DNA from: Leucobacter aridicollis
Lineage (GTDB): Bacteria; Actinomycetota; Actinomycetes; Actinomycetales; Microbacteriaceae
Direction of reading: 5' to 3'
Assembly (NCBI RefSeq): GCF_024399335.1
Contig: NZ_CP075339.1
Coordinates: 3,534,001 to 3,598,000 of the forward strand
Length of the DNA stretch: 64,000 nucleotides
Part shown: piece by piece, positions 1 through 64,000 of the stretch
Numbering within the stretch: the stretch's first letter is position 1
Layout: each line of letters begins with the position of its first letter
Notes under the pieces: generated by a model
The model's input: only the letters and a program-made list of their open reading frames with translations
What the model was told of the DNA's origin: nothing
Databases searched by the model: none
Made by a program: the position numbers and the translations under genes

Positions 1-2067
1 CGCCCAGAGCGCGCCCGCGCCACTTCCGAGCACGGCGAGCACCGCTGCGGCCTGCGTAGCGAGCGGGGCCGTGACGTCGCCGACAACGAGCACAAGCTTG
101 TCTGGCACGAACGTCGCCCCGCGCACAACGCGGAGCCCGTCGGCGAGCTGCGCCGCGTAGCGGGCTGAGTCGATGATGTGGTTCACGGCGGCGTCGAGCT
201 CGCGCATGGGGGCGCCGGTGCACGCGGCGAGGTCGGTGATGAGGCGGTCACGGGCAGCGGCGGTCGCGAGTGCGACGCGTCGCAGGCGAACCGCGCGGCC
301 TTCATGTCGGAGCTCCGACCACCGCGTCGCTGCCTGCCGCGCGAGCGTCGCGGCGGCATCAGGATCCAGATCTGCCTGCGTCAACGCGACTGTCTCGTCG
401 AGCCGTTCGCCGCGCAGCACGATCTCTCCCGCCTGGCGAAGCAGCCCGCGGGCCCATTCGCGGTTTGCGGCAAGGCTCCCGTCAGTCGGCGGCTCATTTG
501 CGAAACCTGTGCGTGAGACGACGGGGATCGCGTGCTGTGGAGCGACGGCCTCAAGAATCACCTCTCCCGTGGCGTTCCGCGCAAGGCCGAGAACAGCGGC
601 TGTCAGGCCGCCGGTGTCGTGGGTCGCCGGCTCGTCGGGGGCGCGGTAGAAGAGTGCACTGTCGCGCTCCGTCGGGTCCCACTCGCGGGCGCGCTGCTGC
701 GTTCGATGGCTTGCCGCCGGCGGCTCTGCAGCGAGCGCGGCAGCCTTCCGAAAGACCTCGTCCGTCAGGTGAGTTGGGTCAGGATCGGCGGCCTCCGCGA
801 GAAGTCCAACCAAATAGCCGAGCAGTTCGGCATACTCCCCCTTCGGGGTCACGGGAAGGCGCAGCCGCACATCTGGCACGGCGTTCTCGTCGTTCACGAG
901 CGCGGCAGCGAGGCCGGGGGCGAGGCCGCACCGCAATTGAAGCGCGTACAGCTTGTCGGAGCCGAGCCTCGTCGCGGCCGCAATGGTCGCCGCGGCGATG
1001 CGCGGATCCTCAGTCGCGACAATGGGCCGCAGCACCGATGCCCGGCTCGGCTGCAGGGCGACCTCGATGAGACGCAACAACTGGGCGGCACGCTCAACCG
1101 GCTCCTCGATCACGGCGACAGGCAGACCGCTCTGGATCGATGCGACCCGCTCAGCCGCCGCAACGTCGCCGAGCCCAATCACAACATCGACGGGTGCGCC
1201 GCCGTCTGCAACACGTCGGCGCGCGAATCGATGGATCGCTGCGTAGGTCTCCCAGGAGTCTGGTAGCTCAGCGAACAGCCGCACACCAACCTCGAGCCTG
1301 TCGAGCTCGGAACAGCCAAACGCTCTGGTGAGGAACTCGGTCAGCCGCTTCGCCCAGACCGTGTCTCGTGGCTCAACGAGGAGACGTACGCCGTGCTCAC
1401 GCGCCGCCTCAAGCACTGGCCGTACTCGCTCAACTGCAAGCGCGAGGTCTGCCTCTATGCTCCACTCGTCGGCACCAGGCACGAGTCGCGCAGGATCAAA
1501 CGCGAGCTCCCGAACCGCCGGCTGTGCTGCGAGCGTGAGGAGGCGCTCAACTTCCCGCTTGCCGCCTTCGTCACCGAACACCTCGGCGCCAGTCAGCGAC
1601 ACGAGTACCGAGTGCCCCCGCTCTTTGTGCACCCGAACAGCGTCGGAGAGCGCCGACATGCGACCCGAGAACTTGAGCTGGAGCAGCACGTCTGGAAGCC
1701 GGGCGAGCAGGTTCTTGCGCGCGGCCGGACGCACGACCCACGGCAGCCCGAGCGACGCGACACCGCCAGCGCGAAGCAGCAGTCTGTCGCGAGTCGGCAT
1801 GCTCTCAGGCAGCTCACCTTTCGAGACCCCACGCAGGCCGACTGCCGCGGTAAACGCGTCAGATGTGCCGAAGAGCGAATCAATGAGGCGCCGGGTAAAG
1901 TCGAGGCTCTCAGGGCTCGTCGCGAGCTCTCCGAGCAGGCCTGTGCGGGGCGAGTGATGACGCCCGTCGACGTCAGGCAGCGCACTCTCCCAGGCGCTCA
2001 CGCGCTGGCGTGTGGCCTCCGCGACAGACTCCCACACCGACTCGACGTTCACCTGCTCGTCTCCCAT
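1..2067 (-). CDS. PutA-like proline dehydrogenase / P5C dehydrogenase, degenerate ProDH half, 3' end outside window
   Basis: I translated this region by hand on the minus strand. It is open for 689 codons from an ATG at 2067 to the window edge. The N-terminal part has the outline of bifunctional PutA. It is followed by the linker signature GFANEPPTDGSLAANREWA (usually GFxNEPxTDxxxxxNREWA) that leads into the aldehyde dehydrogenase domain; its catalytic Cys and Glu would lie outside the window. The ProDH half is odd. The usual NLDMEEY strand reads LVEPRDTVW, the FAD/substrate strand VRLVKGAN reads VDVVIGLGD, and VLQAYLP reads VGVRLFAELP. This suggests loss of proline oxidation, leaving perhaps P5C dehydrogenase or scaffold function. 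Being PutA-related is quite certain; activity is not. Confidence 0.8.
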   Translation of the reverse strand, partial: MGDEQVNVESVWESVAEATRQRVSAWESALPDVDGRHHSPRTGLLGELATSPESLDFTRRLIDSLFGTSDAFTAAVGLRGVSKGELPESMPTRDRLLLRAGGVASLGLPWVVRPAARKNLLARLPDVLLQLKFSGRMSALSDAVRVHKERGHSVLVSLTGAEVFGDEGGKREVERLLTLAAQPAVRELAFDPARLVPGADEWSIEADLALAVERVRPVLEAAREHGVRLLVEPRDTVWAKRLTEFLTRAFGCSELDRLEVGVRLFAELPDSWETYAAIHRFARRRVADGGAPVDVVIGLGDVAAAERVASIQSGLPVAVIEEPVERAAQLLRLIEVALQPSRASVLRPIVATEDPRIAAATIAAATRLGSDKLYALQLRCGLAPGLAAALVNDENAVPDVRLRLPVTPKGEYAELLGYLVGLLAEAADPDPTHLTDEVFRKAAALAAEPPAASHRTQQRAREWDPTERDSALFYRAPDEPATHDTGGLTAAVLGLARNATGEVILEAVAPQHAIPVVSRTGFANEPPTDGSLAANREWARGLLRQAGEIVLRGERLDETVALTQADLDPDAAATLARQAATRWSELRHEGRAVRLRRVALATAAARDRLITDLAACTGAPMRELDAAVNHIIDSARYAAQLADGLRVVRGATFVPDKLVLVVGDVTAPLATQAAAVLAVLGSGAGALWA

Positions 2068-2112
2068 GACCCCACTCTAGGGCTGGCGCCTCGCGAAATA
2101 CCGTGAACACGC

Positions 2113-2150
2113 GAATGCCCCCGCGCGCCAAGCGGCGCGCGGGGGCATTC
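2113..2150. terminator. bidirectional terminator hairpin
   Basis: A perfect 17-bp stem (arms 2113-2129 and 2134-2150) closes a 4-nt loop between the putA-like gene and the 3' end of the trpX-like gene. The stem is very GC-rich at its centre. It lies 20 bp after the stop of the minus-strand ABC transporter genes, so it most likely ends that operon. Confidence 0.85.
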
Positions 2151-2170
2151 GAAACCGGAAACTCCCGGAG

Positions 2171-3163
2171 TTACTCGACCTTCTCGGCCTCGGCGAGGAT
2201 CGCCTCGGGGATGGTTGCGCCCATCCGCTTCGCGGCTGCCTCGTTCACGACGTACGCGAACTCGTTCGAGACCTCGACAGGCATTGTCGCGGGGTCTGCG
2301 CCCTCGAGCACCTTCAGTGCCATCTCGCCTGTCTGGTAGCCGAGCTTCGTGTAGTCAATACCGAGGGTGATGACCGCGCCGCCCTCGACGGTGCCTGCCT
2401 CGGCACCGATAACTGGGATCTGCTTGTCTTCAGCGACCTGCACGAGCGATGCGATGCCCGCGACAACCATGTTGTCGGTCGGCACATAGATCGCGTCGAC
2501 GTCACCGAGCGCCTCGGTCGCCGCAGCGATATCGTTCGCGGTGGTGACTGTCTTCGTCACGACCTCAAGGCCGAGCGGGCCAGCGGCCTCGGTGACTGCG
2601 TCAACCTGCACCTGCGAGTTGACCTCGCCCGATGCGTAGACAATGCCGACCTTCTTCGCGCCGGGAGCGACCTCCTTGAGCAGCGCAAGCTGCTCATCGA
2701 AGGGCGCAAGGTCGCTGGTGCCAGTGACGTTGCCGCCCGGTGCTTCGTTCGACTCGACGAGCTGGCCTTCGACAGCGTCGGTGACAGCGGTGAAGAGGAT
2801 CGGCTTGTCGGTGATCGCCTGAGCAGCGGTCTGCGCTGCAGGCGTCGCCACGGCGAGCACGAGATCAAGATCTGAGGAAGCGAAGCCCTGCGCGATGGTG
2901 ACGGCGGTTGCCTGATCACCATTCGCGTTCTGGTCGTCCCACTCGACCTCGACGCCCGCGTCGTCAAACGCCTGCTTGAAGCCGGCGGTCGCCGCGTCAA
3001 GCGCGGGGTGCTGCACGAACTGGCTCACACCGATCTTGTACGAGGCCTTCGCCTCGTCACCCGAATCGGTTGCGGCGGGGCTGGAGCAGGCGCTCAGCGT
3101 CAGCGCCGCGACGGCGAGGCCGGCGAGCGCGATGCCTGAGCGGCGGAACGAGGTCAGTCGCAT
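2171..3163 (-). CDS. trpX: ABC transporter substrate-binding lipoprotein, TrpX/ABC_sub_bind family
   Basis: Lipoprotein of 330 aa. The ATG at 3163 gives a clean signal peptide ending in the lipobox LSAC, so the longer reading to 3205 is rejected. The mature part has the two-lobed ABC_sub_bind (DUF534) pattern, with KPILFTAVTDAV, KKVGIVYASGEVNS and DAIYVPTDNMV. This family delivers aromatic amino acids (tryptophan in streptococcal TrpXYZ) or related small molecules to the permease. It follows the permease and ATPase on the same strand, with a 165-bp gap that may hold its own promoter. Family is secure; the tryptophan ligand is inferred from homology and from the neighbouring aminotransferase. 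Confidence 0.85.
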   Translation of the reverse strand: MRLTSFRRSGIALAGLAVAALTLSACSSPAATDSGDEAKASYKIGVSQFVQHPALDAATAGFKQAFDDAGVEVEWDDQNANGDQATAVTIAQGFASSDLDLVLAVATPAAQTAAQAITDKPILFTAVTDAVEGQLVESNEAPGGNVTGTSDLAPFDEQLALLKEVAPGAKKVGIVYASGEVNSQVQVDAVTEAAGPLGLEVVTKTVTTANDIAAATEALGDVDAIYVPTDNMVVAGIASLVQVAEDKQIPVIGAEAGTVEGGAVITLGIDYTKLGYQTGEMALKVLEGADPATMPVEVSNEFAYVVNEAAAKRMGATIPEAILAEAEKVE

Positions 3164-3328
3164 AGTAAAACGGTCCTTCGTGAGTATGCCGCTGCAACAC
3201 CGCAACGGCAGGGGAAAACAACAAGGGCTTTGCTGTTTCCAGCATCGTACCCTGACAGGGGCTCCCCCAAACTCGCGCCGCGGCGCAACAGTTACGCAAA
3301 CGAGACGGGACGGGGCCGAGCGCGAGCG

Positions 3329-4120
3329 CTAAGCCAGCAGCGCGCGGTCGTCGAAGCTCGCGCCCTTGATCTTCGCGAACTCGGCAAGCAGCATCGGCAC
3401 GGTGAGCTTCGACTTCTCCTCGGCGTTCGCCTCGAACACGATGCGTCCCTCGTGCATCATGACAAGCCTGTTGCCAAGCGTGATTGCCTGTTCCATGTTG
3501 TGCGTCACCATGAGCGTCGTGAGGTTGCCCTCCGCGACGATGCGCTCGGTGAGGGTCGTCACAAGCGCCGCACGCTGCGGGTCAAGCGCCGCGGTGTGCT
3601 CGTCGAGCAGCAGGATCCGCGGCTGCGTGAACCCAGCCATGAGCAGCGACAAGGCTTGACGCTGCCCACCCGAGAGCAGGCCGACCTTCGCCGTGAGACG
3701 GTTCTCAAGCCCGAGCTCGAGCGATTCGAGCTCGGTGGCGAACGCCTCGCGGCGGGCCTTTGTGATGCCCCGGTGCAGACCGCGGCGCTTGCCTCGCTGC
3801 AGGGCGAGCGCGAGGTTCTGTTCGATGGTGAGGTCGGGGGCTGTGCCCGCCATCGGATCCTGGAAGACGCGACCGACGTATCGGGCCCGCTTGAACTCTT
3901 TCAGTTTCGAGACTGAAGCGCCGTCGATCCTGATCTCGCCGGTGTCGATCGGGTAGCGGCCCGAGATCGTGTTCAACAGCGTTGACTTGCCCGCGCCGTT
4001 CGAACCGATGACAGTTACGAAATCGCCCTCTGCGAGCTCGAGGTTGAGTTCGACGAGCGCACGGCGCTCGTTCACCGTGCCCGCAAAGAATGTCTTAGAG
4101 ATGTTCGCGATGCTCAGCAT
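3329..4120 (-). CDS. trpZ: ABC transporter ATPase, TrpZ-type
   Basis: ABC ATPase of 263 aa that energises the permease encoded just upstream. It has a Walker A (GSNGAGKST), signature LSGGQRQ, Walker B ILLLDEHTAALDP and the switch His in MVTHNMEQA. The start is the ATG at 4120 (MLSIANISKTF), 2 bp after the permease stop, so the two are translationally coupled; the reading to 4222 lies within the permease gene. The length and the LDEHTAALDP signature are typical of partners of ABC_sub_bind proteins. Confidence 0.9.
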   Translation of the reverse strand: MLSIANISKTFFAGTVNERRALVELNLELAEGDFVTVIGSNGAGKSTLLNTISGRYPIDTGEIRIDGASVSKLKEFKRARYVGRVFQDPMAGTAPDLTIEQNLALALQRGKRRGLHRGITKARREAFATELESLELGLENRLTAKVGLLSGGQRQALSLLMAGFTQPRILLLDEHTAALDPQRAALVTTLTERIVAEGNLTTLMVTHNMEQAITLGNRLVMMHEGRIVFEANAEEKSKLTVPMLLAEFAKIKGASFDDRALLA

Positions 4121-4122
4121 GA

Positions 4123-5055
4123 TTACGCTCCCGTCGTCGCGGCCGCGGCCGGCTGGGTCATGATGTCGGATCGCTTGTTCCCGCGGTTCTTGAACGACGG
4201 GATGCGCTTCAAGAACCCCCAACGTGGCAGCAGCAGGGCAGCGATCACGAGGAGCGCAGTCATGAGCTTCATATCGTCTTGGTTGAAGCCGATACGCAAC
4301 GCGCCGAAGATGATGATGCGGTAGAGCACCGCGCCGACGACGACTGCGAGGGTTGCGAGCCAGATCCAGCGCTGCCCGAGCAGCGCCTGACCGAGAATCA
4401 CTGAGGCGAGGCCGACGAGGATCACACCGATGCCCATGCTGATATCAGCGACACCGTTGTACTGCGCGATGAGCGCGCCGGCAAGGCCGACGAGGCCGTT
4501 CGAAAGCGACAGGGTCAGGATCTTCATGCCGTCGGTGTTCACGCCGAACGAGCGGATCATCTGCTCGTTGTTGCCAGTCGCCTGGATCGCGAGACCAAGA
4601 TCGGTCGACAGGAACCAATCAACGAGCAGCTTGATCGCAAAGACGACGACGAGGAAGATCAGTACGACATACCAGGTCTTGCCCATCCATCCGGCCTCAC
4701 GCAGTGGGCTAATGAGCGTCTCCTCGCGGAGAAACGGTAGGTTCGACTTACCCATAATGCGCAGGTTGATCGACCACAGCGCGATCATTGTGAGAATGCC
4801 GGCGAGCAGACCGTCGATCTTGCCCTTGGTGTGCAGGATGCCGGTGATCGCGCCCGCGATCATGCCAGTCACGCCACCCGCGAGCGTCGCAAGCAGCGGG
4901 CTCTGGCCGGCGTGAATGAGCGCCGCAGCAGTCGCCGCGCCAGTCGTCAGGCTGCCGTCGACAGTGAGATCTGGGAAGTTCAGCACGCGGAACGTGAGAT
5001 AGACCCCAAGGGCGAAAATGCCGTAGAGAAGTCCGACTTCAATTGCGCCTATCAA
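4123..5055 (-). CDS. trpY: ABC transporter permease, TrpY-type (branched-chain-like fold)
   Basis: Integral membrane permease of 310 aa with about eight to nine hydrophobic segments. It belongs to the BPD_transp_2 fold (LivH/TrpY type), with FRVLNFPDLTVDGSLTTGAA near the N-terminus. The start is a TTG at 5055 preceded by AGGAGG at a 6-nt spacing, a strong ribosome binding site. It is the first transporter gene, 64 bp downstream of the aminotransferase on the same strand, so the four genes 6196-2171 may be one transcript. Confidence 0.88.
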   Translation of the reverse strand: MIGAIEVGLLYGIFALGVYLTFRVLNFPDLTVDGSLTTGAATAAALIHAGQSPLLATLAGGVTGMIAGAITGILHTKGKIDGLLAGILTMIALWSINLRIMGKSNLPFLREETLISPLREAGWMGKTWYVVLIFLVVVFAIKLLVDWFLSTDLGLAIQATGNNEQMIRSFGVNTDGMKILTLSLSNGLVGLAGALIAQYNGVADISMGIGVILVGLASVILGQALLGQRWIWLATLAVVVGAVLYRIIIFGALRIGFNQDDMKLMTALLVIAALLLPRWGFLKRIPSFKNRGNKRSDIMTQPAAAATTGA

Positions 5056-5119
5056 TTCGCGCCTCCTGCTGTGTAGTGTTCATGCTCGTCTGCTCCGGCG
5101 TGAAAGCCGAGAGTAGCCC

Positions 5120-6196
5120 CTAGAGCAGCGCCGCCGCCGCTGAAGAGACCTCGATCACTGCGTCATTCTCATGACGCGCACCGATGGAGATGCGAATTCC
5201 ATCACCTGAGAAGCAGCGTACCGAAACTCCGCGTTCCGCGAAGACTTCGCTGACTGCGTCGCTCGCGGCGCCCGCCGGAATCCACACAAAGTTCGCCTGT
5301 GAGTCGAGCACAGGCAGGCCCGCCGTACGAAGCGCGGTTGTGACGCGATCGCGCTCGGAGACGAGCACGTCGATGCGTTCCTGCAGCTCATCCTCGGCCG
5401 CGAGCGACGCAACCCCGCCGGCCTGGGCGAGAGCGCTGAGCGCAAACGGCACTGCCGCCTTGCGCAGCGCGTCAGCGACCTCGGGCTGCGCAACAGCGTA
5501 GCCAAGGCGCAACCCGGCGAGGCCGTACGCCTTCGAGAAGGTGTGCAGCACGGCGACATTCGGGTAGCGTCCGAAGAAATCGAGGCCGACTACCGAATCC
5601 TCCTCGACGTTGAAGTGCACGTATGCCTCATCGAGCACGACGAGCACGTTGTCAGGAACCTGCTGCATGAACGCCTCGACAGCCGCCTGAGAGACAGTCG
5701 TGCCCGTCGGATTGTTCGGGTTGCAGACAAAGATGAGCTTCGTGCGGTCGGTGATCGCGGCAGCCATGGCGGGCAAGTCGTGAGCGCCATCCGAGGTGAG
5801 TGGCACCTGCACCGGGGTCGCGCCAGCAAGCTGGACAAGGATCGGGTAGGCCTCGAACGACCGCCACGCGTACATCACCTCATCGCCAGCACCGGCGAGA
5901 GCGTGAATGAGCTGCGCGGCGACCTCGACTGAGCCAGCGCCGAAGGCAATGTTCTCGGGCGCGACATCAAGCCTCGCTGCGAGCGCCGCCGTGAGCTCGG
6001 GGGCAGCGATACTCGGGTAACGATTCACCGACGTTGGAAGCGCTGCGGCGAGCGCCTCGAGCACTGAGGGTAGCGGATCGTAGGGGTTCTCGTTCGACGA
6101 GAGCTTCGCGCTCAGGCCGTCTGGGCCGAGCTGTGCTGGCTTTCCTGCACGGTAGGAAGGGATGCTCTCGAACCCTGAACGGATCGACACTGACAT
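5120..6196 (-). CDS. class I/II aminotransferase, histidinol-phosphate / aromatic aminotransferase type
   Basis: PLP enzyme of 358 aa. It carries the HisC-family signatures KLSSNENPYDPLP near the N-terminus, CNPNNPTGT at about residue 158, LDEAYVHF at 188 and the PLP-binding lysine K222 in FSKAYGLAGLRLG. Actinobacterial proteins of this type (Pat/PhhC-like) transaminate aromatic 2-oxoacids, and true HisC looks very similar. There are no other his genes here, and a TrpXYZ-type importer follows. I therefore favour an aromatic aminotransferase, without being able to exclude histidinol phosphate. Confidence 0.82.
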   Translation of the reverse strand: MSVSIRSGFESIPSYRAGKPAQLGPDGLSAKLSSNENPYDPLPSVLEALAAALPTSVNRYPSIAAPELTAALAARLDVAPENIAFGAGSVEVAAQLIHALAGAGDEVMYAWRSFEAYPILVQLAGATPVQVPLTSDGAHDLPAMAAAITDRTKLIFVCNPNNPTGTTVSQAAVEAFMQQVPDNVLVVLDEAYVHFNVEEDSVVGLDFFGRYPNVAVLHTFSKAYGLAGLRLGYAVAQPEVADALRKAAVPFALSALAQAGGVASLAAEDELQERIDVLVSERDRVTTALRTAGLPVLDSQANFVWIPAGAASDAVSEVFAERGVSVRCFSGDGIRISIGARHENDAVIEVSSAAAALL

Positions 6197-6557
6197 AGAG
6201 GGAACTCGCTTTCAAAGAGGCTGGGTCAATCCTACGCACCCGCGCGAGCGCCGCCCAGCACAAGCGGTACACCCGCCGAAGCCAATGGACTTCACCACCG
6301 GTTCGCTCAGCCGCAGAGCAGCAGATCCGCAGATCACATGTCCATCCCCGTCTCACCGGGAATATCTACTGCAGATCACATGGGTATGCGCCTGCAGTCG
6401 GGCGGCGGTGCGAGGCGACTTCCGCCCAAAGATCTGTGATCTGCAGTTCGAATGCCCCCCTCCTCGCCGAAGAGGCATATCTGCTGCAGATCACAGATCT
6501 AGCGGCCGGAGCCAGGGCAGGCGGACGGCACAGGGCGCAAGGCCAGCACCGAAGTCC
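6197..6557. repeat. gene-free stretch with four GCAGATCACA repeats, two forming a long inverted repeat
   Basis: No coding sequence is convincing in these 361 bases. The 10-mer GCAGATCACA occurs at 6329-6338, 6371-6380 and 6486-6495 on the plus strand and at 6435-6444 on the minus strand. The last two extend to a perfect 17-bp inverted repeat (6430-6446 and 6484-6500) around a 37-nt spacer that itself holds a complementary atgcc/ggcat pair. Copies at 6363-6380 and 6478-6495 share 17 of 18 bases. This could be a REP/MITE-like element or a multi-site operator. Confidence 0.75.
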
Positions 6558-7112
6558 CTAAGCTGCGCCGCCGAACTCGCCGGTTGCGACGATGATCGCG
6601 CGGGCAAGCACCGCGTCACGCATCATGAAGCCGAGCACTGCTGGAGTCGCCTGCGGATCGATGTCAATGTGGTCGACGTCGAGCGCGTGCACGACGAACC
6701 AGTAGTGGTGCACGCCGGTACCCTCGGGTGGCCCCGCTCCAACGAATGCGGGCTCGCGCTGCTCGTTCGGCATCGTGATCGCGCCCTCGGGCAAGAGTGC
6801 CCCGCCGAGAGCCCCTGCCCCGGCAGGAAGATCTGTGACTGTCGCCGGAATGTTTGCGACCGCCCAGTGCCAGAAACCAGACCCTGTTGGGGCGTCTGGG
6901 TCGAAGCAGGTCACAGCGAAACTCTTTGTCTCGGCTGGGAAACCGGACCAGCTCAGTTGTGGCGAGCGGTTCGATCCACCGGCGCCCTCACCGTAGAGCT
7001 CGGCGGGCAACGGCTCGCCGTCTTGAATGTCGGCGCTGACGAGGGTGAACCCTGGCTTCTCCGGCATCCCGGCGTACGGGTTCAACGCGCCGCGACTCGG
7101 GTGACTTGTCAT
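6558..7112 (-). CDS. YbhB/YbcL family (phosphatidylethanolamine-binding / Raf kinase inhibitor-like) protein
   Basis: Cytoplasmic PEBP-like protein of 184 aa. Visible family motifs are SPQLSWSGFPAETKSFAVTCFDPDAPTGSGFWHW and, later, GVHHYWFVVHALD, which build the small ligand-binding pocket. The start is the ATG at 7112 (MTSHPSRG); the upstream extension to 7313 overlaps the divergent regulator's promoter and has no homology. Bacterial members have no settled function. It is divergent from the GntR regulator with a 100-bp shared intergenic region. Confidence 0.88.
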   Translation of the reverse strand: MTSHPSRGALNPYAGMPEKPGFTLVSADIQDGEPLPAELYGEGAGGSNRSPQLSWSGFPAETKSFAVTCFDPDAPTGSGFWHWAVANIPATVTDLPAGAGALGGALLPEGAITMPNEQREPAFVGAGPPEGTGVHHYWFVVHALDVDHIDIDPQATPAVLGFMMRDAVLARAIIVATGEFGGAA

Positions 7113-7212
7113 GGTCGCTACGCTACCTGGGAACACACGTTCTGGAAAGCCACGAACCGATAGACTGGCCTGAATATCAGCGACGCAGCAGCGATGTGGA
7201 TTGGAGTGCAGC

Positions 7213-7989
7213 ATGGCGGTCACAACCGGTTCGGAGCGTGCCCGTGGCGCGCTCTCGTACCTTCGCCGCAAGATCTCAACGGGCGAGTGGGCGGTGGGTG
7301 AGCGAATCCCCATCGAGCCTGAGCTCGCAGATCAGATGGGCGTGGGCCGTTCAACCGTTCGCGAGGCCGTCCGCTCGCTCGCAAGCATGGGCATGCTCGA
7401 GACGGCCCCCGGCCGCGGCACCTTCGTGCGTTCCGCGTCGCCGACCAGCTCGCTGCTCGACGAGTTCCTCGCGGACTTCTCGCTTGAGGAGATCCTGAGC
7501 TACCGTCGTGCGCTCGAGATCGAGGCTGCGCAGCAGGCTGCACTGCATCGCTCCGACGAAGACCTGGCCGCGCTCGAACAGGCGACGATTGAAGAGGTCG
7601 GCTGCTCACGCTGCCCCGTCCTCAGCCTCACGGACTCGGGGGAGGGCGCGTTTGACAGCCGGTTCCACCGCCTGATCTTTGACGCCGCGAAGAACCGGCT
7701 ACTCGCCGCGCTCTACGCAGGCATCAACGACCAGCTGCGCACGCCCCAGCACCGCGGCCGCCTCGCAAACGTTGCAACCGGGGCCGAGATGGAGCGAGAC
7801 CACCAGCGCGTGCTCGAGGCCATCCGCAAGCGTGACTTCATCGACGCGGTGCACGCGATGGTTGATCACGTCGATCACGACGTCGTCATCGTGAACGAGC
7901 AGCAGGAGGTCGTCCCGCCGCTCGCCCGCACACCTGAGCAGCAGCAGCGCATCGACGACGTGCGCGACGGCCGCCCGGCGGTCGTCTAG
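7213..7989 (+). CDS. GntR-family regulator, FadR/FCD type
   Basis: Transcription factor of 258 aa. Residues about 10-75 form the winged helix (IPIEPELADQMGVGRSTVREAVRSLASMGML), and the rest is a helical FCD ligand domain with an R-F-H-x3-F metal-pocket pattern (FDSRFHRLIFDAA). The ATG at 7213 is chosen because GGAG lies 6 nt upstream; the in-frame TTG at 7201 has no such site. It ends with a 4-nt convergent overlap (CTAG, 7986-7989) with the MerR gene. Its target is not evident; it could control the divergent YbhB gene. Confidence 0.87.
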   Translation: MAVTTGSERARGALSYLRRKISTGEWAVGERIPIEPELADQMGVGRSTVREAVRSLASMGMLETAPGRGTFVRSASPTSSLLDEFLADFSLEEILSYRRALEIEAAQQAALHRSDEDLAALEQATIEEVGCSRCPVLSLTDSGEGAFDSRFHRLIFDAAKNRLLAALYAGINDQLRTPQHRGRLANVATGAEMERDHQRVLEAIRKRDFIDAVHAMVDHVDHDVVIVNEQQEVVPPLARTPEQQQRIDDVRDGRPAVV

Positions 7990-8840
7990 CCGCCGAGAGT
8001 TTCCTCCCCCGCGGCGCCGTCGAGATACGCGTGCAGTGCATCGCGAACGAGTGTCGCACCAGCGGCCCCGCCGTAGTTCGCGGCGAAGCGCTCGTCTGCA
8101 ACGTACATCTCACCGAGGCCCCGCACGTAGTGCTCGAACGCCTCTCCCGTCGGCGCTCCTGGCACCCCACGAAGCCACTTGGCGTGACGCTCAGCGAGCG
8201 CCTGCGCACGCTCGGACGTGGGATCCTCACCGTCGTTCATCGCCGTCACCCAGTCGGCGTTCAGCGCCGCGACCTGATCCTGCCACCCCTGCTGCTGCTC
8301 GGCGCTCATGCTGCGCCACCAGCTGTCGCTCTTCGCATAGGCGTTCTCACCCCAGCGTTCAATGACTTCTTCCTTGTGCTTCGTATGATCGAAGCCGTCA
8401 AACATGTTGGCCTCCATGAGCCCGTTCCCTTCGTGTTGTGTGGTGAGCGCGGCAATTGTGCGCCGAACGGCACCGATCTGGCGGTCGATCCGCGCCCGCT
8501 CTTGTTCGAGCAGGCCGAGGTGCGCGTCGAGCACTCGGGCCTCGGCGAACGCGACTGCATCGGCAGTCCCGCCGAGGTCGCTCCCCGCGTCTTGTGCGGC
8601 GAGCACCTCTGCGATTCGGTCGAGCCCTAGCCCGAGCTCGCGCAGCAGCAGCACTCGCTGCAGCCGGACGAGCGACCGGTCGTCGTAGTACCGGTAGCCG
8701 TTGTGGCCGACACGCGTCGGCCGAACAAGCCCGAGCGCGTCGTAGTGCCGCAGCGTGCGTGACGTTGTGCCCGCCGCGCGGGCGATCTCCTGGATCGAAT
8801 ACTCCACTGCCGTCTCCACTTCGTCGCTCAAGGCGCACAC
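7986..8840 (-). CDS. MerR-family regulator with TipAS ligand-binding domain
   Basis: Regulator of 284 aa. The N-terminal MerR helix-turn-helix (YSIQEIARAAGTTSRTLRHYD, then GLVRPTRVGHNGYRYYDD) is followed by a dimerisation coiled coil. A C-terminal TipAS domain (residues about 145-280, FDGFDHTKHKEEVIERWG) is of the kind that binds thiopeptide and other antibiotics in TipAL and Mta. The GTG at 8840 fits a short leader after the promoter seen at 8859-8889; GTG codons a few residues downstream are possible. It is likely autoregulated. No drug pump lies adjacent, so the regulon beyond itself is unknown. Confidence 0.9.
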   Translation of the reverse strand: MCALSDEVETAVEYSIQEIARAAGTTSRTLRHYDALGLVRPTRVGHNGYRYYDDRSLVRLQRVLLLRELGLGLDRIAEVLAAQDAGSDLGGTADAVAFAEARVLDAHLGLLEQERARIDRQIGAVRRTIAALTTQHEGNGLMEANMFDGFDHTKHKEEVIERWGENAYAKSDSWWRSMSAEQQQGWQDQVAALNADWVTAMNDGEDPTSERAQALAERHAKWLRGVPGAPTGEAFEHYVRGLGEMYVADERFAANYGGAAGATLVRDALHAYLDGAAGEETLGG

Positions 8841-8858
8841 TCCGTGCGCCCGTATCTC

Positions 8859-8889
8859 ACGGTAGAACTTGACGCTACGTCAAGGTCAA
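8859..8889 (-). promoter_or_regulatory. MerR-type promoter with 19-bp spacer and palindromic operator
   Basis: On the minus strand a -35 TTGACC (8884-8889) and a -10 TACCGT (8859-8864) are separated by exactly 19 bp, the over-long spacing that MerR proteins correct by DNA distortion. The palindrome CTTGACGCTACGTCAAG (8868-8884; 7-bp arms, 3-bp centre) sits in the spacer. The start site would fall about a dozen bases before the GTG of the TipA-like gene, which points to autoactivation. Confidence 0.8.
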
Positions 8890-8955
8890 GCGATATGCCA
8901 GAACTCGTTCTCGCGCGCGGGCAGCGCACCGCCCGACCAGGCGTAGGCTAAAGCA

Positions 8956-9714
8956 ATGGCAACCATCCGATTCGTCGCTATTGGAGACAGCTTTACCGAG
9001 GGAGTTGGTGACGAACAGCCCGACGGCAGCGTGCGCGGCTGGGCCGACCTCGTCGCGCAGGGACTCGCCGATGCGACCGGAGAGCCCATCGAGTACGCCA
9101 ACCTCGCAATCCGCGGCAGGCTACTCGCCCCGATCCTCGCCGAACAGCTCGAACCGGCGATCGAGCTCGGGCCGACGATCCTGAGTTTCAATGGCGGCGG
9201 TAACGACATGCTCCGCCCAGGCACCGACATGGCCTCGATCATCGCGGCGACCGAGGGCGCTCTCATCCGCATCCAGCAGGCCGGCATCGAGCCGCTGCTG
9301 CTCGCGGGCGCGAACCCGACCGGTGGGCTCCCCTCGGGCGGCAGCGTGAGCAGGAAAGGCAGCGAACTGACCCGTGCGGCCGGTGATGTCGCACGCCGGC
9401 TTGGGGTCAAGTTCTCGAACAACTGGGACGATGCCGAACTCGCGGGAAGTCAGTACTGGTCGATCGACCGCCTCCATCTCGCGCCCATCGGCCACCACCG
9501 CGTCGCCGCAAACGTTCTCCGAACCCTCGGTCACGAACCCCCCGCCGACTGGGTGACAACCGCCGCCCCGAAGGCGGCCCCGACGGCCCGCGATCAGCTG
9601 CGCTACACCCGTGAACACGTGTTGCCGTGGATTGGCCGCCGTCTCACCGGCCGATCCAGCGGCGACGGCCGGACTGCGAAGTACCCGGAGTTTGTGACGA
9701 TCAATCCTCGGTAA
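8956..9714 (+). CDS. SGNH/GDSL-family hydrolase
   Basis: Cytoplasmic SGNH hydrolase of 252 aa with no signal peptide. Block I is AIGDSFTEGVGD (nucleophile Ser), block III is FNGGGNDML (oxyanion Gly/Asn) and block V is SIDRLHLAPIGH (catalytic Asp-His). Many actinobacterial relatives are annotated as lipases or esterases of unknown substrate. It is divergent from the TipA-like gene but has its own start, so co-regulation is only possible, not shown. Confidence 0.88.
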   Translation: MATIRFVAIGDSFTEGVGDEQPDGSVRGWADLVAQGLADATGEPIEYANLAIRGRLLAPILAEQLEPAIELGPTILSFNGGGNDMLRPGTDMASIIAATEGALIRIQQAGIEPLLLAGANPTGGLPSGGSVSRKGSELTRAAGDVARRLGVKFSNNWDDAELAGSQYWSIDRLHLAPIGHHRVAANVLRTLGHEPPADWVTTAAPKAAPTARDQLRYTREHVLPWIGRRLTGRSSGDGRTAKYPEFVTINPR

Positions 9715-9717
9715 GGG

Positions 9718-9758
9718 CTGTGCCCCCTGCCCGAGCAACGCGCGATCAGGGGGCACAG
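9718..9758. terminator. bidirectional terminator hairpin
   Basis: A perfect 12-bp stem (CTGTGCCCCCTG at 9718-9729 with its complement at 9747-9758) around a 17-nt loop lies between the convergent SGNH hydrolase and POT transporter genes. No clear U-run is present. Confidence 0.7.
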
Positions 9759-9771
9759 TCGAGGGGTGGCG

Positions 9772-11250
9772 CTACTGTCCGGACGACAGCCAGCGACTGA
9801 GGGGCCTGCGTGCAACAATCAGCACCGCCCCAAGCACCAGACCGGTTGCCGACACGATCGAGAAGTAGGCGGGTGATTCGATCGCGGCGAACAGCTGGCC
9901 AAGCAGGCCAGAAAGCGACGAGCCAAGCGCAAGGGTGAGGAAGTTCAGGCCAACCATCTGCGACTTGAACGACTTCGGGCCAATCTGCGTCGCGACCGAC
10001 AGGCCGATCGGGCCAACGAAGACCTCGGACGATCCCGCCATCGCCATGAACAGCAGAATGAGCGCGAGCGGGATGAATGCGTCGCCGGTCGCCTGCGAAA
10101 TGATGAGCAGGAACAGGTAGGCGCAGCCAATCTGCACGAGACCGATGCCGAACTTGGTGACCGGCGACGGCTGGCGCGACCCCATGCTGTTCCAGAGCTT
10201 CGCGATGAGCGGCGTGATGAGCACGGCCGCGAGTGGGCTCACCGTCGTGATCCATGCGACGGGGAACGTCCAGTCACCAATCTGCAGGTTAATCCGCTCG
10301 GTGATGAGGATCGAGATCGCAGTGAACTTCTGGAAAAGCAGTCCGAAGTAGATGCCCGAGAAAAGGAACAGCGGAAGGTAGGCGAGCACACGGCTGCGCT
10401 CGTCTCGGGTGACGCTGCGTGACGTGCACATGGTGATGAAGTAGGCTGCCGCGGCGAGCAACGCAAGGACCGTCGTCGTGCTCGCGAGGTTCTCGGCTCG
10501 CAGCATCCCCGACCAGATCGCGCCGCCGAGCGCCAACAAGCCGAGCACGGCTACGCCGGCGAACACCGGGTACTTGCCTCGCGGCAGGGGGTTGTTCACA
10601 GCGGATGCCCGCTCCGGGAGCTTCTTCCACGACACGAGATACTGTACGAGCGCGCCGGCCATGCCGACCGCAGCCAGGCCAAAGCCCCAGTGGAAGCCGT
10701 ACTCGTTCTGCACCCAGCCGGTCGTGAGCGGTCCGACAACCGCCCCGATGTTGATCGCCATGTAGAAGTACGAGAAGCTGACGTCGCGTTCCTGCTGCGG
10801 GCGTCCCTCAACGAGGAAGCCAACGATCGAGGTGATGTTGGTCTTGAGCGCACCGGTGCCAATGACGATGAGCACGAGCCCGATGCCGAGTCCGCCGAGC
10901 CCCTGGGCGAATGCGAGCACGATGTGGCCCGCCATGATGACGATGGCGCCGAAGAGCACCATGAGCTTTGGCGCCACGAGGCGGTCGCCGAACCAGGCAC
11001 CGATCACCTGAGCGAGGTAGACGGCGCCACCGTAAGCCCCGACGATTCCTGCCGCGGCCGCTGGCGCGACCTCAAGGCCGCCATCGGCGAGGGAGTAGAG
11101 CAGATAGAAGGAGAGAATCCCCTGGAGCCCGTAGAACGAGTAGCGTTCCCACAGCTCCGTGAAGGCCATGCTCCAGACGCCGCGCGGAAGCTGAGCCTTG
11201 CGCGGGGGCGGTACAGTGTCAGCCGTTGGGGTGGTAATCGAGTGGGTCAT
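9772..11250 (-). CDS. POT/PTR-family proton-dependent oligopeptide transporter
   Basis: Twelve-to-fourteen-helix major facilitator of 492 aa. PTR signatures are visible: ELWERYSFYGLQGILSFYL (ExxER proton-coupling motif), GAWFGDRL, GTGALKTNI and FSYFYMAINIGAVVGPL. It imports di- and tripeptides with protons. The start is the ATG at 11250, overlapping the stop of the flavin oxidoreductase by 4 nt (ATGA); the longer reading to 11325 is rejected. The coupling implies a shared transcript with the oxidase and so perhaps uptake of an amine- or gamma-glutamyl-type substrate. Confidence 0.9.
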   Translation of the reverse strand: MTHSITTPTADTVPPPRKAQLPRGVWSMAFTELWERYSFYGLQGILSFYLLYSLADGGLEVAPAAAAGIVGAYGGAVYLAQVIGAWFGDRLVAPKLMVLFGAIVIMAGHIVLAFAQGLGGLGIGLVLIVIGTGALKTNITSIVGFLVEGRPQQERDVSFSYFYMAINIGAVVGPLTTGWVQNEYGFHWGFGLAAVGMAGALVQYLVSWKKLPERASAVNNPLPRGKYPVFAGVAVLGLLALGGAIWSGMLRAENLASTTTVLALLAAAAYFITMCTSRSVTRDERSRVLAYLPLFLFSGIYFGLLFQKFTAISILITERINLQIGDWTFPVAWITTVSPLAAVLITPLIAKLWNSMGSRQPSPVTKFGIGLVQIGCAYLFLLIISQATGDAFIPLALILLFMAMAGSSEVFVGPIGLSVATQIGPKSFKSQMVGLNFLTLALGSSLSGLLGQLFAAIESPAYFSIVSATGLVLGAVLIVARRPLSRWLSSGQ

Positions 11251-12689
11251 TCGTGCAGCCCTGCCAATCGTGATCCAAATCGTGCGATGAGTGAGGTGTT
11301 TTCGGAGTTCCGTGCTTCTTCCCACGCGTCAGCCACTCCGAACAGGCTGTACATGGCGTGGACGCCGACCCACCGGATCGGCTCGGGCTCCCAGATGCCG
11401 GAGTTGTGATCGTTCCAGGGCAGTTGGGTCAGCCCGGTCGTCTTCCCCTCAACTCGATCCAGCAGCGTGCGGGCTGCAAGGTTCGTTGCGGTGACGCCGT
11501 GACCCGCGTAGCCACGCGCATTTCCGATACCCGTCGCGGGGTCGAAGTAGATGCCCGCACACCAGTCGCGGGTGACGCCGATCGCTCCGCGCCACGCGTG
11601 ATCGATCTCAATGTTGGCGCTGGGGAAGAAGAAGTCGAGGCGATCCTTCAGCGTCTTGATGGTTCTCGCGTCGACGACGCCCTCGCCTGGGAGGCCTGAG
11701 GCGTAGGCGTACGGCGTCCCGCGCCCACCAATGGCAATCCGATTGTCTGCGGTGCGCTGGGCGTACACGAAGGTGTGCGCGCCGTCGTTCAGGCACTCGC
11801 GACCGTCCCAGCCGATGCGTGACCAGTCTGCGTCGCTGAGGGGCTTGGTGACGATCATGGAGGAGTTCACGGGAATGACCTCGCGGCGGCCGAAACCTGG
11901 GCCCTCGCTCTCGACCGTTCCGGTGAACGCCTCAAGGCAGCTCAGAATGACCCGCCCGCGCACAATTCCGCGCGTCGTTGTCGCCGCGTGAGGGTCGATG
12001 CGCTCGACCTCAGCGTGTTCGCGAATGGTGACTCCCTTCGCCTCAACCACGTCGGCGAGGCCACGTGTGAGCTTTGCCGGGTCCACACGCGCAGTGTCGC
12101 GGTAGTACATTCCGCCCAGCGCCGGAACGATGCCGATGCGTTCCTTGAGCGCGGCGGCGTCGAGTAGCTCGATCGACTCTGGCTCGTAACCGTTTTCAAG
12201 GTTCGCGCGGTATGTCGCCTGCAGCCGCTTCAATGCCGCAGGTGTTGTCGCTGCCTGCAGTTGGCCGCCGCGGTGCTGATCCGCGCCGATGCCTTCGACG
12301 TCGAGCACGCGCAGGGTCTCTGTGATCGCCGCGCTCATCTCGTGCTGAAATGCGCGAACGGCGCTCTTCCCGTCGAGGCCGCGCTTGTTCATCGCTTTGG
12401 CGTACACGGCACGGTTACCGGGGATGAGCGTCGACACCCATCCTCCGTTGCGGCCCGAGCCCCCGTACCCGACCTCGTGAGAGTCAAGCACCGTGATACG
12501 CCACTCCGGGTGCGCGGTCGCCGCGTAGTAGGCAGTCCATAGCCCAGTCATTCCGCCGCCGACGATGACAAGATCCTGTTCTTCGCTAGGAAGTGCACTG
12601 CGCCGGGACGGCGCGGAGGCACGGGCAGGGATGGCTGATTCGGGATTGCGCATCCAATGCGAGATCTCGCCGTTCGTGTAGTGAGTCAC
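11247..12689 (-). CDS. FAD-dependent oxidoreductase, DAO family (PuuB/gamma-glutamylputrescine oxidase-like)
   Basis: Flavoprotein of 480 aa. The dinucleotide fold VIVGGGMTGLWTAYY is followed by the DAO-family GYGGSGRNGGW motif, and near the C-terminus by GYAGHGVTATNLAARTLLD. This architecture fits amine or amino-acid oxidases such as gamma-glutamylputrescine oxidase. I chose the GTG at 12689 because AAGGA lies 10 nt upstream; the TTG at 12740 has no support. The next gene upstream encodes a PuuR-like XRE-cupin regulator and the next downstream a POT transporter, a set that resembles polyamine or dipeptide use. Substrate is inferred. Confidence 0.82.
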   Translation of the reverse strand: MTHYTNGEISHWMRNPESAIPARASAPSRRSALPSEEQDLVIVGGGMTGLWTAYYAATAHPEWRITVLDSHEVGYGGSGRNGGWVSTLIPGNRAVYAKAMNKRGLDGKSAVRAFQHEMSAAITETLRVLDVEGIGADQHRGGQLQAATTPAALKRLQATYRANLENGYEPESIELLDAAALKERIGIVPALGGMYYRDTARVDPAKLTRGLADVVEAKGVTIREHAEVERIDPHAATTTRGIVRGRVILSCLEAFTGTVESEGPGFGRREVIPVNSSMIVTKPLSDADWSRIGWDGRECLNDGAHTFVYAQRTADNRIAIGGRGTPYAYASGLPGEGVVDARTIKTLKDRLDFFFPSANIEIDHAWRGAIGVTRDWCAGIYFDPATGIGNARGYAGHGVTATNLAARTLLDRVEGKTTGLTQLPWNDHNSGIWEPEPIRWVGVHAMYSLFGVADAWEEARNSENTSLIARFGSRLAGLHE

Positions 12690-12810
12690 CTTCGTGGTGT
12701 CCTTCCCAGTAGTTGTGTCGGTGCAAAATGTGCACGGCAAAGCAGCGCCGTGGCGCGTCGAACAGCGCCGACCTCTGTCAGCGGTTCATTCAGTTATTGA
12801 AAGCGGGGTA

Positions 12811-13419
12811 TCAGTAAGTCGGGGGCGCCATTGTCCAGAGCACACGAGCTTGCGCGGTGCCGCTTGCTTCGACCACTCGGTGCGGCTCGCTGCTGTTGTA
12901 ATGCAGGGAATCGAGTTCGCCGAGTTCGTAGGTGTCGTCCCCGACCGTGACGGTGACCCGCCCCGAGAGCACGACGAGCACTTCCTCTGACGCGCCGTGC
13001 GTGTACTGCCCTTCACCCGTCGATCCGCCGGGTTCGAAGAGCCCGATCAGCACCTCCAGGTGGTCGAAGTGCGATGGGGTGAGCTTCAGTTTTGTCGCTC
13101 CGTTGCCGAACGCAAACCCCTGTGCGTCGCGGAACCGCTGCACTCGGCTGCTCGCTTCGGCCTCCGGCGCATCGAACAGGTCGCCGACGCCGAGCTTCAG
13201 TACGGCGCAAATGCTCTGCAGTGCGCGCACGCTCCCGTTGGAGTAGCCTCGCTCGATCTGCGAGATGAACCCCTGCGTGAGGCCGCTGCCCTCGGCCACG
13301 TCTTTGAGGGTGAGGCCGAGCGCGCGCCGACGCCGCTTGAGGCGTGCTCCGACGGTGGAGCCGCCGTGGGCCTCGTTGCGTGGCTCGTCGGCGAGTTCCA
13401 CAGGGTCATTCATTGACAT
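12811..13419 (-). CDS. XRE-family regulator with C-terminal cupin (PuuR-like)
   Basis: Transcription factor of 202 aa. The N-terminal helix-turn-helix is LKRRRRALGLTLKDVAEGSGLTQGFISQIERG, and a C-terminal double-stranded beta-helix cupin (GEGQYTHGASEEVLVVLSG, later ELDSLHYNSSEPHRV) acts as small-molecule sensor. Two ATGs (13419 and 13413) are possible. Proteins of this type repress amine or amino-acid oxidase operons, as PuuR does. It lies just upstream of the flavin oxidoreductase on the same strand, with about 120 bp between. Confidence 0.87.
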   Translation of the reverse strand: MSMNDPVELADEPRNEAHGGSTVGARLKRRRRALGLTLKDVAEGSGLTQGFISQIERGYSNGSVRALQSICAVLKLGVGDLFDAPEAEASSRVQRFRDAQGFAFGNGATKLKLTPSHFDHLEVLIGLFEPGGSTGEGQYTHGASEEVLVVLSGRVTVTVGDDTYELGELDSLHYNSSEPHRVVEASGTAQARVLWTMAPPTY

Positions 13420-13445
13420 GCTGCGAATCTAACACAGCTTTGATA

Positions 13446-13455
13446 TTTGTACAAA
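13446..13455. promoter_or_regulatory. AT-rich palindrome TTTGTACAAA, candidate operator of the XRE-cupin regulator
   Basis: A perfect 10-bp palindrome in an unusually AT-rich stretch lies 27 bp before the ATG of the XRE-cupin gene. Position and symmetry suit an autoregulatory site, but no second copy was found before the oxidase gene, so this is tentative. Confidence 0.4.
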
Positions 13456-13483
13456 AAACTTTACTGGCGCTCCGGCCAGTCGG

Positions 13484-13882
13484 TCACCGCTCGAGCGCGG
13501 AGCACTCAGGGCACAGCCCGAACAGGTCGACGACGTGGCCGATCTCGGTGAATCCGTGCTCTGCGCCGACACGGCCAGCCCAGTCTTCGACGACTGTCGC
13601 AGCGAGCTCGCGAGTCTCTCCACAGCGGCGGCACACGAGGTGATGATGATGCGCCGATGTCTCGCACGACCGAAACAGCGTCTCGCCCCCTGGCGACTGC
13701 AACGAGTCGGCGTCTCCGACCTCCGCGAGGTGCGCGAGTGCGCGGTAGACCGTCGCGAGGCCGACCGTCGAGCCGCCATCCTTCAGCCGCCTGTGGAGTT
13801 CTTGGGCGCTCACGAACCCGGGCGCATCGACGAGTTCGACGCGCACCGCTTCGCGCTGCCAGGTGTTTCGCTTCGGCTGCAT
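13484..13882 (-). CDS. zur: Fur-family zinc uptake regulator
   Basis: Fur-family repressor of 132 aa. The winged helix includes GFVSAQELHRRLKDGGSTVGLATVYRALAHLAEVGD. The metal-sensing part has SAHHHHLVCRRCGETRE and FGLCPECS, supplying the CxxC pairs of a structural zinc site and the His-rich sensor site. The ATG at 13882 overlaps the stop of the second zinc permease by ATGA. Being last in a zinc ABC transporter operon strongly supports Zur rather than iron Fur. Confidence 0.92.
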   Translation of the reverse strand: MQPKRNTWQREAVRVELVDAPGFVSAQELHRRLKDGGSTVGLATVYRALAHLAEVGDADSLQSPGGETLFRSCETSAHHHHLVCRRCGETRELAATVVEDWAGRVGAEHGFTEIGHVVDLFGLCPECSALER

Positions 13883-14736
13883 CACTCACCTCCCGTGATC
13901 ACTGCAGCTGGAGTCTTCCCCTCTAAGCTACCGGAGAGCGGGTTCGAACGCCGCCTGAGCAGCATCGACGCGCCGAGCGCGAGCACGTACACCGCAGTAG
14001 CGGCGAGGCCGATCGCGCCGCCTGCGGCAATATTCCACTCGCGCGACGCCCACAGTCCGAGCAGTCCGCTCACGACTCCGAGCACGGCAGCGATAGGGGG
14101 CACCCAGGCGATTGTCGGCGCGAGCAACCGCGCTGCGGCCGCTGGGGCAATCAGGATCGCGACACCCAGGATCGCCCCCACCGCTGGCATCGACACCACA
14201 ACCGATGCGGCGATGATGCCGACGACGACGAACTCCACCGGGCCAGAGCGGAAACCCGCTGCCGTGAACCCCGCTGGGTCGAACGTGTGGAAGAGAATCC
14301 GCCTGCCGAACACTGCAAGCGCGACGAGCGAGACAACCAGCACTGCCGCTGTCGCCGAAATGTCGACGAAGGTCACGCTGAGTGGCGATCCAACGAGCAG
14401 CGCGTCGACAGGAACGCCGAGGCCGGGGTTCGCGCTCGACAGCAACGCGCCGAGCGCGAAACCGAGCGCGAGCACGATCCCGCTCGAGACCTGCCCGCCC
14501 TGTCGCGGCACGCGAGACAGCACTCCCATGAGCAGCACGAGCAACGCAGCGAAGAGCGCCTGCCCGATCAGCAAGTTCCACCCCGCGAGCGCGAAGATCA
14601 CGCCCCCCGGGAACGTCGCGTGACTCAACGCAATCGCAAAGAAGGAACGACCACGAAACACGATCAGGGTGCCGGCGACACCGGCGAGCAACCCGAGAAG
14701 TGCCAGTTCCAGTGCAGCCATAGCAAAGTAGCTCAC
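13882..14736 (-). CDS. zinc/manganese ABC transporter permease (second permease)
   Basis: ABC-3 family permease of 284 aa with about eight hydrophobic segments, including SHATFPGGVIFALAGWNLL and the ligand-path motif AAGFRSGPVEF. The start is a GTG at 14736 that overlaps the upstream stop (GTGA); an alternative is ATG five codons later. The C-terminal TGGE tail leads directly into zur. Two adjacent, similarly oriented permeases in one operon suggest a heterodimeric channel rather than the homodimer of ZnuB. Confidence 0.87.
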   Translation of the reverse strand: MSYFAMAALELALLGLLAGVAGTLIVFRGRSFFAIALSHATFPGGVIFALAGWNLLIGQALFAALLVLLMGVLSRVPRQGGQVSSGIVLALGFALGALLSSANPGLGVPVDALLVGSPLSVTFVDISATAAVLVVSLVALAVFGRRILFHTFDPAGFTAAGFRSGPVEFVVVGIIAASVVVSMPAVGAILGVAILIAPAAAARLLAPTIAWVPPIAAVLGVVSGLLGLWASREWNIAAGGAIGLAATAVYVLALGASMLLRRRSNPLSGSLEGKTPAAVITGGE

Positions 14737-15689
14737 GGGCACACCCCCACGTTGGCGTTCGACACGGTGGACTCGGTGGCGGCTACCCGCCGTGCGCGCG
14801 CTCGCTTTGCGCTGTGCACCGCCTGGGAGGCCACCACTGCGACGCCGTAAAGGGCAACGAGGGCGAGCACGATGAGGGCGCCGGGTGACGCCGAGACCGA
14901 CCCGCGAAGCGACCATTCGAAGGAACCCCAGAGCCCAGCAACCCCCGAGGCGAACGTCACGACCGCCGCAGCGGGCGCGAGCAGCGCAAGGCGGCGGGTG
15001 AGGAGCCGCGCAACGGCAACAGGGACGACGAGGATCGCGACAACCATGAGCACCCCGAGCGCCTGCACGCCGGCGACGACGAGCAGCGCGACGGCAACGT
15101 TCAACGCAAGGTCTGTACGAAACGCGCTAAAGCCCGCGGCGTCGAACCCTGCGCGGTCGAACGCCCGATACAGCTGCGCGCGGCGAGTCAGCGCGATGAT
15201 CACGATCGCGACGACACCGACGACAGCGATCTGGATAAGCTGCGCCGCGGTCACTGTCAGGATCCGCCCGAACAGCAACTCCTGCAGCTGTGAGACGTAG
15301 CTGTCGCCCCGCGAAACAAGCACAATGCCGAGACTGAACAGCCCCGTGAGCACGACTGCGATCCCTGCGTCACGGGCCGCAACGCTGCCTGACCCTCGTG
15401 CGGTTTCGCGCCCCAGGAGGGTAAACAGTAGCGCCGCGACGAGCGCGGCTCCGAGCGCGCCGGGCAACAGCCCTGCGGTGCCTCCGACGAGCGAACCAAT
15501 CACGAGCCCCGGAAAGACTGCGTGCACGAGCCCGTCGCTCACGAATTCGAGCTCACGGAAGTTGATGAATACCCCGACGATCGCCGCCGCCACCGCGAGC
15601 ACCGCGATCGCGATGATCGCGCGCTGCATGAACGGCAGCGCAAAGATGGTCGCGAGCCCCGGCGCCGCCTGAGCGAGCCAGCCGGTCAC
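14733..15689 (-). CDS. znuB: zinc/manganese ABC transporter permease (first permease)
   Basis: ABC-3 family permease of 318 aa with GVFINFRELEFVSDGLVHAVFPGLVIGSLVGGTAG and RAGFDAAGFSAF typical of ZnuB/TroC. It begins at a GTG (15689) overlapping the ATPase stop by GTGA. The tail after about residue 290 is a basic cytoplasmic extension. It works with the ATPase and binding protein encoded just upstream. Confidence 0.88.
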   Translation of the reverse strand: MTGWLAQAAPGLATIFALPFMQRAIIAIAVLAVAAAIVGVFINFRELEFVSDGLVHAVFPGLVIGSLVGGTAGLLPGALGAALVAALLFTLLGRETARGSGSVAARDAGIAVVLTGLFSLGIVLVSRGDSYVSQLQELLFGRILTVTAAQLIQIAVVGVVAIVIIALTRRAQLYRAFDRAGFDAAGFSAFRTDLALNVAVALLVVAGVQALGVLMVVAILVVPVAVARLLTRRLALLAPAAAVVTFASGVAGLWGSFEWSLRGSVSASPGALIVLALVALYGVAVVASQAVHSAKRARARRVAATESTVSNANVGVCP

Positions 15690-16486
15690 GGCGCATCAAC
15701 CTCTCGGGTTGTCGTGACTGTGTGTGCATCGAGCTCGACAGTGGAGTCGTGGAACGCGTGTTGCACTGCATCAAGCGTGAGGGCGTCTTCAAGTGTGCCG
15801 AACGCCGCCGGGTGACCGGGCTCTCCGGGCTCGTGTCCACTCGCGAGCAACAGCACGTGAGTGCAGGCTGCCTTCGCGATCTCAAGGTCGTGCGTTGACA
15901 CGATGACCGTTCGCCCCTCGTCGCGCTGCCGCGCAACGAGGGCGAGCAGCATTTCGCGATTCTCTCGGTCGAGACCGTTGAACGGCTCGTCGAGCAGCAG
16001 GAGGCGCGGGTTTGAGACGAGCGCGCGAGCCAAGATCGCCCGCTGCTGTTGGCCGCCCGAGAGCTCGCCAAAGATGCGGCCAGCGAAGGCTTCCAGTCCC
16101 ACGAGGCGAATCGCGTTCGCGATTGCTTCCCGCCCGGCTTTGCCGATCCGACCGAACGCGCCGACCTCCCGGTACAGCCCCATGCTCACCACGGTGCGCA
16201 CGGTGACGGGAAGGCTCGTGTCGCGCGCGTCGGATTGCGGGAGTGTACCGACGCTGCGGCGAGCAGCTGTCGGTGACTCACCGAGCACGCGCACCGTCCC
16301 ACCGGTGAGGTCCGCGAGCCCGAGAATGCCGCGCAACAGCGTGGACTTCCCCGAACCGTTGGGCCCAATGAGCGCGACTGCAGCGCCTGACGGCACGTCG
16401 AGCGTCAGGCTCTGCACCCGAGTCTCGCCGCCGTAGCCGAAGGACGCCCCGGCAAGCGCAAGGGCTACTTCAGCGTTGTCTGTCAT
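15686..16486 (-). CDS. znuC: zinc ABC transporter ATPase
   Basis: ABC ATPase of 266 aa: Walker A IGPNGSGKST, signature LSGGQQQR, Walker B LLLLDEPFNGLD and switch His in VSTHDLE. It starts at ATG 16486, overlapping the binding-protein stop by ATGA. The C-terminal 30 residues (VQHAFHDSTVELDAHTV) are His/Asp-containing, a common tail in zinc ABC ATPases. Confidence 0.92.
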   Translation of the reverse strand: MTDNAEVALALAGASFGYGGETRVQSLTLDVPSGAAVALIGPNGSGKSTLLRGILGLADLTGGTVRVLGESPTAARRSVGTLPQSDARDTSLPVTVRTVVSMGLYREVGAFGRIGKAGREAIANAIRLVGLEAFAGRIFGELSGGQQQRAILARALVSNPRLLLLDEPFNGLDRENREMLLALVARQRDEGRTVIVSTHDLEIAKAACTHVLLLASGHEPGEPGHPAAFGTLEDALTLDAVQHAFHDSTVELDAHTVTTTREVDAP

Positions 16487-17640
16487 GAATGCTCCCCCAG
16501 GCCCTTCGGAACGGGGCCAGGCGTCACACCCCAGGCTTCGAGGATAACGCGGGTGTTGTGCACAGTGGCGTCGACATACGTTTCTGCCCCGCTCCCTGCG
16601 GCGCCAAGCGAGTCAGCATACAGCGCATCGCTGTCAACGACGGTGATGCCGGTTTCGCGCGCGATCGTCTGCGCGAGTTTCGGGCTCATCGACGACTCAA
16701 CAAAAATCGCCCGCACCCCGCGCTCTCGGATCTTCGCGCTGAGAGCATCAAGCTCAGCGGCGCTCGGCTCGGCGTTGTCTTCAAAGCTCGGCATGATCGC
16801 GCCGGCGTAGGCAATGTCGTAGTCGTGGAGGAAGTAGCGGAGCGAGTCGTGACCGCTGACGAGCACACGATCCGCTGCCGGCACGCCCGCAAACTGCTCG
16901 CTGACCCACTCATCGAGCGTGGTGAGCTGCTCCTCGAGCTCCGCAGCGCGTTGTGTGTAATCGGCCGCGTGGGCAGGATCCGCGTGGGCGAGCCCACGCG
17001 CGACCTCGGCTGCCATGCCGCTCGCGTACCGCGGAGATGTCCAGAGGTGCGGGTTCACGTCGCCGTGATCGTGCCCGTCATGCCCAGCTTCTTCATCGCC
17101 GTGGTCGTGCCCCTCGTGGCCTGCCTCCTCGTCGGCGTGGTCATGGTCGGCTTCGCCTACAGCCCCATCTGCGGCTTCGTGATCGGCGTGGTCGTGGTCG
17201 TGATCGTGCTCAGGCGTCTCGCCGGTCTCCGCCTCGCGCTCGCCCTCGGCGGTGATCGCTTTCGCTTCAGCGAGGTCGATGCCGTCGGAGGCAGTGACAA
17301 GCTCACCGCTAAAGCCCGACGCTTCGATTGCCGAATCGATGAAGCCTTCAAGTTCTGCACCGTTCACAATCAGCACGTCTGCCTGGCTCATGGCAACGAG
17401 CTCCTTGGGAGACGGGTCGAAGTGGTGAGCTGACGCACCCGGCTGGAGCAGGCTCGTCAGCGAGATGTCGTCGCCGCCGATCTGGCTGGCGAAGTCAGCA
17501 AGCTGTGTCGTGGTTGCGACGACGGCCAGGGTGTCGCTGTTCGCCCCCTCAGCCGCGGGAGTGCATGCGCTGAGCGCGAGGACTGCGGCGAGCGCCGGGA
17601 CAACGATTACTCCGCGACGGGAGTGTGAGAGCTTGGACAT
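16483..17640 (-). CDS. znuA: zinc-binding lipoprotein of ABC transporter (ZnuA-like)
   Basis: Lipoprotein of 385 aa with lipobox LSAC. It has the A-I cluster fold: ATTTQLADFASQIGGD, GASAHHFDPSPKEL, NPHLWTSPRYA and SGHDSLRYF supply metal-ligand histidines. A long acidic, histidine-rich insert (residues about 140-195, many HDHDH and EAGHDGHDHG units) is the zinc-capture loop of ZnuA. It is the first gene of the overlapping operon znuA-znuC-permease-permease-zur and lies just behind a Zur-like palindrome. Confidence 0.93.
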   Translation of the reverse strand: MSKLSHSRRGVIVVPALAAVLALSACTPAAEGANSDTLAVVATTTQLADFASQIGGDDISLTSLLQPGASAHHFDPSPKELVAMSQADVLIVNGAELEGFIDSAIEASGFSGELVTASDGIDLAEAKAITAEGEREAETGETPEHDHDHDHADHEAADGAVGEADHDHADEEAGHEGHDHGDEEAGHDGHDHGDVNPHLWTSPRYASGMAAEVARGLAHADPAHAADYTQRAAELEEQLTTLDEWVSEQFAGVPAADRVLVSGHDSLRYFLHDYDIAYAGAIMPSFEDNAEPSAAELDALSAKIRERGVRAIFVESSMSPKLAQTIARETGITVVDSDALYADSLGAAGSGAETYVDATVHNTRVILEAWGVTPGPVPKGLGEHS

Positions 17641-17653
17641 ACAACACCTTCTA

Positions 17654-17698
17654 AATGAGAACGAGTCTCATTCTATGTGCGAATGAGAACGGTTCGCA
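17654..17698 (-). promoter_or_regulatory. Zur-box-like palindromes upstream of znuA
   Basis: AATGAGAACGAGTCTCATT (17654-17672) has 7-bp perfect arms, starting 14 bp before the znuA ATG. A second imperfect dyad with TGCGAA/TTCGCA arms (17678-17698) also contains AATGAGAAC. The AATGAGA half-site repeats three times. Together with the operon's terminal zur gene this fits zinc-dependent repression. Confidence 0.7.
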
Positions 17699-17790
17699 AC
17701 AAGGTGGCGTGCCGGGGCGCCGGCTCGGTCGCCCAGCTCGGGGTTGTCGGCAAGCATGCAGTCGACTTTTGCGCGCTTGTCGGGCTTCGC

Positions 17791-18510
17791 TTACTCGGTC
17801 ACGGGCGGATACTTCTCAAGCGCATCCCACGCAGGGAACGGACGATACACCCCGGGCAGCAGATGCACGAACTTGTCCTCAGCCGCATCAAACGTGTCAC
17901 CATGCGCACGCGCCGCATCCTCAGCATCCAAGCGTTCATGGATCGCATCATTTGTCTTCCGGAGCGCCCCCCAGTACACAGGTGAAAGTACTGAGAGATA
18001 GAGTTCCCCGTCGTTGTAGTCACGGATCTCATACCAGTATCCATCAGGGTCAGTGACAGTCAAGCGCGTGTTCTCGGAAGACATGGGCTCTTGCGCGACA
18101 TCCCAACCACGCTGGGCCCACATCTGCCTGATTTCCTCGAGCGTCACATGCGTCACATCGTCATACGAGTATCGCCGAAAGATGCTGTAGTAATAGCTGT
18201 TATCCCGCGTATCGCCCACCAATTCACCCCCCAGGGCAAACCCCGACCCCGGGATCACCCCAGAATCGACACTGCTCGCCCGCCACTCTCCGGCATAGAT
18301 GTCCTGCTGCATCGCAGTCACCCGCTCATACAGCGCAACGTAGCGTTCGCCAGCAAGCGCATACTGAACCTCAAGCGACCTCCCAAGGGATTCCTCTTCA
18401 GTCATCCCAGCGCCATCTCGCGCACCCTCACCTGCACCACACCCTGCCAAGACCACCGCGGCAAGAAACGCCAGGGCAAGGCTGAGCCCAGCACGCCTCA
18501 CTACAGACAC
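17791..18510 (-). CDS. lipoprotein of unknown function, paralogue of the neighbouring lipoprotein
   Basis: I do not recognise a named family. The 239-aa product has a signal peptide ending in the lipobox LAGC, so it should be anchored on the outer face of the membrane. The mature part is acidic and rich in Tyr and Asp (SYYYSIFRRYSYDDV). The C-terminus YRPFPAWDALEKYPPVTE is identical to that of the next lipoprotein, although the rest is diverged. It follows that gene by 8 bp. With the hydrolase upstream it may be an immunity-like or accessory partner; this is inference. Confidence 0.8.
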   Translation of the reverse strand: MSVVRRAGLSLALAFLAAVVLAGCGAGEGARDGAGMTEEESLGRSLEVQYALAGERYVALYERVTAMQQDIYAGEWRASSVDSGVIPGSGFALGGELVGDTRDNSYYYSIFRRYSYDDVTHVTLEEIRQMWAQRGWDVAQEPMSSENTRLTVTDPDGYWYEIRDYNDGELYLSVLSPVYWGALRKTNDAIHERLDAEDAARAHGDTFDAAEDKFVHLLPGVYRPFPAWDALEKYPPVTE

Positions 18511-18560
18511 GACCTCGCCTACTCGGTCACGGGCGGATACTTCTCAAGCGCATCCCACGC
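17792..18560. repeat. 41-bp identical direct repeat at the 3' ends of two lipoprotein genes
   Basis: Bases 17792-17832 and 18520-18560 are identical, and the similarity continues with scattered mismatches for about another 30 bases. The rest of the two genes is far more diverged, so the shared ends suggest gene conversion or recombination. The coordinates span both copies. Confidence 0.85.
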
Positions 18561-19226
18561 CGGGAACGGGCGATACGTGCCAGGCAGCAGCCGGGCAAAA
18601 CCATCGACACGCGCGTACTTACTCCCATGAACACCAGCGGCAGACTCCGCCTCCCCGCGCTCAATAACCGCCGCAGCGAGAGCATCAGGGTCGCCCCAAT
18701 AGGCCGGGGAACTCGCAATAAGTGTCAACATACCGTCGTCTTCTTGGGCTGTTAGCGAGAACCCCCCAGGAGTAACGGTCGCCACCCGACTGTAGCCAGC
18801 AAAGGGACCGGAGACTTTGGTTTCCCATCCGCGCTCACGCCAATCATCCGCAACACGTTGAATCAGTGCTTCAAGGCTGCCCTCGACGGCATGGTAGCGA
18901 TGCAACCTGAACACGTAACTATTGTCATTGCTTGCGCCCGACATAAATGGGGCGAATCCCTCTCCTCCCATAGGCACAAAGTCTGCCCCAACACCACTGT
19001 CTTCCCACTCATCAACGAAATAGCCATTCTGCACTTCGGCCAGAAGCTCGCTAACCTCGGAATATCGCCGCGCAGCCGCCGCATACTGCTCCTCAAGTGA
19101 TCGCGCAAAGGCAGCTTCCATCGCCACTCCCCCTCCATCAAGTACAGGTTCTGGTGGCGCCCCACAACCTGACGTCCCCATCGCGATTGTGAGCACCAAC
19201 GCGATCAAGATTGGTCTTCGTATCAC
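18519..19226 (-). CDS. lipoprotein of unknown function, coupled to the alpha/beta hydrolase gene
   Basis: Lipoprotein of 235 aa with signal peptide and lipobox TSGC. There is no family I can name. It shares spacing and motifs with the following lipoprotein: an early SLEEQYAAAARRY helix against SLEVQYALAGERY, a DNSYVFRLHRY against DNSYYYSIFRRY, and the same C-terminus. Its ATG overlaps the hydrolase stop by 4 nt (ATGA), so it is co-translated with it. That coupling is typical of toxin-immunity or enzyme-partner pairs. Confidence 0.82.
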   Translation of the reverse strand: MIRRPILIALVLTIAMGTSGCGAPPEPVLDGGGVAMEAAFARSLEEQYAAAARRYSEVSELLAEVQNGYFVDEWEDSGVGADFVPMGGEGFAPFMSGASNDNSYVFRLHRYHAVEGSLEALIQRVADDWRERGWETKVSGPFAGYSRVATVTPGGFSLTAQEDDGMLTLIASSPAYWGDPDALAAAVIERGEAESAAGVHGSKYARVDGFARLLPGTYRPFPAWDALEKYPPVTE

Positions 19227-21124
19227 TGTTGGATATCGCCTTTCATCACCCTTTTGAGCTGGAAAATGGTACTTGAGTCTGGATGAAAGTAGCCGACGTT
19301 CGGGGCCAAGGGGTCGAGAGCTTCGCCCTCTGCAAATGTGCCGATGTTGTGCTTTGTGACCGCCAAACCACCGCCGTTGCCACCTGACGGAAACTCGACC
19401 GCGCCGTCGAGGTCCAATGGGTCTACGCGTCCTGTGAACCTGATCCCTCCAAGCTCATCCGCCGGAGTAAAGACCCGAGCTCCCGTAGCTTGCCCGATTC
19501 CTGCCACAGGGTCCCGCTCGGAGACAGTCGCGTATATCTCACTGACGCCGAGGTCTCTTGCCGAGGTCCCCGGTTTCAACCCCGCTGAACCGACAGCAAC
19601 GTAGGCGTGCACATCTGCTTTCGTGGTCTTGAGCGCCTCCGCAGCAACGTTAGTGCCGTAAGAATGCCCAATGACCACAAGCCGATCAATCGGGTTGTTC
19701 GCGCGCTGAGCGGCAATCCCGTCCAAGAAACTCGAGAGGTACGCCCCACCTTTGTCTGCACGTCGTTGGAGCCACTCAGTAGGCAAACCGGGGGATTGAT
19801 ATCCCATCCAGGTCACCATCGCATAGCCCGGCTCGCGACTCAGTATCTCGTTGAAGCCGCGAAGCGGGTCGCTGATTCCCTGCACCTCGGAATCCATGCC
19901 AGAAGCAAGCACACCGACGTTAGTGGCCGTGTCGAGGTTTCCCATCGATATGCCCGCGGAGACGCCGCCGTCATGCCTGCCAAACGCCACCAACTGCACG
20001 ATGGCCCCTGCGGTGCCGCCGCCGAGAAGCCCTTCAGCGCGTGAGAGCCCGGTCTGTATCGCAAGGAGGTCCTTCTCAAACTCCGCAAGAGAACGCTCCC
20101 CCGGTTCGAACCCCATCCGCGCGTACGCCGCGGCGGGGTTTTCAGGGTGTTCCTCGTCGAGCGCCCACTCCAGCGCATGCCGCCCAGCCTTGTCCATCAC
20201 CCAAAACGGGATCCCATCCAGACACGCAAGCTCAAACGAGTACCGCTCAATGAGACGCTCAAGGTTGAACCCCTTCGAAGCAGCAAGAAGCGCCCATATC
20301 TGCGCGACCTCGGCGGGCGACAGCTTTGGATCAAACAGCGCATCAGTGAACACGCCAGGGTTGTCAGCGCCAAGCGCGAGCATGATGTCGAAGTCGCCAA
20401 GTGTCCCGCTCCCCGCGCTCTCGAACGCCGCCGCAATCGACGAGATCCACCGCTCATCCGACACGTTCTCATCAACGAAGCGAGAGAACCCTGTCAATAG
20501 GGTCGCGACCGAAGCCGGCGCCCACGAACACGAGTTCGCATAGGCTGCCACGGCCATCTGCAGCGCAGAAAGCCCGTCGCGCATATTCCGGGTGACCAAC
20601 TGCGACCGCGCGGCAAACCCGCGAAGCGCTACCGGATCAGCAGACGTCGTCCCGCCCGATCCTGCCCCGCCAGCGTACCGACCACGCGATCTCGGGCCGA
20701 ACACGGCAGTGATCGGCGGCGGGCTGACAGGCATCGTGTCGGGTTCAAGCCCCACGAATGTATCAAACGTCGTCACGCCGAGCGCACCAAGCGCGTCTTG
20801 GCTCCGAACAAGTTCCGCGGCCTCCACTTTGGCCCGCCACTCCTCGTGCGCGGCAATCCGCTCCCGCTCCTTCACTGCGGCAGCAATCGCCCTATCGGTC
20901 GCTTCGGCGAGATCCTCGAGCTTCCCCGACAGGCTTCCTCGATCCGCCGACTCAATGCCGCACGCGTCAGTAAACCGCTTCGCATAACCGCCTTTGAACT
21001 CCATGCACGCGTCATTAATGGCGAGTGATCTTTCCCACCCTGCACGATGCAGCATCGTCGACACGTCACGAAACGTACGCGCGAGTCGGTTGGCGGTCGA
21101 TTCGTCGAACTGAATATCAGCCAT
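19223..21124 (-). CDS. DUF1023-type alpha/beta hydrolase with WXG100-like helical N-terminus
   Basis: Protein of 633 aa. Residues 1-110 are helical (AGWERSLAIND, EFKGGYAKRF), resembling type VII secretion substrates and partners. A Gly-rich linker (150-160) and a second helical region follow. Residues about 395-600 are an Abhydrolase_8 (DUF1023) domain with nucleophile Ser488 in GHSYG, Asp538 in SERDPVAG and His592 in KHNIGTF. There is no signal peptide. Two lipoproteins follow in the operon. I infer a surface or secreted hydrolase, possibly an effector with lipoprotein immunity; no secretion genes lie in the window. Its GC content looks lower than that of its neighbours. Confidence 0.8.
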   Translation of the reverse strand: MADIQFDESTANRLARTFRDVSTMLHRAGWERSLAINDACMEFKGGYAKRFTDACGIESADRGSLSGKLEDLAEATDRAIAAAVKERERIAAHEEWRAKVEAAELVRSQDALGALGVTTFDTFVGLEPDTMPVSPPPITAVFGPRSRGRYAGGAGSGGTTSADPVALRGFAARSQLVTRNMRDGLSALQMAVAAYANSCSWAPASVATLLTGFSRFVDENVSDERWISSIAAAFESAGSGTLGDFDIMLALGADNPGVFTDALFDPKLSPAEVAQIWALLAASKGFNLERLIERYSFELACLDGIPFWVMDKAGRHALEWALDEEHPENPAAAYARMGFEPGERSLAEFEKDLLAIQTGLSRAEGLLGGGTAGAIVQLVAFGRHDGGVSAGISMGNLDTATNVGVLASGMDSEVQGISDPLRGFNEILSREPGYAMVTWMGYQSPGLPTEWLQRRADKGGAYLSSFLDGIAAQRANNPIDRLVVIGHSYGTNVAAEALKTTKADVHAYVAVGSAGLKPGTSARDLGVSEIYATVSERDPVAGIGQATGARVFTPADELGGIRFTGRVDPLDLDGAVEFPSGGNGGGLAVTKHNIGTFAEGEALDPLAPNVGYFHPDSSTIFQLKRVMKGDIQQ

Positions 21125-21473
21125 TGCCGCCCTCCGTCACCGCTCATTCGGAGTCGCCAGAGACGACCACCTACGCAAAAGGGGGAAAGCCGTGACCGGC
21201 TTTCCCCCAACGATCGCAACTATACGCCCACGCAGACAAATGTTGTCAACTTTCGTCAGGTCATGTTCGCTAATTGCACGCGCCGAGACAACCCACGACC
21301 GCCTGCCACGCAAGAGCTCCTACAGTTGACGTGCGTCCAAGCAGGTTTCTCGGCATCCACAAGTTCCGCCACGCAATTCGCGCGCCACTCTACTCGAACC
21401 TCATACCTTCTTGACTCCCCCGTCACCCCCGGGGCTAGCATGGCCGTACCCACCATCGTGTAGAGGAGCGGAC
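21125..21473. other. divergent intergenic region with orphan hairpin
   Basis: The region between the minus-strand hydrolase gene and the plus-strand paralogue pair carries no gene. Apart from the hairpin at 21181-21208 it is comparatively AT-rich and probably holds the promoters of both divergent units. I see no clear palindromic operator. Confidence 0.6.
21181..21208. terminator. orphan terminator-like hairpin in the hydrolase leader
   Basis: A perfect 12-bp stem GGGGGAAAGCCG with a TGAC loop, flanked by an A-run (21177-21180) that would read as a U-run on the minus strand. No minus-strand gene ends just upstream of it, so it may attenuate the hydrolase operon or block antisense readthrough. 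Confidence 0.6.
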
Positions 21474-21938
21474 GTGTCACTACCCCAAAGTTCACGGCGC
21501 CGGATCGGGCCGGCGGTCGCCATGACTCTCGCCATCCTCGGTTCGCTCGCGCTCCTCGCTGGTTTCGTGTTCCAGGTTGCCACCGCGAGCCCCGGTGTCA
21601 GCTCAAAGCCGTCAGAGCGGGTGGTCGAGTTCATCAATGAATCGCTGTCGGGTGCCACAATTCAGGCCGAGGCCGGCGAGTTGCGCCCAGAGACCCTCAC
21701 CGTGCTTGAGCAGACAGATGAGGGCGTCGTTGCAGTCGCCTTCCTCACCACGAAAGATGCTCTCGGCATCGGCGTGTACCCGGCGAAGGGAGGCGCCTCA
21801 AGCGTCAGCCCTGCAGGGCTCAGGCAAAACAGCCTGCAGGCAATGATCCCTGGCGACGAGTCGACCAGAAACTACGAACTCTCGGTCCGCCGGGTGGGCA
21901 CCGGCGACGAGTTCGAGCACACCTTTACCGCGAAGTGA
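21474..21938 (+). CDS. membrane-anchored protein of unknown function (paralogue 1)
   Basis: Product of 154 aa with one N-terminal membrane segment (PAVAMTLAILGSLALLAGFVFQVA) and an exported domain of about 115 residues. I do not recognise a family. The GTG at 21474 has AGAGGAG at good spacing; the upstream ATG reading is not needed. The exported part aligns with the next gene's product (LxVLExTxxGVxAxAxxT, IGxxxPA, GTGxxFxH), so they are tandem duplicates. It is divergent from the hydrolase operon. Confidence 0.75.
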   Translation: MSLPQSSRRRIGPAVAMTLAILGSLALLAGFVFQVATASPGVSSKPSERVVEFINESLSGATIQAEAGELRPETLTVLEQTDEGVVAVAFLTTKDALGIGVYPAKGGASSVSPAGLRQNSLQAMIPGDESTRNYELSVRRVGTGDEFEHTFTAK

Positions 21939-21951
21939 CGGGACAACACCG

Positions 21952-22416
21952 ATGGCAACGACGCGCAGACGCCTCGCCCCAGCGGCGGCAATGACCGCTG
22001 CAGTGCTCGGGTCACTCCTGCTCGGCGGCGGCGCAATAGTTCAGCTGCGCGCTCAGGCCCAAGCGCACGCCGTCGATGTCGCGCACGCTACCGCAATCGA
22101 GAACATTCGCGAGCGCCTGCTCGCGCCCTCCGGCCTCCTCGTCGGTGTGCTTGCCAACGACACTCCACGCATGGATACCCTCGAGGTTCTGGAGGTCACG
22201 CCGGACGGTGTCACTGCCTATGCGCTGATAACTGGCGACGATGTGCTCGTCATTGGGCTCCTGTCGCCAGCCGACGCGGTTGCAATGTCCTCGAGCCCAG
22301 GCATCCAACGGGAGGGGGTCTCGGCAACGCTCGACATCGGCGACGGCCGCCACACCTACGACCTCGATGTCTGGCGCGAGGGCACCGGTTTCGGGCACGA
22401 ACTCATCGTGCAGTAA
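21952..22416 (+). CDS. membrane-anchored protein of unknown function (paralogue 2)
   Basis: Second 154-aa member of the tandem pair, starting 13 bp after the first. It has a basic N-terminus and a single hydrophobic segment (AAAMTAAVLGSLLLGGGAIVQL), then an exported domain containing TLEVLEVTPDGVTAYALITGDDVLVIGLL and a GTGFGHEL near the C-terminus that matches GTGDEFEHTF in paralogue 1. Function unknown. The shared length and layout argue for duplication and joint action. Confidence 0.75.
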   Translation: MATTRRRLAPAAAMTAAVLGSLLLGGGAIVQLRAQAQAHAVDVAHATAIENIRERLLAPSGLLVGVLANDTPRMDTLEVLEVTPDGVTAYALITGDDVLVIGLLSPADAVAMSSSPGIQREGVSATLDIGDGRHTYDLDVWREGTGFGHELIVQ

Positions 22417-22442
22417 TTCCCCGCGCCGCGTACGATCGGAGC

Positions 22443-23867
22443 ATGGAACCCCTCGCGCCGTCGCCTGGACCCTTCGAATCCGCCGTCGCGCTCCGCGACG
22501 CGCTCCGTCGAGGTGAGGTCATCGCGGTCGAGGCCGCCGAGTACTACCTTGGACGGATCAGTGAGCGCGCAGACCTGGGGGCGTTCATCGCGGTGACGGC
22601 CGACGAGGCGCTCCTCGAAGCTCGTGCGGCCGATGTCAGCCTGCACGCTAAGCGGACGGCCGGCGCCGACGAGGGCGCGGCGGGAAGTACGCGGCAGCCG
22701 CTGCTCGGGGTGCCGATCGCACACAAGGACATCGTTGACGTCGCCGGCGCGAAGACATCGTTCGGCACCGCCATCAGGCCGCCCCAGCTCGCAGCTGCCG
22801 ATCATCCAGTCGTAGCTGGGCTTCGCGCCGCGGGCACGATCTCACTCGGCAAGACCCAGGTGCCTGAGTTCGGCCTCAACTGCTACTCCGAGAACCTCAT
22901 CGCACCTCCAGCTCGCAATCCGCATGACCTCGAGCGCACCCCCGGCGGGTCGAGCGGCGGCAGTGCTGCGGCAGTTGCCGCTGGTGTGCTGCCCGTCGCG
23001 CCTGGAACCGACGGCGGCGGGTCGATCCGGATCCCAGCGCTCGCGTGCGGTCTCATCGGCCTGAAGCCAGGGCTCGGGGCGGTGCCCGGAGACGTCACGA
23101 ACGGCTACGAAGATGTCTTTGGCGCCCCCATTCTCACAGTCTCGGGCCCGCTCGCGCGCACCCCGCTTGATGCGGCGATTCTCATGGACGCAATGGTCGC
23201 CGAAGCTGCCAGGGGGAGCTACGAGCTAGCAGTGCTGCGCTCAGACGACGTCAGGGGGCTCACCGTGGCCGCGAGCACATCATCCCCGTTTGCGCCAGCG
23301 CTCGACATCACAGTCTCGGCCGACGCCCTTCGCGCGTTCGAGGAGGCAGCTGCCCGGCTTCAGGCGCTCGGGCACGGTGTCGACCAGGCCGACTTCGTCT
23401 ACGACCCGGAGTACTTCGACTTCTTTTCGGAGGGTTGGATCGCGAGTCTCTCGCTCATCGACCTGACGCCCGACCAGGTTGAACTGCTCGCTCCGATCAC
23501 GCGCGAAATGCGTGAGCGCGCGCTGTCGCGCTCACTGCCGCAGCACAAGGAGAGCGCTGCGCGACTTCGCGGCTTCGGTCGCGAGGCTCGCGAGCTCTGG
23601 GGTCGGACCGACATTGTCTTGACTCCCGGGCTTGCGATGGCGCCGCCCCGCATCGGCGAGTTCTCCTCGCTCCCGGGCTCCGAAGACTATAAGCGACAGT
23701 GCCAGCTGACGCCGTTCACCTCAATGGTCAACGTAGCGGGCTTGCCAGCCATCGCGGTTCCCATCACCGTCGACAGTACCGGCCTCCCGGTCGGGGTGCA
23801 GCTCATCGGTCGGCAGGGCAGCGAGGCGCAGCTCCTCGCTCTCGCGGAGCAGCTCACCGCGTTCTAG
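22443..23867 (+). CDS. amidase signature family hydrolase
   Basis: Amidase of 474 aa with the Ser-cisSer-Lys triad: Lys95 in [10 protein letters not shown], cis-Ser171 in GGSSGGS and nucleophile Ser194 in [12 protein letters not shown], the usual spacing. It hydrolyses amide bonds; the substrate cannot be told from sequence. It lacks the GatB/GatC neighbours of the tRNA-dependent amidotransferase and the usual GatA C-terminal pattern, so a catabolic or indoleacetamide-like amidase is more likely. The start ATG has a close-set GGAG. Confidence 0.88.
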
Positions 23868-23885
23868 GCGCGCTCGGCGCCTGAG

Positions 23886-24614
23886 TTAGGCGGCCGCGTC
23901 ACCGAGCGTCGCCCGCAGCATGTCGGTGACCTCGTGAATGTGGGCGCCCATCGTCTCGCCAGCAGCCTGCGCATCTCCCGCGCGGATCGCCTCAAACACC
24001 GCCCGGTGTTGCGCAATGAGCGCGTCGTTCCCCTGCGCGCGCTCGACGACGCGGACAACCCAGACCGCGAGCAGCGACTTGATGTTCAGGAGGATCGCTG
24101 AGAGAGCGGAGTTCGCAGCCGCCCTCGCAATGGCGAGGTGGAACGCGTTGTCGGCACTCGCGAATGCTTCAGGGTTCTCCGCGCTCTCCATCCTGACGAG
24201 CAGTCCTTCAAGTTCCGTGAGGTCCGCGTCGCTCCGGCGCTCAGCCGCGAGACCGGCAAGCGCAACCTCGGTGTAGTACCGCGCTTCGATGAGTTCGTCT
24301 GCCTCGCGGGTGCCGAGCAGCACGCCCCACGACACCACCTGCGGCAGGATACTGCTCGGGGCGGTCGAGAGATAGGTGCCGTCGCCGGGGCGGATGTCGA
24401 TGAAGCCGATGATGTCGAGGCACTTGAGCGCCTCGCGTAGCGGCGACCGGCCAACGCCAAGGAGCTCAACGAGTCTGCGCTCAGGGGGCAGCTTGTCGCC
24501 GGGCTTCATGCCCAGGCTCACGGTGCTCTGCACGACGTGCTGAACGATGTCGGCGACCGAGGTACGGCGAGCATCACCTACCGCGGGAAAGACAGGATCA
24601 GACAGAGCAATCAC
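23886..24614 (-). CDS. GntR-family FCD regulator, likely of the adjacent sugar-acid operon
   Basis: Regulator of 242 aa. The winged helix is PGDKLPPERRLVELLGVGRSPLREALKCLDIIGFI, followed by an FCD domain with FHLAIARAAAN and H-rich helix (MGAHIHEVTDML) forming the metal-ligand pocket. The start is a GTG at 24614. FCD repressors of this kind usually sense a sugar acid or its aldolase product. It is downstream of, and on the same strand as, the catabolic operon but separated from it by a strong terminator, so it has its own promoter. Confidence 0.87.
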   Translation of the reverse strand: MIALSDPVFPAVGDARRTSVADIVQHVVQSTVSLGMKPGDKLPPERRLVELLGVGRSPLREALKCLDIIGFIDIRPGDGTYLSTAPSSILPQVVSWGVLLGTREADELIEARYYTEVALAGLAAERRSDADLTELEGLLVRMESAENPEAFASADNAFHLAIARAAANSALSAILLNIKSLLAVWVVRVVERAQGNDALIAQHRAVFEAIRAGDAQAAGETMGAHIHEVTDMLRATLGDAAA

Positions 24615-24669
24615 CCTTCCTCATGCGTGACGCCCCGCGCCGAGCCGCCACTTCGTTCTTGGAGCGATG

Positions 24670-24705
24670 ATACAGGCCGCACCCAAGCGGGGGTGCGGCC
24701 TGTAT
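24670..24705. terminator. terminator of the catabolic operon
   Basis: A perfect 15-bp stem (24670-24684 with 24691-24705) around a 6-nt loop, 46 bp after the aldolase stop on the minus strand. It separates the aldolase operon from the gntR gene. Confidence 0.85.
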
Positions 24706-24750
24706 CTATCCTGACACCGGAGATCACTCCCGGGTGCGCGAAAGGGGCGG

Positions 24751-25530
24751 CTAGAACCAGCGGTGCCCGACGGTGTCCTTGCCGAGCTCGCCGGCCATCT
24801 GCTTGATCTGGCGGATCATGAGGCCGATGTCTGAGCCGAGCGAGACCATGCCGAATCCCTGGTCTCGGCGCTGGATTGCCTCGTCTGTGTGACGGGCCAC
24901 GATGCCTGAGCCAATCCCCCTTTCCTTCGCTCGGCGCAGGATGTCGAGGTTGATTTCGGTGACGCCAGGGCCTTCCCACTCTCCGACCGCACCGCGGCTC
25001 GCCGACATGTCGCCGGGACCGAGGAAGATCGCCTCGATGCCGTCGACGCCGAGAATCTCGTCAAGGTTGTCGTACGATTTCTGCGTCTCGATCATCGGAA
25101 TGAAGAGCAGCTCGTCGTTCGCTGTCTTCACGTAGTTCTCGAGATCCAGACCCCATTTCACCGACCGCTCACCACCGATGCCGCGGCGCCCGATGGGCGG
25201 GTAGTAGAAGTGGTCGTATGCGGCCTTCACCTCGTCTGCGCTGTCGACGAGGGGCAGCACGATGCCGTGCGCGCCGACGTCGAGCGCCCGCTTGATCGGC
25301 TCGAGATCTTGCGATGGCGGGCGAACAAGCACGGTCATGTCTGTGCCGCGCGCGGCCTGCAGGTGGCCCTGAATGTCTTTGAAGTTCAGGTAGCCGTGCT
25401 CCATGTCGATGCAGATCCAGTCGATCCCGAGCATCCCAGCAACCTCGGTCACCGCGGACGCCTCGGAGGTCACCCAGAGACCAAATGCGGTCTCCCCTGC
25501 TGCGAGCTTATGGCGGAGCTTCTCGTTCAA
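24751..25530 (-). CDS. HpcH/HpaI-family 2-oxo-3-deoxy acid aldolase
   Basis: Class II pyruvate aldolase of 259 aa. The TTG start at 25530 (AAAGG upstream, TTGA overlap with the permease stop) puts His45 in DMEHGY and Arg70 in VLVRPP exactly at HpaI numbering, with metal ligands Glu148 (MIET) and Asp174 (GPGDMSASRG). The family splits 4-hydroxy-2-oxoacids to pyruvate and an aldehyde. In this operon, beside a KdgT-type permease, a sugar-acid-derived substrate is likely. Confidence 0.9.
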   Translation of the reverse strand: MNEKLRHKLAAGETAFGLWVTSEASAVTEVAGMLGIDWICIDMEHGYLNFKDIQGHLQAARGTDMTVLVRPPSQDLEPIKRALDVGAHGIVLPLVDSADEVKAAYDHFYYPPIGRRGIGGERSVKWGLDLENYVKTANDELLFIPMIETQKSYDNLDEILGVDGIEAIFLGPGDMSASRGAVGEWEGPGVTEINLDILRRAKERGIGSGIVARHTDEAIQRRDQGFGMVSLGSDIGLMIRQIKQMAGELGKDTVGHRWF

Positions 25531-26621
25531 CTCATTACCTTTCGTTCGTCGGCCGCGGCGTTCGCGCCCGATGTGTGGGTGTCTTCCGTGTGCCTTCGGA
25601 AGTTCCATTCGTCCTCGGCCTGCGGCGACGTGCCGCGCTTCAGCTGCCACTTGGAGACCCAAGCAACAAGGAAGGGGACGAGGATCGCGGTGGTGATGAC
25701 GGCGGCGGCGATCTGCGATGTCGCGATCGCCTGGATCGACTCGTAGCTCGGGTCGACGAGCGCAACTGCCGCCGGTGTCGCGATCGCATTGCCAGCGGTC
25801 GTTGACTCGGCCGCACCGGCGATGACGTTGCGGGCGCGCTTCGGGCGGCCACGCAGCACATGCACGAGGTACAGCAGCCCCATGCTCGCGGCGGCGACAA
25901 TTGTGAGCGAGAAGAGGCCAAGGAGCACGCCCTGCAGGCCCGACTGCGGCAGCGCCGCGAAGTCGATACCGCGGCCGACGATGAAACCGAGGAACGGGAT
26001 GAGGAGCAGCTCGCCTGGCTTCAGGAAGTTGCGGGCGGTGGGGCTCACGTTGCCGACGATGAATCCGATGACGAGCGGGAGCAGGATCCCGACGAGCATC
26101 TCGGCAGGGAACGACGCGAGGCCAGCAGCTCCAAGCGCGATGAGCGTGATGAACGGGCCGTCGTTGATCGACAGCACCGACACTGCGCCGCGGTCGCTAA
26201 GGTTGCCGAACTGCTTCGTGAGCGCGACGTACAGGGTCGAGTTCGAGTTCGTGATCGCCGCAATGAGCGCGAGCGGAGTGAGCCCCCAGAGCACGCCGCC
26301 GGGGACAAGGAACGCCACGCCGAGGCCGATCGCGATGCCGACGCCGACCTTTGCGGTGAGCACGACGACGCCCTTCTCGAGCGTCACGGCTCCCTGCCGA
26401 AAGTCGAGCTGCGCGCCCATACAGAAGAAGAACAGCCCAAGGAGGGCGCCGACGCCGTCGCGGAAGAGCGCCGTCGTGAAGCTGCCGATGTCGAGTAGTT
26501 CGGGGAAGAAGGTGTTAATAATGGCGCCGAGAAACAGCGGGTAGATCATGAGCGCGCCAGGCACGCTTCCGACGAGCTTCCCGAGTCGCTTGAGCGGCCC
26601 AGTGGTAGTGGTTTCGGTCAA
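25527..26621 (-). CDS. 2-keto-3-deoxygluconate permease family transporter (KdgT-like)
   Basis: Ten-helix membrane transporter of 364 aa with the KDGT family pattern: FFFCMGAQLDFRQGA, ITNSNSTLYVALTKQFG, SINDGPFITLIALGAAG and a C-terminal TTAGNAIATPAAVA. The TTG start at 26621 has AAGGAG 6 nt before it. It probably imports the operon's sugar-acid substrate by proton symport. The C-terminal 40 residues are a charged cytoplasmic tail. Confidence 0.88.
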   Translation of the reverse strand: MTETTTTGPLKRLGKLVGSVPGALMIYPLFLGAIINTFFPELLDIGSFTTALFRDGVGALLGLFFFCMGAQLDFRQGAVTLEKGVVVLTAKVGVGIAIGLGVAFLVPGGVLWGLTPLALIAAITNSNSTLYVALTKQFGNLSDRGAVSVLSINDGPFITLIALGAAGLASFPAEMLVGILLPLVIGFIVGNVSPTARNFLKPGELLLIPFLGFIVGRGIDFAALPQSGLQGVLLGLFSLTIVAAASMGLLYLVHVLRGRPKRARNVIAGAAESTTAGNAIATPAAVALVDPSYESIQAIATSQIAAAVITTAILVPFLVAWVSKWQLKRGTSPQAEDEWNFRRHTEDTHTSGANAAADERKVMS

Positions 26622-26653
26622 GACTCACTCCTTCGTGAGATGTGGCTGACGGC

Positions 26654-28015
26654 CTAGGCGGCCGCGGTGGATCGGGCCTCGCGTGCCCTGGCTTCGAGTT
26701 CGCGGCGCACCTCGACCGCGATCGTGTCGGCGGGGAGTTCGACGTCGTCCCAGCTGACTGGCTGGCCCTTCGCGACCGCGCGAACGACCTTCGCTCCATG
26801 CGCGAGCCCCATCGGCAGGCAGCGCCCGTCGAGGGATCGCTCGGCGCTCGTGAGCGCACCGCGCACCGTGTAGCCGCCCTCGCCGTCGAGCACGTCTCCA
26901 GGGGCGAGGTCGCGCTTGGCCACGCTGATGACGTCGCCGATGAACGCCTTCGGAGCGCCAGTCGCCTCTCCGCGCAGCACGGCGGAGGCGATGCTCACCC
27001 CGAGTTCCATGCCGATCATGTGGTACGGCCGATACAGGGATGCGAACTCACCACTCGGGTCGGTGATCACGCCGTACTCGGTGAAGCACGCTGCCGCATA
27101 TTCGGTCCGCGCCTTGAACGTGACGTATACGCCCCAGCGCAGGTCGCGCGCAATCTCGCTGCCATCACGCTCGAGGCTCGAGACGACCTCAACAGTTCCG
27201 CTCTGCCGCAGCACTCCACCGCGATCGGCGGGGATGAGTTCACTCGAGAGGTCGTCGACGCTCACTGGCGGGAACCGCAGCCCGTCGGCATCGGGGACGA
27301 GTCCGGTGGCGTTTGCGACGGCCGCCATCTCGATGGCTGACTTCGTGCCGTCGATGAACGAGTTGAACATCTGTGGGTTCATCCCGCCGGCCTGCGCCTG
27401 CTCCTCGGTGAGGCCGTAGTAGCCCCATACGGTCTCGGGCGTCGACTCCTCATACTCGGGAAGGTACTTGGTGCCCTTGCCCGCGGCGACAACCTCGTAG
27501 CCGACGGTGCGGCACCAGTCGACCATCTCGGAAATAAGCGCGGGCTGGTCGCCATAGGCCATTGAGTAGACGACGCCAGCGGCGTCTGCCTTCTCCTTGA
27601 GGATCGGGCCGACCATGCAATCCGCTTCGACATTCACCATGATGATGTGCTTGCCGTGCTCGATTGCGGCGAGGGCGTGCTTCGTGCCGACGAGCGGATT
27701 TCCAGTCACTTCGAGGATGACCTCGACGTGCTCGCTCGACACGAGCTCCATCGAGTCGGTGACGACCGCAGTGCGGCCGCTCTCGCGAGCCTCATCAAGG
27801 GTAATTCGGCCGTAGCGCTCGGCGTCCCAGCCGGTGCGCGCGAGGGAGGCCTCCGCCCGGGCCGGGTCGAGCTCGGCGACACCGATAACGTGGAACTCGG
27901 GTTGCCCGGCGGCCTGGGTAAGAAACATCGAGGCGAACTTCCCTGCGCCGATGACACCGACCCGGATCGGGCCCGCCGCCTGTGCTCGCTGCTGCATCAG
28001 GTCGTAGAGGTTCAT
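26654..28015 (-). CDS. NAD(P)-dependent homoserine-dehydrogenase-like oxidoreductase with C-terminal SAF domain
   Basis: Protein of 453 aa. The N-terminal Rossmann fold has VGVIGAGKFASMF, and ALAAIEHGKHIIMVNVEADCMVGPIL is typical of the homoserine-dehydrogenase-like group. Residues about 340-430 form a SAF-type beta-clip (AKRDLAPGDVLDGEGGYTVRGAL), as in UxaA, FlgA and antifreeze-like proteins. Such fusions act in sugar-acid or tetronate-like pathways, but the exact reaction is unsettled. Its ATG overlaps the NIPSNAP stop by ATGA. Confidence 0.83.
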   Translation of the reverse strand: MNLYDLMQQRAQAAGPIRVGVIGAGKFASMFLTQAAGQPEFHVIGVAELDPARAEASLARTGWDAERYGRITLDEARESGRTAVVTDSMELVSSEHVEVILEVTGNPLVGTKHALAAIEHGKHIIMVNVEADCMVGPILKEKADAAGVVYSMAYGDQPALISEMVDWCRTVGYEVVAAGKGTKYLPEYEESTPETVWGYYGLTEEQAQAGGMNPQMFNSFIDGTKSAIEMAAVANATGLVPDADGLRFPPVSVDDLSSELIPADRGGVLRQSGTVEVVSSLERDGSEIARDLRWGVYVTFKARTEYAAACFTEYGVITDPSGEFASLYRPYHMIGMELGVSIASAVLRGEATGAPKAFIGDVISVAKRDLAPGDVLDGEGGYTVRGALTSAERSLDGRCLPMGLAHGAKVVRAVAKGQPVSWDDVELPADTIAVEVRRELEARAREARSTAAA

Positions 28016-28404
28016 GCGAGTTCTCCTGCCTGGCCGGCGAGGCCAAAATTGAAGGCGGTCAGCTCGTCAGCCGGGGCGACCGGCAGCTCACGGATGGGCG
28101 AGAACGATGTCGGCGTCATGATTGTGTTGTCCCAGCGGACGATCATCGGTCGAACGACGTCGATGCACGCCTGCCACTCTGGGTCTGCGGCGAGCGCCGC
28201 CCGCCGCGCTGCACGGTCATTCAGGTCGGTGAACGCCCAGAGGTGGCGCACCTGATTCTGCGTGCCGAACTCGGTCGTGAAATAGCCGAGGAAACCCTCG
28301 AGAATACGCTTCTGCGCTGGTAAACCGAGGCGCTCGTAGTTCGCAAGGAACTCCGCCATCGGTATGCCCGGGTTGATGTCGTAGGTGCGCATTTCGACGA
28401 TCAC
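28012..28404 (-). CDS. NIPSNAP-family protein
   Basis: Small ferredoxin-like dimeric protein of 130 aa: IVEMRTYDINPG at the start, RLGLPAQKRILEGFLGYFTTEFGTQNQVRHLWAF and WQACIDVVRPMIVRWDNTIMTP. NIPSNAP proteins often sit in catabolic operons as isomerase-like or monooxygenase-like helpers of unknown chemistry. The GTG at 28404 has AGGAGG at a 5-nt spacing and fits the family start; the long reading to 28758 covers the promoter and is rejected. First gene of the operon. Confidence 0.87.
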   Translation of the reverse strand: MIVEMRTYDINPGIPMAEFLANYERLGLPAQKRILEGFLGYFTTEFGTQNQVRHLWAFTDLNDRAARRAALAADPEWQACIDVVRPMIVRWDNTIMTPTSFSPIRELPVAPADELTAFNFGLAGQAGELA

Positions 28405-28476
28405 GCACGCCTCCTTTTCGCTTCGTTGCGGGTTCATGTCCGTTGATATTCCGCGGGAGTTGCCTCCACCAGAGCG

Positions 28477-28527
28477 AAACATCAACCGGTCGATGTTTAG
28501 CATAGAGGTCCAGACTGACTCCGTCAA
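28477..28527 (-). promoter_or_regulatory. near-consensus promoter with adjacent 22-bp palindromic operator
   Basis: On the minus strand a -35 TTGACG (28522-28527) and -10 TATGCT (28499-28504) are 17 bp apart, close to sigma-70 consensus. A palindrome with arms AAACATC (28477-28483) and GATGTTT (28492-28498) around an ACCGGT core begins immediately after the -10. It has a single mismatched pair in 22 bp and covers the start site. This is the expected layout for a repressor, most simply the FCD regulator at 23886-24614. Confidence 0.8.
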
Positions 28528-28582
28528 CATCGGCCCACAATCGGGTCGGAGCACGACACACGACAGTCGGTAGAGTGTCGGC

Positions 28583-29347
28583 ATGACCCCGTCGCAGTTC
28601 GAGCTCGCCCCCCAGGCGTGGGGCCTGCTGCTCGTCGCAGCGGTGCTCGTTGGCGTCTCGAAGACAGCGCTGCCAGGGATCAATACGATCTCCATCGCGA
28701 TCTTTGCTGCCGTGCTGCCAGCGAAGGCCTCGACGGGGGCGCTGCTCCTGCTCCTCATCGTCGGCGACGTATTCGCGCTCGTGAGCTACCGGAGGGAGGC
28801 CGACTGGCGGGCCCTTCTGCGCCTCATCCCATTCGCCGCGCTCGGACTCGGCCTTGGGGCGCTGTTCCTTGCACTCACGAACGACGGGTCGGTGCGTCGG
28901 GTCATCGGTGCGATCCTGCTCGTACTCATTGGCGTGACGCTGTGGCAGCGATGGCACCCGCGCGCCGCCGAACCACATCCCGCCGAGCCCTCTCACGCCG
29001 CCGCGCGCGCCGGGTTCGGAACGCTCGGCGGGTTCACGACGATGGTCGCGAACGCCGGCGGCCCGGTCATGTCGCTCTACTTCCTGTCCGCACGGCTTCC
29101 AGTGGCGACCTTCCTCGGCACCGCCGCCTGGTTCTTCGCCGCAATCAACCTCACCAAGCTCCCGATTTCAATCAGCCTCGGCCTCATTACCCCCGCGACG
29201 CTCGAGCTCGACCTATTACTCGTTCCCGGCGTGGTCGCCGGCGCCTTCCTCGGGCGCCTGATCGCCGCGCGCATTCGCCAGCGCACCTTCGAGTGGGCAG
29301 TGATCGCTGGTACCTCCCTCGGCGCGCTCTACCTGCTGCTGAGCTAG
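28583..29347 (+). CDS. TauE/SafE-family membrane permease
   Basis: Membrane protein of 254 aa with about seven to eight segments and the two internally related halves of the family: VLVGVSKTALPGINTISIAIFA and later GFTTMVANAGGPVMSLYFLS. Members export sulfite, sulfoacetate or other anions, or supply sulfur. The start ATG at 28583 is divergent from the NIPSNAP operon and 178 bp away. Substrate unknown. Confidence 0.87.
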   Translation: MTPSQFELAPQAWGLLLVAAVLVGVSKTALPGINTISIAIFAAVLPAKASTGALLLLLIVGDVFALVSYRREADWRALLRLIPFAALGLGLGALFLALTNDGSVRRVIGAILLVLIGVTLWQRWHPRAAEPHPAEPSHAAARAGFGTLGGFTTMVANAGGPVMSLYFLSARLPVATFLGTAAWFFAAINLTKLPISISLGLITPATLELDLLLVPGVVAGAFLGRLIAARIRQRTFEWAVIAGTSLGALYLLLS

Positions 29348-29365
29348 GACGCATCACGGCCCACA

Positions 29366-29393
29366 TTGCCGAAGTACCCCCTCGGGGTATAGC
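29366..29393 (+). promoter_or_regulatory. CsoR-like operator within the promoter of the copper chaperone gene
   Basis: TACCCCCTCGGGGTA (29375-29389) is a perfect palindrome with 6-bp arms matching the copper-responsive CsoR operator pattern. It fills the 16-bp spacer between a -35-like TTGCCG (29366-29371) and a -10 TATAGC (29388-29393). No csoR gene is in the window, so the repressor must be encoded elsewhere. The implied start site at about 29400 supports the ATG at 29403. Confidence 0.75.
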
Positions 29394-29402
29394 GTGAGTG
29401 AC

Positions 29403-29612
29403 ATGCACACGATCGATTTCTCTGTCACCGGAATGACCTGCGGAAACTGCGAAAACCACGTACGCGAGGAGGTCGGCGAGGTGCCCGGCGCCCGGGTCCT
29501 CGAGGTGAACGCGACGTCGGGCCTGCTGCGCGTCGAGTCCGAGACCCCCCTCGACGTCGCGGCCGTGATCGCGGCGGTCGACGAGGCTGGCTACGAGGCA
29601 ACGGTCGTCTAG
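29403..29612 (+). CDS. copZ: heavy-metal-associated (HMA) domain copper chaperone
   Basis: Small cytoplasmic copper carrier of 69 aa with one HMA fold and the metal-binding GMTCGNCENHV motif (CxxC). The C-terminal VAAVIAAVDEAGYEATVV is typical of CopZ. I chose ATG 29403 over the in-frame GTG at 29394 because the latter lies upstream of the predicted transcription start. There is no copper ATPase next to it; a CDF transporter follows. Confidence 0.88.
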   Translation: MHTIDFSVTGMTCGNCENHVREEVGEVPGARVLEVNATSGLLRVESETPLDVAAVIAAVDEAGYEATVV

Positions 29613-29658
29613 CCGGGCGTGGATACGACCCGCGACACGATGAGGGAAGCCAGGTAAC

Positions 29659-30669
29659 ATGCGAAGCATGGATGAGCCGAATTGCGACCCCGAGTTTAGC
29701 CCCGGCCATCCGTCGGCCCCCGCTGGCGGCGGAGAGAGCCACGCCGGCCATTCGCACGGGCTCGAGGGCGCAGCGACGGCGACGGGCAAGCACCGCACAC
29801 GCCTGATCCTGGTACTTGCGATCACACTCAGCGTGTTTCTGGTGCAGCTTGTTGGCGCCTTCATCTCGAAGTCGCTCTCGCTCCTTGCCGACTCCGGCCA
29901 CATGCTGACCGACGCCACCGGCGTCGCGATCGCCCTGCTCGCGAGCATCATTGCGACGCTGCCGGCCAACTCGAAACGGACCTACGGCTATCTCCGGGTG
30001 GAGGTGCTCGCCGCGCTCGCAAACGGCATCGTGCTCGGCGTCATCGCCGTCGTCATCTTCGTGCAGGCGATCTCGCGCTTCGGTTCCGAGGTCGAAGTGC
30101 AGTCGACACCAATGCTCATCGCGGCGGTGATCGGCGCGGCAGCGAACCTCGTGTCCCTGCTTATTTTGCGCTCGGGCCAGAAGGAGAGCCTCAACGTTCG
30201 CGGAGCCTATCTCGAGGTACTCGGCGACCTCCTCGGCTCGCTTGCAGTCATCGTCGCTGGCATCATCATTGCCGTCACGGGCTGGATGATGGTCGACCAG
30301 ATTGCGTCGATCGCGATTGCGCTGCTCATCGCACCGCGCGCCTACAGTCTCCTTCGCGACGTTGTTTCCGTACTCCTCGAGGCGACGCCAAAGGACTTCG
30401 ATGTCAACGCAGCGCGCGATCATATGCTCGCGGTGCCTGGCGTCGTCGAGGTGCACGACGTGCACGCGTGGACGATCACCTCGGGCGTCCCGGCGTTTTC
30501 GGCCCACGTCACCATTACTGATGACTCGTGGAGCGAACGCGGGTATCACGCGGTACTCGACGAGCTCAAGGCCTGCCTCGTCGAGCACTTCAACCTTGAA
30601 CACTCCACGCTGCAGCTCGAACCAGAAAGCCACGACATACCGAGCCTACGGCTGCACACCCACGACTAG
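29659..30669 (+). CDS. cation diffusion facilitator (CzcD/ZitB-type metal exporter)
   Basis: CDF antiporter of 336 aa with six membrane segments. The His-rich N-terminus (HAGHSHG) and C-terminal HTHD flank a core with site A residues in LLADSGHMLTDATG. TM5 reads YLEVLGDLLGS, so the usual HxxxD is ExxxD. The cytoplasmic domain (LAVPGVVEVHDVHAWTI, then FSAHVTI) is the dimer and sensor part. Zinc, cadmium or cobalt efflux is expected. The ATG at 29668 is an alternative start. Confidence 0.9.
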   Translation: MRSMDEPNCDPEFSPGHPSAPAGGGESHAGHSHGLEGAATATGKHRTRLILVLAITLSVFLVQLVGAFISKSLSLLADSGHMLTDATGVAIALLASIIATLPANSKRTYGYLRVEVLAALANGIVLGVIAVVIFVQAISRFGSEVEVQSTPMLIAAVIGAAANLVSLLILRSGQKESLNVRGAYLEVLGDLLGSLAVIVAGIIIAVTGWMMVDQIASIAIALLIAPRAYSLLRDVVSVLLEATPKDFDVNAARDHMLAVPGVVEVHDVHAWTITSGVPAFSAHVTITDDSWSERGYHAVLDELKACLVEHFNLEHSTLQLEPESHDIPSLRLHTHD

Positions 30670-30682
30670 CGCGCGATGGGGC

Positions 30683-31699
30683 TTACTGGCGCGCGGCTGC
30701 TGTGCGAACGACGCGCGCGTAGTGCATGTCGGTCTGGGCGAGCGCTGAGACGCGAGAGACGATCGGCAGATTCTCCCACCCGCCCGTCCACGAGAGCTTA
30801 CCGGCGAGCTGCCAAACGGTCAGACCCGGCTCGGCAGACAGACACTCGGCTGCCTGCCGCGTGCGGGCCTCGTGATGCTCGCGAATCTCGGCACAGCGCG
30901 ATCCGAGTGGCGCGAACCGGAAGCCGTGCCCGGGCAACGCCTCTGCTCCGGCGTACGGCGCGAGCTTCTCAAGCGACTCGTAATACTCACCCAGCGGATC
31001 CGCGGTGCGTTTCCCACCAAGCGCGACTCCGGGATTGATCAGCGGTAGCACGTGGTCTCCCGTGAACACCGCATCGGCGTCTTCGAGCGCGAGGCAGATG
31101 TGGCCAGTAGTGTGGCCGGGCGTGTGAATCACGAAGGCGCGGTAACGTCCGAGGTCAAGCGTGTCTCCGTCGGCGAGCTCGTCGTCAACGACCACCGTCG
31201 CACCGAAATCAGCTCGCGAGTTCGCGATGGCGAGGAGCTGCTCCCGCCATTCCTCGGGCACTCCCCACTCCCCAAGCATGTCGCCAACATCGTGCCCTGC
31301 CGAGAACTGGAGCCCCTCTCGGATCGCCGCTGCTTCGTCAGCGTGCATGCGCACCCGGGCGCCCGATGCCTCACGAATCCGGTTCGCAAGGCCGGTGTGG
31401 TCAAAGTGCAGGTGGGTGAGGGTCACCGTCTCGATATCGGCGAGCTCGCGGTCCAGCGACGCGATCGCCTCGCCAAACGCCGCCCAGTTCGCGTCGGTGT
31501 CGAGCCCTGCGTCGACAACGTGCACCGCACGCGAACCATCGCCAGCGAGGATCGCATAGCTGAACGCGTAAGGGGGCTGCATGCCAGGCATATCCAGGGC
31601 GATGGCGTGGATCCCTGGACGGACCTCCTCGATCGGCGGAATCGTTCCGGCGCGAAGCGCGTTCCGCTGGTTATCGCTTGTCGTGCGAACGGGATCCAC
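30683..31699 (-). CDS. MBL-fold metallohydrolase
   Basis: Metallo-beta-lactamase-fold enzyme of 338 aa with the THLHFDHTG zinc motif, HTPGHTTGHICL, FTGDHVLP and GHGFRF. The C-terminal helical domain (TVWQLAGKLSWTGGW) resembles RNase Z/GloB-like or lactonase-like hydrolases. The start deserves note: AGGAGG is only 1 nt before ATG 31705 but 7 nt before GTG 31699, so I prefer the GTG. It follows the cytochrome b gene by 53 bp on the same strand. Confidence 0.85.
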   Translation of the reverse strand: MDPVRTTSDNQRNALRAGTIPPIEEVRPGIHAIALDMPGMQPPYAFSYAILAGDGSRAVHVVDAGLDTDANWAAFGEAIASLDRELADIETVTLTHLHFDHTGLANRIREASGARVRMHADEAAAIREGLQFSAGHDVGDMLGEWGVPEEWREQLLAIANSRADFGATVVVDDELADGDTLDLGRYRAFVIHTPGHTTGHICLALEDADAVFTGDHVLPLINPGVALGGKRTADPLGEYYESLEKLAPYAGAEALPGHGFRFAPLGSRCAEIREHHEARTRQAAECLSAEPGLTVWQLAGKLSWTGGWENLPIVSRVSALAQTDMHYARVVRTAAARQ

Positions 31700-31752
31700 T
31701 GCCATACCTCCTGATACGGTGCTGCGTTGTGCGCGAGCGCTGCTCGGCAAGG

Positions 31753-33582
31753 TTAGCGGTTGCTGACCTTGCCGAACAGGTTCGCGATTGGCGCGACGAG
31801 CAGCGGTCGCGTGAGGAACCAGGCGATCGCGATGAGCGCGAGACCTGCCGTGAACATCCAGAACCCGAACCAGCCAGCCCCGTCATTGCCTGCGTACATA
31901 TGGTTGAGATTCCGCAGCGCACCCGTCGTGAGTACCAGGAACACGTGGACGATCACGAAGAACACAAAGAACAGCATCGTCGGGTAGTGCAGCGCCCGCG
32001 CAAGCGGAGCCGGGAAGACCTTGTCGAGCTTCTCGTTGTTCTTTGGCCACCACTCGCTCATCCGAAGCCCGGTGAGCGCAGCAACCGGTGCCGCGATGAA
32101 CACGATGACGAAGTACATGATCTGCTGTAGCGCGTTGTAGTTCACCCAACCGTTCTCGACAGGCCAATCGAGCGTGAGGTACTGCAACATCGCCGATGCC
32201 GCGTTCGGGAAGACTTCCCAACTCGTCGGCACAATGCGCGCCCAGTGCCCGGTGACGAACAACAGCACAACAAAGATGATGCCGTTTGCGAGCCAGAGCA
32301 GATCGATGCTCGTGTGCAGCCACAGATGGATCGAGATCTTCTTGCCGCCCTTCTTCGGCGTGAAGAAGGCGTCAGGCTTCTGCTGATGGCGCACCGTGAG
32401 GCCCGTGCGGACAATCAGCACCATGAAGAACAGGTTCAGGTAGTGCGTCCAGCGCGCCCATGCGGGGAAACCCTCGTCGGGTTCGTACGCCGGATGGTAC
32501 TCGCCCGGGTACCGCTCAAGGAACTCTGGAACTCCGGGAAGCGTGGTCACGCCGCGTGCTGCAAGCACTATGAGGCCAGCGAACGCGACAAGCCCGACAA
32601 GGCCCAGCGACCCGAGTTTCACCCACTGCGAGAGCGACCGCGACCCGATCATCTTCGGCTCTCGCACCGGCTTGTCTGGCTTCGCTGCGGGTGCCGGCGC
32701 GGCCTGCTGAGCCGCCGGAGCGGGCGCCGGAGCTGCAGCGGCCGGAGCCTGAGTTGCAGGGGCGGGAGCCTGAGTTGCGGGGGCGGGAACCGGGGCAGCC
32801 GTCGCGGGTGTACCGCTCGCTGCGGCAGGCGCCGGAATAGCTGCGGGCTGAGTGGGGACAGGCGTCTCAGCATGTGGCGGGGTGGCCGCAGGCGCTGCGG
32901 TGGGCACCGGCGCCGCCTGCGCGGCGGCAGACTGGGCGGCTGCGCGCTCGGGCGCGAGGCCCTCTGGCGGCCAAGGGTCGCCGCCGGCGACGCGAGGCAG
33001 CCCGCGGCGAAGCGGGGTGGTACCGAACACGACAGGGGCGGCAGGAGCACCGGCGGCAACCGAAGAGCCTGGAGCCTCGGGTGGCGCGGCGCTCAGCGCA
33101 CTCGCGGGCACAGCCGCAACAGCCTCAGCGACTGGCGCTGTTGCTGGTGCGGCAGCCGCTGCAGCGGGCACAGCGCCCGCAGCAGGACCCGCGGAGGCCG
33201 GCACCGCCGTGCCAGCTGGCGCGAGCCCCTCGGGCGGCCACGGTTCTCCCCCGGCGACGCGGGGAAGTCCGCGGCGGAGCGGTACGGAGCTCAGCGCCGT
33301 TGCCGTTCCCGTAGCCGCGGAAGCCGCAGCGGGCGCGGGGGTCGCGAGGTCGGCCGGAGCGTCAGCAACTACAGGAGCCACCGCCTCGGCGGCCTCGACT
33401 GGGGTCGAGGCGTCGCCGGGAGTTTGCGTAGGAGCGGGCTGGGTCGGTGCTGGCTGCGCACCAACTGGCTCGTGCGCGAGCGCGACGGCTGGCGCACCTG
33501 CCAGCGCCCCGGTGGGCGGCCAGGGCTCGCCCCCTGGGACGCGGGGCAACCCGCTCCGTATCGTCTGGGAGTAGCTCGCCAT
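31753..33582 (-). CDS. membrane cytochrome b with long Pro/Ala-rich N-terminus carrying three copies of a GLPRVxGGxPWPP motif
   Basis: Protein of 609 aa. Residues 1-310 are low-complexity Pro/Ala with G-L-P-R-V-x-G-G-[ED]-P-W-P-P at 11-23, 105-117 and 194-206; the last two copies share about 22 residues. Residues 320-605 form a Cyt_b561/Ni-hydrogenase-type b subunit with five to six helices and likely haem ligands among His380, His419, His423, His446, His532 and His546. It starts 5 nt after etfA, so it probably passes electrons between EtfAB and the quinone pool. The motif's role is unknown; I infer a docking tether. Confidence 0.82.
32950..33552 (-). repeat. three in-frame copies of a GLPRVxGGxPWPP-encoding repeat
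   Basis: Copies encode residues 11-23 (33514-33552), 101-122 (33217-33282) and 190-211 (32950-33015) of the cytochrome b protein, spaced about 90 residues apart in Pro/Ala-rich sequence. Copies two and three are nearly identical in protein and DNA, so they probably arose by internal duplication. Confidence 0.85.
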
Positions 33583-33587
33583 CGCTG

Positions 33588-34556
33588 CTACTGCCTAGCT
33601 TCGAGGGCTGCGAGGAGCTGTGGCACGACAGTGAACACGTCGCCGACAACGCCGAAGTCGGCGACGTCGAAGATCGGCGCATCGCCGTCTTTGTTGATCG
33701 CGACGATGTTTTTTGCTGTCTGCATTCCCGCGCGGTGCTGGATCGCGCCCGAGATGCCGAGGGCGATGTACAACTGAGGGGAGACCGAGACGCCTGTCTG
33801 TCCGACCTGGTACGAGCTGGGAACGAAGCCCGCGTCGACTGCAGCGCGGGAAGCGCCGACAGCTGCGCCGAGGGCGTCAGCGAGCTGCGCGACGAGCTCG
33901 AACTGCTCTTTCGAGCCGAGTCCGCGGCCACCGGAGACCACCCGAGCCGCTCCGCGGAGTTCGGGACGCGAAGAAACCTCGGTCACGGCTTCGAACGAGT
34001 CAATGCGCGCAGCGGGTGCGCCCGAGTCGGTCACTGTGAGTGGCTCGGCTGATGCTGTCTGAGCCTCGGCGCGCGCGTCGACGGCGCCCTGCCGGATTGT
34101 GACAACGGGTGCGCCGAACGTCGGCGCCGACGTGACGTTGTACGCGCCGCCGTAGACCGAGTGCTGTGCGACGACTCCGAGATCGTCTCGCGCGACACCG
34201 ACAGCGTCGACCGCAAGAGCAGACTTGCTTCGCACAGCGAACCGGGCCGCGGTGTCGCGACCGTTCACGGAGTTCGAGACCAGCACGGCGTCTGGTTCAA
34301 CGAGGGCAGCGGCGGCCTGGAGCGCGTCGACGGCAAACGTGCCGAGCGTCGCGGTATCAGTCGGTGTCGCGACGAGCACCCGCGTTGCACCGAGTGCAGC
34401 CGCATCGGCGGCGAGCGCCTCGGGGCCAACCACGAGCGCGACGGGTGTACCCGCCTGCGAAGCAGCACCGAGCAGGCCTGCGGCGGCGTCCTCAAGGCCG
34501 CCAGATGCTTGCGGTTCGAGGACGACAAGGATCGAGTCCTGTGCAAATTCAGCCAT
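33588..34556 (-). CDS. etfA: electron transfer flavoprotein alpha subunit
   Basis: FAD-binding ETF subunit of 322 aa. The C-terminal signature is complete: [32 protein letters not shown], then [28 protein letters not shown]. It accepts electrons from acyl-CoA dehydrogenases with EtfB. The ATG at 34556 ([14 protein letters not shown] upstream) is the family start, while the longer reading to 34637 runs into etfB. It is followed after 5 nt by a membrane cytochrome b gene, unlike the usual ETF-quinone oxidoreductase neighbour. Confidence 0.93.
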
Positions 34557-34575
34557 GATCTGTTTCCCTTCGTCC

Positions 34576-35352
34576 CTATACCAGTCGGTTCTCGATGAGA
34601 TAGTTGGCGAGCTGTGTGCCTGCATCGCCCTCATCAACGATCTTCACGCCCGCGGCTCGGGCAGGCTTCTCGGCTACGGCGGTCATGATCGAGCGTGCCG
34701 CAGCCGGATCTTCGGCGTCGACGCCAAGATCCGCGAGCGAGACAACCTCGAGCGGCTTCTTCTTCGCGGCCATGATGCCCTTGAAGTTTGCGAAGCGCGC
34801 CTCTGGCAGCGCCTCGGTGATCGAGATCACGGCCGGCAAATCGGCGGAAACTTTCTGCAGCCCGCCATCAACAGGGCGTACGCCCGAAACTGCGGAGGCT
34901 GAGATCGCCACCTCGCTCAGGCCAGTGAGGCCCGGCACGCGCAGGTGTTCAGCGAGCATCGCGGGGATAGCGCCGCCCGAGCCGTCAGTTGAAGCGTTGC
35001 CAGCGATGACGAGGTCGAAACCCGCACGAGTGATCGCTTTCGCGAGCACCTCTGCGGTCAAGCCGAGGTCAGCCCCGAGCAACGCTTCGTCGACGACGTG
35101 CACCGCCGAGTGCGCGCCCATGCCGAGCGCTTTGCGGATCGAGCCGCTCGCCCCTTCGGGTGCGAGCGTCAGCACGACGACCTCGGTACCTTCGTTCGCG
35201 TCGGCGAAAGAGAGTGCCGCCTCAAGCGCGCGCTCGCCGATCTCGTCAAGAACGGTGTCGGAGGCTGCACGGTCTGCGATTCCGGTTTCAAGGTTCAGTT
35301 TGCGATCCCCGTATGTATCGGGAACCTCCTTGACCAGCACGACAATCTTCAT
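34576..35352 (-). CDS. etfB: electron transfer flavoprotein beta subunit
   Basis: ETF subunit of 258 aa with [13 protein letters not shown] at the start, [23 protein letters not shown] and the loop near [32 protein letters not shown]. It binds AMP and docks to acyl-CoA and other dehydrogenases. First gene of etfB-etfA-cytochrome b-MBL. The nearby branched-chain dehydrogenase complex and methylcitrate operon would generate and consume the acyl-CoA flux it serves. Confidence 0.94.
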
Positions 35353-35537
35353 CGATTCTCCTTAACTCGGCCTCGCGGCCTGAGATCTCGTTCGGGCCGC
35401 TGCGCCGCCCAGCGCCCGGGTAGAGCGCGTGATTTCCTCGTAAACGCATCATACGTGAGGGAATGCCTCAAAGTGGAAATTGTTGCGCGACCCACCTGAT
35501 TCGCCCCTCGCACAGCCGGTTGGGCTGTGGTGTTCTG

Positions 35538-36734
35538 CTAGCCCCGCTCCTCCGGGCGCTCCGCCGCGGCGAGGGCCTCAGCGTCGGCGACGTATCCGTC
35601 TATGTGGCGCTCGTCGACACCGTTGTAGGCCGACAGTGGGCGGATGAGCGCGTTCGACGCCGTCTGCTCCATGATGTGCGCGGTCCAGCCAGTCACGCGC
35701 GAGGCGATGAACAGCGGCGTGAACGTGAGGGTGTCGAATCCGATGAGGTTGTACGCGGGGCCCGACGGGTAGTCGAGGTTCGGGTAGATGCCTTTTCGCG
35801 ACACGAACTCCCCCTCGAGCGCGTCGTAGAGTGCAGCAACGTCAGGCCGGTCGTAGTGCTCAACGAGCGTGTCGAGCGCGGCCTTCATCGTCGGCACACG
35901 CGAGTCGCCACGCTTGTAGACCCTGTGCCCAAAGCCCATGATCTTTCGCTTTTCGGCGAGCGCCTCGTCGAGCCAAGCGGTGACCTTCTCGGCCTCGCCG
36001 ATCTCGTCGAAGATATGCATCACTGCCTCGTTTGCGCCGCCGTGGAGCGGCCCCTTCAACGCTCCGATCGCGCCGACGACCGCCGAGTAGAGGTCAGACA
36101 GCGTCGAGGTAATGACGCGCGCAGTGAAGGTTGAGGCGTTGAACGAGTGCTCGGCGTACAGGGTCATCGAGCGGTTGAACGCATCGACGACGACCTCGTC
36201 AGCTTCCTCTCCGAAGGTCATCCATAGGAAGTTCGCCGCGTAGTCGAGGTCGTCGCGTGGCTCCACGAGTTCCTCACCCCGTCGGCGCCGCTGGCCGTAG
36301 GCGACGATCGCGGGCAGCGCAGCGTAGAGCCTCACGCTCCTGGCCAGGTTCTCTTCGGGGCTGCCTGCAGCGTCAAGCACAGATCCTGACCCCGACACGT
36401 CGGATGCGCCGATGACGCTGACCGCCGTACGCACCTCGTCCATCGGGTGCGCCGCAAGCGGCAGCAGATCGATCGCTGCCTTGACGTTGGCGGCGAGCGC
36501 TCGGTGCTTGCGCTCCTCCGCCCGCAACTCGGCAAGCTGAGCATCGCTCGGCAGCTCGCCGTTCCAGAGCAGGTACGCGACGGCCTCAAATGGCTGCGTA
36601 GCCGCGAGCTCCTGCACGGGATAGCCCCGATACAGCAGGCTATTGCTCTCTGGGTTGACCTTCGAAATCGCCGTGAAATCGGCGACGACCCCGGCGAGGC
36701 CCTTCTGAATCTGTGCTGCCTGGTTCTCAGTCAC
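35538..36734 (-). CDS. prpC: 2-methylcitrate synthase / citrate synthase
   Basis: Citrate-synthase-fold enzyme of 398 aa. It condenses propionyl-CoA with oxaloacetate, as expected behind prpD and prpB. Active-site regions are YAEHSFNASTFTAR, LKGPLHGGANEAVMHIF and KIMGFGHRVYKRGDSR. The GTG start at 36734 has AGGAG at 6-7 nt. Citrate synthase activity is also usual for PrpC. Last gene of the methylcitrate operon, 44 bp after prpB. Confidence 0.92.
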   Translation of the reverse strand: MTENQAAQIQKGLAGVVADFTAISKVNPESNSLLYRGYPVQELAATQPFEAVAYLLWNGELPSDAQLAELRAEERKHRALAANVKAAIDLLPLAAHPMDEVRTAVSVIGASDVSGSGSVLDAAGSPEENLARSVRLYAALPAIVAYGQRRRRGEELVEPRDDLDYAANFLWMTFGEEADEVVVDAFNRSMTLYAEHSFNASTFTARVITSTLSDLYSAVVGAIGALKGPLHGGANEAVMHIFDEIGEAEKVTAWLDEALAEKRKIMGFGHRVYKRGDSRVPTMKAALDTLVEHYDRPDVAALYDALEGEFVSRKGIYPNLDYPSGPAYNLIGFDTLTFTPLFIASRVTGWTAHIMEQTASNALIRPLSAYNGVDERHIDGYVADAEALAAAERPEERG

Positions 36735-36778
36735 GGTAAGCTCCTTCGCTTGTGCTGCTGCGGGCGGTGAGAGCGCGG

Positions 36779-37690
36779 CTAGCGCTCCACCTCGAAATTG
36801 AACACGCTGGTGTCGAAGTGGTTGTACCCCTCGTAGTCAACCAGGTCGTAGAGGTCAGCGCGATGCTGCATCTCATCGAGCTTGGACTTCAGCGAGCCCT
36901 CCTCGATGATCGTGTCGAGCGCGCGGCCCGTCGCCCCCATCGAGATGCGGAGCATCGACACTGGCCAAATCACGATGTTCATGCCGACGTCGGCGAGCTG
37001 CTGCGTTGTGAATAGCTCGCTCTTGCCGAACTCAGTCATGTTCGCGAGCAGCGGCACGTCGACCGCGCCGCGGATCGCTTCGAACTCCTCGAGCGTGCGC
37101 ATCGCCTCGGGGAAGATCGCGTCGGCGCCGGCGTCAACGAGCGCCTTCGCGCGATCCTTCGCGAGCTCGAGGCCGTGCGGGCCGTCGGCGGTCGCGCGAA
37201 TGTCGGTGCGCGCCATGATGAGGAAGTTCTCGTCGCGCCTCGCGTCGCGCGCCGCGCGGATGCGCTTGGTCGCGGTGCCCTCGTCAACGACTGCCTTGCC
37301 ATCGAGATGGCCGCAGCGCTTCGGGTTGATCTGATCCTCGATGTGCGCGCCTGCGAGGCCCGCGTTCTCGAGCTCCTGGATCGTGCGGGCGACGTTCATC
37401 GGCTCGCCGAAGCCGGTGTCTGCGTCGATGATCGCCGGCAGATCCGTCATCCGCGCGATCTGCTCGCCGCGGCCGGCGACCTCGGTGAGCGTCGTGAGGC
37501 CAATGTCGGGCAGGCCAAGATCAGCGGCGAGCACTGCGCCCGAGATGTAGACTCCCTCGAACCCCTTCTGCTCGATCATGCGGGCTGACAGCGGGTTGAA
37601 CGCGCCTGGAAAGCGCAGCAGCTCCCCCGTAGCGAGCCGCTCGCGGAACAACCGGCGCTTCTCGGCCGGCGGTGTCTTGGAGTACAGCAT
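36779..37690 (-). CDS. prpB: methylisocitrate lyase
   Basis: Isocitrate-lyase superfamily enzyme of 303 aa. It carries the catalytic KRCGH motif (in INPKRCGHLDGK), metal residues in IDADTGFGEP and EDQ, and FPEAMRTLEEFEAI. It cleaves 2-methylisocitrate to pyruvate and succinate. The ATG at 37690 overlaps the prpD stop by one base (TAATG); an in-frame extension to 38050 lies antisense-free inside prpD and is rejected. Confidence 0.94.
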   Translation of the reverse strand: MLYSKTPPAEKRRLFRERLATGELLRFPGAFNPLSARMIEQKGFEGVYISGAVLAADLGLPDIGLTTLTEVAGRGEQIARMTDLPAIIDADTGFGEPMNVARTIQELENAGLAGAHIEDQINPKRCGHLDGKAVVDEGTATKRIRAARDARRDENFLIMARTDIRATADGPHGLELAKDRAKALVDAGADAIFPEAMRTLEEFEAIRGAVDVPLLANMTEFGKSELFTTQQLADVGMNIVIWPVSMLRISMGATGRALDTIIEEGSLKSKLDEMQHRADLYDLVDYEGYNHFDTSVFNFEVER

Positions 37691-39213
37691 TAGAAGAGTC
37701 CCTTCGGGGCGGAGGCGAGGTCGATGACGCCTGCCTTCGCAACGATGTTCAGCTCGCGCACCTCGTCGGCCGAGAGCTCGGGCAGGCGCTGCACGAGATC
37801 GAGGAATCGCTCGATCTCGGCGGGCTCGAGCACGGGCTCGGCCAGCAGACGGAACTTCGCGATGTAGTTGTCGCGGGCGAACGGTCGCGCGCCGAGCGGG
37901 TGCGCGTCTGCGACAGCGATCTCGTCGACAATCTTTGTGCCGTCGGCGAGCTCGATCTCGACGCGGCCGCCGAACGCCTTCTCGTCGGGATCCTCGGAGT
38001 GGTAGCGGCGCGTCCACTCGGCGTCCTCGGCCGTAGTGATCTTGTTCCACAGCTCGACGGTGTCGGCGCGGTGTGCGCGCTCCGGGGTGTACGAGTCGAC
38101 GTGGTGCCAGCCGCCATCCTGCAGCGCGACCGCGAAGATGTACGGGATCGAGTGGTCGAGTGTTTCACGTGAAGCATTCGGGTCGTACTTCTGCGGGTCG
38201 TTCGCGCCCGAGCCGATGACGTAGTGCGTGTGGTGGCTCGTGTGCAGCACGACGCTCTTCACGTTCGCGACGTCGAGCAGCTCCGGGTGCTCGCCGTGCA
38301 GCTTGCGGGCGAGGTCGATCCAGGCCTGCGCCTGGTACTCGGCCGAGTGCTCCTTTGTATAGCTGTCGAGGATCGCCCGCTTCGGCTCACCCTTCGCAGG
38401 CAGCGGCACGGCGTACTTCGCGTCGGGGCCGTCAAGCATCCAGGCGATAACACCGTCCTCGCCTTCGTAGATCGGGCTCGGCGAGGTCTGACCGCGCATC
38501 GCGCGATCCACCGCCTCAACCGCCATCTTGCCGGCGAACGCGGGAGCGTGCGCCTTCCAGGTCGAAATCTCGCCCTTGCGCGACTGACGCGTCGCGGTGG
38601 TCGTGTGCAGGCCCTGGGCTACAGCCTGGTAAATCGTCTCGGTGTCGAGGCCGAGCAGCGTGCCGATGCCGGCGGCGGCCGACGGGCCGATGTGCGCGAC
38701 GTGGTCGATCTTATGCTTGTGCAGGCAGATCGCGCGCACGAGGTCCATCTGGATCTCGTAGCCGGTTGCGATCGCACGAACGAGCGCTCGGCCGTCCTTG
38801 CCAACGTGCTGCGCGACAGCGAGGATCGGCGGGATATTGTCGCCTGGGTGCGAGTACTCGGCCGCGAGGAACGTGTCGTGGTAGTCGAGCTCGCGCACTG
38901 CAACGCCATTCGCCCAGGCCGCCCACTCGGGGCTCGTGCGCTCGGCGTCAAGGCCGAACACCGAGGCCCCCTTGCCGCCTGTGGAGACAGGGTGGCTGAG
39001 CGCCTGCGCACGGGAGGCGACGATGGGGCCGCGCGTGAGCGAAGCTGCGGCGACCGAGGCGTTGTCGATGATGCGGTTGATGATCATGTCGAGCACGTCG
39101 GCGTCGACCTCGACGGGGTCGACGGCGACCTCGGCGATCTTCCAAGCGAGCTGGTCTTCACGCTCAAGCGTCTCTTCGCTCTTGTATACGCGAACGTTGT
39201 GAATGACAGTCAT
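37690..39213 (-). CDS. prpD: 2-methylcitrate dehydratase
   Basis: MmgE/PrpD-family dehydratase of 507 aa. Visible landmarks are [75 protein letters not shown] and [15 protein letters not shown]. It dehydrates 2-methylcitrate to methylaconitate, or directly allows formation of 2-methylisocitrate with aconitase. Its ATG overlaps the stop of the gntR gene by 4 nt. Confidence 0.94.
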
Positions 39214-39899
39214 AGTGTTGTCCCTTCAGACGGTGATGCTGTGCTGTGGATGTCGCCACTCACACCGGAGGTACCGAGCGACGCAAGAATCGCGGCGAGC
39301 GCGTTATGCAGGTGAACGTGTGTGGCGTGGGCCGCGAGCTCGCCGTCGCCGGCTGCGATTGCCCGGGCGATAAGCGTGTGCTCGGCGACCGAGGCTTGAA
39401 GTCTCGCGCGGTTGTCGCGTGCGAGCCGTCGGGCGCGGGCGAGGTGCGTGCGGATCGTGCGGAGCGCACTCGTGAAGTACTGGTTGTCGACGGCCTCGTC
39501 GAGCGCGGCATCGAAGCGGGCGATGAGCTCATAATAGGAATCAGCCGCCACTTCCCCGCTCTCGGGGTGGGCCGCCGCAAACGCATCGGCGAGCTCGCCA
39601 AACACAGCAGGATCACCCTTCGCGGCCGCAATCCTCGCGGTGTTCTCCTCAAGCGCGCGCCTGACCTCGAACAGTGCCCGGATGTCATCGGCTTCAAAGT
39701 CGGAGACGACAGTAACGCGCGGCGAGAGCTGGGCGGCGAGCCCATTCGAGATGAGCCTACCAATAGCCTCGCGGGCCGGCGTACGGCTCACGCCGAGGCG
39801 GGCCGCCTGCTCAACCTCACCGAGAACGGTCCCGGGCGCGAGCGCACCGCGCTGGATCTCCTCAAGGAGGGTCGCATACGCCCGATCGCTAGCTCGCAC
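39210..39899 (-). CDS. GntR-family FCD regulator of the methylcitrate operon
   Basis: FCD-type regulator of 229 aa and first gene of gntR-prpD-prpB-prpC. The winged helix is [31 protein letters not shown], and the FCD domain includes [14 protein letters not shown] and [28 protein letters not shown]. The GTG start at 39899 lies downstream of two candidate operators. Location inside the operon strongly suggests that it senses a propionate-derived metabolite and represses its own transcript. Confidence 0.88.
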
Positions 39900-39942
39900 G
39901 ACTCACCTCCGGTCACGACGCTTCAGTGCCGCCATCAGCTAG

Positions 39943-40010
39943 CGTATACACTCACGGGAGAAAAAGCGACCCCTGGTTCTCTTTAGTTCCAAGAATGCAT
40001 ACATTCTTGG
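39943..40010. promoter_or_regulatory. candidate operators of the prp regulator
   Basis: A palindrome with 9-bp perfect arms CCAAGAATG and CATTCTTGG around CATA lies at 39989-40010. A second symmetric core, GTATAC in AGCGTATACACT, lies at about 39942-39953, nearer the gene. Both share the TAC/GTA steps common in FCD-type sites. The spacing suggests one upstream and one start-proximal site. Confidence 0.6.
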
Positions 40011-40131
40011 CGCGTTGGTTATTGATTGGCAACGGCCCAGCAGCAGCTATCGCTACGGATTGACGTAGTTCAGGCGCCCAAACTGCGCCAATCCACAGAG
40101 AGCGCGGCGGGGAATGAAGTGTTCGGCCGGG

Positions 40132-41079
40132 TCAGCCGACGAGGCCATTGTCCTTGAGCCAGCCGGCGGCAATCTTCGCGGCCGGCGCCTGGTCCTGTGC
40201 GGACTTCGCTCCGAGCTGCTGCAGGTCCTCTGCGGTCAGCGCCGCGGAGACCTTATCAATGATGGCCGCAGCGTCTGCGTCCACCTTGTCGGAGACCACG
40301 GGCACCACGTGCGACGCGAGGAACAGCCCCTCCGGATCGGCGAGCACCACGAGGTCGCCGTCCGCGAAAACAGGGTCGGCCGAGTAGAGATCAACAATCT
40401 GCACCTGGCCGTCGCGCAGCGCCTTCACCGTGAGAGGCCCGCCCGAATCTTCAATGGGGGTGAAGGACACATCGACACCGTAGACGTCCTTGAGTCCTGT
40501 CGGACCGTAGGGGCGCTTCTCGAGTTCGGAGTTTCCGCCAAGGGTGAGATTCTCAACGCCAGCGAGGTCACCGATCTCGGTGAGATCGTGCTGCTTCGCA
40601 AACTCACTCGTCACGACATACGAATCCTGGTCGGAGGCCTCGGACTGTGCGAGCAGCCGCAGCCCGTCCGGCAGCGCAGTCTCGAGGGCGCTGTATACCT
40701 CGTCGGCCGAAGTCGCCGTCGCGTCGGCGTCGAGATACTGCAAGAGGTTGCCCGTGTACTCGGGGAACACGTCGATGGACCCGGCCTCGATCTCGGGCAT
40801 GTAGACCTCGCGCTGACCGATGCGCAGCTGGCGGTCAACCGTGAACCCGCCGTCTTCGAGTGCTTGCGCGTAGAGTTCGGCGACGATCTCGTTGGAGTAG
40901 TAGTCCTGCGAGCCGACGACGAGCGTCTGGTTTGCGCCACCGTCGCTCCCGGAGCCCCCGGCCCCCTCCCCCTCGTCGAGCGGGTCGGCTGCCGCGCACG
41001 CGGAAAGCAGTGTCACCCCCGCGAGTGCGAGCGCGGCGAGCGCTCCGATCCGTCGTGGTGTGCGTGATGGTGTGTGCAT
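40132..41079 (-). CDS. glycine betaine/choline ABC transporter substrate-binding lipoprotein
   Basis: OpuAC/ProX-family lipoprotein of 315 aa with lipobox LSAC. The fold is seen in VVGSQDYYSNEIVAELYAQALED, IEAGSIDVFPEYTGNLLQYL and DSGGPLTVKALRDGQVQIVDLYSADP, which frames the betaine-type aromatic pocket. It is the last gene of the operon, 52 bp after the second permease. The exact osmolyte is not predictable. Confidence 0.9.
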   Translation of the reverse strand: MHTPSRTPRRIGALAALALAGVTLLSACAAADPLDEGEGAGGSGSDGGANQTLVVGSQDYYSNEIVAELYAQALEDGGFTVDRQLRIGQREVYMPEIEAGSIDVFPEYTGNLLQYLDADATATSADEVYSALETALPDGLRLLAQSEASDQDSYVVTSEFAKQHDLTEIGDLAGVENLTLGGNSELEKRPYGPTGLKDVYGVDVSFTPIEDSGGPLTVKALRDGQVQIVDLYSADPVFADGDLVVLADPEGLFLASHVVPVVSDKVDADAAAIIDKVSAALTAEDLQQLGAKSAQDQAPAAKIAAGWLKDNGLVG

Positions 41080-41131
41080 CTTCGTCTCCCAATCAGGTTG
41101 TTGCAGTTGCGGTGGTGAACTTCGTGGCGGG

Positions 41132-41875
41132 TCAGTCTGTCAGGTGTTGCGCGAGTCGGTCGGCCGTTTCAGGGCCAGTGGGCGAGCTCCCAGCTGCGCT
41201 TTCCATGGCGGTGCCTCGCGCTGTCAGACGTGCGGCTGCGGCGCGCTGCAACGTGGCGAGCAGGATCTCGAGGATGAGCGCGAGCGCGATGACGAGGAGC
41301 GCGGCGCCGAGCATCTGCCCGTAGTCGCGGGTCTTCAGGCCGGTGAAGAGGTACCTGCCAAGACCGACGTCAGCCGTGTACGCGGCGAGCGTCGCCGTCG
41401 CGACGACCTGTAGCACCGCCGCACGTACTCCGCCAATAATGACAGGCAGTGCCAGCGGCACCTCGACCTGCCAAATCACCTGCGCGGGCCGCATCCCGAT
41501 TGCACGTGCGGCTTGGGATGTCTCACTTGGAACCGCCTGCACGCCAGAGTAGGCTCCCGCAAGCAGCGATGGGATCGCGAGTACAACGAGCGCAATGAGC
41601 GGCGCCGAGAGTCCGATCCCAAACCACAGCGCGCACACCGTGAGCACGCCGAGCGTCGGCAGCGCCCTGGCGGCCCCCGTGACCGCGCCGATCGCGCCGA
41701 CGCCGCGTCGAGTATGGCCGATGAGCACCCCAGTTGGAAGCGCGATGAGTGCCGCGATCCCGACGGCGAATACGGACACCCAGAGGTGTTCGCCGATGCG
41801 GGCCGGGATGCCGCTGGCGCCCACCCAGTTCGCACCGTCGGCGAGCCAGGCGAACGCGTCCGCGAAGAGCTTCAT
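41132..41875 (-). CDS. osmoprotectant ABC transporter permease (second)
   Basis: BPD_transp_1 permease of 247 aa with five to six helices and the EAA-like loop QAARAIGMRPAQVIWQVEVPLALPVIIGGVRAA. It starts at ATG 41875, overlapping the first permease stop by ATGA. The C-terminal 40 residues form a polar tail. It forms a heterodimeric channel with the first permease. Confidence 0.88.
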   Translation of the reverse strand: MKLFADAFAWLADGANWVGASGIPARIGEHLWVSVFAVGIAALIALPTGVLIGHTRRGVGAIGAVTGAARALPTLGVLTVCALWFGIGLSAPLIALVVLAIPSLLAGAYSGVQAVPSETSQAARAIGMRPAQVIWQVEVPLALPVIIGGVRAAVLQVVATATLAAYTADVGLGRYLFTGLKTRDYGQMLGAALLVIALALILEILLATLQRAAAARLTARGTAMESAAGSSPTGPETADRLAQHLTD

Positions 41876-42510
41876 GCCGCCACCTTCCGCCAAGGCGTGA
41901 GCACGCGGCCGAGCAGCAGCAGCAGCCCGTCAAGGACGAGCGCGAGCACGATCGTCGCGACAATGCCCGTCAGCACCTCGCCGAATATCCCGCGCTGGAA
42001 CCCGTCGGTGAGGAGCGTCCCCAGGCTCGAGACGCCGATCAACGCCCCAACAGTGACGAGGCTGATCGTCGACACCGCGACAACCCGCACCCCTGCGAGG
42101 ATGACCGGAAGCGCGAGCGGCAGGTCGACACGCCAGAAAACCGAGATGCGCGAGAACCCGATCGCGAGCGAGGCGTCACGCACTGTCGTGTCGACCGATG
42201 CAAAGCCGTCAGCTGCGCTCCGGACAAGCAGTGCGACGCCATAGAGGGTGAGGGCGATGATCATGTTCGCGTCAGATCGCAGGGGAACCCCGACAAGCGC
42301 TGGGATGATGATCAGCAGTGGCAAGGCCGGAATCGCGTACAGCAGCGTCGCGACGCTCGAGAGCGCCCCACCGAACTTGCCGTACCTAAACGCGAGCCGC
42401 CCGATCGGGATCGCGATGAGGGTCGCGAGCAGGATCGCTGGGAGGCTCAGCTGCAGGTGGGCCCAGGCGAGGTCAATCACCTGCGGCCAGTTCTGCATGA
42501 GCCACTTCAC
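41872..42510 (-). CDS. osmoprotectant ABC transporter permease (first)
   Basis: BPD_transp_1 permease of 212 aa typical of OpuCB/OpuCD: HLQLSLPAILLATLIAIPIG and the EAA loop VRDASLAIGFSRISVFWRVDLPLALPVILAGVRV. It starts at a GTG (42510) overlapping the ATPase stop by GTGA. It works with the downstream permease and binding lipoprotein. Confidence 0.88.
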   Translation of the reverse strand: MKWLMQNWPQVIDLAWAHLQLSLPAILLATLIAIPIGRLAFRYGKFGGALSSVATLLYAIPALPLLIIIPALVGVPLRSDANMIIALTLYGVALLVRSAADGFASVDTTVRDASLAIGFSRISVFWRVDLPLALPVILAGVRVVAVSTISLVTVGALIGVSSLGTLLTDGFQRGIFGEVLTGIVATIVLALVLDGLLLLLGRVLTPWRKVAA

Positions 42511-43334
42511 TGCTCGATCACTCCGAGTGGTCTCCCGGCCGTGTCAAACACGATCCGTTTGCCATCGATCTCTCTCGTGGTGAGTTTGCGTGCCTCGGGT
42601 TGCCCGTCTGGGGTCTCCGTTCCGATGAAGTTGCGTACGAAATCGTCCGCGGGGCTCGCGAGAATATCTGCCGGTGTACCGCACTGGGCGACCTCGCCAC
42701 CAGCGCGCAGCACAACGACCTCATCTCCGAGCCTGAAGGCTTCATCGATGTCGTGGGTCACGAACAGAATCGTTTTGCCGAGCTCGCGCTGCAGTCTGCC
42801 GAGCTCAGCCTGTAGCTCGCGCCGCACGATCGGGTCGACCGCCCCAAACGGCTCGTCCATCAGCAAGATGTTTGGATCAGGCACGAGGGCGCGAGCGACT
42901 CCGACGCGTTGCTGCTGCCCGCCCGAGAGCTGCGCCGGAAAACGTCGCCCGAGGTCGGCGCTCAAGCCCACACGTTCGAGCATCTCGTTCGCGAGAGCGC
43001 GTGCTTTTGCCTTCGGGGTGCCGTTCAAGACAGCGACTGTCGCCACATTGTCGAGCACCGAGCGGTGCGGAAGCAGCCCGCCCTGCTGCAACACGTAGCC
43101 GATCGAGCGCCGCAGTCTGACAGGGTCTGTCGCCGAGACGTCTTGGTCATCGATCCACACAGTTCCGCTCGTCGGGTCGACCATGCGGTTCACCATGCGC
43201 AGCAGCGTGGTTTTGCCGCTTCCTGAGGAGCCGACAAACACCGTCGTCTGGTGCGACGGAATTGTCAGCGAGAACTCCCCGACCGCCCGCGTGCCGTCGG
43301 GATACGTCTTGGTGACAGCATCGAATCGAATCAT
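42507..43334 (-). CDS. osmoprotectant ABC transporter ATPase
   Basis: ABC ATPase of 275 aa with GSSGSGKTT (Walker A), LSGGQQQRVGVARAL and LLMDEPFGAVDP, plus THDIDEAFRLGDE, characteristic of ProV/OpuCA. Unlike many OpuCA proteins it has no tandem CBS domains after about residue 240, so salt gating through CBS is not expected. First gene of the four-gene osmoprotectant operon. Confidence 0.9.
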   Translation of the reverse strand: MIRFDAVTKTYPDGTRAVGEFSLTIPSHQTTVFVGSSGSGKTTLLRMVNRMVDPTSGTVWIDDQDVSATDPVRLRRSIGYVLQQGGLLPHRSVLDNVATVAVLNGTPKAKARALANEMLERVGLSADLGRRFPAQLSGGQQQRVGVARALVPDPNILLMDEPFGAVDPIVRRELQAELGRLQRELGKTILFVTHDIDEAFRLGDEVVVLRAGGEVAQCGTPADILASPADDFVRNFIGTETPDGQPEARKLTTREIDGKRIVFDTAGRPLGVIEQ

Positions 43335-43440
43335 CCGCTACCACCCCCCAAGGTTCGTCGGGTGCTGATGCACCCCGGTTGGAACTGTGCCCAAACCTAG
43401 CACCCGCCCCCGACAAACCGAGCTGAAAATCAGGTAAAAG

Positions 43441-44202
43441 CTACTTCGGTCCCATGCGAAGGGCGCCGTCCATGCGGATGGTCTCGCCGTTCAGGTAGTC
43501 GTGTTCGGCAATCATCACGACAAGCTGCGCGAACTCGTCAGGCCGGGCGAGCCGCGCCGGGAACGGGACCGAAGCCGACAGTGAGGCGTTGACTTCCGGG
43601 CCAAGCGCTTCGAGCAGAGGCGTCGCCACGATGCCCGGAGCGATCGTGTTCACGCGAATGCCGTTGCGGGCAAGGTCGCGCGCGGCAGTGATGCCCATGC
43701 CGACAACTGCGCCCTTCGAAGCGGCGTACGCAATCTGCCCGATCTGTCCCTCGTACGCCGCGACCGATGCCGTGTTCACGATGAGGCCACGCTGGCCCGA
43801 CTCGTCAACCGCGTCCTGCTCAGCCATGATCTCGGCCGCGAGGCGCAGCACGTTGAAGGTGCCAGTGACATTGATATCAAGCGTGCGCTTGAACGTCTCG
43901 AGATCGTGCACACCCTTCGACGAAAGGATACGCTTCGCCGGCGCAATGCCCGCGCAGTTCACGACGAGGCGGATCGGAGGCTCGCCAGCGTGCAGCTTCA
44001 GCGCTGCAGCGACATCCTCCTCGCTCGTCACGTCGGCAGCGACGTAGCGAACTCCAGGCGCGGGCTCCCCCGCCTTTTCAATCGAAGCCGCGAGATCGAG
44101 GCCGACGACGGTTGCTCCTCGACTTGCGAGGAGCGCGGCAGTCGCCGCCCCCAACCCCGATGCCGCACCGGTAATGACTGCGGTAGTTTCTTCAAGCTGC
44201 AT
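43441..44202 (-). CDS. short-chain dehydrogenase, 3-hydroxyacyl-CoA dehydrogenase type II-like
   Basis: Classical SDR of 253 aa: NAD motif TGAASGLGAATA, NCAGIAP, catalytic Ser in NTASVAAYEG and YAASKGAVVGM. The closest named type is the HSD17B10-like 3-hydroxyacyl-CoA (2-methyl-3-hydroxybutyryl-CoA) dehydrogenase, which would fit the branched-chain degradation genes upstream on the same strand. The ATG at 44202 is chosen over an extension without homology. Confidence 0.86.
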   Translation of the reverse strand: MQLEETTAVITGAASGLGAATAALLASRGATVVGLDLAASIEKAGEPAPGVRYVAADVTSEEDVAAALKLHAGEPPIRLVVNCAGIAPAKRILSSKGVHDLETFKRTLDINVTGTFNVLRLAAEIMAEQDAVDESGQRGLIVNTASVAAYEGQIGQIAYAASKGAVVGMGITAARDLARNGIRVNTIAPGIVATPLLEALGPEVNASLSASVPFPARLARPDEFAQLVVMIAEHDYLNGETIRMDGALRMGPK

Positions 44203-44345
44203 AGTGCTTCCTCGTCTCTCGGCCGCCATGGCCGTCACGATCGGCGCGCTCCACAATTCACTTCGGAGCGGCACAGGTGTTCACGCTGTACAGCCGATCC
44301 TAGGCGCATCGGGTGCGCCACCGTGCACAGTCTCGCGGCTGAGCA

Positions 44346-45689
44346 CTAGTCAAGCAGCAGCGCAGGCTCCTCGAGCACCGAGGCGACGTCGGCGACAAAA
44401 CGAGAAATCACGTCGCCGTCAACAACGCGGTGGTCGAACGATCCACCGACTGTCGTCACCATCCGTGGCCGCACCTGGCCGTCGACAACCCAAGGCTTTT
44501 CCTTGATGGTGCCCATCGCCATGATTGCGACCTCGCCAGGGTTCAAGATTGGCGTGCCGAAATCCATCCCAAATACGCCGATGTTCGTCAGGGTGATAGT
44601 GCCCTGTTGCATCTCCTCGGGCTTCGTGCGGCCCTCGCGCGCAGTGATTGTGAGCTGCTCGATGGCCTGGGCGAGCTCCCGCAAGCTGAGCTCCTGGGCC
44701 TCCTTGATGTTCGGCACGATGAGCCCGCGCGGGGTCGCAGCGGCGATACCGAGGTTCACGAAGTGGTGGCGGATGATTTCGGTCTCGGTGAAAGTCGAGT
44801 TGATTTCGGGGTTTCGGCGAATCGCCCACAGCATCGCCTTCGCGAAGATGAGAAGCGGCGACACCTTAATTCCGGCGAAGTCTGTCGAGGTCTTCAGACG
44901 CCGCACAAACTCCATCGTGCGCGTCGCGTCGACGTCGGTGAAGACGCCAACGTGGGGCGCCTCGAACGCGCTCGTCACCATTGCCTTCGCGATCTGCTTG
45001 CGCATGCCCTTGAGCGGGATCCGCTCCTCGCGAACTGCAGGCACCTCAGGCGTTGAAAGGTTGCGGAACAGGCTCGCCTGCGACCCATGGCGCACCACGT
45101 CGTCGCGGAGGATCTCGCCACCAATTCCCGTGCCTGAGACCTCAGTGAGGTCGACGCCGAGATCCTTCGCGAGCTTCCGGATCGGGGGCTTCGCGATCAC
45201 CGGCGACGCAGCGGCGACTGGAATCGGAGGCGTCGACAGCAGCGGCTCGCCCCCACTCCGGCGTCGCGAACGGACCTTGCCGGCGGTGCCATACCCCACC
45301 AGCACCGCACCGCCCTCATCGTCGGCGGCTGCGCCAGGTTCGGCGGGCTTCGCCGACGCGCCTGACGGGGCCGGAGCAGCCGGCGTCGCGGGAGCAGCCT
45401 CGGCGGGCTTCGCCGGCGCGTCCGCACCGGGATCCTGATCCGCTGCGCCCTCGGCCCGCACGCGCATGATCGGCTGACCGACCGGGACAGTCTCCCCCAC
45501 CTCGGCGAGGAGCTCCGTGACGACGCCCGTGAACGGCGACGGCAACTCGACGAGCGACTTGGCGGTCTCGATCTCACAGATCACCTGATTGAGCACGACC
45601 GTGTCGCCAGGCGCGACCTGCCAGATGACAATCTCTGCCTCGGTGAGGCCTTCACCGACATCGGGAAGGGGGAACGTCATGTCGCTCAT
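44346..45689 (-). CDS. bkdC: branched-chain 2-oxoacid dehydrogenase E2 (dihydrolipoyl acyltransferase)
   Basis: E2 of 447 aa. A single lipoyl domain (lysine in [12 protein letters not shown]) is followed by an Ala/Pro linker, a peripheral-subunit-binding domain ([31 protein letters not shown]) and the catalytic acyltransferase domain ending in [17 protein letters not shown]. It transfers branched acyl groups to CoA. It lies 81 bp after E1 beta; no E3 gene is in the window, so dihydrolipoyl dehydrogenase is shared from elsewhere. Confidence 0.93.
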
Positions 45690-45770
45690 CGAAGGCTCCT
45701 TTGGGTTGCTTCGTGGTCAGTAATTGTGTTCGTCCCGACGTGCGGGCAGGGGTGCGGCCGCGGCGGACCG

Positions 45771-46799
45771 TCAGTAGTGCATCGTGCGGTCGACTGCTTC
45801 GAGGATACGGTCTGCGTCGGGCAGGAACATTCCCTCGAGCCTGGCAGGCGGGAACGGCACGTCGTAGCCCGAGACGCGTAGCACGGGCGCCTGGAGCGAG
45901 TAGAACGCGTGCTCGGCCACGTGCGCGGCGAGTTCGCTGCCCAAGCTGACGTTGCCCGAAGCCTCCTGCGCAACGACGAGGCGCCCCGTCTTCCGCACTG
46001 ACTCGAGTAGCGGCGCGTAGTCGACTGGCGAGATGCTGCGGAGGTCGACGACCTCGATGCTCGTGCCCTCGGCACGCGCGACCTCGGCGGCCTCAAGCGC
46101 GGCGGTGACCATTGCGCCGAACGCGACGATCGTGCAGTCGGTTCCCTCACGGGCGACCCGGCTGTCGTGCAACTGCGCGGTCGGAGCGGTCGGATCGACC
46201 TCACCCTTCATCCAGTACTTTGCCTTCGGCTCGAAGAACAGCACTGGATCCTGCGACTGGATCGCCTGCTGGATCATCCAGTAGGCGTCGTTTGGCGTTG
46301 AGGGAGCGACGACTCGCAGGCCCGGGGTGTGCGCGAAGTACGCTTCGGGGCTCTCCTGGTGGTGCTCGACGGCGCCGATGTGCCCGCCGTACGGGACGCG
46401 AATGACGATCGGCATCGGCACCTTGCCGTCGTGCCGGTTCGTGATCTTCGCGAGCTGCGTCACGATCTGATTGAACGCGGGGAAGATGAAGCCTTCGAAC
46501 TGGATCTCGATGACCGGACGGTAGCCGCGCATCGCAAGCCCGATGGCGTTGCCGACGATGCCTGCCTCCGCGAGCGGGGTGTCGAGCACGCGCGCCGATC
46601 CAAAATCGGCCTGAAGCTTGTCGGTGACACGGAAGACGCCGCCCAGGGGGCCGATGTCCTCGCCCATGAGCAAGACCTTCTCGTCGGCGGCCATCGCGGC
46701 CCGCAAGCCCTCGTTGATGGCTCGCGCGATCGGCAGCTCCGTGCGCTCGGTGAGCGTCTGGACGCTGGGCGCCGTGGATGTTGCTACTGCACCGGTCAT
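45771..46799 (-). CDS. bkdB: branched-chain 2-oxoacid dehydrogenase E1 beta
   Basis: Transketolase-type subunit of 342 aa: INEGLRAAMAADEKVLLMGEDIGPLGGVFRVTDKLQ, LAEAGIVGNAIGLAMRGYRPVIEIQF and VVDLRSISPVDYAPLLESVRKTGRLVVAQEA. It pairs with E1 alpha to decarboxylate branched 2-oxoacids using thiamine diphosphate. The start overlaps the E1 alpha stop by ATGA. The term bkd rather than pdh rests on its separation into two subunits and similarity to actinobacterial BkdB. Confidence 0.92.
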   Translation of the reverse strand: MTGAVATSTAPSVQTLTERTELPIARAINEGLRAAMAADEKVLLMGEDIGPLGGVFRVTDKLQADFGSARVLDTPLAEAGIVGNAIGLAMRGYRPVIEIQFEGFIFPAFNQIVTQLAKITNRHDGKVPMPIVIRVPYGGHIGAVEHHQESPEAYFAHTPGLRVVAPSTPNDAYWMIQQAIQSQDPVLFFEPKAKYWMKGEVDPTAPTAQLHDSRVAREGTDCTIVAFGAMVTAALEAAEVARAEGTSIEVVDLRSISPVDYAPLLESVRKTGRLVVAQEASGNVSLGSELAAHVAEHAFYSLQAPVLRVSGYDVPFPPARLEGMFLPDADRILEAVDRTMHY

Positions 46800-47983
46800 G
46801 CTGAAATCTCCTCGCCGGCCTCGAATGAAGATTCGTAGCGTTCGAGCCAGGCACGCTGCTCTTCGATGCGCGGGTGCGCCTCGGTGTACACGTTCGCGAA
46901 CATCGAGTCGGCGTCAGGCGGCGGCAACTGCAGGATCGCGTCGCGCACGCGCTTCGCCTCTCGATCGGCGACCTCGGCCACCTCGGCAAAGAATGCGTCG
47001 TCGACTCCCTGCTCACGCAGGTAAGCCTCCATGCGCGCGACCGGGTCGCGATCTCGCCACTCCTCGAGTTCCGACTTCTCACGGTAGCGCGTCGGGTCGT
47101 CACTCGTCGTGTGTGCCCCGATCCGGTAGGTCAGTGCCTCGATGTAGCCCGGGCCTGCCCCCTCGCGCGCGAGGCGCATGAACCTGCGGCCGACGGCGTA
47201 CGCGGCGAGCGGGTCGTTGCCGTCGATCTGCACAGCGCGGATGCCGAAACCGAGTGCGCGGCGGTACAGCGGGGTACGGCTCTGCCGCTCGAACGGCACC
47301 GAGATCGCCCAGCCGTTGTTTTGGACAACGAAGACCGCCGGGGTCTGGTAGCTCGCCGCGAAGATCATAGCTTCGTTCGCGTCGCCCTGGCTCGATGTGC
47401 CATCGCCGTAGAACGCCATTGTCGCTTCGCCTGTCGCGATGCCCCGCTCGCCAGCGTCCATCGCCGCAGTGCCGACCCGGAGCTTCGCGTCGAGCAGCTG
47501 CCCAAGTGCGTATCCGCTCGCGTGCTGCGCCTGCGCGGCAAGCACGAGAGTGTACAGGTGGAAGTTGCCGTTCGCGGGATCCGTGACATCCCACCCGCCG
47601 TGCGTGAAGCCACGGAACAGTTTCAGCAGTTCAACAAAGCTCACGCCGCGCACCTTCGCGACGGTGTGCTCGCGGTATGCGGGGAAGATGTGATCCTGCG
47701 GCTCGGTGGCGTGCGCGAGGCCGACCTGGCAGCCCTCTTGCCCGATGCTTGGAACCCACAGGGCGAGCTGCCCTTGGCGCTGCAGGTGGGTCGCCTCCGT
47801 GTCGAACGCACGGGTTTCGACCATGTCGCGGTACCACTGCTTGAAATCTTCGATACCAACGCCGTCAAGCTCCGCTGCGTAGTCTGCTGCGGAGCTTGAC
47901 GGGGAGTACCGACCTTCGGCGTCTAGGAAGCGAATCGGCTCTGGATCCACCATGTTAACGGCGAGCTTTGGGGTCTGGCTCAT
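46796..47983 (-). CDS. bkdA: branched-chain 2-oxoacid dehydrogenase E1 alpha
   Basis: ThDP-dependent subunit of 395 aa with the ThDP motif region ATMAFYGDGTSSQGDANEAMIFAASYQTPAVFVVQNNGWAIS, the phosphorylation-loop-like YRIGAHTTSDDPTRYR and SIGQEGCQVGLAHA. First gene of the bkdA-bkdB-bkdC-SDR cluster. The ATG at 47983 (MSQTPK) is chosen; a TTG at 47992 is possible. Confidence 0.92.
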   Translation of the reverse strand: MSQTPKLAVNMVDPEPIRFLDAEGRYSPSSSAADYAAELDGVGIEDFKQWYRDMVETRAFDTEATHLQRQGQLALWVPSIGQEGCQVGLAHATEPQDHIFPAYREHTVAKVRGVSFVELLKLFRGFTHGGWDVTDPANGNFHLYTLVLAAQAQHASGYALGQLLDAKLRVGTAAMDAGERGIATGEATMAFYGDGTSSQGDANEAMIFAASYQTPAVFVVQNNGWAISVPFERQSRTPLYRRALGFGIRAVQIDGNDPLAAYAVGRRFMRLAREGAGPGYIEALTYRIGAHTTSDDPTRYREKSELEEWRDRDPVARMEAYLREQGVDDAFFAEVAEVADREAKRVRDAILQLPPPDADSMFANVYTEAHPRIEEQRAWLERYESSFEAGEEISA

Positions 47984-48078
47984 AGTGCTCAAGTGTAGTG
48001 AGAGGGGTCATTCCGACTGGGATATATCAACGTCGGCGCTAGTGGCCGACGCACAGCGATTGCTGCAAGAATTGGTGC

Positions 48079-48486
48079 ATGCGGTCAATCATGCGAGTAC
48101 TTGTCAGCACGTTCGCGCTGTGGCTCACGACGCTCATCGTCGGCGGGTCGGGCCCGCGCGGGTTCTGGATCGAGCCGATCAATGACGACCCGTACTCCCC
48201 CATCATCACGATGCTCCTCGTCGCGCTCGTGTTCGGCCTCGTGAACGGCACGCTCGGCAAGGTCGTGCGCATCGTGTCGATTCCGCTCTACATCATCACG
48301 CTCGGCCTGTTCGGCCTCATCGTGAACGGAATTCTCATCTCGGTCATCGCATGGCTCTCCGGTCTCGCCGGTTTCGGGCTGCACGTCGATGGCTTCTGGT
48401 GGGGTGTACTCGGCGCGATCGTGATGTCGGTGCTCGCGAGCATCATGAACGGTCTGCTCGGCACGAATCGCAAGCGCAAGCGCTAA
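48079..48486 (+). CDS. phage_holin_4_2 (DUF360/PF04020) family small membrane protein
   Basis: Four-helix membrane protein of 135 aa: LVSTFALWLTTLIVGG, IITMLLVALVFGLVNGTLGKVVRIVSIPLYIITLGLFGLIVNGILI and WWGVLGAIVMSVLASIMNGLLG. The family is common on actinobacterial chromosomes and, despite its name, is not evidence of a prophage. The C-terminus is basic (NRKRKR). An ATG at 48091 is an alternative start. Function unknown. Confidence 0.85.
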   Translation: MRSIMRVLVSTFALWLTTLIVGGSGPRGFWIEPINDDPYSPIITMLLVALVFGLVNGTLGKVVRIVSIPLYIITLGLFGLIVNGILISVIAWLSGLAGFGLHVDGFWWGVLGAIVMSVLASIMNGLLGTNRKRKR

Positions 48487-48819
48487 CGACCGCCCCGCTG
48501 ATGACACGGGGTCATCGGCGACACCTCGAGGCCCGCGATTGAACGTCGCGCGGCGCTGTTCGGCGCGCCCTCCGACACGGAGTCACACGAAACCGCGCGA
48601 AGTTTTCCACACCGTATCCACAACCACTCCACAACCTATCCACCGACTTATCAACAGGGTGTTGAACAGCTCGAACCCTTATTACACAACGATAATTACA
48701 CCGTTGTCATTCGATCTGTGCATAGTTATCCACATTCGCGATCCCGTGAAATGTGCACAGTTGCCCTCATGGGAGAATGGTCGGGTACGTTCACCCGCAA
48801 CTCACACAACGGAGAACCC
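48487..48819. other. gene-free region upstream of purB holding a DnaA-box cluster
   Basis: No gene is present in this 333-base stretch. It is unusually AT-rich in 48600-48760 and contains DnaA-box-like 9-mers: TTTTCCACA 48603-48611, GTATCCACA 48614-48622, CTATCCACC 48636-48644, TTATCAACA 48648-48656 and a perfect TTATCCACA 48726-48734. All have the same orientation. They precede purB. Confidence 0.75.
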
Positions 48820-50199
48820 ATGACCAGCCTGCCCCCGCAGCCCATCAGCCCCCTCGACGGACGCTATCGGAAGGCGGTCGAAGGGCTTGGCGACACCCTC
48901 TCCGAGGCCGGGCTGAACAAGGCTCGCGTACACGTCGAGGTCGAATGGCTCGCCTACCTGACCACGCACTCGCTACTCGGTGGGACACCGATGGGCGACG
49001 CGCAGCTCGCAGCATTGCGCGAGTGGGCGCAGAACTTCGGCCAGGCCGAGATCGACGAGCTAGCCGAGACCGAGAAGACCACCCAGCACGACGTGAAGGC
49101 CGTGGAGTATCTCGTCCGAGCACGTCTCGAGGCGCAGGGACTCGGTCACCTCGCAGAGCTCACCCACGTGTGCTGCACGAGTGAAGACATCAACAACCTC
49201 TCGTACGCGCTTACCGTCAAGCAGGCTGTCGCAGACGTGTGGCGCCCGAAGTTCGTCGCAGTCATCGACGAACTCGAGCGCCAGGCTCAGAACTACAAAG
49301 ACCTCGCGATGATGAGCCGCACGCATGGCCAGCCTGCGACCCCCACCACGCTTGGCAAGGAGCTTGCGGTCTTCGTACACAGGCTCCGCCGCCAGCTGCG
49401 CCAGATCGATCAGATCGAGTACCTCGGGAAATTCTCGGGCGCGACGGGCACGTTCGCAGCGCACCTCGCTGCAGACCCGAGTGCTGACTGGGAAACGATC
49501 TCCCGCGAGTTCGTCGAGGGGCTTGGCCTGACCTGGAACCCACTCACGACCCAGATCGAGTCACACGACTGGCAGGCCGAGCTCTACTCGCGCATGGCGC
49601 ACGCCAACCGCATCCTGCACAACCTTGCGACAGACGTGTGGAGCTACATCTCGATCGGCTACTTCCGCCAGACCCCCGTCGCGGGCGCGACGGGCTCCTC
49701 GACGATGCCGCACAAGGTCAATCCGATCCGGTTCGAGAACGCCGAGGCCAACCTGGAGCTCTCCAACGCGCTGCTCGACTCGCTCGCAGAGACGCTCGTC
49801 ACGAGCCGCTGGCAGCGCGACCTCACCGATTCGTCGGCGCAGCGCAACATTGGCGTCGCGTTCGGGCATTCGGTGCTCGCACTCGACAACATCCTCAAGG
49901 GGCTCGGACAGATCGACGCGGCCCCCGAGGTACTTGCGGCGGATCTCGACGCGAACTGGGAGGTACTCGGCGAGGCGATTCAGACAGTGATCCGCGCGGA
50001 GGTGACCGCAGGCCGCTCCACGATCAGCGACCCGTACGCCGCGCTCAAGGATCTCACACGGGGCCGCCGCATCGGCCAGGCCGAGCTCGTCGTGTTCGTT
50101 CAGGGCCTCGAAATCGGAGACGAGGCGAAGCAGCGCCTGCTCGCGCTCACGCCCGCAGGCTACGTCGGCAGCGCGGCACAACTTCTCAGCTACCTCTGA
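48820..50199 (+). CDS. purB: adenylosuccinate lyase
   Basis: Fumarase/aspartase-superfamily lyase of 459 aa acting twice in purine synthesis. It has the long-form N-terminus PISPLDGRYRKAVEGLGDTLSEAGL, THVCCTSEDINN, SRTHGQPATPTTLGKE and the family signature GSSTMPHKVNPIRFEN. The ATG at 48820 has a GGAG 6 nt upstream; the reading to 48718 crosses the DnaA-box region and is not used. Confidence 0.95.
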   Translation: MTSLPPQPISPLDGRYRKAVEGLGDTLSEAGLNKARVHVEVEWLAYLTTHSLLGGTPMGDAQLAALREWAQNFGQAEIDELAETEKTTQHDVKAVEYLVRARLEAQGLGHLAELTHVCCTSEDINNLSYALTVKQAVADVWRPKFVAVIDELERQAQNYKDLAMMSRTHGQPATPTTLGKELAVFVHRLRRQLRQIDQIEYLGKFSGATGTFAAHLAADPSADWETISREFVEGLGLTWNPLTTQIESHDWQAELYSRMAHANRILHNLATDVWSYISIGYFRQTPVAGATGSSTMPHKVNPIRFENAEANLELSNALLDSLAETLVTSRWQRDLTDSSAQRNIGVAFGHSVLALDNILKGLGQIDAAPEVLAADLDANWEVLGEAIQTVIRAEVTAGRSTISDPYAALKDLTRGRRIGQAELVVFVQGLEIGDEAKQRLLALTPAGYVGSAAQLLSYL

Positions 50200-50245
50200 C
50201 GCGGTGAGGCTTGCCGGTGTCCCGGCTCTGCGCCAGGGTTGAAGT

Positions 50246-51091
50246 ATGAGTCAGCAGGCACGCTTTGAACGCGAACGCACGATGTACCGGTTTACCGCAC
50301 GCGAAGTTACGGTGCAGGCCATCTCGCGGCCAGTACCGGCGATCGCTCGCGTGACGCTCGCCGGGCCCGACCTGTATGACTTCGAGTCGACGGGGCCCGG
50401 CGACCACGCGAAGATCTTCTTCCCGCACCCCTTCACGGGAGAACTCGTCGCACCCGTCGCGGCTGGCCCCGGCGAGGACGGTATCGTCCGGCCCGACGGC
50501 CAGACGTTCGGCCGCGACTTCACGCCGCTCAACGTTCGGGATGAAGCCGGAGGGCGCGTCTTCGACCTTGACTTCTTCCTGCACGACGACCCCGGACCGG
50601 CATCCGCGTGGGCGGAGCGCGCAGCGGTCGGAGACCGCATCGTCGTCGTCGGGCCACGCGGCACCCAGAGCGTTCCGACGGGCATCGCGTCACTGCTCTG
50701 CCTCGTTGATCCGACTGCGCTGCCCGCAACCGTACGCTGGATCAACGCGCTGCCCGAGGACACTGAGGTCGAGGTGATCGCCGACGTCGACTACGACGCC
50801 CTCGACTGGGTAGAAGAGTACCTCCGCGAGGGAACCGGACGCGAAATCCTCGTGCGCGAGCCGCTCGGTGGCCTCGATCAGGCCCTGCTCGACAGCGAGA
50901 TCACGGACGAGACCTTCGTGTTCGCCGCCGGTGATGCGAACCGCCTCATCCCGCTCCGGCGCGTGATCCGCGACGAGCTCGGGCTCCCCCGCGCGCAGTA
51001 CCAGATCAGCGGCTATTGGCGGCGTGGTGAGGCGAACTTCGACCATCACGGGCCGATCGACCCGAGCGATCCGGAGTCGATCGAGGACTAG
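50246..51091 (+). CDS. siderophore-interacting (ferric-siderophore reductase) protein
   Basis: SIP-family flavin reductase of 281 aa: FAD-binding part with ARVTLAGPDLYDFESTGPGDHAKIFFP and VRDEAGGRVFDLDFFLHDDPGPASAWAERAAVGDRIVVVGPRG, then the NAD(P)-binding SIP domain ending in the family motif YQISGYWRRGEANFDHHGP. It reduces Fe(III)-siderophores in the cytosol. No iron transporter or DtxR box was recognised beside it. Confidence 0.9.
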   Translation: MSQQARFERERTMYRFTAREVTVQAISRPVPAIARVTLAGPDLYDFESTGPGDHAKIFFPHPFTGELVAPVAAGPGEDGIVRPDGQTFGRDFTPLNVRDEAGGRVFDLDFFLHDDPGPASAWAERAAVGDRIVVVGPRGTQSVPTGIASLLCLVDPTALPATVRWINALPEDTEVEVIADVDYDALDWVEEYLREGTGREILVREPLGGLDQALLDSEITDETFVFAAGDANRLIPLRRVIRDELGLPRAQYQISGYWRRGEANFDHHGPIDPSDPESIED

Positions 51092-51110
51092 CCGCTCCCG
51101 CGCAGACAGA

Positions 51111-51146
51111 GGCCCGGGGTGTCCGCAGACGCAGACGCCCCGGGCC
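51111..51146. terminator. bidirectional terminator
   Basis: Arms GGCCCGGGG (51111-51119) and CCCCGGGCC (51138-51146) form a 9-bp all-GC stem between the convergent SIP gene and the minus-strand small membrane protein. It is followed by AATTT on the plus strand. Confidence 0.65.
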
Positions 51147-51167
51147 AATTTCTGCTCAGCGTGTGGC

Positions 51168-51452
51168 CTAGTGCCAGTCGCCCTCGGGCTTCTTCAGGTC
51201 CTTGCGAGCCTCGAGGTCTTCGTCGCTGGGCTTGCCGCCGAGGCCGAGCAGGGCCACGAACAGCAGCGACACGATGAACGCGATGGCTGTAAAGATGAGG
51301 GCGAGCACGATGGAGCGCGACGCCATGAGGACGATGAGACCCGCGAACACCGCGAGCACTCCCGAGAAGCCCAGTAGTTCGAGGGGCTTGAGGCGATCAC
51401 GACGCGACGGGTTCATCGGTTCCTGGGGCGTGTGGTCTGAGGGGTTAGTCAT
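51168..51452 (-). CDS. small two-helix membrane protein of unknown function
   Basis: Product of 94 aa with a polar N-terminus (DHTPQEPMNPSRRDRLKPLE), two membrane segments (LLGFSGVLAVFAGLIVLMASRS and IVLALIFTAIAFIVSLLFVALLG) and an acidic tail (KPSDEDLEARKDLKKPEG). I know of similar uncharacterised proteins in Microbacteriaceae but cannot give a function. It is convergent with the SIP gene and 49 bp downstream of the next membrane protein. Confidence 0.75.
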   Translation of the reverse strand: MTNPSDHTPQEPMNPSRRDRLKPLELLGFSGVLAVFAGLIVLMASRSIVLALIFTAIAFIVSLLFVALLGLGGKPSDEDLEARKDLKKPEGDWH

Positions 51453-51501
51453 CGGTCGCTTTCTACGATTCGGCTAGGACATTGGCGGCGTGCAGATCCG
51501 C

Positions 51502-52092
51502 CTAGGCATTGACAGTCGACCCCTGGTTCAGCGGGTCGGCGTCGGCTGCGGTTCGCGTGTCGAACGACGCGATCCCGAGGAAGACTCCGGCAATGATTGC
51601 GTACGCGCCGAAGAACCCAATCACGGCGACGAGGTCTCCCCGCGCAAGCAGCACGGTCACGGCGAGCAGAATGCCTGCCGCCCCAATGAGCGCAGCATCC
51701 TGCCGCGTTCCCGGCTGCACGACCATGGCGACAAACTCGAGCAGGGCAGTCACCAGTGCCCAGGCCGCAATCACGACAGCGAACGCGAGCTCGGTGCTGA
51801 GCACTGTGAGAAAGACCGCCGCGGCAACCGAGATAGTCCCAAGCGCGACCGCGATGGCGCCGCCGCCGCGCGCGCGACGCTGAAGCGCCTCGACAATGTG
51901 CACGATCCCGATCGCGACAAGGGCCGCGACAACGACCGCGAGGTCAAAGGCGAATCGTTCGTGGAAAGTCGCGCTGAAAGTAACGACGAGACCAACGGTG
52001 AGCAAGAGCACAGCTCGAAGGACGCGTACCCATTTCGGTGGGAGGAGTGCCGTGCCTGACGGTCGCGATACGGTGCCTTCGGCGATTGACAT
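51502..52092 (-). CDS. HdeD/DUF308-like membrane protein of unknown function
   Basis: Membrane protein of 196 aa with about six hydrophobic segments (VLRAVLLLTVGLVVTFSA, LAVVVAALVAIGIVHIVEAL, IAVALGTISVAAAVFLTVLS, LAFAVVIAAWALVTALLEFVAM, AALIGAAGILLAVTVLLA, LVAVIGFFGAYAIIAGVFLGIAS). The segment pattern and closing AYAIIAGVFLGIASF are reminiscent of DUF308/HdeD. Role unknown. Confidence 0.75.
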   Translation of the reverse strand: MSIAEGTVSRPSGTALLPPKWVRVLRAVLLLTVGLVVTFSATFHERFAFDLAVVVAALVAIGIVHIVEALQRRARGGGAIAVALGTISVAAAVFLTVLSTELAFAVVIAAWALVTALLEFVAMVVQPGTRQDAALIGAAGILLAVTVLLARGDLVAVIGFFGAYAIIAGVFLGIASFDTRTAADADPLNQGSTVNA

Positions 52093-52158
52093 TGTGCTCC
52101 CTCCCTGCCTCGTGGATTGTATCTTGTCTCGCTGCGAAAGATCGTGGGAGCGAGCTCG

Positions 52159-53535
52159 CTACATTCCCTGGGGCATGTCCTGGAAGCGCGAGTAGTGGCC
52201 CTGGAAGGCAACGGTGACAGTGCCGGTGGGCCCGTTACGCTGCTTCGCCAGAATGAAGTCAGCCTCGCCAGCGCGCGGATGGTCGCGGTCGCTTGCAGCC
52301 TCACGGTGAAGCAGGATCACCATGTCGGCGTCTTGCTCGAGCGAGCCCGACTCGCGAAGGTCGCTGATCGCGGGCATCTTGTCGGCACGCTGCTCAGACG
52401 CACGGTTGAGCTGGGACAGCGCGATGACCGGGACGTCAAGCTCTTTCGAGAGCAGCTTCAGCGCACGCGAGAACTCGCTGACCTCCTGCTGTCGGCTCTC
52501 AACTTTCTTACCGCTTGACAGCAGCTGCAGGTAGTCAATGACGACCATCTTGAGGCCGTGCTGCTGCTTCAGCCGTCGGCACTTCGCACGGATCTCAACG
52601 AGCGTGAGGTTCGGGCTGTCGTCAATGTACAGCGGCGACTCTGAGATGCGCGCCTGCGTGGCCGCGAGCTTTTGGAAGTCGCGGCTGTCGAGGGCGCCCT
52701 TACGCAGGGTCTGCATCGGGATGGAAGCTTCGGCCGCGAGCAAACGCATCGCGATCTCGGCGCGACCCATCTCGAGCGAGAAGAAGACCGTCGGAGCCAG
52801 GGCGTGCACGGAGGCGTGGCGGGCCACGTCGAGCGCAAGCGTTGACTTACCCATCGCGGGTCGCGCGGCGATGATGATCATCTGGCCGCCGGCAAAACCA
52901 TTCGTCATCGCATCGAGCTCGCTGAAGCCGGTTGGCACTCCGAGCATGCCGTCTGGCTGCGAGGTCGCCTTGTGGATCTCCTCCATCGCGGCATCCACTG
53001 CGAGCGAGAGCGGCACGTAGTCTTCGCTCTGCGACTCACCCGTGACGCCATAAATCTCTGACTGGGCGACATTCACAAGGTCGAGAGCTTCACCCTCGCC
53101 CGCGTATCCCATCTGCACGATGCGGGTACCGGCCTCGACGAGGCGGCGAAGGAGCGCCTTCTCGCCCACGATGTCCGCATAGAAACCCGCGTTGGCGGCG
53201 GTCGGAACGATGCTCGTCAGTGTGTGGAGGTACTCGGCGCCACCCGCCCGCTGCAGATCGCCAGACTTTGAAAGCGCGTCGGTGACGGTGATAACGTCGG
53301 TCGGCTCGCCCTGGGAGTAAAGCGACAGCACCGACTCGTAGATAACTTCGTGCTTTGGCACGTAGAAGTCTGAGCCGCGCAGCACACCAGTGACGTCAGC
53401 CACAGCGTCCTTGGACAGCAGCATGCCACCGATCGCGCTCTGCTCCGCGAGCAGGTCGTATGGCGGGGTGCGCTCGTAATCGCCGCCGCGCTGTTCTTCG
53501 TCAGGCGACGCGATACCCAGGTGTGCGATGGACAA
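52159..53535 (-). CDS. dnaB: replicative DNA helicase
   Basis: Hexameric helicase of 458 aa. The N-terminal domain begins PPYDLLAEQSAIGGMLLSKDAVADV. The RecA-like core has Walker A ARPAMGKSTLALD, LEMGRAEIAMRLLAAEA, KMVVIDYLQLLSS and LSQLNRASEQRADKMPAISDLRESGSLEQDADMV. There is no intein. The TTG start at 53535 has AAGGAG 9 nt upstream. A dense DnaA-box cluster lies 107-310 bp before the start. Confidence 0.95.
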   Translation of the reverse strand: MSIAHLGIASPDEEQRGGDYERTPPYDLLAEQSAIGGMLLSKDAVADVTGVLRGSDFYVPKHEVIYESVLSLYSQGEPTDVITVTDALSKSGDLQRAGGAEYLHTLTSIVPTAANAGFYADIVGEKALLRRLVEAGTRIVQMGYAGEGEALDLVNVAQSEIYGVTGESQSEDYVPLSLAVDAAMEEIHKATSQPDGMLGVPTGFSELDAMTNGFAGGQMIIIAARPAMGKSTLALDVARHASVHALAPTVFFSLEMGRAEIAMRLLAAEASIPMQTLRKGALDSRDFQKLAATQARISESPLYIDDSPNLTLVEIRAKCRRLKQQHGLKMVVIDYLQLLSSGKKVESRQQEVSEFSRALKLLSKELDVPVIALSQLNRASEQRADKMPAISDLRESGSLEQDADMVILLHREAASDRDHPRAGEADFILAKQRNGPTGTVTVAFQGHYSRFQDMPQGM

Positions 53536-54110
53536 GCTGTATTGCTCCTTCGGTGAGGCCTAACCTCGTTACCTTCTGATGACATACCAGACCTCAGACA
53601 TTCACCGTAGGTGCAGTGTCCGTATGGCTCAAATGCGCGGGTTGTCCACCTGTGGATAACCATGTGGAGAAGCGACGAAGAATCGCCAGAACTTGTCCAC
53701 ACGAGTGGGGATAACTTGTGGACAGATTCTCGACTTTTCCCGAAACCCGCCGTCTGATCTGGGGTTTATTGTTTCCACACAATCAAAGTTATTCAACCTT
53801 AAAGTACAACTTGAATGTTGCCGGAACTCCGGGCGTGTGGACAACTCTGTCCGCCAATTGGGAAGGTGCAGCGTGCTGCAGCTGTGGACCGCAACGCGCG
53901 CTGTTCACGAAGCGTTCATCGGCGCCAACGCGCGCCACAAGGCCCGTTCAGCGGCCCAGAAGAGGCCCGCTAGGGCTGACCACCAGAAACGCCGCCAGAA
54001 GGCGTACAGGGCGCCGTGTACGGACCTCGGCATCTGGGGAACTCACCTCACACAACAAAGCGGGGCCGGTTCCAAAATGGAACCGGCCCCGCTTGTGAGC
54101 GTGAAAACGC
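53536..54110. other. gene-free dnaB leader with oriC-like DnaA-box cluster and AT-rich stretch
   Basis: No gene in this 575-base stretch. DnaA-type 9-mers are TTGTCCACC 53642-53650 (+), TGTGGATAA 53651-53659 (perfect, minus strand), TTGTCCACA 53693-53701 (perfect, +), TGGGGATAA 53706-53714 (-), TGTGGACAG 53717-53725 (-) and TGTGGACAA 53836-53844 (perfect, -). GTTTCCACA 53771-53779 and TGTGGACCG 53884-53892 are weaker. Between the clusters 53764-53820 is strikingly AT-rich. Confidence 0.8.
54058..54094. terminator. terminator of the rpsF-ssb-rpsR-rplI operon
   Basis: A perfect 17-bp stem (54058-54074 and 54078-54094) with an AAA loop ends 16 bp after the rplI stop on the minus strand. It is one of the strongest hairpins in the window and also separates this operon from the dnaB control region. 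Confidence 0.88.
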
Positions 54111-54560
54111 TTAGCGCTGCGTGATGACCTGGAGGGTCACCTCTGCGTCGACACCCTCGTGAAGGTGGATCGTCGCCTTGTACTCGCCGGTCGACTTGAT
54201 CGACGGAAGCGAGATCTTGCGCTTGTCGACCTCGCCAATGCCAGCCTCTGACACGGCAGCTGCAACTGCAGCCGGCTTGATTGCGCCGAAGAGTCGCCCG
54301 CCAACCCCAGCCTTGGAGTGGAGACGGATCTTGCCAGCCTCGAGCGACGCCTTGAGTGCCTGCGCGTCCTCAACCGAAGCGAGAGCGCGTGCCTCGCGAG
54401 CAGCCTGCAGCTGTGCAACCTGAGCCGCGCCACCGCGGGTCCAGTGCACTGCGTAGCCCTGCGGTACGAGGTAGTTGCGAGCGTAGCCAGTCTTGACGTC
54501 TACGACGTCACCGGCAGAACCGAGGCCACGGACCTCGTGCGTGAGAATTACTTTCGCCAT
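54111..54560 (-). CDS. rplI: 50S ribosomal protein L9
   Basis: L9 of 149 aa: the N-domain [37 protein letters not shown] with the L9 signature, a long connecting helix and the C-domain [32 protein letters not shown]. Last gene of the ribosomal/ssb operon, 12 bp after rpsR. Confidence 0.97.
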
Positions 54561-54572
54561 GATGCTCTCTCC

Positions 54573-54833
54573 TTAGCGGCCGGAACCGGCGTAGGGGAGG
54601 AGAGCCATCTCGCGGGCATTCTTCACTGCCTTCGCGATCAAACGCTGCTCCTGAACGGATACGCCGGTGATGCGGCGGGCGCGGATCTTTCCACGCTCTG
54701 AAATGAACTTGCGAAGCGTCTGGACGTCCTTGTAATCAATGACGCCAACGGTCTGCTTCTTTGCGGGTGCTGCCGCCTTCGCGTTCTTGCCGCGAGCCGG
54801 CTTGCGGCTTGCACCGCTTGACTTGCCTGCCAT
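54573..54833 (-). CDS. rpsR: 30S ribosomal protein S18
   Basis: S18 of 86 aa with the core [50 protein letters not shown] and a Lys/Ala-rich N-terminus. It lacks the zinc-ribbon cysteines of the C+ paralogue, so it is the zinc-independent form. Confidence 0.97.
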
Positions 54834-54887
54834 GTTGGTCTCTTTTCGTAATGCGTCCCGGTACGCGCCCGGAACAAAATTGCTGTC

Positions 54888-55430
54888 TTAGAAGGGCTGC
54901 TCGTCGTCGAACCCGCCACCGAAATCGGAGGAGTTGTTCGACGCGGATCCGCCCTGGCCCGAATTGGTCCAGGGGTTATCCTGCTGCTGCTGGGGCTGTG
55001 CCCAGCCCGACTGACCCTGGGGCTGACCGCCACCAGCGCCACCGAAGCCGCCAACCTGCCCACGCGCAGCGCCTCGCGTCACCTGTGCGGTGGCGAAGCG
55101 GAGCGACGGCCCAACCTCTTCGACCTCAAGGTCGAGTGAGGTGCGCTGCTGGCCCTGGTTGTCGGTGTAGCTGCGCTGGGTCAGGCGACCCTGCACAATG
55201 ACTCGCATGCCCTTCGTGAGCGAAGCCGCAATATTGTCGGCGTACTCACCGTAAGCGCGGCAGCCAAGCCACAGCGCTTCGCCGTCCGACCAGTCGCCGG
55301 ACTGGCGATCGCGCACGCGCGGGGTCGAGGCGATACGGAAGGTCACCCACGACTTGCCGGCCTGACTCACGCGAGGCTCGGGATCGGCAACAAGGTTGCC
55401 GACGACAGTGATCAGCGGCTCTCCGGCCAT
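54888..55430 (-). CDS. ssb: single-stranded DNA-binding protein
   Basis: SSB of 180 aa: N-terminal OB fold (PLITVVGNLVADPEPRVSQAGKSWVTFRIASTPR, DGEALWLGCRAYGEYADNIAASLTKGMRVIVQGRLTQRSY), a Gly/Gln-rich linker and the acidic tip FDDEQPF that docks replication partners. It is 3 bp after rpsF and 54 bp before rpsR. Confidence 0.96.
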   Translation of the reverse strand: MAGEPLITVVGNLVADPEPRVSQAGKSWVTFRIASTPRVRDRQSGDWSDGEALWLGCRAYGEYADNIAASLTKGMRVIVQGRLTQRSYTDNQGQQRTSLDLEVEEVGPSLRFATAQVTRGAARGQVGGFGGAGGGQPQGQSGWAQPQQQQDNPWTNSGQGGSASNNSSDFGGGFDDEQPF

Positions 55431-55433
55431 GAG

Positions 55434-55796
55434 TTATGCACTCGCCTTCGCAGCAGCGCGAGCTGCCTTAGCCTGGTCACGCTTCGACTGAGCTGCACGC
55501 TGAGCGATGAGCTCGTCTGCGCGGAGCACCTTCGTGCGGAGAACAGCCTCAGAGATACCGAGCTGACGATCGAGCTCAGCGGTAGCCTCGGGGGTCGCGG
55601 TGAAGTTCACCACAACGTAGATGCCCTCGGCCTGCTTGTTGATCTCGTATGCCAGGCGACGCTTGCCCCAGATGTCGACGTTCTCGATCTCGCCATTCGC
55701 GTTCGTAATGACGGAGAGGAACTTCTCCATGCTAGGAGCCACGGTGCGCTCGTCGATACCGGGATCGAGGATCACCATGAGTTCGTAAGGATGCAT
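55434..55796 (-). CDS. rpsF: 30S ribosomal protein S6
   Basis: S6 of 120 aa: [56 protein letters not shown] and a C-terminal Lys/Ala-rich tail. ATG 55796 is preceded by AAGGAGG; the extension to 55901 is rejected. First gene of rpsF-ssb-rpsR-rplI. It is divergent from the mshA-like gene, 143 bp apart, which must hold both promoters. Confidence 0.96.
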
Positions 55797-55939
55797 TACT
55801 GACCCACCTCCTTCGGACTTCACGGCCACAGGATTTCTGTGACAGGAGGGTGTTTTTGCATCGTGCCTGAGCCCCAAACCGAATGTTCGGCGCACAGACA
55901 ACCTAAGAAGCCTACCATCTTCAGCCCTAAAGTGGAGCC

Positions 55940-57190
55940 ATGCGGATCGCTCTCATCTCGATGCACACGTCTCCATCGGAAATTCCCGGCTCTGGTGACG
56001 CTGGTGGGATGAACGTTGTCGTCGCAGAAGCCGCCCGTGCCCTCGGGGCGCGGGGGCACGAGGTCGTCGTCGCGACCCGAGCGACGGAGGCGCTTGCTGC
56101 CGGGGAGTATCAGCTCTTGAGCGATGACTCTCACGGCGCACCTGTGACGCTCGTCGCCCTCACAGCGGGCCCGCCACAGCTGTCGAAGGCCGAGATGCCG
56201 GGCGTGACATCTGAGTTCGCGGTCGAGCTCCGCCGCCTGGGCAGCTTCGATGCCGTGCATGCGCACTACTGGCTCAGCGGTATCGCCGCGCGTGAAGCCT
56301 GGGCGGCGGGCGGAACAGGAATTGCCGTGACGTTCCACACGATTGCCGCGCAAAAGAACGCCAACCTAGCCGCCGGCGATTCACCGGAGCCGGAAGCGCG
56401 CCTCGCGGGGGAGCGGCTACTCGCGGAAACGAGCTTCGTCATCGCCGGTAGCCAAAGCGAGCTCAGTGGGGTGATCGACTGGTACGGGGCGCCACGCGCC
56501 GGCGGTTCGGTCGTGCACCCCGGCGTCGATACTCGGCTCTTCAGCCCGCGAGCGCAGGGCGCAGTGGGTCGGGCAAGCGCGGGGTTCGAACCGCTCCGAG
56601 GAGATCGCACGCTGGGCGTTGAGCCGCACCGCATCACAGTGCTTGGCAGAATCCAGCCGCTCAAAGGCCAAGATCTCGCTGTTCGGGCTGCGGGGGAGCT
56701 GGCGAGGCGCGATCCTGAACTCTTCGCCCATACCGAGTGGGTGATTGCGGGCGAGCCCACACCGGGCGCAGAAGGCTACGCGGCGGATCTGCGCGTGCTC
56801 GCCGATCGAGAAGGAGTTCTGGATCGCTTCAGGTTTCTCCCCGCCCAGTCTCGGGCAGACGCCGCGGGATTGCTTGCCTCAAGCACACTCGTTCTCGTGC
56901 CCTCCCACTCGGAAACATTCGGGCTCACCGCGCTTGAGGCCGGCGCCTGCGGTGTACCGGTCGTCGCCGCCGGGCACACTGGCCTGGTTGAGGCAGTACC
57001 CCACGATGTTGCCGGGATCCATCTTGGCGACCGCGATCCAGCTACCTGGGCCGCTGCGATTGCCACTCTGCTACACGACGACGCGCGCCGGGCCCGGCTC
57101 GGCGCAAGCGCGCGGGCTCACGCAGTCAGTCACGACTGGCGAGCGCACGCCGCGGCGCTTGAGCGCTGCTACTCGCAGCTCGCGCGCTGA
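55940..57190 (+). CDS. mshA: GT4 glycosyltransferase, D-inositol-3-phosphate glycosyltransferase (MshA-like)
   Basis: GT-B glycosyltransferase of 416 aa closely following MshA: the N-terminal [62 protein letters not shown] and [23 protein letters not shown]. It joins GlcNAc from UDP-GlcNAc to inositol-3-phosphate, the first mycothiol step. It is somewhat shorter than mycobacterial MshA. Ino1 and MshB genes lie within the next 3 kb, which strongly supports the assignment. Confidence 0.88.
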
Positions 57191-57202
57191 CCCTCGCCCA
57201 AC

Positions 57203-57237
57203 GCTCCCAAAGCTCCCAAAGCTCCCAAAGCTCCCAA
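57203..57237. repeat. tandem 9-bp repeat GCTCCCAAA
   Basis: Three complete and one partial unit of GCTCCCAAA in a row just after the mshA stop. With the adjoining inverted repeat it forms an unusual mini-array in the mshA/ino1 convergent gap. Confidence 0.85.
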
Positions 57238-57242
57238 CGAGT

Positions 57243-57293
57243 GTTGGCAGTTGTGGTCGCTTGGCGCAAGCTCAAGCGACCACAACTGCCAAC
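57243..57293. terminator. 21-bp perfect hairpin between convergent mshA and ino1
   Basis: Arms 57243-57263 and 57273-57293 are perfect complements around a 9-nt loop. It can end transcripts from both sides, although neither strand has a clear U-run; an RNA-stability or transcript-pairing role is possible. Confidence 0.65.
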
Positions 57294-57388
57294 TCTGGAA
57301 GCTCGGCCGGACAGGCCGGAAGGCGGGGCGGCCGGGTATGCCGGGTAAGCGGGCGAGCCGGCGTACGCGCCGAGCCTGCCAATACTGC

Positions 57389-58456
57389 CTAGGCGCCGGC
57401 GATAAATGCCTCGAGCTCGGCTCGGGCCTCCTCGTCAGGCTTCTGCACCGGCGGGGACTTCATAAAGTACGCCGACGCGGCCTCGACCGGTCCGCCGTGC
57501 CCGCGGTCGAGTGCGACCTTCGCGGTGCGGATCGCGTCGATCATCGTGCCTGCCGAGTTGGGGGAGTCCCACACCTCAAGCTTGTATTCGAGCATCATCG
57601 GCACATCGCCGAACCCGCGGCCTTCGAGACGTACGAAAGCGAACTTGCGATCCTCAAGCCACGGCACATGGTCGCTCGGCCCGACGTGGACGTCCTCTGC
57701 CGGAAGATCTGCCGAGATGTTCGAGGTAACTGCCTGCGTCTTCGAGATCTTCTTCGAGTGCAGGCGGCTGCGCTCAAGCATGTTCTTGAAGTCCATGTTG
57801 CCGCCGACATTCAGCTGATAGGTGTGGTCAAGCGCGATGCCACGGCTTTCGAGCAGACGGGCGAGCACACGGTGGGTGATCGTCGCCCCAACCTGGCTCT
57901 TAATATCGTCTCCAACGATTGGCAGCCCTGCCTCGGTGAACTTTGCCGCCCACTCGGGGTCGCTTGCGACGAACACAGGAATGGCGTTGACGAACGCAAC
58001 ACCAGCTTCAAGTGCTGCCTGCGCGTAAAACTTCACTGCTTCCTCGCTGCCGACTGGCAGATAGCATGCGAGCACCTCAGCGCCAGAGTCGCGCAGTGCC
58101 TGCGCGACATCGACGGGTGTTGCGGTCGACTCGACAACCTCGTCGCGGTAGTACATGCCAAGGCCGTCGTACGTCGGAGCGCGGAGCACCTCGAGGCCAA
58201 TGTGGGGCACATCCGAGAACTTGATCGTGTTGTTGCGCCCGGCCCAAATAGCCTCAGAGAGGTCTTTTCCGACCTTCTCTGCGTCGACGTCGAATGCCGC
58301 AACGAACTCAAGATCAGACACGTGGTACCCGCCGAGGCGAACGTGCATGAGCCCGGGAACCTCGGCGTCATCTGCGGCGTCGCGGTAGTACTCGACACCC
58401 TGCACGAGCGAACTCACGCAGTTTCCAATTCCCGCGAGGGCAACCTTCACACTCAT
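57389..58456 (-). CDS. ino1: inositol-3-phosphate synthase
   Basis: NAD-dependent L-myo-inositol-1-phosphate (inositol-3-phosphate) synthase of 355 aa. It begins [25 protein letters not shown], with [58 protein letters not shown] and [15 protein letters not shown]. It supplies Ins-3-P to MshA for mycothiol and to phosphatidylinositol. It is convergent with mshA. Confidence 0.94.
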
Positions 58457-58556
58457 CGAAACCCCATATTTCTCTCTCCGGCGGCCAATAGGCCCAACCG
58501 TCTAGTGTAATCGCCCAGGCTGGGCGTTCATCCTGCGCCGCGAACGGCGAACATGG

Positions 58557-59345
58557 CTACCCGGGATGTCGGAGCCGGAATGCTTCAACAGGCGAGATCG
58601 CCTGGCGCTGCCCGCCAACATGGACGATCTCGTCGCCTTCGACCGTCAGCTGAGTCGCGTACGCCCGCAGCGCGACGACTTTTCTCCCAAGCCACGGCGC
58701 CACGTCGTGTGCCTCGGTTGTTCCTCCGTCGGTCCCAGTATCGGGCTCGTCGACCGTGTCAATGTCAGTCACGATCTCCCAGAACGGAAGATCAAGCGCG
58801 ATCGCGACGGCGCGCGCGATCCGGTGCGCATGGACGTGGTCCGGATGACCGTAGCCACCCCCGTCGTCGTAGCTCACAATCGCCCCTGCACCGGCCTCGT
58901 TCGCCGCGGCGAAGAGGTCGTTCAAAGACTCGACCGCAGGCACAACCGTGAGCGCGTCAACGGTTGCGTCGGCGCTGGGCCCGGCTTGCCCGGAGGCAAG
59001 CCACTCCATCCCTGAATCCTCGTAGATCGTCGGCTGGAGCCCCTCGGCCCGCGCCGGCGCAACTCCAAGAAACGCATGACGTTCGACCCCGAGCATCGCG
59101 AGCGCGGCAGAAAGCTCGGCTTGCCTGTGCGGGGCGAGGCCGTCTGTCCCTGCCAGGTGGGCGAGTGGGCCGTCAACAACTTCGCCGCGCTCGCCCCTGG
59201 TGAGCGTGACAACGAGTGGCTCGCGCCCGGCTTCAGACAGCGCGGCGAGCGTGCCGCCAGTCGTAATCGTCTCGTCGTCGGGATGAGCGTGCACGAACAT
59301 CACGCGTGTCGCGCCCGAAAACCACTGTGCAGGATCTGTAGTCAC
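58557..59345 (-). CDS. mshB: GlcNAc-inositol deacetylase
   Basis: LmbE/MshB-type zinc deacetylase of 262 aa: the metal motif HAHPDDETITTGGTL, LTRGERGEV, HRQAELSAALAMLGV and the later zinc ligand motif YGHPDHVHAHRIA. It removes acetyl from GlcNAc-Ins for mycothiol; a mycothiol conjugate amidase (Mca) role is an alternative. The GTG at 59345 starts 7 nt after the pcnA stop, and the long reading to 59606 overlaps pcnA and is rejected. Confidence 0.86.
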   Translation of the reverse strand: MTTDPAQWFSGATRVMFVHAHPDDETITTGGTLAALSEAGREPLVVTLTRGERGEVVDGPLAHLAGTDGLAPHRQAELSAALAMLGVERHAFLGVAPARAEGLQPTIYEDSGMEWLASGQAGPSADATVDALTVVPAVESLNDLFAAANEAGAGAIVSYDDGGGYGHPDHVHAHRIARAVAIALDLPFWEIVTDIDTVDEPDTGTDGGTTEAHDVAPWLGRKVVALRAYATQLTVEGDEIVHVGGQRQAISPVEAFRLRHPG

Positions 59346-59352
59346 GCTAGCC

Positions 59353-60834
59353 CTAACTCTCTGCGCCCTCGGTCTGTTCCCGATACCAAGACAGAAGTCT
59401 CTCTGCCGCAGCTTCCTCCCCGATGACCCCCTCGTCGAGGCGGAGTTCAAGGAGGAAAGAGTACGCGCGGCCCACGAGGGGGCCAGGCGGAATCTCGAGC
59501 AGTCGCATGATCGCGGCGCCATCAAGCTCCGGGCGCACGGCGGCGAGCTGCTCCTCTTCGGCAAGCGCCGCGATACGACGTTCAATGTCGTCGTACGCAT
59601 GTTCAAGACGCTCGGCCTTGCGCCGGTTACGCGTCGTCACATCCGCGCGGGTGAGGATGTGCAGCTGTTCGAGTTCTCCGCCCGCGTCCCTGACGTAGCG
59701 GCGCACCGCCGAGTCGGTCCACTGCTGATCGCTGTAGCCGAAGAATCGAAGGTGAAGTTCCACGAGCCGCGCCACCCGCTTGATCGTCGTGTTATCGAAA
59801 CGCAGCTCACGCAGGCGTTTGCGTGTCAGCTTCGCGCCGACAATGTCGTGGTGGTGAAAAGTGACACCGCCGTGCTCAAATCGCCTCGTCGCTGGCTTGC
59901 CGATGTCGTGCAACAGCGCTGCGAGACGCACAACGAGGTCAGGCACAAACGGTTGACCTGAGTCACCCGCGTGCCGAGAGTGCTCGAGCTCAATGGCCTG
60001 AGTCAGCACCGTCAAGCTGTGCTCATACACGTCTTTGTGCCTGCCATGGTCGTCCTGCGTCGTGACGAGAGCGACAAGCTCGGGCAGGAACCGCTCGGCG
60101 AGCCCCGTGTCAACAAGGAGCCGGATGCCAGGAACCGGATCGGTGGTGAGCAGGAGCTTCGTGAATTCATCGCGCACCCGCTCCGCGGAGATGATGTCGA
60201 GCCTGTCAGCAAACCGCACCATCGCGGCTTCGGTCTCTTCGGCAACCTCGAACCCAAGCTGCGAGGCAAACCTCGCCGCACGCAGCATTCGGAGCGGATC
60301 GTCGGTGAACGATGCTTCCGCCGAGGCAGGGGTGACGATGCGTCCGGCCACGAGGTCCTCGACACCGCCCGACACATCGACAAGCCGAAGCTCAGGAAGC
60401 ATGAGGGCAAGCGCGTTGATTGTAAAGTCGCGTCGAACAAGGTCGCCATCAATGGAGTCGCCGAAGCTCACCTCGGGCTTGCGCGAGTCGTCGCGGTAGG
60501 TCTCGGCACGATAGGTGGTGATCTCCACCTGTTCGCCGAAGATCTGCGCAGCAATCGTGCCAAAGTCTCGGCCGATGTCCCAGATGTTGTTGGTAAGCGT
60601 CTCCAAGATCGCACGCGTCTGCTCCGGTCGCGCCGAAGTCGTGAAGTCGAGGTCTGTAACGCGGCGACCTAACATCGCGTCGCGCACTGGACCGCCAACC
60701 AGCGCGAATTCAAACCCGGCCTCCGCGAACGCCGTCGCAAGGGTGGCAACGGGCCGCGACTCGGCGATTCGGCGAAGTTCGATCATTGATTCGGCAAGAG
60801 AAAGCACCCACTCAGGGTACCGGTGCCCAGACAT
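59353..60834 (-). CDS. cca: CCA tRNA nucleotidyltransferase / PcnA family
   Basis: Class II nucleotidyltransferase of 493 aa. The catalytic head is LVGGPVRDAMLGRRVTDLDFTTSARPEQT, followed by RRDFTINALAL, DPLRMLRAARFASQL and an HD domain (LAALLHDIGKPATR, VTFHHHDIVGA). It adds or repairs the CCA end of tRNA. Starts at 60834 (MSGHRYPEW) or 60852 are possible; the latter overlaps the divergent gene's start codon. Confidence 0.93.
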   Translation of the reverse strand: MSGHRYPEWVLSLAESMIELRRIAESRPVATLATAFAEAGFEFALVGGPVRDAMLGRRVTDLDFTTSARPEQTRAILETLTNNIWDIGRDFGTIAAQIFGEQVEITTYRAETYRDDSRKPEVSFGDSIDGDLVRRDFTINALALMLPELRLVDVSGGVEDLVAGRIVTPASAEASFTDDPLRMLRAARFASQLGFEVAEETEAAMVRFADRLDIISAERVRDEFTKLLLTTDPVPGIRLLVDTGLAERFLPELVALVTTQDDHGRHKDVYEHSLTVLTQAIELEHSRHAGDSGQPFVPDLVVRLAALLHDIGKPATRRFEHGGVTFHHHDIVGAKLTRKRLRELRFDNTTIKRVARLVELHLRFFGYSDQQWTDSAVRRYVRDAGGELEQLHILTRADVTTRNRRKAERLEHAYDDIERRIAALAEEEQLAAVRPELDGAAIMRLLEIPPGPLVGRAYSFLLELRLDEGVIGEEAAAERLLSWYREQTEGAES

Positions 60835-60850
60835 CTCTACACTTACACTC

Positions 60851-63106
60851 ATGCGACTTCTCCGGCGACCGAGGGCAGTAGCGGCTGCGTTGATCGTTGC
60901 CGCACTGCTCGCTGGCGGCACTCCCGCCGCCCTTGCCGCGGTCGTTGAACGCGCGGCAGAAACCCCGCCCGGGGGCGGGGCTGTCGACAGTGATGAGGTC
61001 GAGCAACCAGAGCTGCGGCTCATCGTCGCACCAGAAACACCGATCGTTGAGAGCACCGCGACCGAGGTCAAGTTCACCGTGCTGCTGCAAAACTCGGGCG
61101 AGCTGAGCGTCCCTGAGGGGTCAGTGGAGTTAGCCATCGGTGACCGCCTGACCGGGAGCTCGGCGATCCCTCGCCCTGAGGAGCTCGCTGCGACTGCGGA
61201 TGCGCCGCCGCTCGACTCGGAGGCGAGCGCGGTAGACGGGGCCGGCGACGCAAAGGGGCAAGGCCCCGACGCCGACGCCGAACGCGCAGCCCCGCAGCGC
61301 ACGGTGCTCGCGACCGCCGCGATCGACGCGATCGCCGGCGGAAAGGAGCAGACCGCGACGGTCACAGTTTCGCTCACAGATATTCCCTCATTCACTTCAA
61401 CGGGGCATGGCGTCTATCCCGTCTACGCGACATACCGCGCGAGCGATTCGGGGTCGGCTGCGAGCCTGTCTGCATTTTCCCCGATTGTGTGGAGCGGCCC
61501 GCACCAGGCAGACGCCGCGGTCGACCTGACGTCGGTTGTTCCACTCACTCTGTCCACGAAAGTGCAGTCACTGCCGACGCGGGCCCAGCTCGCCAGCGAA
61601 ACGCCTCGCCTCGATGCGCTCGTCGATTTCGCGACGCGCACGCAGGCCGTGCTCGCGATCGACCCGCGGTACGTCGCCGCAGTCCGCGCTTACGGAACTG
61701 AGGCACCGCAGCCTGCTCGAGATCTTGTCGCGCGGCTCGAGTCGACCTCGCTGTCGACATTCATGCTGCAATTCGGCGATGCGGATCCTGCTGCGCAGTC
61801 GGCCCTTGGTGCCACTGAGCTGCTCCAGCCCGAAGGCTTCGAGTTCGTCACGCGCTTCGGCGCGTGGGAGCCCACTGTCGATGCAGCGAACCCTGATGGC
61901 GCGCCCGATGTAACGAACAGCGACGCAGCTGCGAATCCTGCGGCGACACCGAGCGTAGAGGACGCGGAGGGCGAGGGAGAGCCAGACAGCCCCGACGAGA
62001 GCGCCGAGGCTCCGTCTGACGAGGCGCTTGCCGAATGGTCGACTGGTCTCGCAGGTGCTTGGCCAGGCCCGGGCCAGGTCGGCTCCGGCACCTTGAATCT
62101 GCTGCGCAGCTCAGGGATCGATTTCACAGTTCTGCGCTCAGATAACGTCGCTCTGACTGGCGGACCACGGGCTGGCCTCGGGGAAGGTGGGAGTGCGCTC
62201 GTCACCGACGCCGAGCTTGACGCCGGTGTTCAGCTCGCGCTTGCGGGTGCGACCGATGCCGAGCGGGCGCTTGGCGCGGCCCAGGCAGCTGCGCGCCTGA
62301 CGCTCGCAGCTGATTCAGAGGTGAAGGGGATTGTCCTCGGTGTCGACCGGGGCGGCTCTGCGGCACACGAACACCCCGAACGTGTGCTCGCAGACCTCAC
62401 GACCCAGCGGTGGGTCAAGTCAATCGCGCACACCGCTCAGAGCGAGGGCACCGCAACGCTGAGGGCTCAGGCTCCAACCGAAGAGAGGGTGGAGCTGCTT
62501 GCCGAGGCTGTCGACAACGAGGCCAGCGTGCTCGAAGCGCGCGCCACTCTCGTGAATCCCGAGTATCTCGACAGTTACCAGAGAATGCGTCTCCTCACGT
62601 TGTTCTCAACAGGCTATTCGGCCCCTGAAGCTGACTTCCCGGAGGTCGCCAGGCAGTTCGCGAAGCGCGACGCAGAACTCCACGATGGTGTCAGGCTCGT
62701 CGGGACGAAGCGGGCGCAGCTCGTCGGCGGGTCAACCAAGATCCCGATCCAGCTTCGCAACTCCCTCCCGTTCGACGCCGTTGTCACTCTCGAGGTCTCA
62801 CCCACTTCCGCTGCGCTCAGCCTTCCCGAACGCACCTTTCGCGACATTCAGCTGCCCGAGGACTCGAGCGAACGGGTGCTCGTTCCGGCAACAAGTCGGG
62901 TCTCATCCGGCGACTCCGCGCTGCTGCTCTCGGTAACGAGCACCGATGGCGAATACACCGCGTCAACCGGGCGGCTCGAGGTGACAATCAGCAGTGCCGT
63001 TGAGACTGTCGCGATCGCGCTACTCGGCTCCGCGGCTGCACTGCTGTTCGGGTTCGGGATCTGGCGAAGCATCCGCAGACGACGCACACTCAGCGCGGGG
63101 GAATAG
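60851..63106 (+). CDS. DUF6049-family secreted, membrane-anchored protein
   Basis: Protein of 751 aa with a signal peptide (residues 1-30), an Ala/Asp/Glu-rich extracellular region and a C-terminal membrane anchor (VETVAIALLGSAAALLFGFGIWRSIRRRR). The gene order next to pcnA and trxB matches actinobacterial DUF6049 proteins, usually beside murJ and thought to act at the envelope. The extracellular part ends in a beta-sandwich-like VTLEVSPTSAALSLPERTF. TACACT sits just before the ATG, so translation may be leaderless. murJ is absent here. Confidence 0.82.
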   Translation: MRLLRRPRAVAAALIVAALLAGGTPAALAAVVERAAETPPGGGAVDSDEVEQPELRLIVAPETPIVESTATEVKFTVLLQNSGELSVPEGSVELAIGDRLTGSSAIPRPEELAATADAPPLDSEASAVDGAGDAKGQGPDADAERAAPQRTVLATAAIDAIAGGKEQTATVTVSLTDIPSFTSTGHGVYPVYATYRASDSGSAASLSAFSPIVWSGPHQADAAVDLTSVVPLTLSTKVQSLPTRAQLASETPRLDALVDFATRTQAVLAIDPRYVAAVRAYGTEAPQPARDLVARLESTSLSTFMLQFGDADPAAQSALGATELLQPEGFEFVTRFGAWEPTVDAANPDGAPDVTNSDAAANPAATPSVEDAEGEGEPDSPDESAEAPSDEALAEWSTGLAGAWPGPGQVGSGTLNLLRSSGIDFTVLRSDNVALTGGPRAGLGEGGSALVTDAELDAGVQLALAGATDAERALGAAQAAARLTLAADSEVKGIVLGVDRGGSAAHEHPERVLADLTTQRWVKSIAHTAQSEGTATLRAQAPTEERVELLAEAVDNEASVLEARATLVNPEYLDSYQRMRLLTLFSTGYSAPEADFPEVARQFAKRDAELHDGVRLVGTKRAQLVGGSTKIPIQLRNSLPFDAVVTLEVSPTSAALSLPERTFRDIQLPEDSSERVLVPATSRVSSGDSALLLSVTSTDGEYTASTGRLEVTISSAVETVAIALLGSAAALLFGFGIWRSIRRRRTLSAGE

Positions 63107-63165
63107 TGCGCCTTTAGGATGGGTTGTACCGCCTATCAGCCACACGGCACAGCATAAGGAGAATC

Positions 63166-64000
63166 ATGCGCGAGGTCATCATTATCGGCTCGGGCCCTGC
63201 CGGGTTTACTGCAGCAATCTACGCTGCGCGAGCTGAACTCTCGCCGCAGCTTTTCGCGAGCCAGGTGAGCATGGGCGGCGAGCTCATGAACACGACTGAG
63301 GTCGAGAACTTCCCCGGCTTCCCGGAGGGGATCCAGGGCCCCGATCTCATGCAGAAGATGCAGGAGCAGGCCGAGCGTTTTGGCACGGAGGTCGTCTACG
63401 ACGATATTGCGGAGGTCGACTTCTCCGGCGAGATCAAGCGCGTGACCGATACAACCGGTACCGTGCATGAAGCCCGCTCCATCATCTTCGCGACGGGTTC
63501 TGCCTACCGCAAGCTTGGCGTTGAGGGCGAGGAGCGTCTCTCCGGTCACGGGGTCTCCTGGTGCGCAACCTGCGACGGATTCTTCTTCCGCGACAAGACA
63601 ATCGCGGTTGTCGGCGGCGGCGACTCAGCGATGGAGGAGGCAACCTTCCTCACTCGATTCGCGAAGAAGGTCTACGTCATTCACCGCCGCGATTCGCTCA
63701 AGGCGTCGAAGATCATGCAGCAGCGCGCATTCGACAACGAGAAGATCGAGTTCATCTGGAACTCCGAGGTCACCGAAATCCACGGCGAGGGTTCGGCAGA
63801 CCGACTCAGCCTGCGCAACACAGTAGACGGCTCAGTCAGCGAGCTTCCCATCGAGGGACTGTTCATCGCGGTCGGAAACGATCCACGTACACACCTTGTG
63901 CACGGCAAGCTCGACCTCACCGACGAAGGCACCATTGCCGTCGAGGGGCGGACATCGCTCACTTCGGTCCCTGGCGTTTTCGCTGCGGGTGACGTCATCG
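63166..64000 (+). CDS. trxB: thioredoxin-disulfide reductase, 3' end outside window
   Basis: Read by hand from ATG 63166 (AAGGAGA upstream) for 278 codons. The FAD fold IIIGSGPAGFTAAIYAARA, the redox pair CATCDGFFFRD and the NADPH fold VVGGGDSAMEEA are intact, ending in GDVI. It transfers electrons from NADPH to thioredoxin. It follows DUF6049 by 59 bp. Right-hand neighbours in relatives are trxA, par and rnpA-dnaA genes. Confidence 0.95.
   Translation, partial: MREVIIIGSGPAGFTAAIYAARAELSPQLFASQVSMGGELMNTTEVENFPGFPEGIQGPDLMQKMQEQAERFGTEVVYDDIAEVDFSGEIKRVTDTTGTVHEARSIIFATGSAYRKLGVEGEERLSGHGVSWCATCDGFFFRDKTIAVVGGGDSAMEEATFLTRFAKKVYVIHRRDSLKASKIMQQRAFDNEKIEFIWNSEVTEIHGEGSADRLSLRNTVDGSVSELPIEGLFIAVGNDPRTHLVHGKLDLTDEGTIAVEGRTSLTSVPGVFAAGDVI

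Follow-up and report, generated by a model that had tools for sequence, protein, structure and literature searches.

What does a cluster of binding sites for the initiator protein DnaA do upstream of the replicative helicase gene dnaB, well away from the chromosomal origin? To our knowledge, little is known beyond E. coli and a B. species about the way cells adjust the supply of helicase to initiation. The question is raised by a 64,000-nucleotide window of Leucobacter aridicollis, namely bases 3,534,001-3,598,000 of its single 3,604,182-bp contig, in which a first-pass annotation had placed an oriC-like cluster of DnaA boxes upstream of dnaB. As possible roles it had named a DnaA-titration site, a DnaA-controlled dnaB promoter and a secondary origin-like element. 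Unless given as contig positions, all coordinates refer to this window.

The control region of dnaB harbors seven DnaA boxes

The dnaB gene is located on the reverse strand (52159..53535) with a TTG start at 53533-53535, and its product matches the NCBIfam model TIGR00665 for DnaB above its cut-off (E 4e-153). The nearest named relatives of the protein come from Leucobacter, with 96% identity to DnaB of Leucobacter sp. G161. The sequence AAGGAG at 53545..53550 (−) is the likely ribosome-binding sequence. Farther upstream and on the same strand lies rplI, encoding ribosomal protein L9 (54111..54560; TIGR00158, E 3e-35), followed at its 3' side by a terminator hairpin of 17 pairs (54058..54094, −), which separates dnaB from the rplI operon. 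Because this hairpin closes the rplI operon, we infer that the 522 bp from the hairpin to dnaB are dnaB's own control region. A search for structured RNA across 46000-56000 returned no Rfam match at gathering score.

Allowing up to one mismatch, TTRTCCACA is found 21 times in the 64 kb, compared to a mean of 8.95 (sd 3.19, largest 19) in 100 shuffles. Seven of these 21 boxes, three exact and four with one mismatch, are packed into the 203 bp from 53642 to 53844, which confirms the annotated cluster. Closest to dnaB, an inverted one-mismatch box, TTGTCCACC (53642..53650, +), abuts the exact box E, TTATCCACA (53651..53659, −). The former is, judged by eye, not conserved in the alignment of Leucobacter and near relatives; box E is invariant in 11 of 11 aligned rows. 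Together with the one-mismatch box D, TTCTCCACA (53663..53671, −), box E forms a tandem double box with a 3-bp gap. There follow an inverted exact box, TTGTCCACA (53693..53701, +), and a second tandem double box with a 2-bp gap, which consists of the one-mismatch boxes B, TTATCCCCA (53706..53714, −), and A, CTGTCCACA (53717..53725, −). The distal exact box, again TTGTCCACA (53836..53844, −), has its TCCAC core present in 11 of 11 aligned rows.

The AT-rich stretch reported within this GC-rich DNA (53764..53820) was likewise recovered; it is 70% AT, compared to 65% GC for the window as a whole, and 3 of the window's 63,943 57-mers reach this AT content. On the dnaB strand it contains TTCAA...TTGAATAACTTT, and it is largely conserved in the Leucobacter alignment. 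The boxes had been described as flanking this stretch. This applies to the distal box at 53836, which sits on its far side, but not to the other six, which are all located between the stretch and dnaB.

Genome-wide, only oriC equals the dnaB cluster in exact boxes

We compared the cluster with the true oriC and with the remainder of the genome. The whole genome holds 30 exact boxes versus 12 matches to the reversed control pattern. With up to one mismatch the numbers are 519 versus 456, so that most isolated weak boxes are background and clustering is the informative feature. Among the 30 exact boxes, three within 250 bp occur at two places only, oriC and the region upstream of dnaB (contig 3,587,642-3,587,844); exact pairs occur at two further places, rpmH-dnaA and tdk. 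Counting TTRTCCACA genome-wide against oriC had been proposed as a check on the annotated cluster, and the outcome did not refute it.

The true oriC had been expected beside dnaA, beyond the right edge of the window. Indeed, exact boxes are present between dnaA (contig 1-1422) and dnaN (from contig 1770), at contig positions 1446, 1456 and 1612 (box region 1446-1620). They are 16-18 kb distant from the cluster upstream of dnaB, which itself lies beside neither dnaA nor dnaN. Within the family, dnaA-dnaN regions (n = 29) carry on average 2.1 exact and 2.8 relaxed boxes. The commonest box spacing in them is 11 (8 times), and 12, 55 and 67 occur once each; this tally includes one of 30 dnaN loci with almost no upstream DNA, and the averages use 29. 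The box array upstream of dnaB (see below) as a copy of the oriC layout was not supported, as the family oriC spacings differ.

A secondary or relic origin would consist of DnaA boxes plus an AT-rich unwinding stretch, and the locus does offer as many exact boxes as the genome's own dnaA-dnaN gap, with the AT-rich block beside them. However, oriC sits at dnaA-dnaN, oriC regions of the family are laid out differently, and there is no GC-skew switch near 53.7 kb, which is a weak test given the weak skew throughout the window. The origin-like role offered by the annotation is thus hardly credible.

DnaA boxes upstream of dnaB are conserved in the family and beyond

Conservation was assessed in 100 genomes of the family, the Microbacteriaceae. 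A dnaB gene was found in 98 of them (the other two lacked a match, and an additional dnaB-like match in genome G035 was disregarded). Upstream DNA was read in all 98; gene starts were found for 87, and for the remaining 11 the beginning of the match was used. Within 600 bp upstream of dnaB, 81 of the 98 genomes possess an exact box, 37 at least two and 12 at least three, leaving 17 without any; as the genomes are related, these counts are not independent events. The annotated cluster therefore stood up to the comparison across relatives that had been called for. In total, 137 exact boxes were obtained in the family, while 300 permuted motifs averaged 0.61 and reached at most 31, a count produced by TTCTRCACA, which is itself close to the DnaA box. 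A coding control stretch gave exact boxes in none of 97 family genomes. As control genes we used tdk, purB and an mshA-like gene, each with its best 30 loci (out of 87, 100 and 52 genomes, respectively). An exact box was present upstream of one tdk locus, one purB locus and no mshA-like locus, and both single hits stem from the L. aridicollis genome itself, which makes the enrichment specific to dnaB. Upstream DNA was short in one tdk locus (281 bp) and one purB locus (98 bp), and several of the mshA-like loci do not start at a start codon.

Other families of the class were represented by 60 of 191 matching genomes, hand-chosen for long N-terminal matches with one to several per family; two of the 60 have under 330 bp upstream. 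In about 700 bp upstream of dnaB, 35 of these 60 genomes, from 17 of 30 families, contain exact boxes. Their total of 55 compares to 0.21 on average, and at most 2, for permuted motifs; of the control stretches, 1 of 57 was positive.

The boxes form a head-to-tail array on the dnaB strand

We then considered order and orientation of the boxes. In the rplI-dnaB gaps of 87 family genomes (median 448 bp; of the 98, rplI was not found upstream in 10 and the gap was outside the limits in one), exact boxes are distributed 114:8 in favor of the dnaB strand. The recurring same-strand spacings of 12, 23, 32, 44, 55 and 67 fit one array of boxes A to E, with box starts at 0/12/23/55/67, arranged head-to-tail on the dnaB strand. 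This spacing was read off the family data first and then tested on 68 held-out named loci, most of which belong to the same family, with a few from elsewhere, for example Arthrobacter. Of 80 named loci, 12 had been excluded (11 with shared sequence, one without upstream DNA). The array scored on average 263 in the family, compared to 131 for the antisense strand, and 241 versus 127 in the held-out loci. Random spacings scored 151-177 in nine of twelve family tests and 217-231 in the three with a duplicated last offset; in the held-out test, two of ten that share offsets with the array reached 210 and 205, and the other eight 147-176. The steadiest pair is D-E, which is found in 62 of the 68 held-out loci; boxes of the array are often weak or missing in individual genomes.

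In the window, the array is represented by A (53717), B (53706), D (53663) and E (53651), with A-B one base shorter than in the family array. The genome has no same-strand box C, and the inverted exact box at 53693 is located near the C position. The short A-B form is also the best fit in two same-genus genomes (L032, L033), in five named Leucobacter (L280-L283, L285) and in one MAG (L284). A box variant with G at position 5, TTGTGCACA, is frequent, with TGTGCACAA being present in 40 of the 98 family upstream regions, often as box C.

According to the accessible text of PMC11317965, E. coli DnaA favors tandem boxes separated by 2 or 3 bp, and the gaps of A-B and D-E in the window are of just this size. 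The E. coli DnaA regulon described there likewise features tandem boxes with 2-3 bp gaps, with purH having a weaker box in front of a perfect one. Its targets relate to replication and the synthesis of nucleotides, and the part of the paper available does not list dnaB as one of them. Unlike these double boxes, the array of Leucobacter and its family holds two double boxes with a fixed gap.

A predicted dnaB promoter is in phase with box E

A strict scan for the sigma-70 consensus called no promoter in the region upstream of dnaB. A looser pattern, TTGNNN-N16..18-TANNNT, was derived from the Leucobacter alignment and the family profile before being tested against shuffles and on held-out loci. 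In the window this same-strand pattern identifies, downstream of box E, the pair TTGAGC-N17-TACGGT (53632-53604), that is, a predicted -35 hexamer TTGAGC (53627..53632, −), which begins 27 bp after the start of box E, and a predicted -10 hexamer TACGGT (53604..53609, −). Of 80 family genomes tested, 71 have such a pair downstream of box E, compared to a mean of 1.8 (max 4) in shuffles; the remaining 18 of the 98 genomes have no clear D-E pair and were outside this test. The offset of the -35 from E is +16 in 52 genomes, +17 in 11, +25..27 in seven and +37 in one. Correspondingly, 54 of 62 held-out loci have the pair, at +16 (43), +17 (5), +27 (3) and +37 (3). The offsets thus differ between loci by steps of about one helical turn. 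In the genome itself, a same-strand pair no more than 75 bp downstream accompanies just two of the 30 exact boxes, namely E and the one at rpmH-dnaA (+50). For 64 same-strand boxes from outside the family, pairs were located at +27..29 (6), +40 (2), +49 (4) and +72/73 (3) and none at +16, which makes the +16 spacing a family trait; a class-wide promoter phase was rejected on these differing offsets.

Just upstream of the predicted -35, the array is positioned where an activator would sit. The DnaA-controlled dnaB promoter suggested by the annotation is well supported at the sequence level by conservation, strand bias, the fixed array and the fixed phase to the predicted promoter. The same boxes would be expected if the array mainly served to titrate DnaA close to oriC and thereby to delay re-initiation, dnaB being a bystander. 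The oriented array is 16-18 kb from oriC, and two other box clusters, upstream of purB and tdk, are found on the same side of oriC. In Streptomyces coelicolor, also an actinobacterium, several DnaA-box clusters near oriC (D78, H24, H69) reportedly serve titration. However, a sink needs no fixed promoter phase, strand bias or tie to a single gene, all of which are present here, and exact boxes upstream of purB and tdk occur in no other of the 30 loci each. We thus regard titration as an improbable main role, though it may be an added effect of the array.

The array is interrupted by a conserved element

A further element, CGGCGTTTC, is found between boxes C and D at a fixed place, E-28 to E-20. 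Among 72 family arrays it is exact in 53 and present with at most one mismatch in 61; elsewhere, it occurs in only 1 of 29 family oriC regions and 1 of 60 dnaB regions of the class. Its best match at the C-D site of the window is TGGCGATTC, with 2 mismatches in 9. This pattern points to a putative site for a second protein besides DnaA. Outside the boxes, the alignment revealed a conserved non-DnaA element, AAACCCCAGATCAG (53754..53767, −; family form AAAnncCtGgTCAg). An inverted repeat, TTCAA-N14-TTGAA (53792-53815), is located inside the AT-rich block and is largely conserved in the Leucobacter alignment as well. It may be a distal promoter or a regulator site.

DnaA is likely to activate dnaB around initiation

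From the boxes with their conservation, strand and spacing and from their phase to a promoter-like pair, we infer DnaA binding, promoter use, and sign and timing of the regulation for this organism. DnaA would bind the strong box E first and spread cooperatively to the weaker head-to-tail box D, and then to B and A; all four share the strand of dnaB and precede the predicted -35. Bound there, DnaA would contact RNA polymerase, always from the same side of the helix. Transcription of dnaB would most likely be activated when active DnaA is plentiful, around initiation, and the helicase would be made when the origins fire. We consider it likely that the sequence upstream of dnaB is such a DnaA-responsive control region, in which cooperative binding of DnaA activates dnaB around initiation. 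Helicase supply is thus probably tied to the start of chromosome copying.

The opposite sign has a precedent, as DnaA represses transcription at its own promoter. At the array, DnaA might similarly repress dnaB, a feedback loop by which the amounts of helicase and initiator would stay balanced, and this would give the same boxes in the same phase. Binding of DnaA at its own promoter (autoregulation) is cited in the accessible text of PMC7738170. Such repression seems unlikely to us, as the array does not overlap the predicted -35 but lies upstream of it. Activation is favored because the I282T DnaA protein of Mycobacterium tuberculosis binds less upstream of dnaB and the mutant under-expresses dnaB (PMC7738170, accessible text). 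DnaA binding upstream of dnaB is reported there for M. tuberculosis and M. smegmatis from in vitro pull-down sequencing, and from ChIP-seq for M. smegmatis. Mycobacteria belong to the same phylum and, compared by description, have a DnaA site upstream of the same gene; the available text of PMC7738170 describes this site as Rv0057 (upstream of dnaB), without an ordered array or promoter phasing. The mycobacterial finding is said to agree with DnaA upstream of dnaB in Caulobacter crescentus (Hottes 2005, as cited in the accessible text of PMC7738170), where the box type differs, being TGATCCACA (table in PMC4285127, seen as an excerpt).

The kind of regulation is therefore already known, since DnaA binding upstream of dnaB has been published for mycobacteria (PMC7738170, accessible text). 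The annotation knew of no such description for dnaB in the family, and the open literature searched contained no description of Microbacteriaceae DnaA boxes. Nor did the openly accessible text, outside of which most subscription papers lie, describe a fixed array, promoter phasing or a second site. The architecture, that is, array and phasing, thus appears to be new.

More tentatively, with chances somewhat short of even, the dnaB promoter of this family may carry a built-in sensor of active DnaA. As many as five boxes would make up a polarized, helically phased site for a DnaA filament, divided by the conserved CGGCGTTTC (degenerate in the window) for a second protein, and the sensor would activate dnaB in step with initiation. 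If so, helicase supply would be a wired output of the initiator, and evolution would have kept the distance to RNA polymerase to whole helical turns. With a DnaA array whose phase to a predicted dnaB promoter is maintained throughout a large family, the role of DnaA as a transcription factor in Actinobacteria can be tested directly and by mutation. The central conserved site of the array points to a possible partner protein besides DnaA.

Further box clusters in the genome

The purB and tdk clusters found no support as parts of a family-conserved DnaA regulon, as an exact box is present in 1 of 30 loci each, that of the own genome only. No tdk match was obtained in the two same-genus genomes sampled. 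Upstream of purB (ATG at 48820), a weaker second cluster, which the annotation did not mention, spans 48603-48760. It contains a single exact box plus several with one mismatch, and two of its boxes (48603, 48614) form a tandem pair with a 2-bp gap. The third cluster lies upstream of tdk, which encodes thymidine kinase, just left of the window (contig 3530329-3530406). It comprises two exact and four weaker matches in 78 bp, with a tandem pair at an 11-bp step, and a tRNA-Tyr gene is located about 520 bp beyond it.
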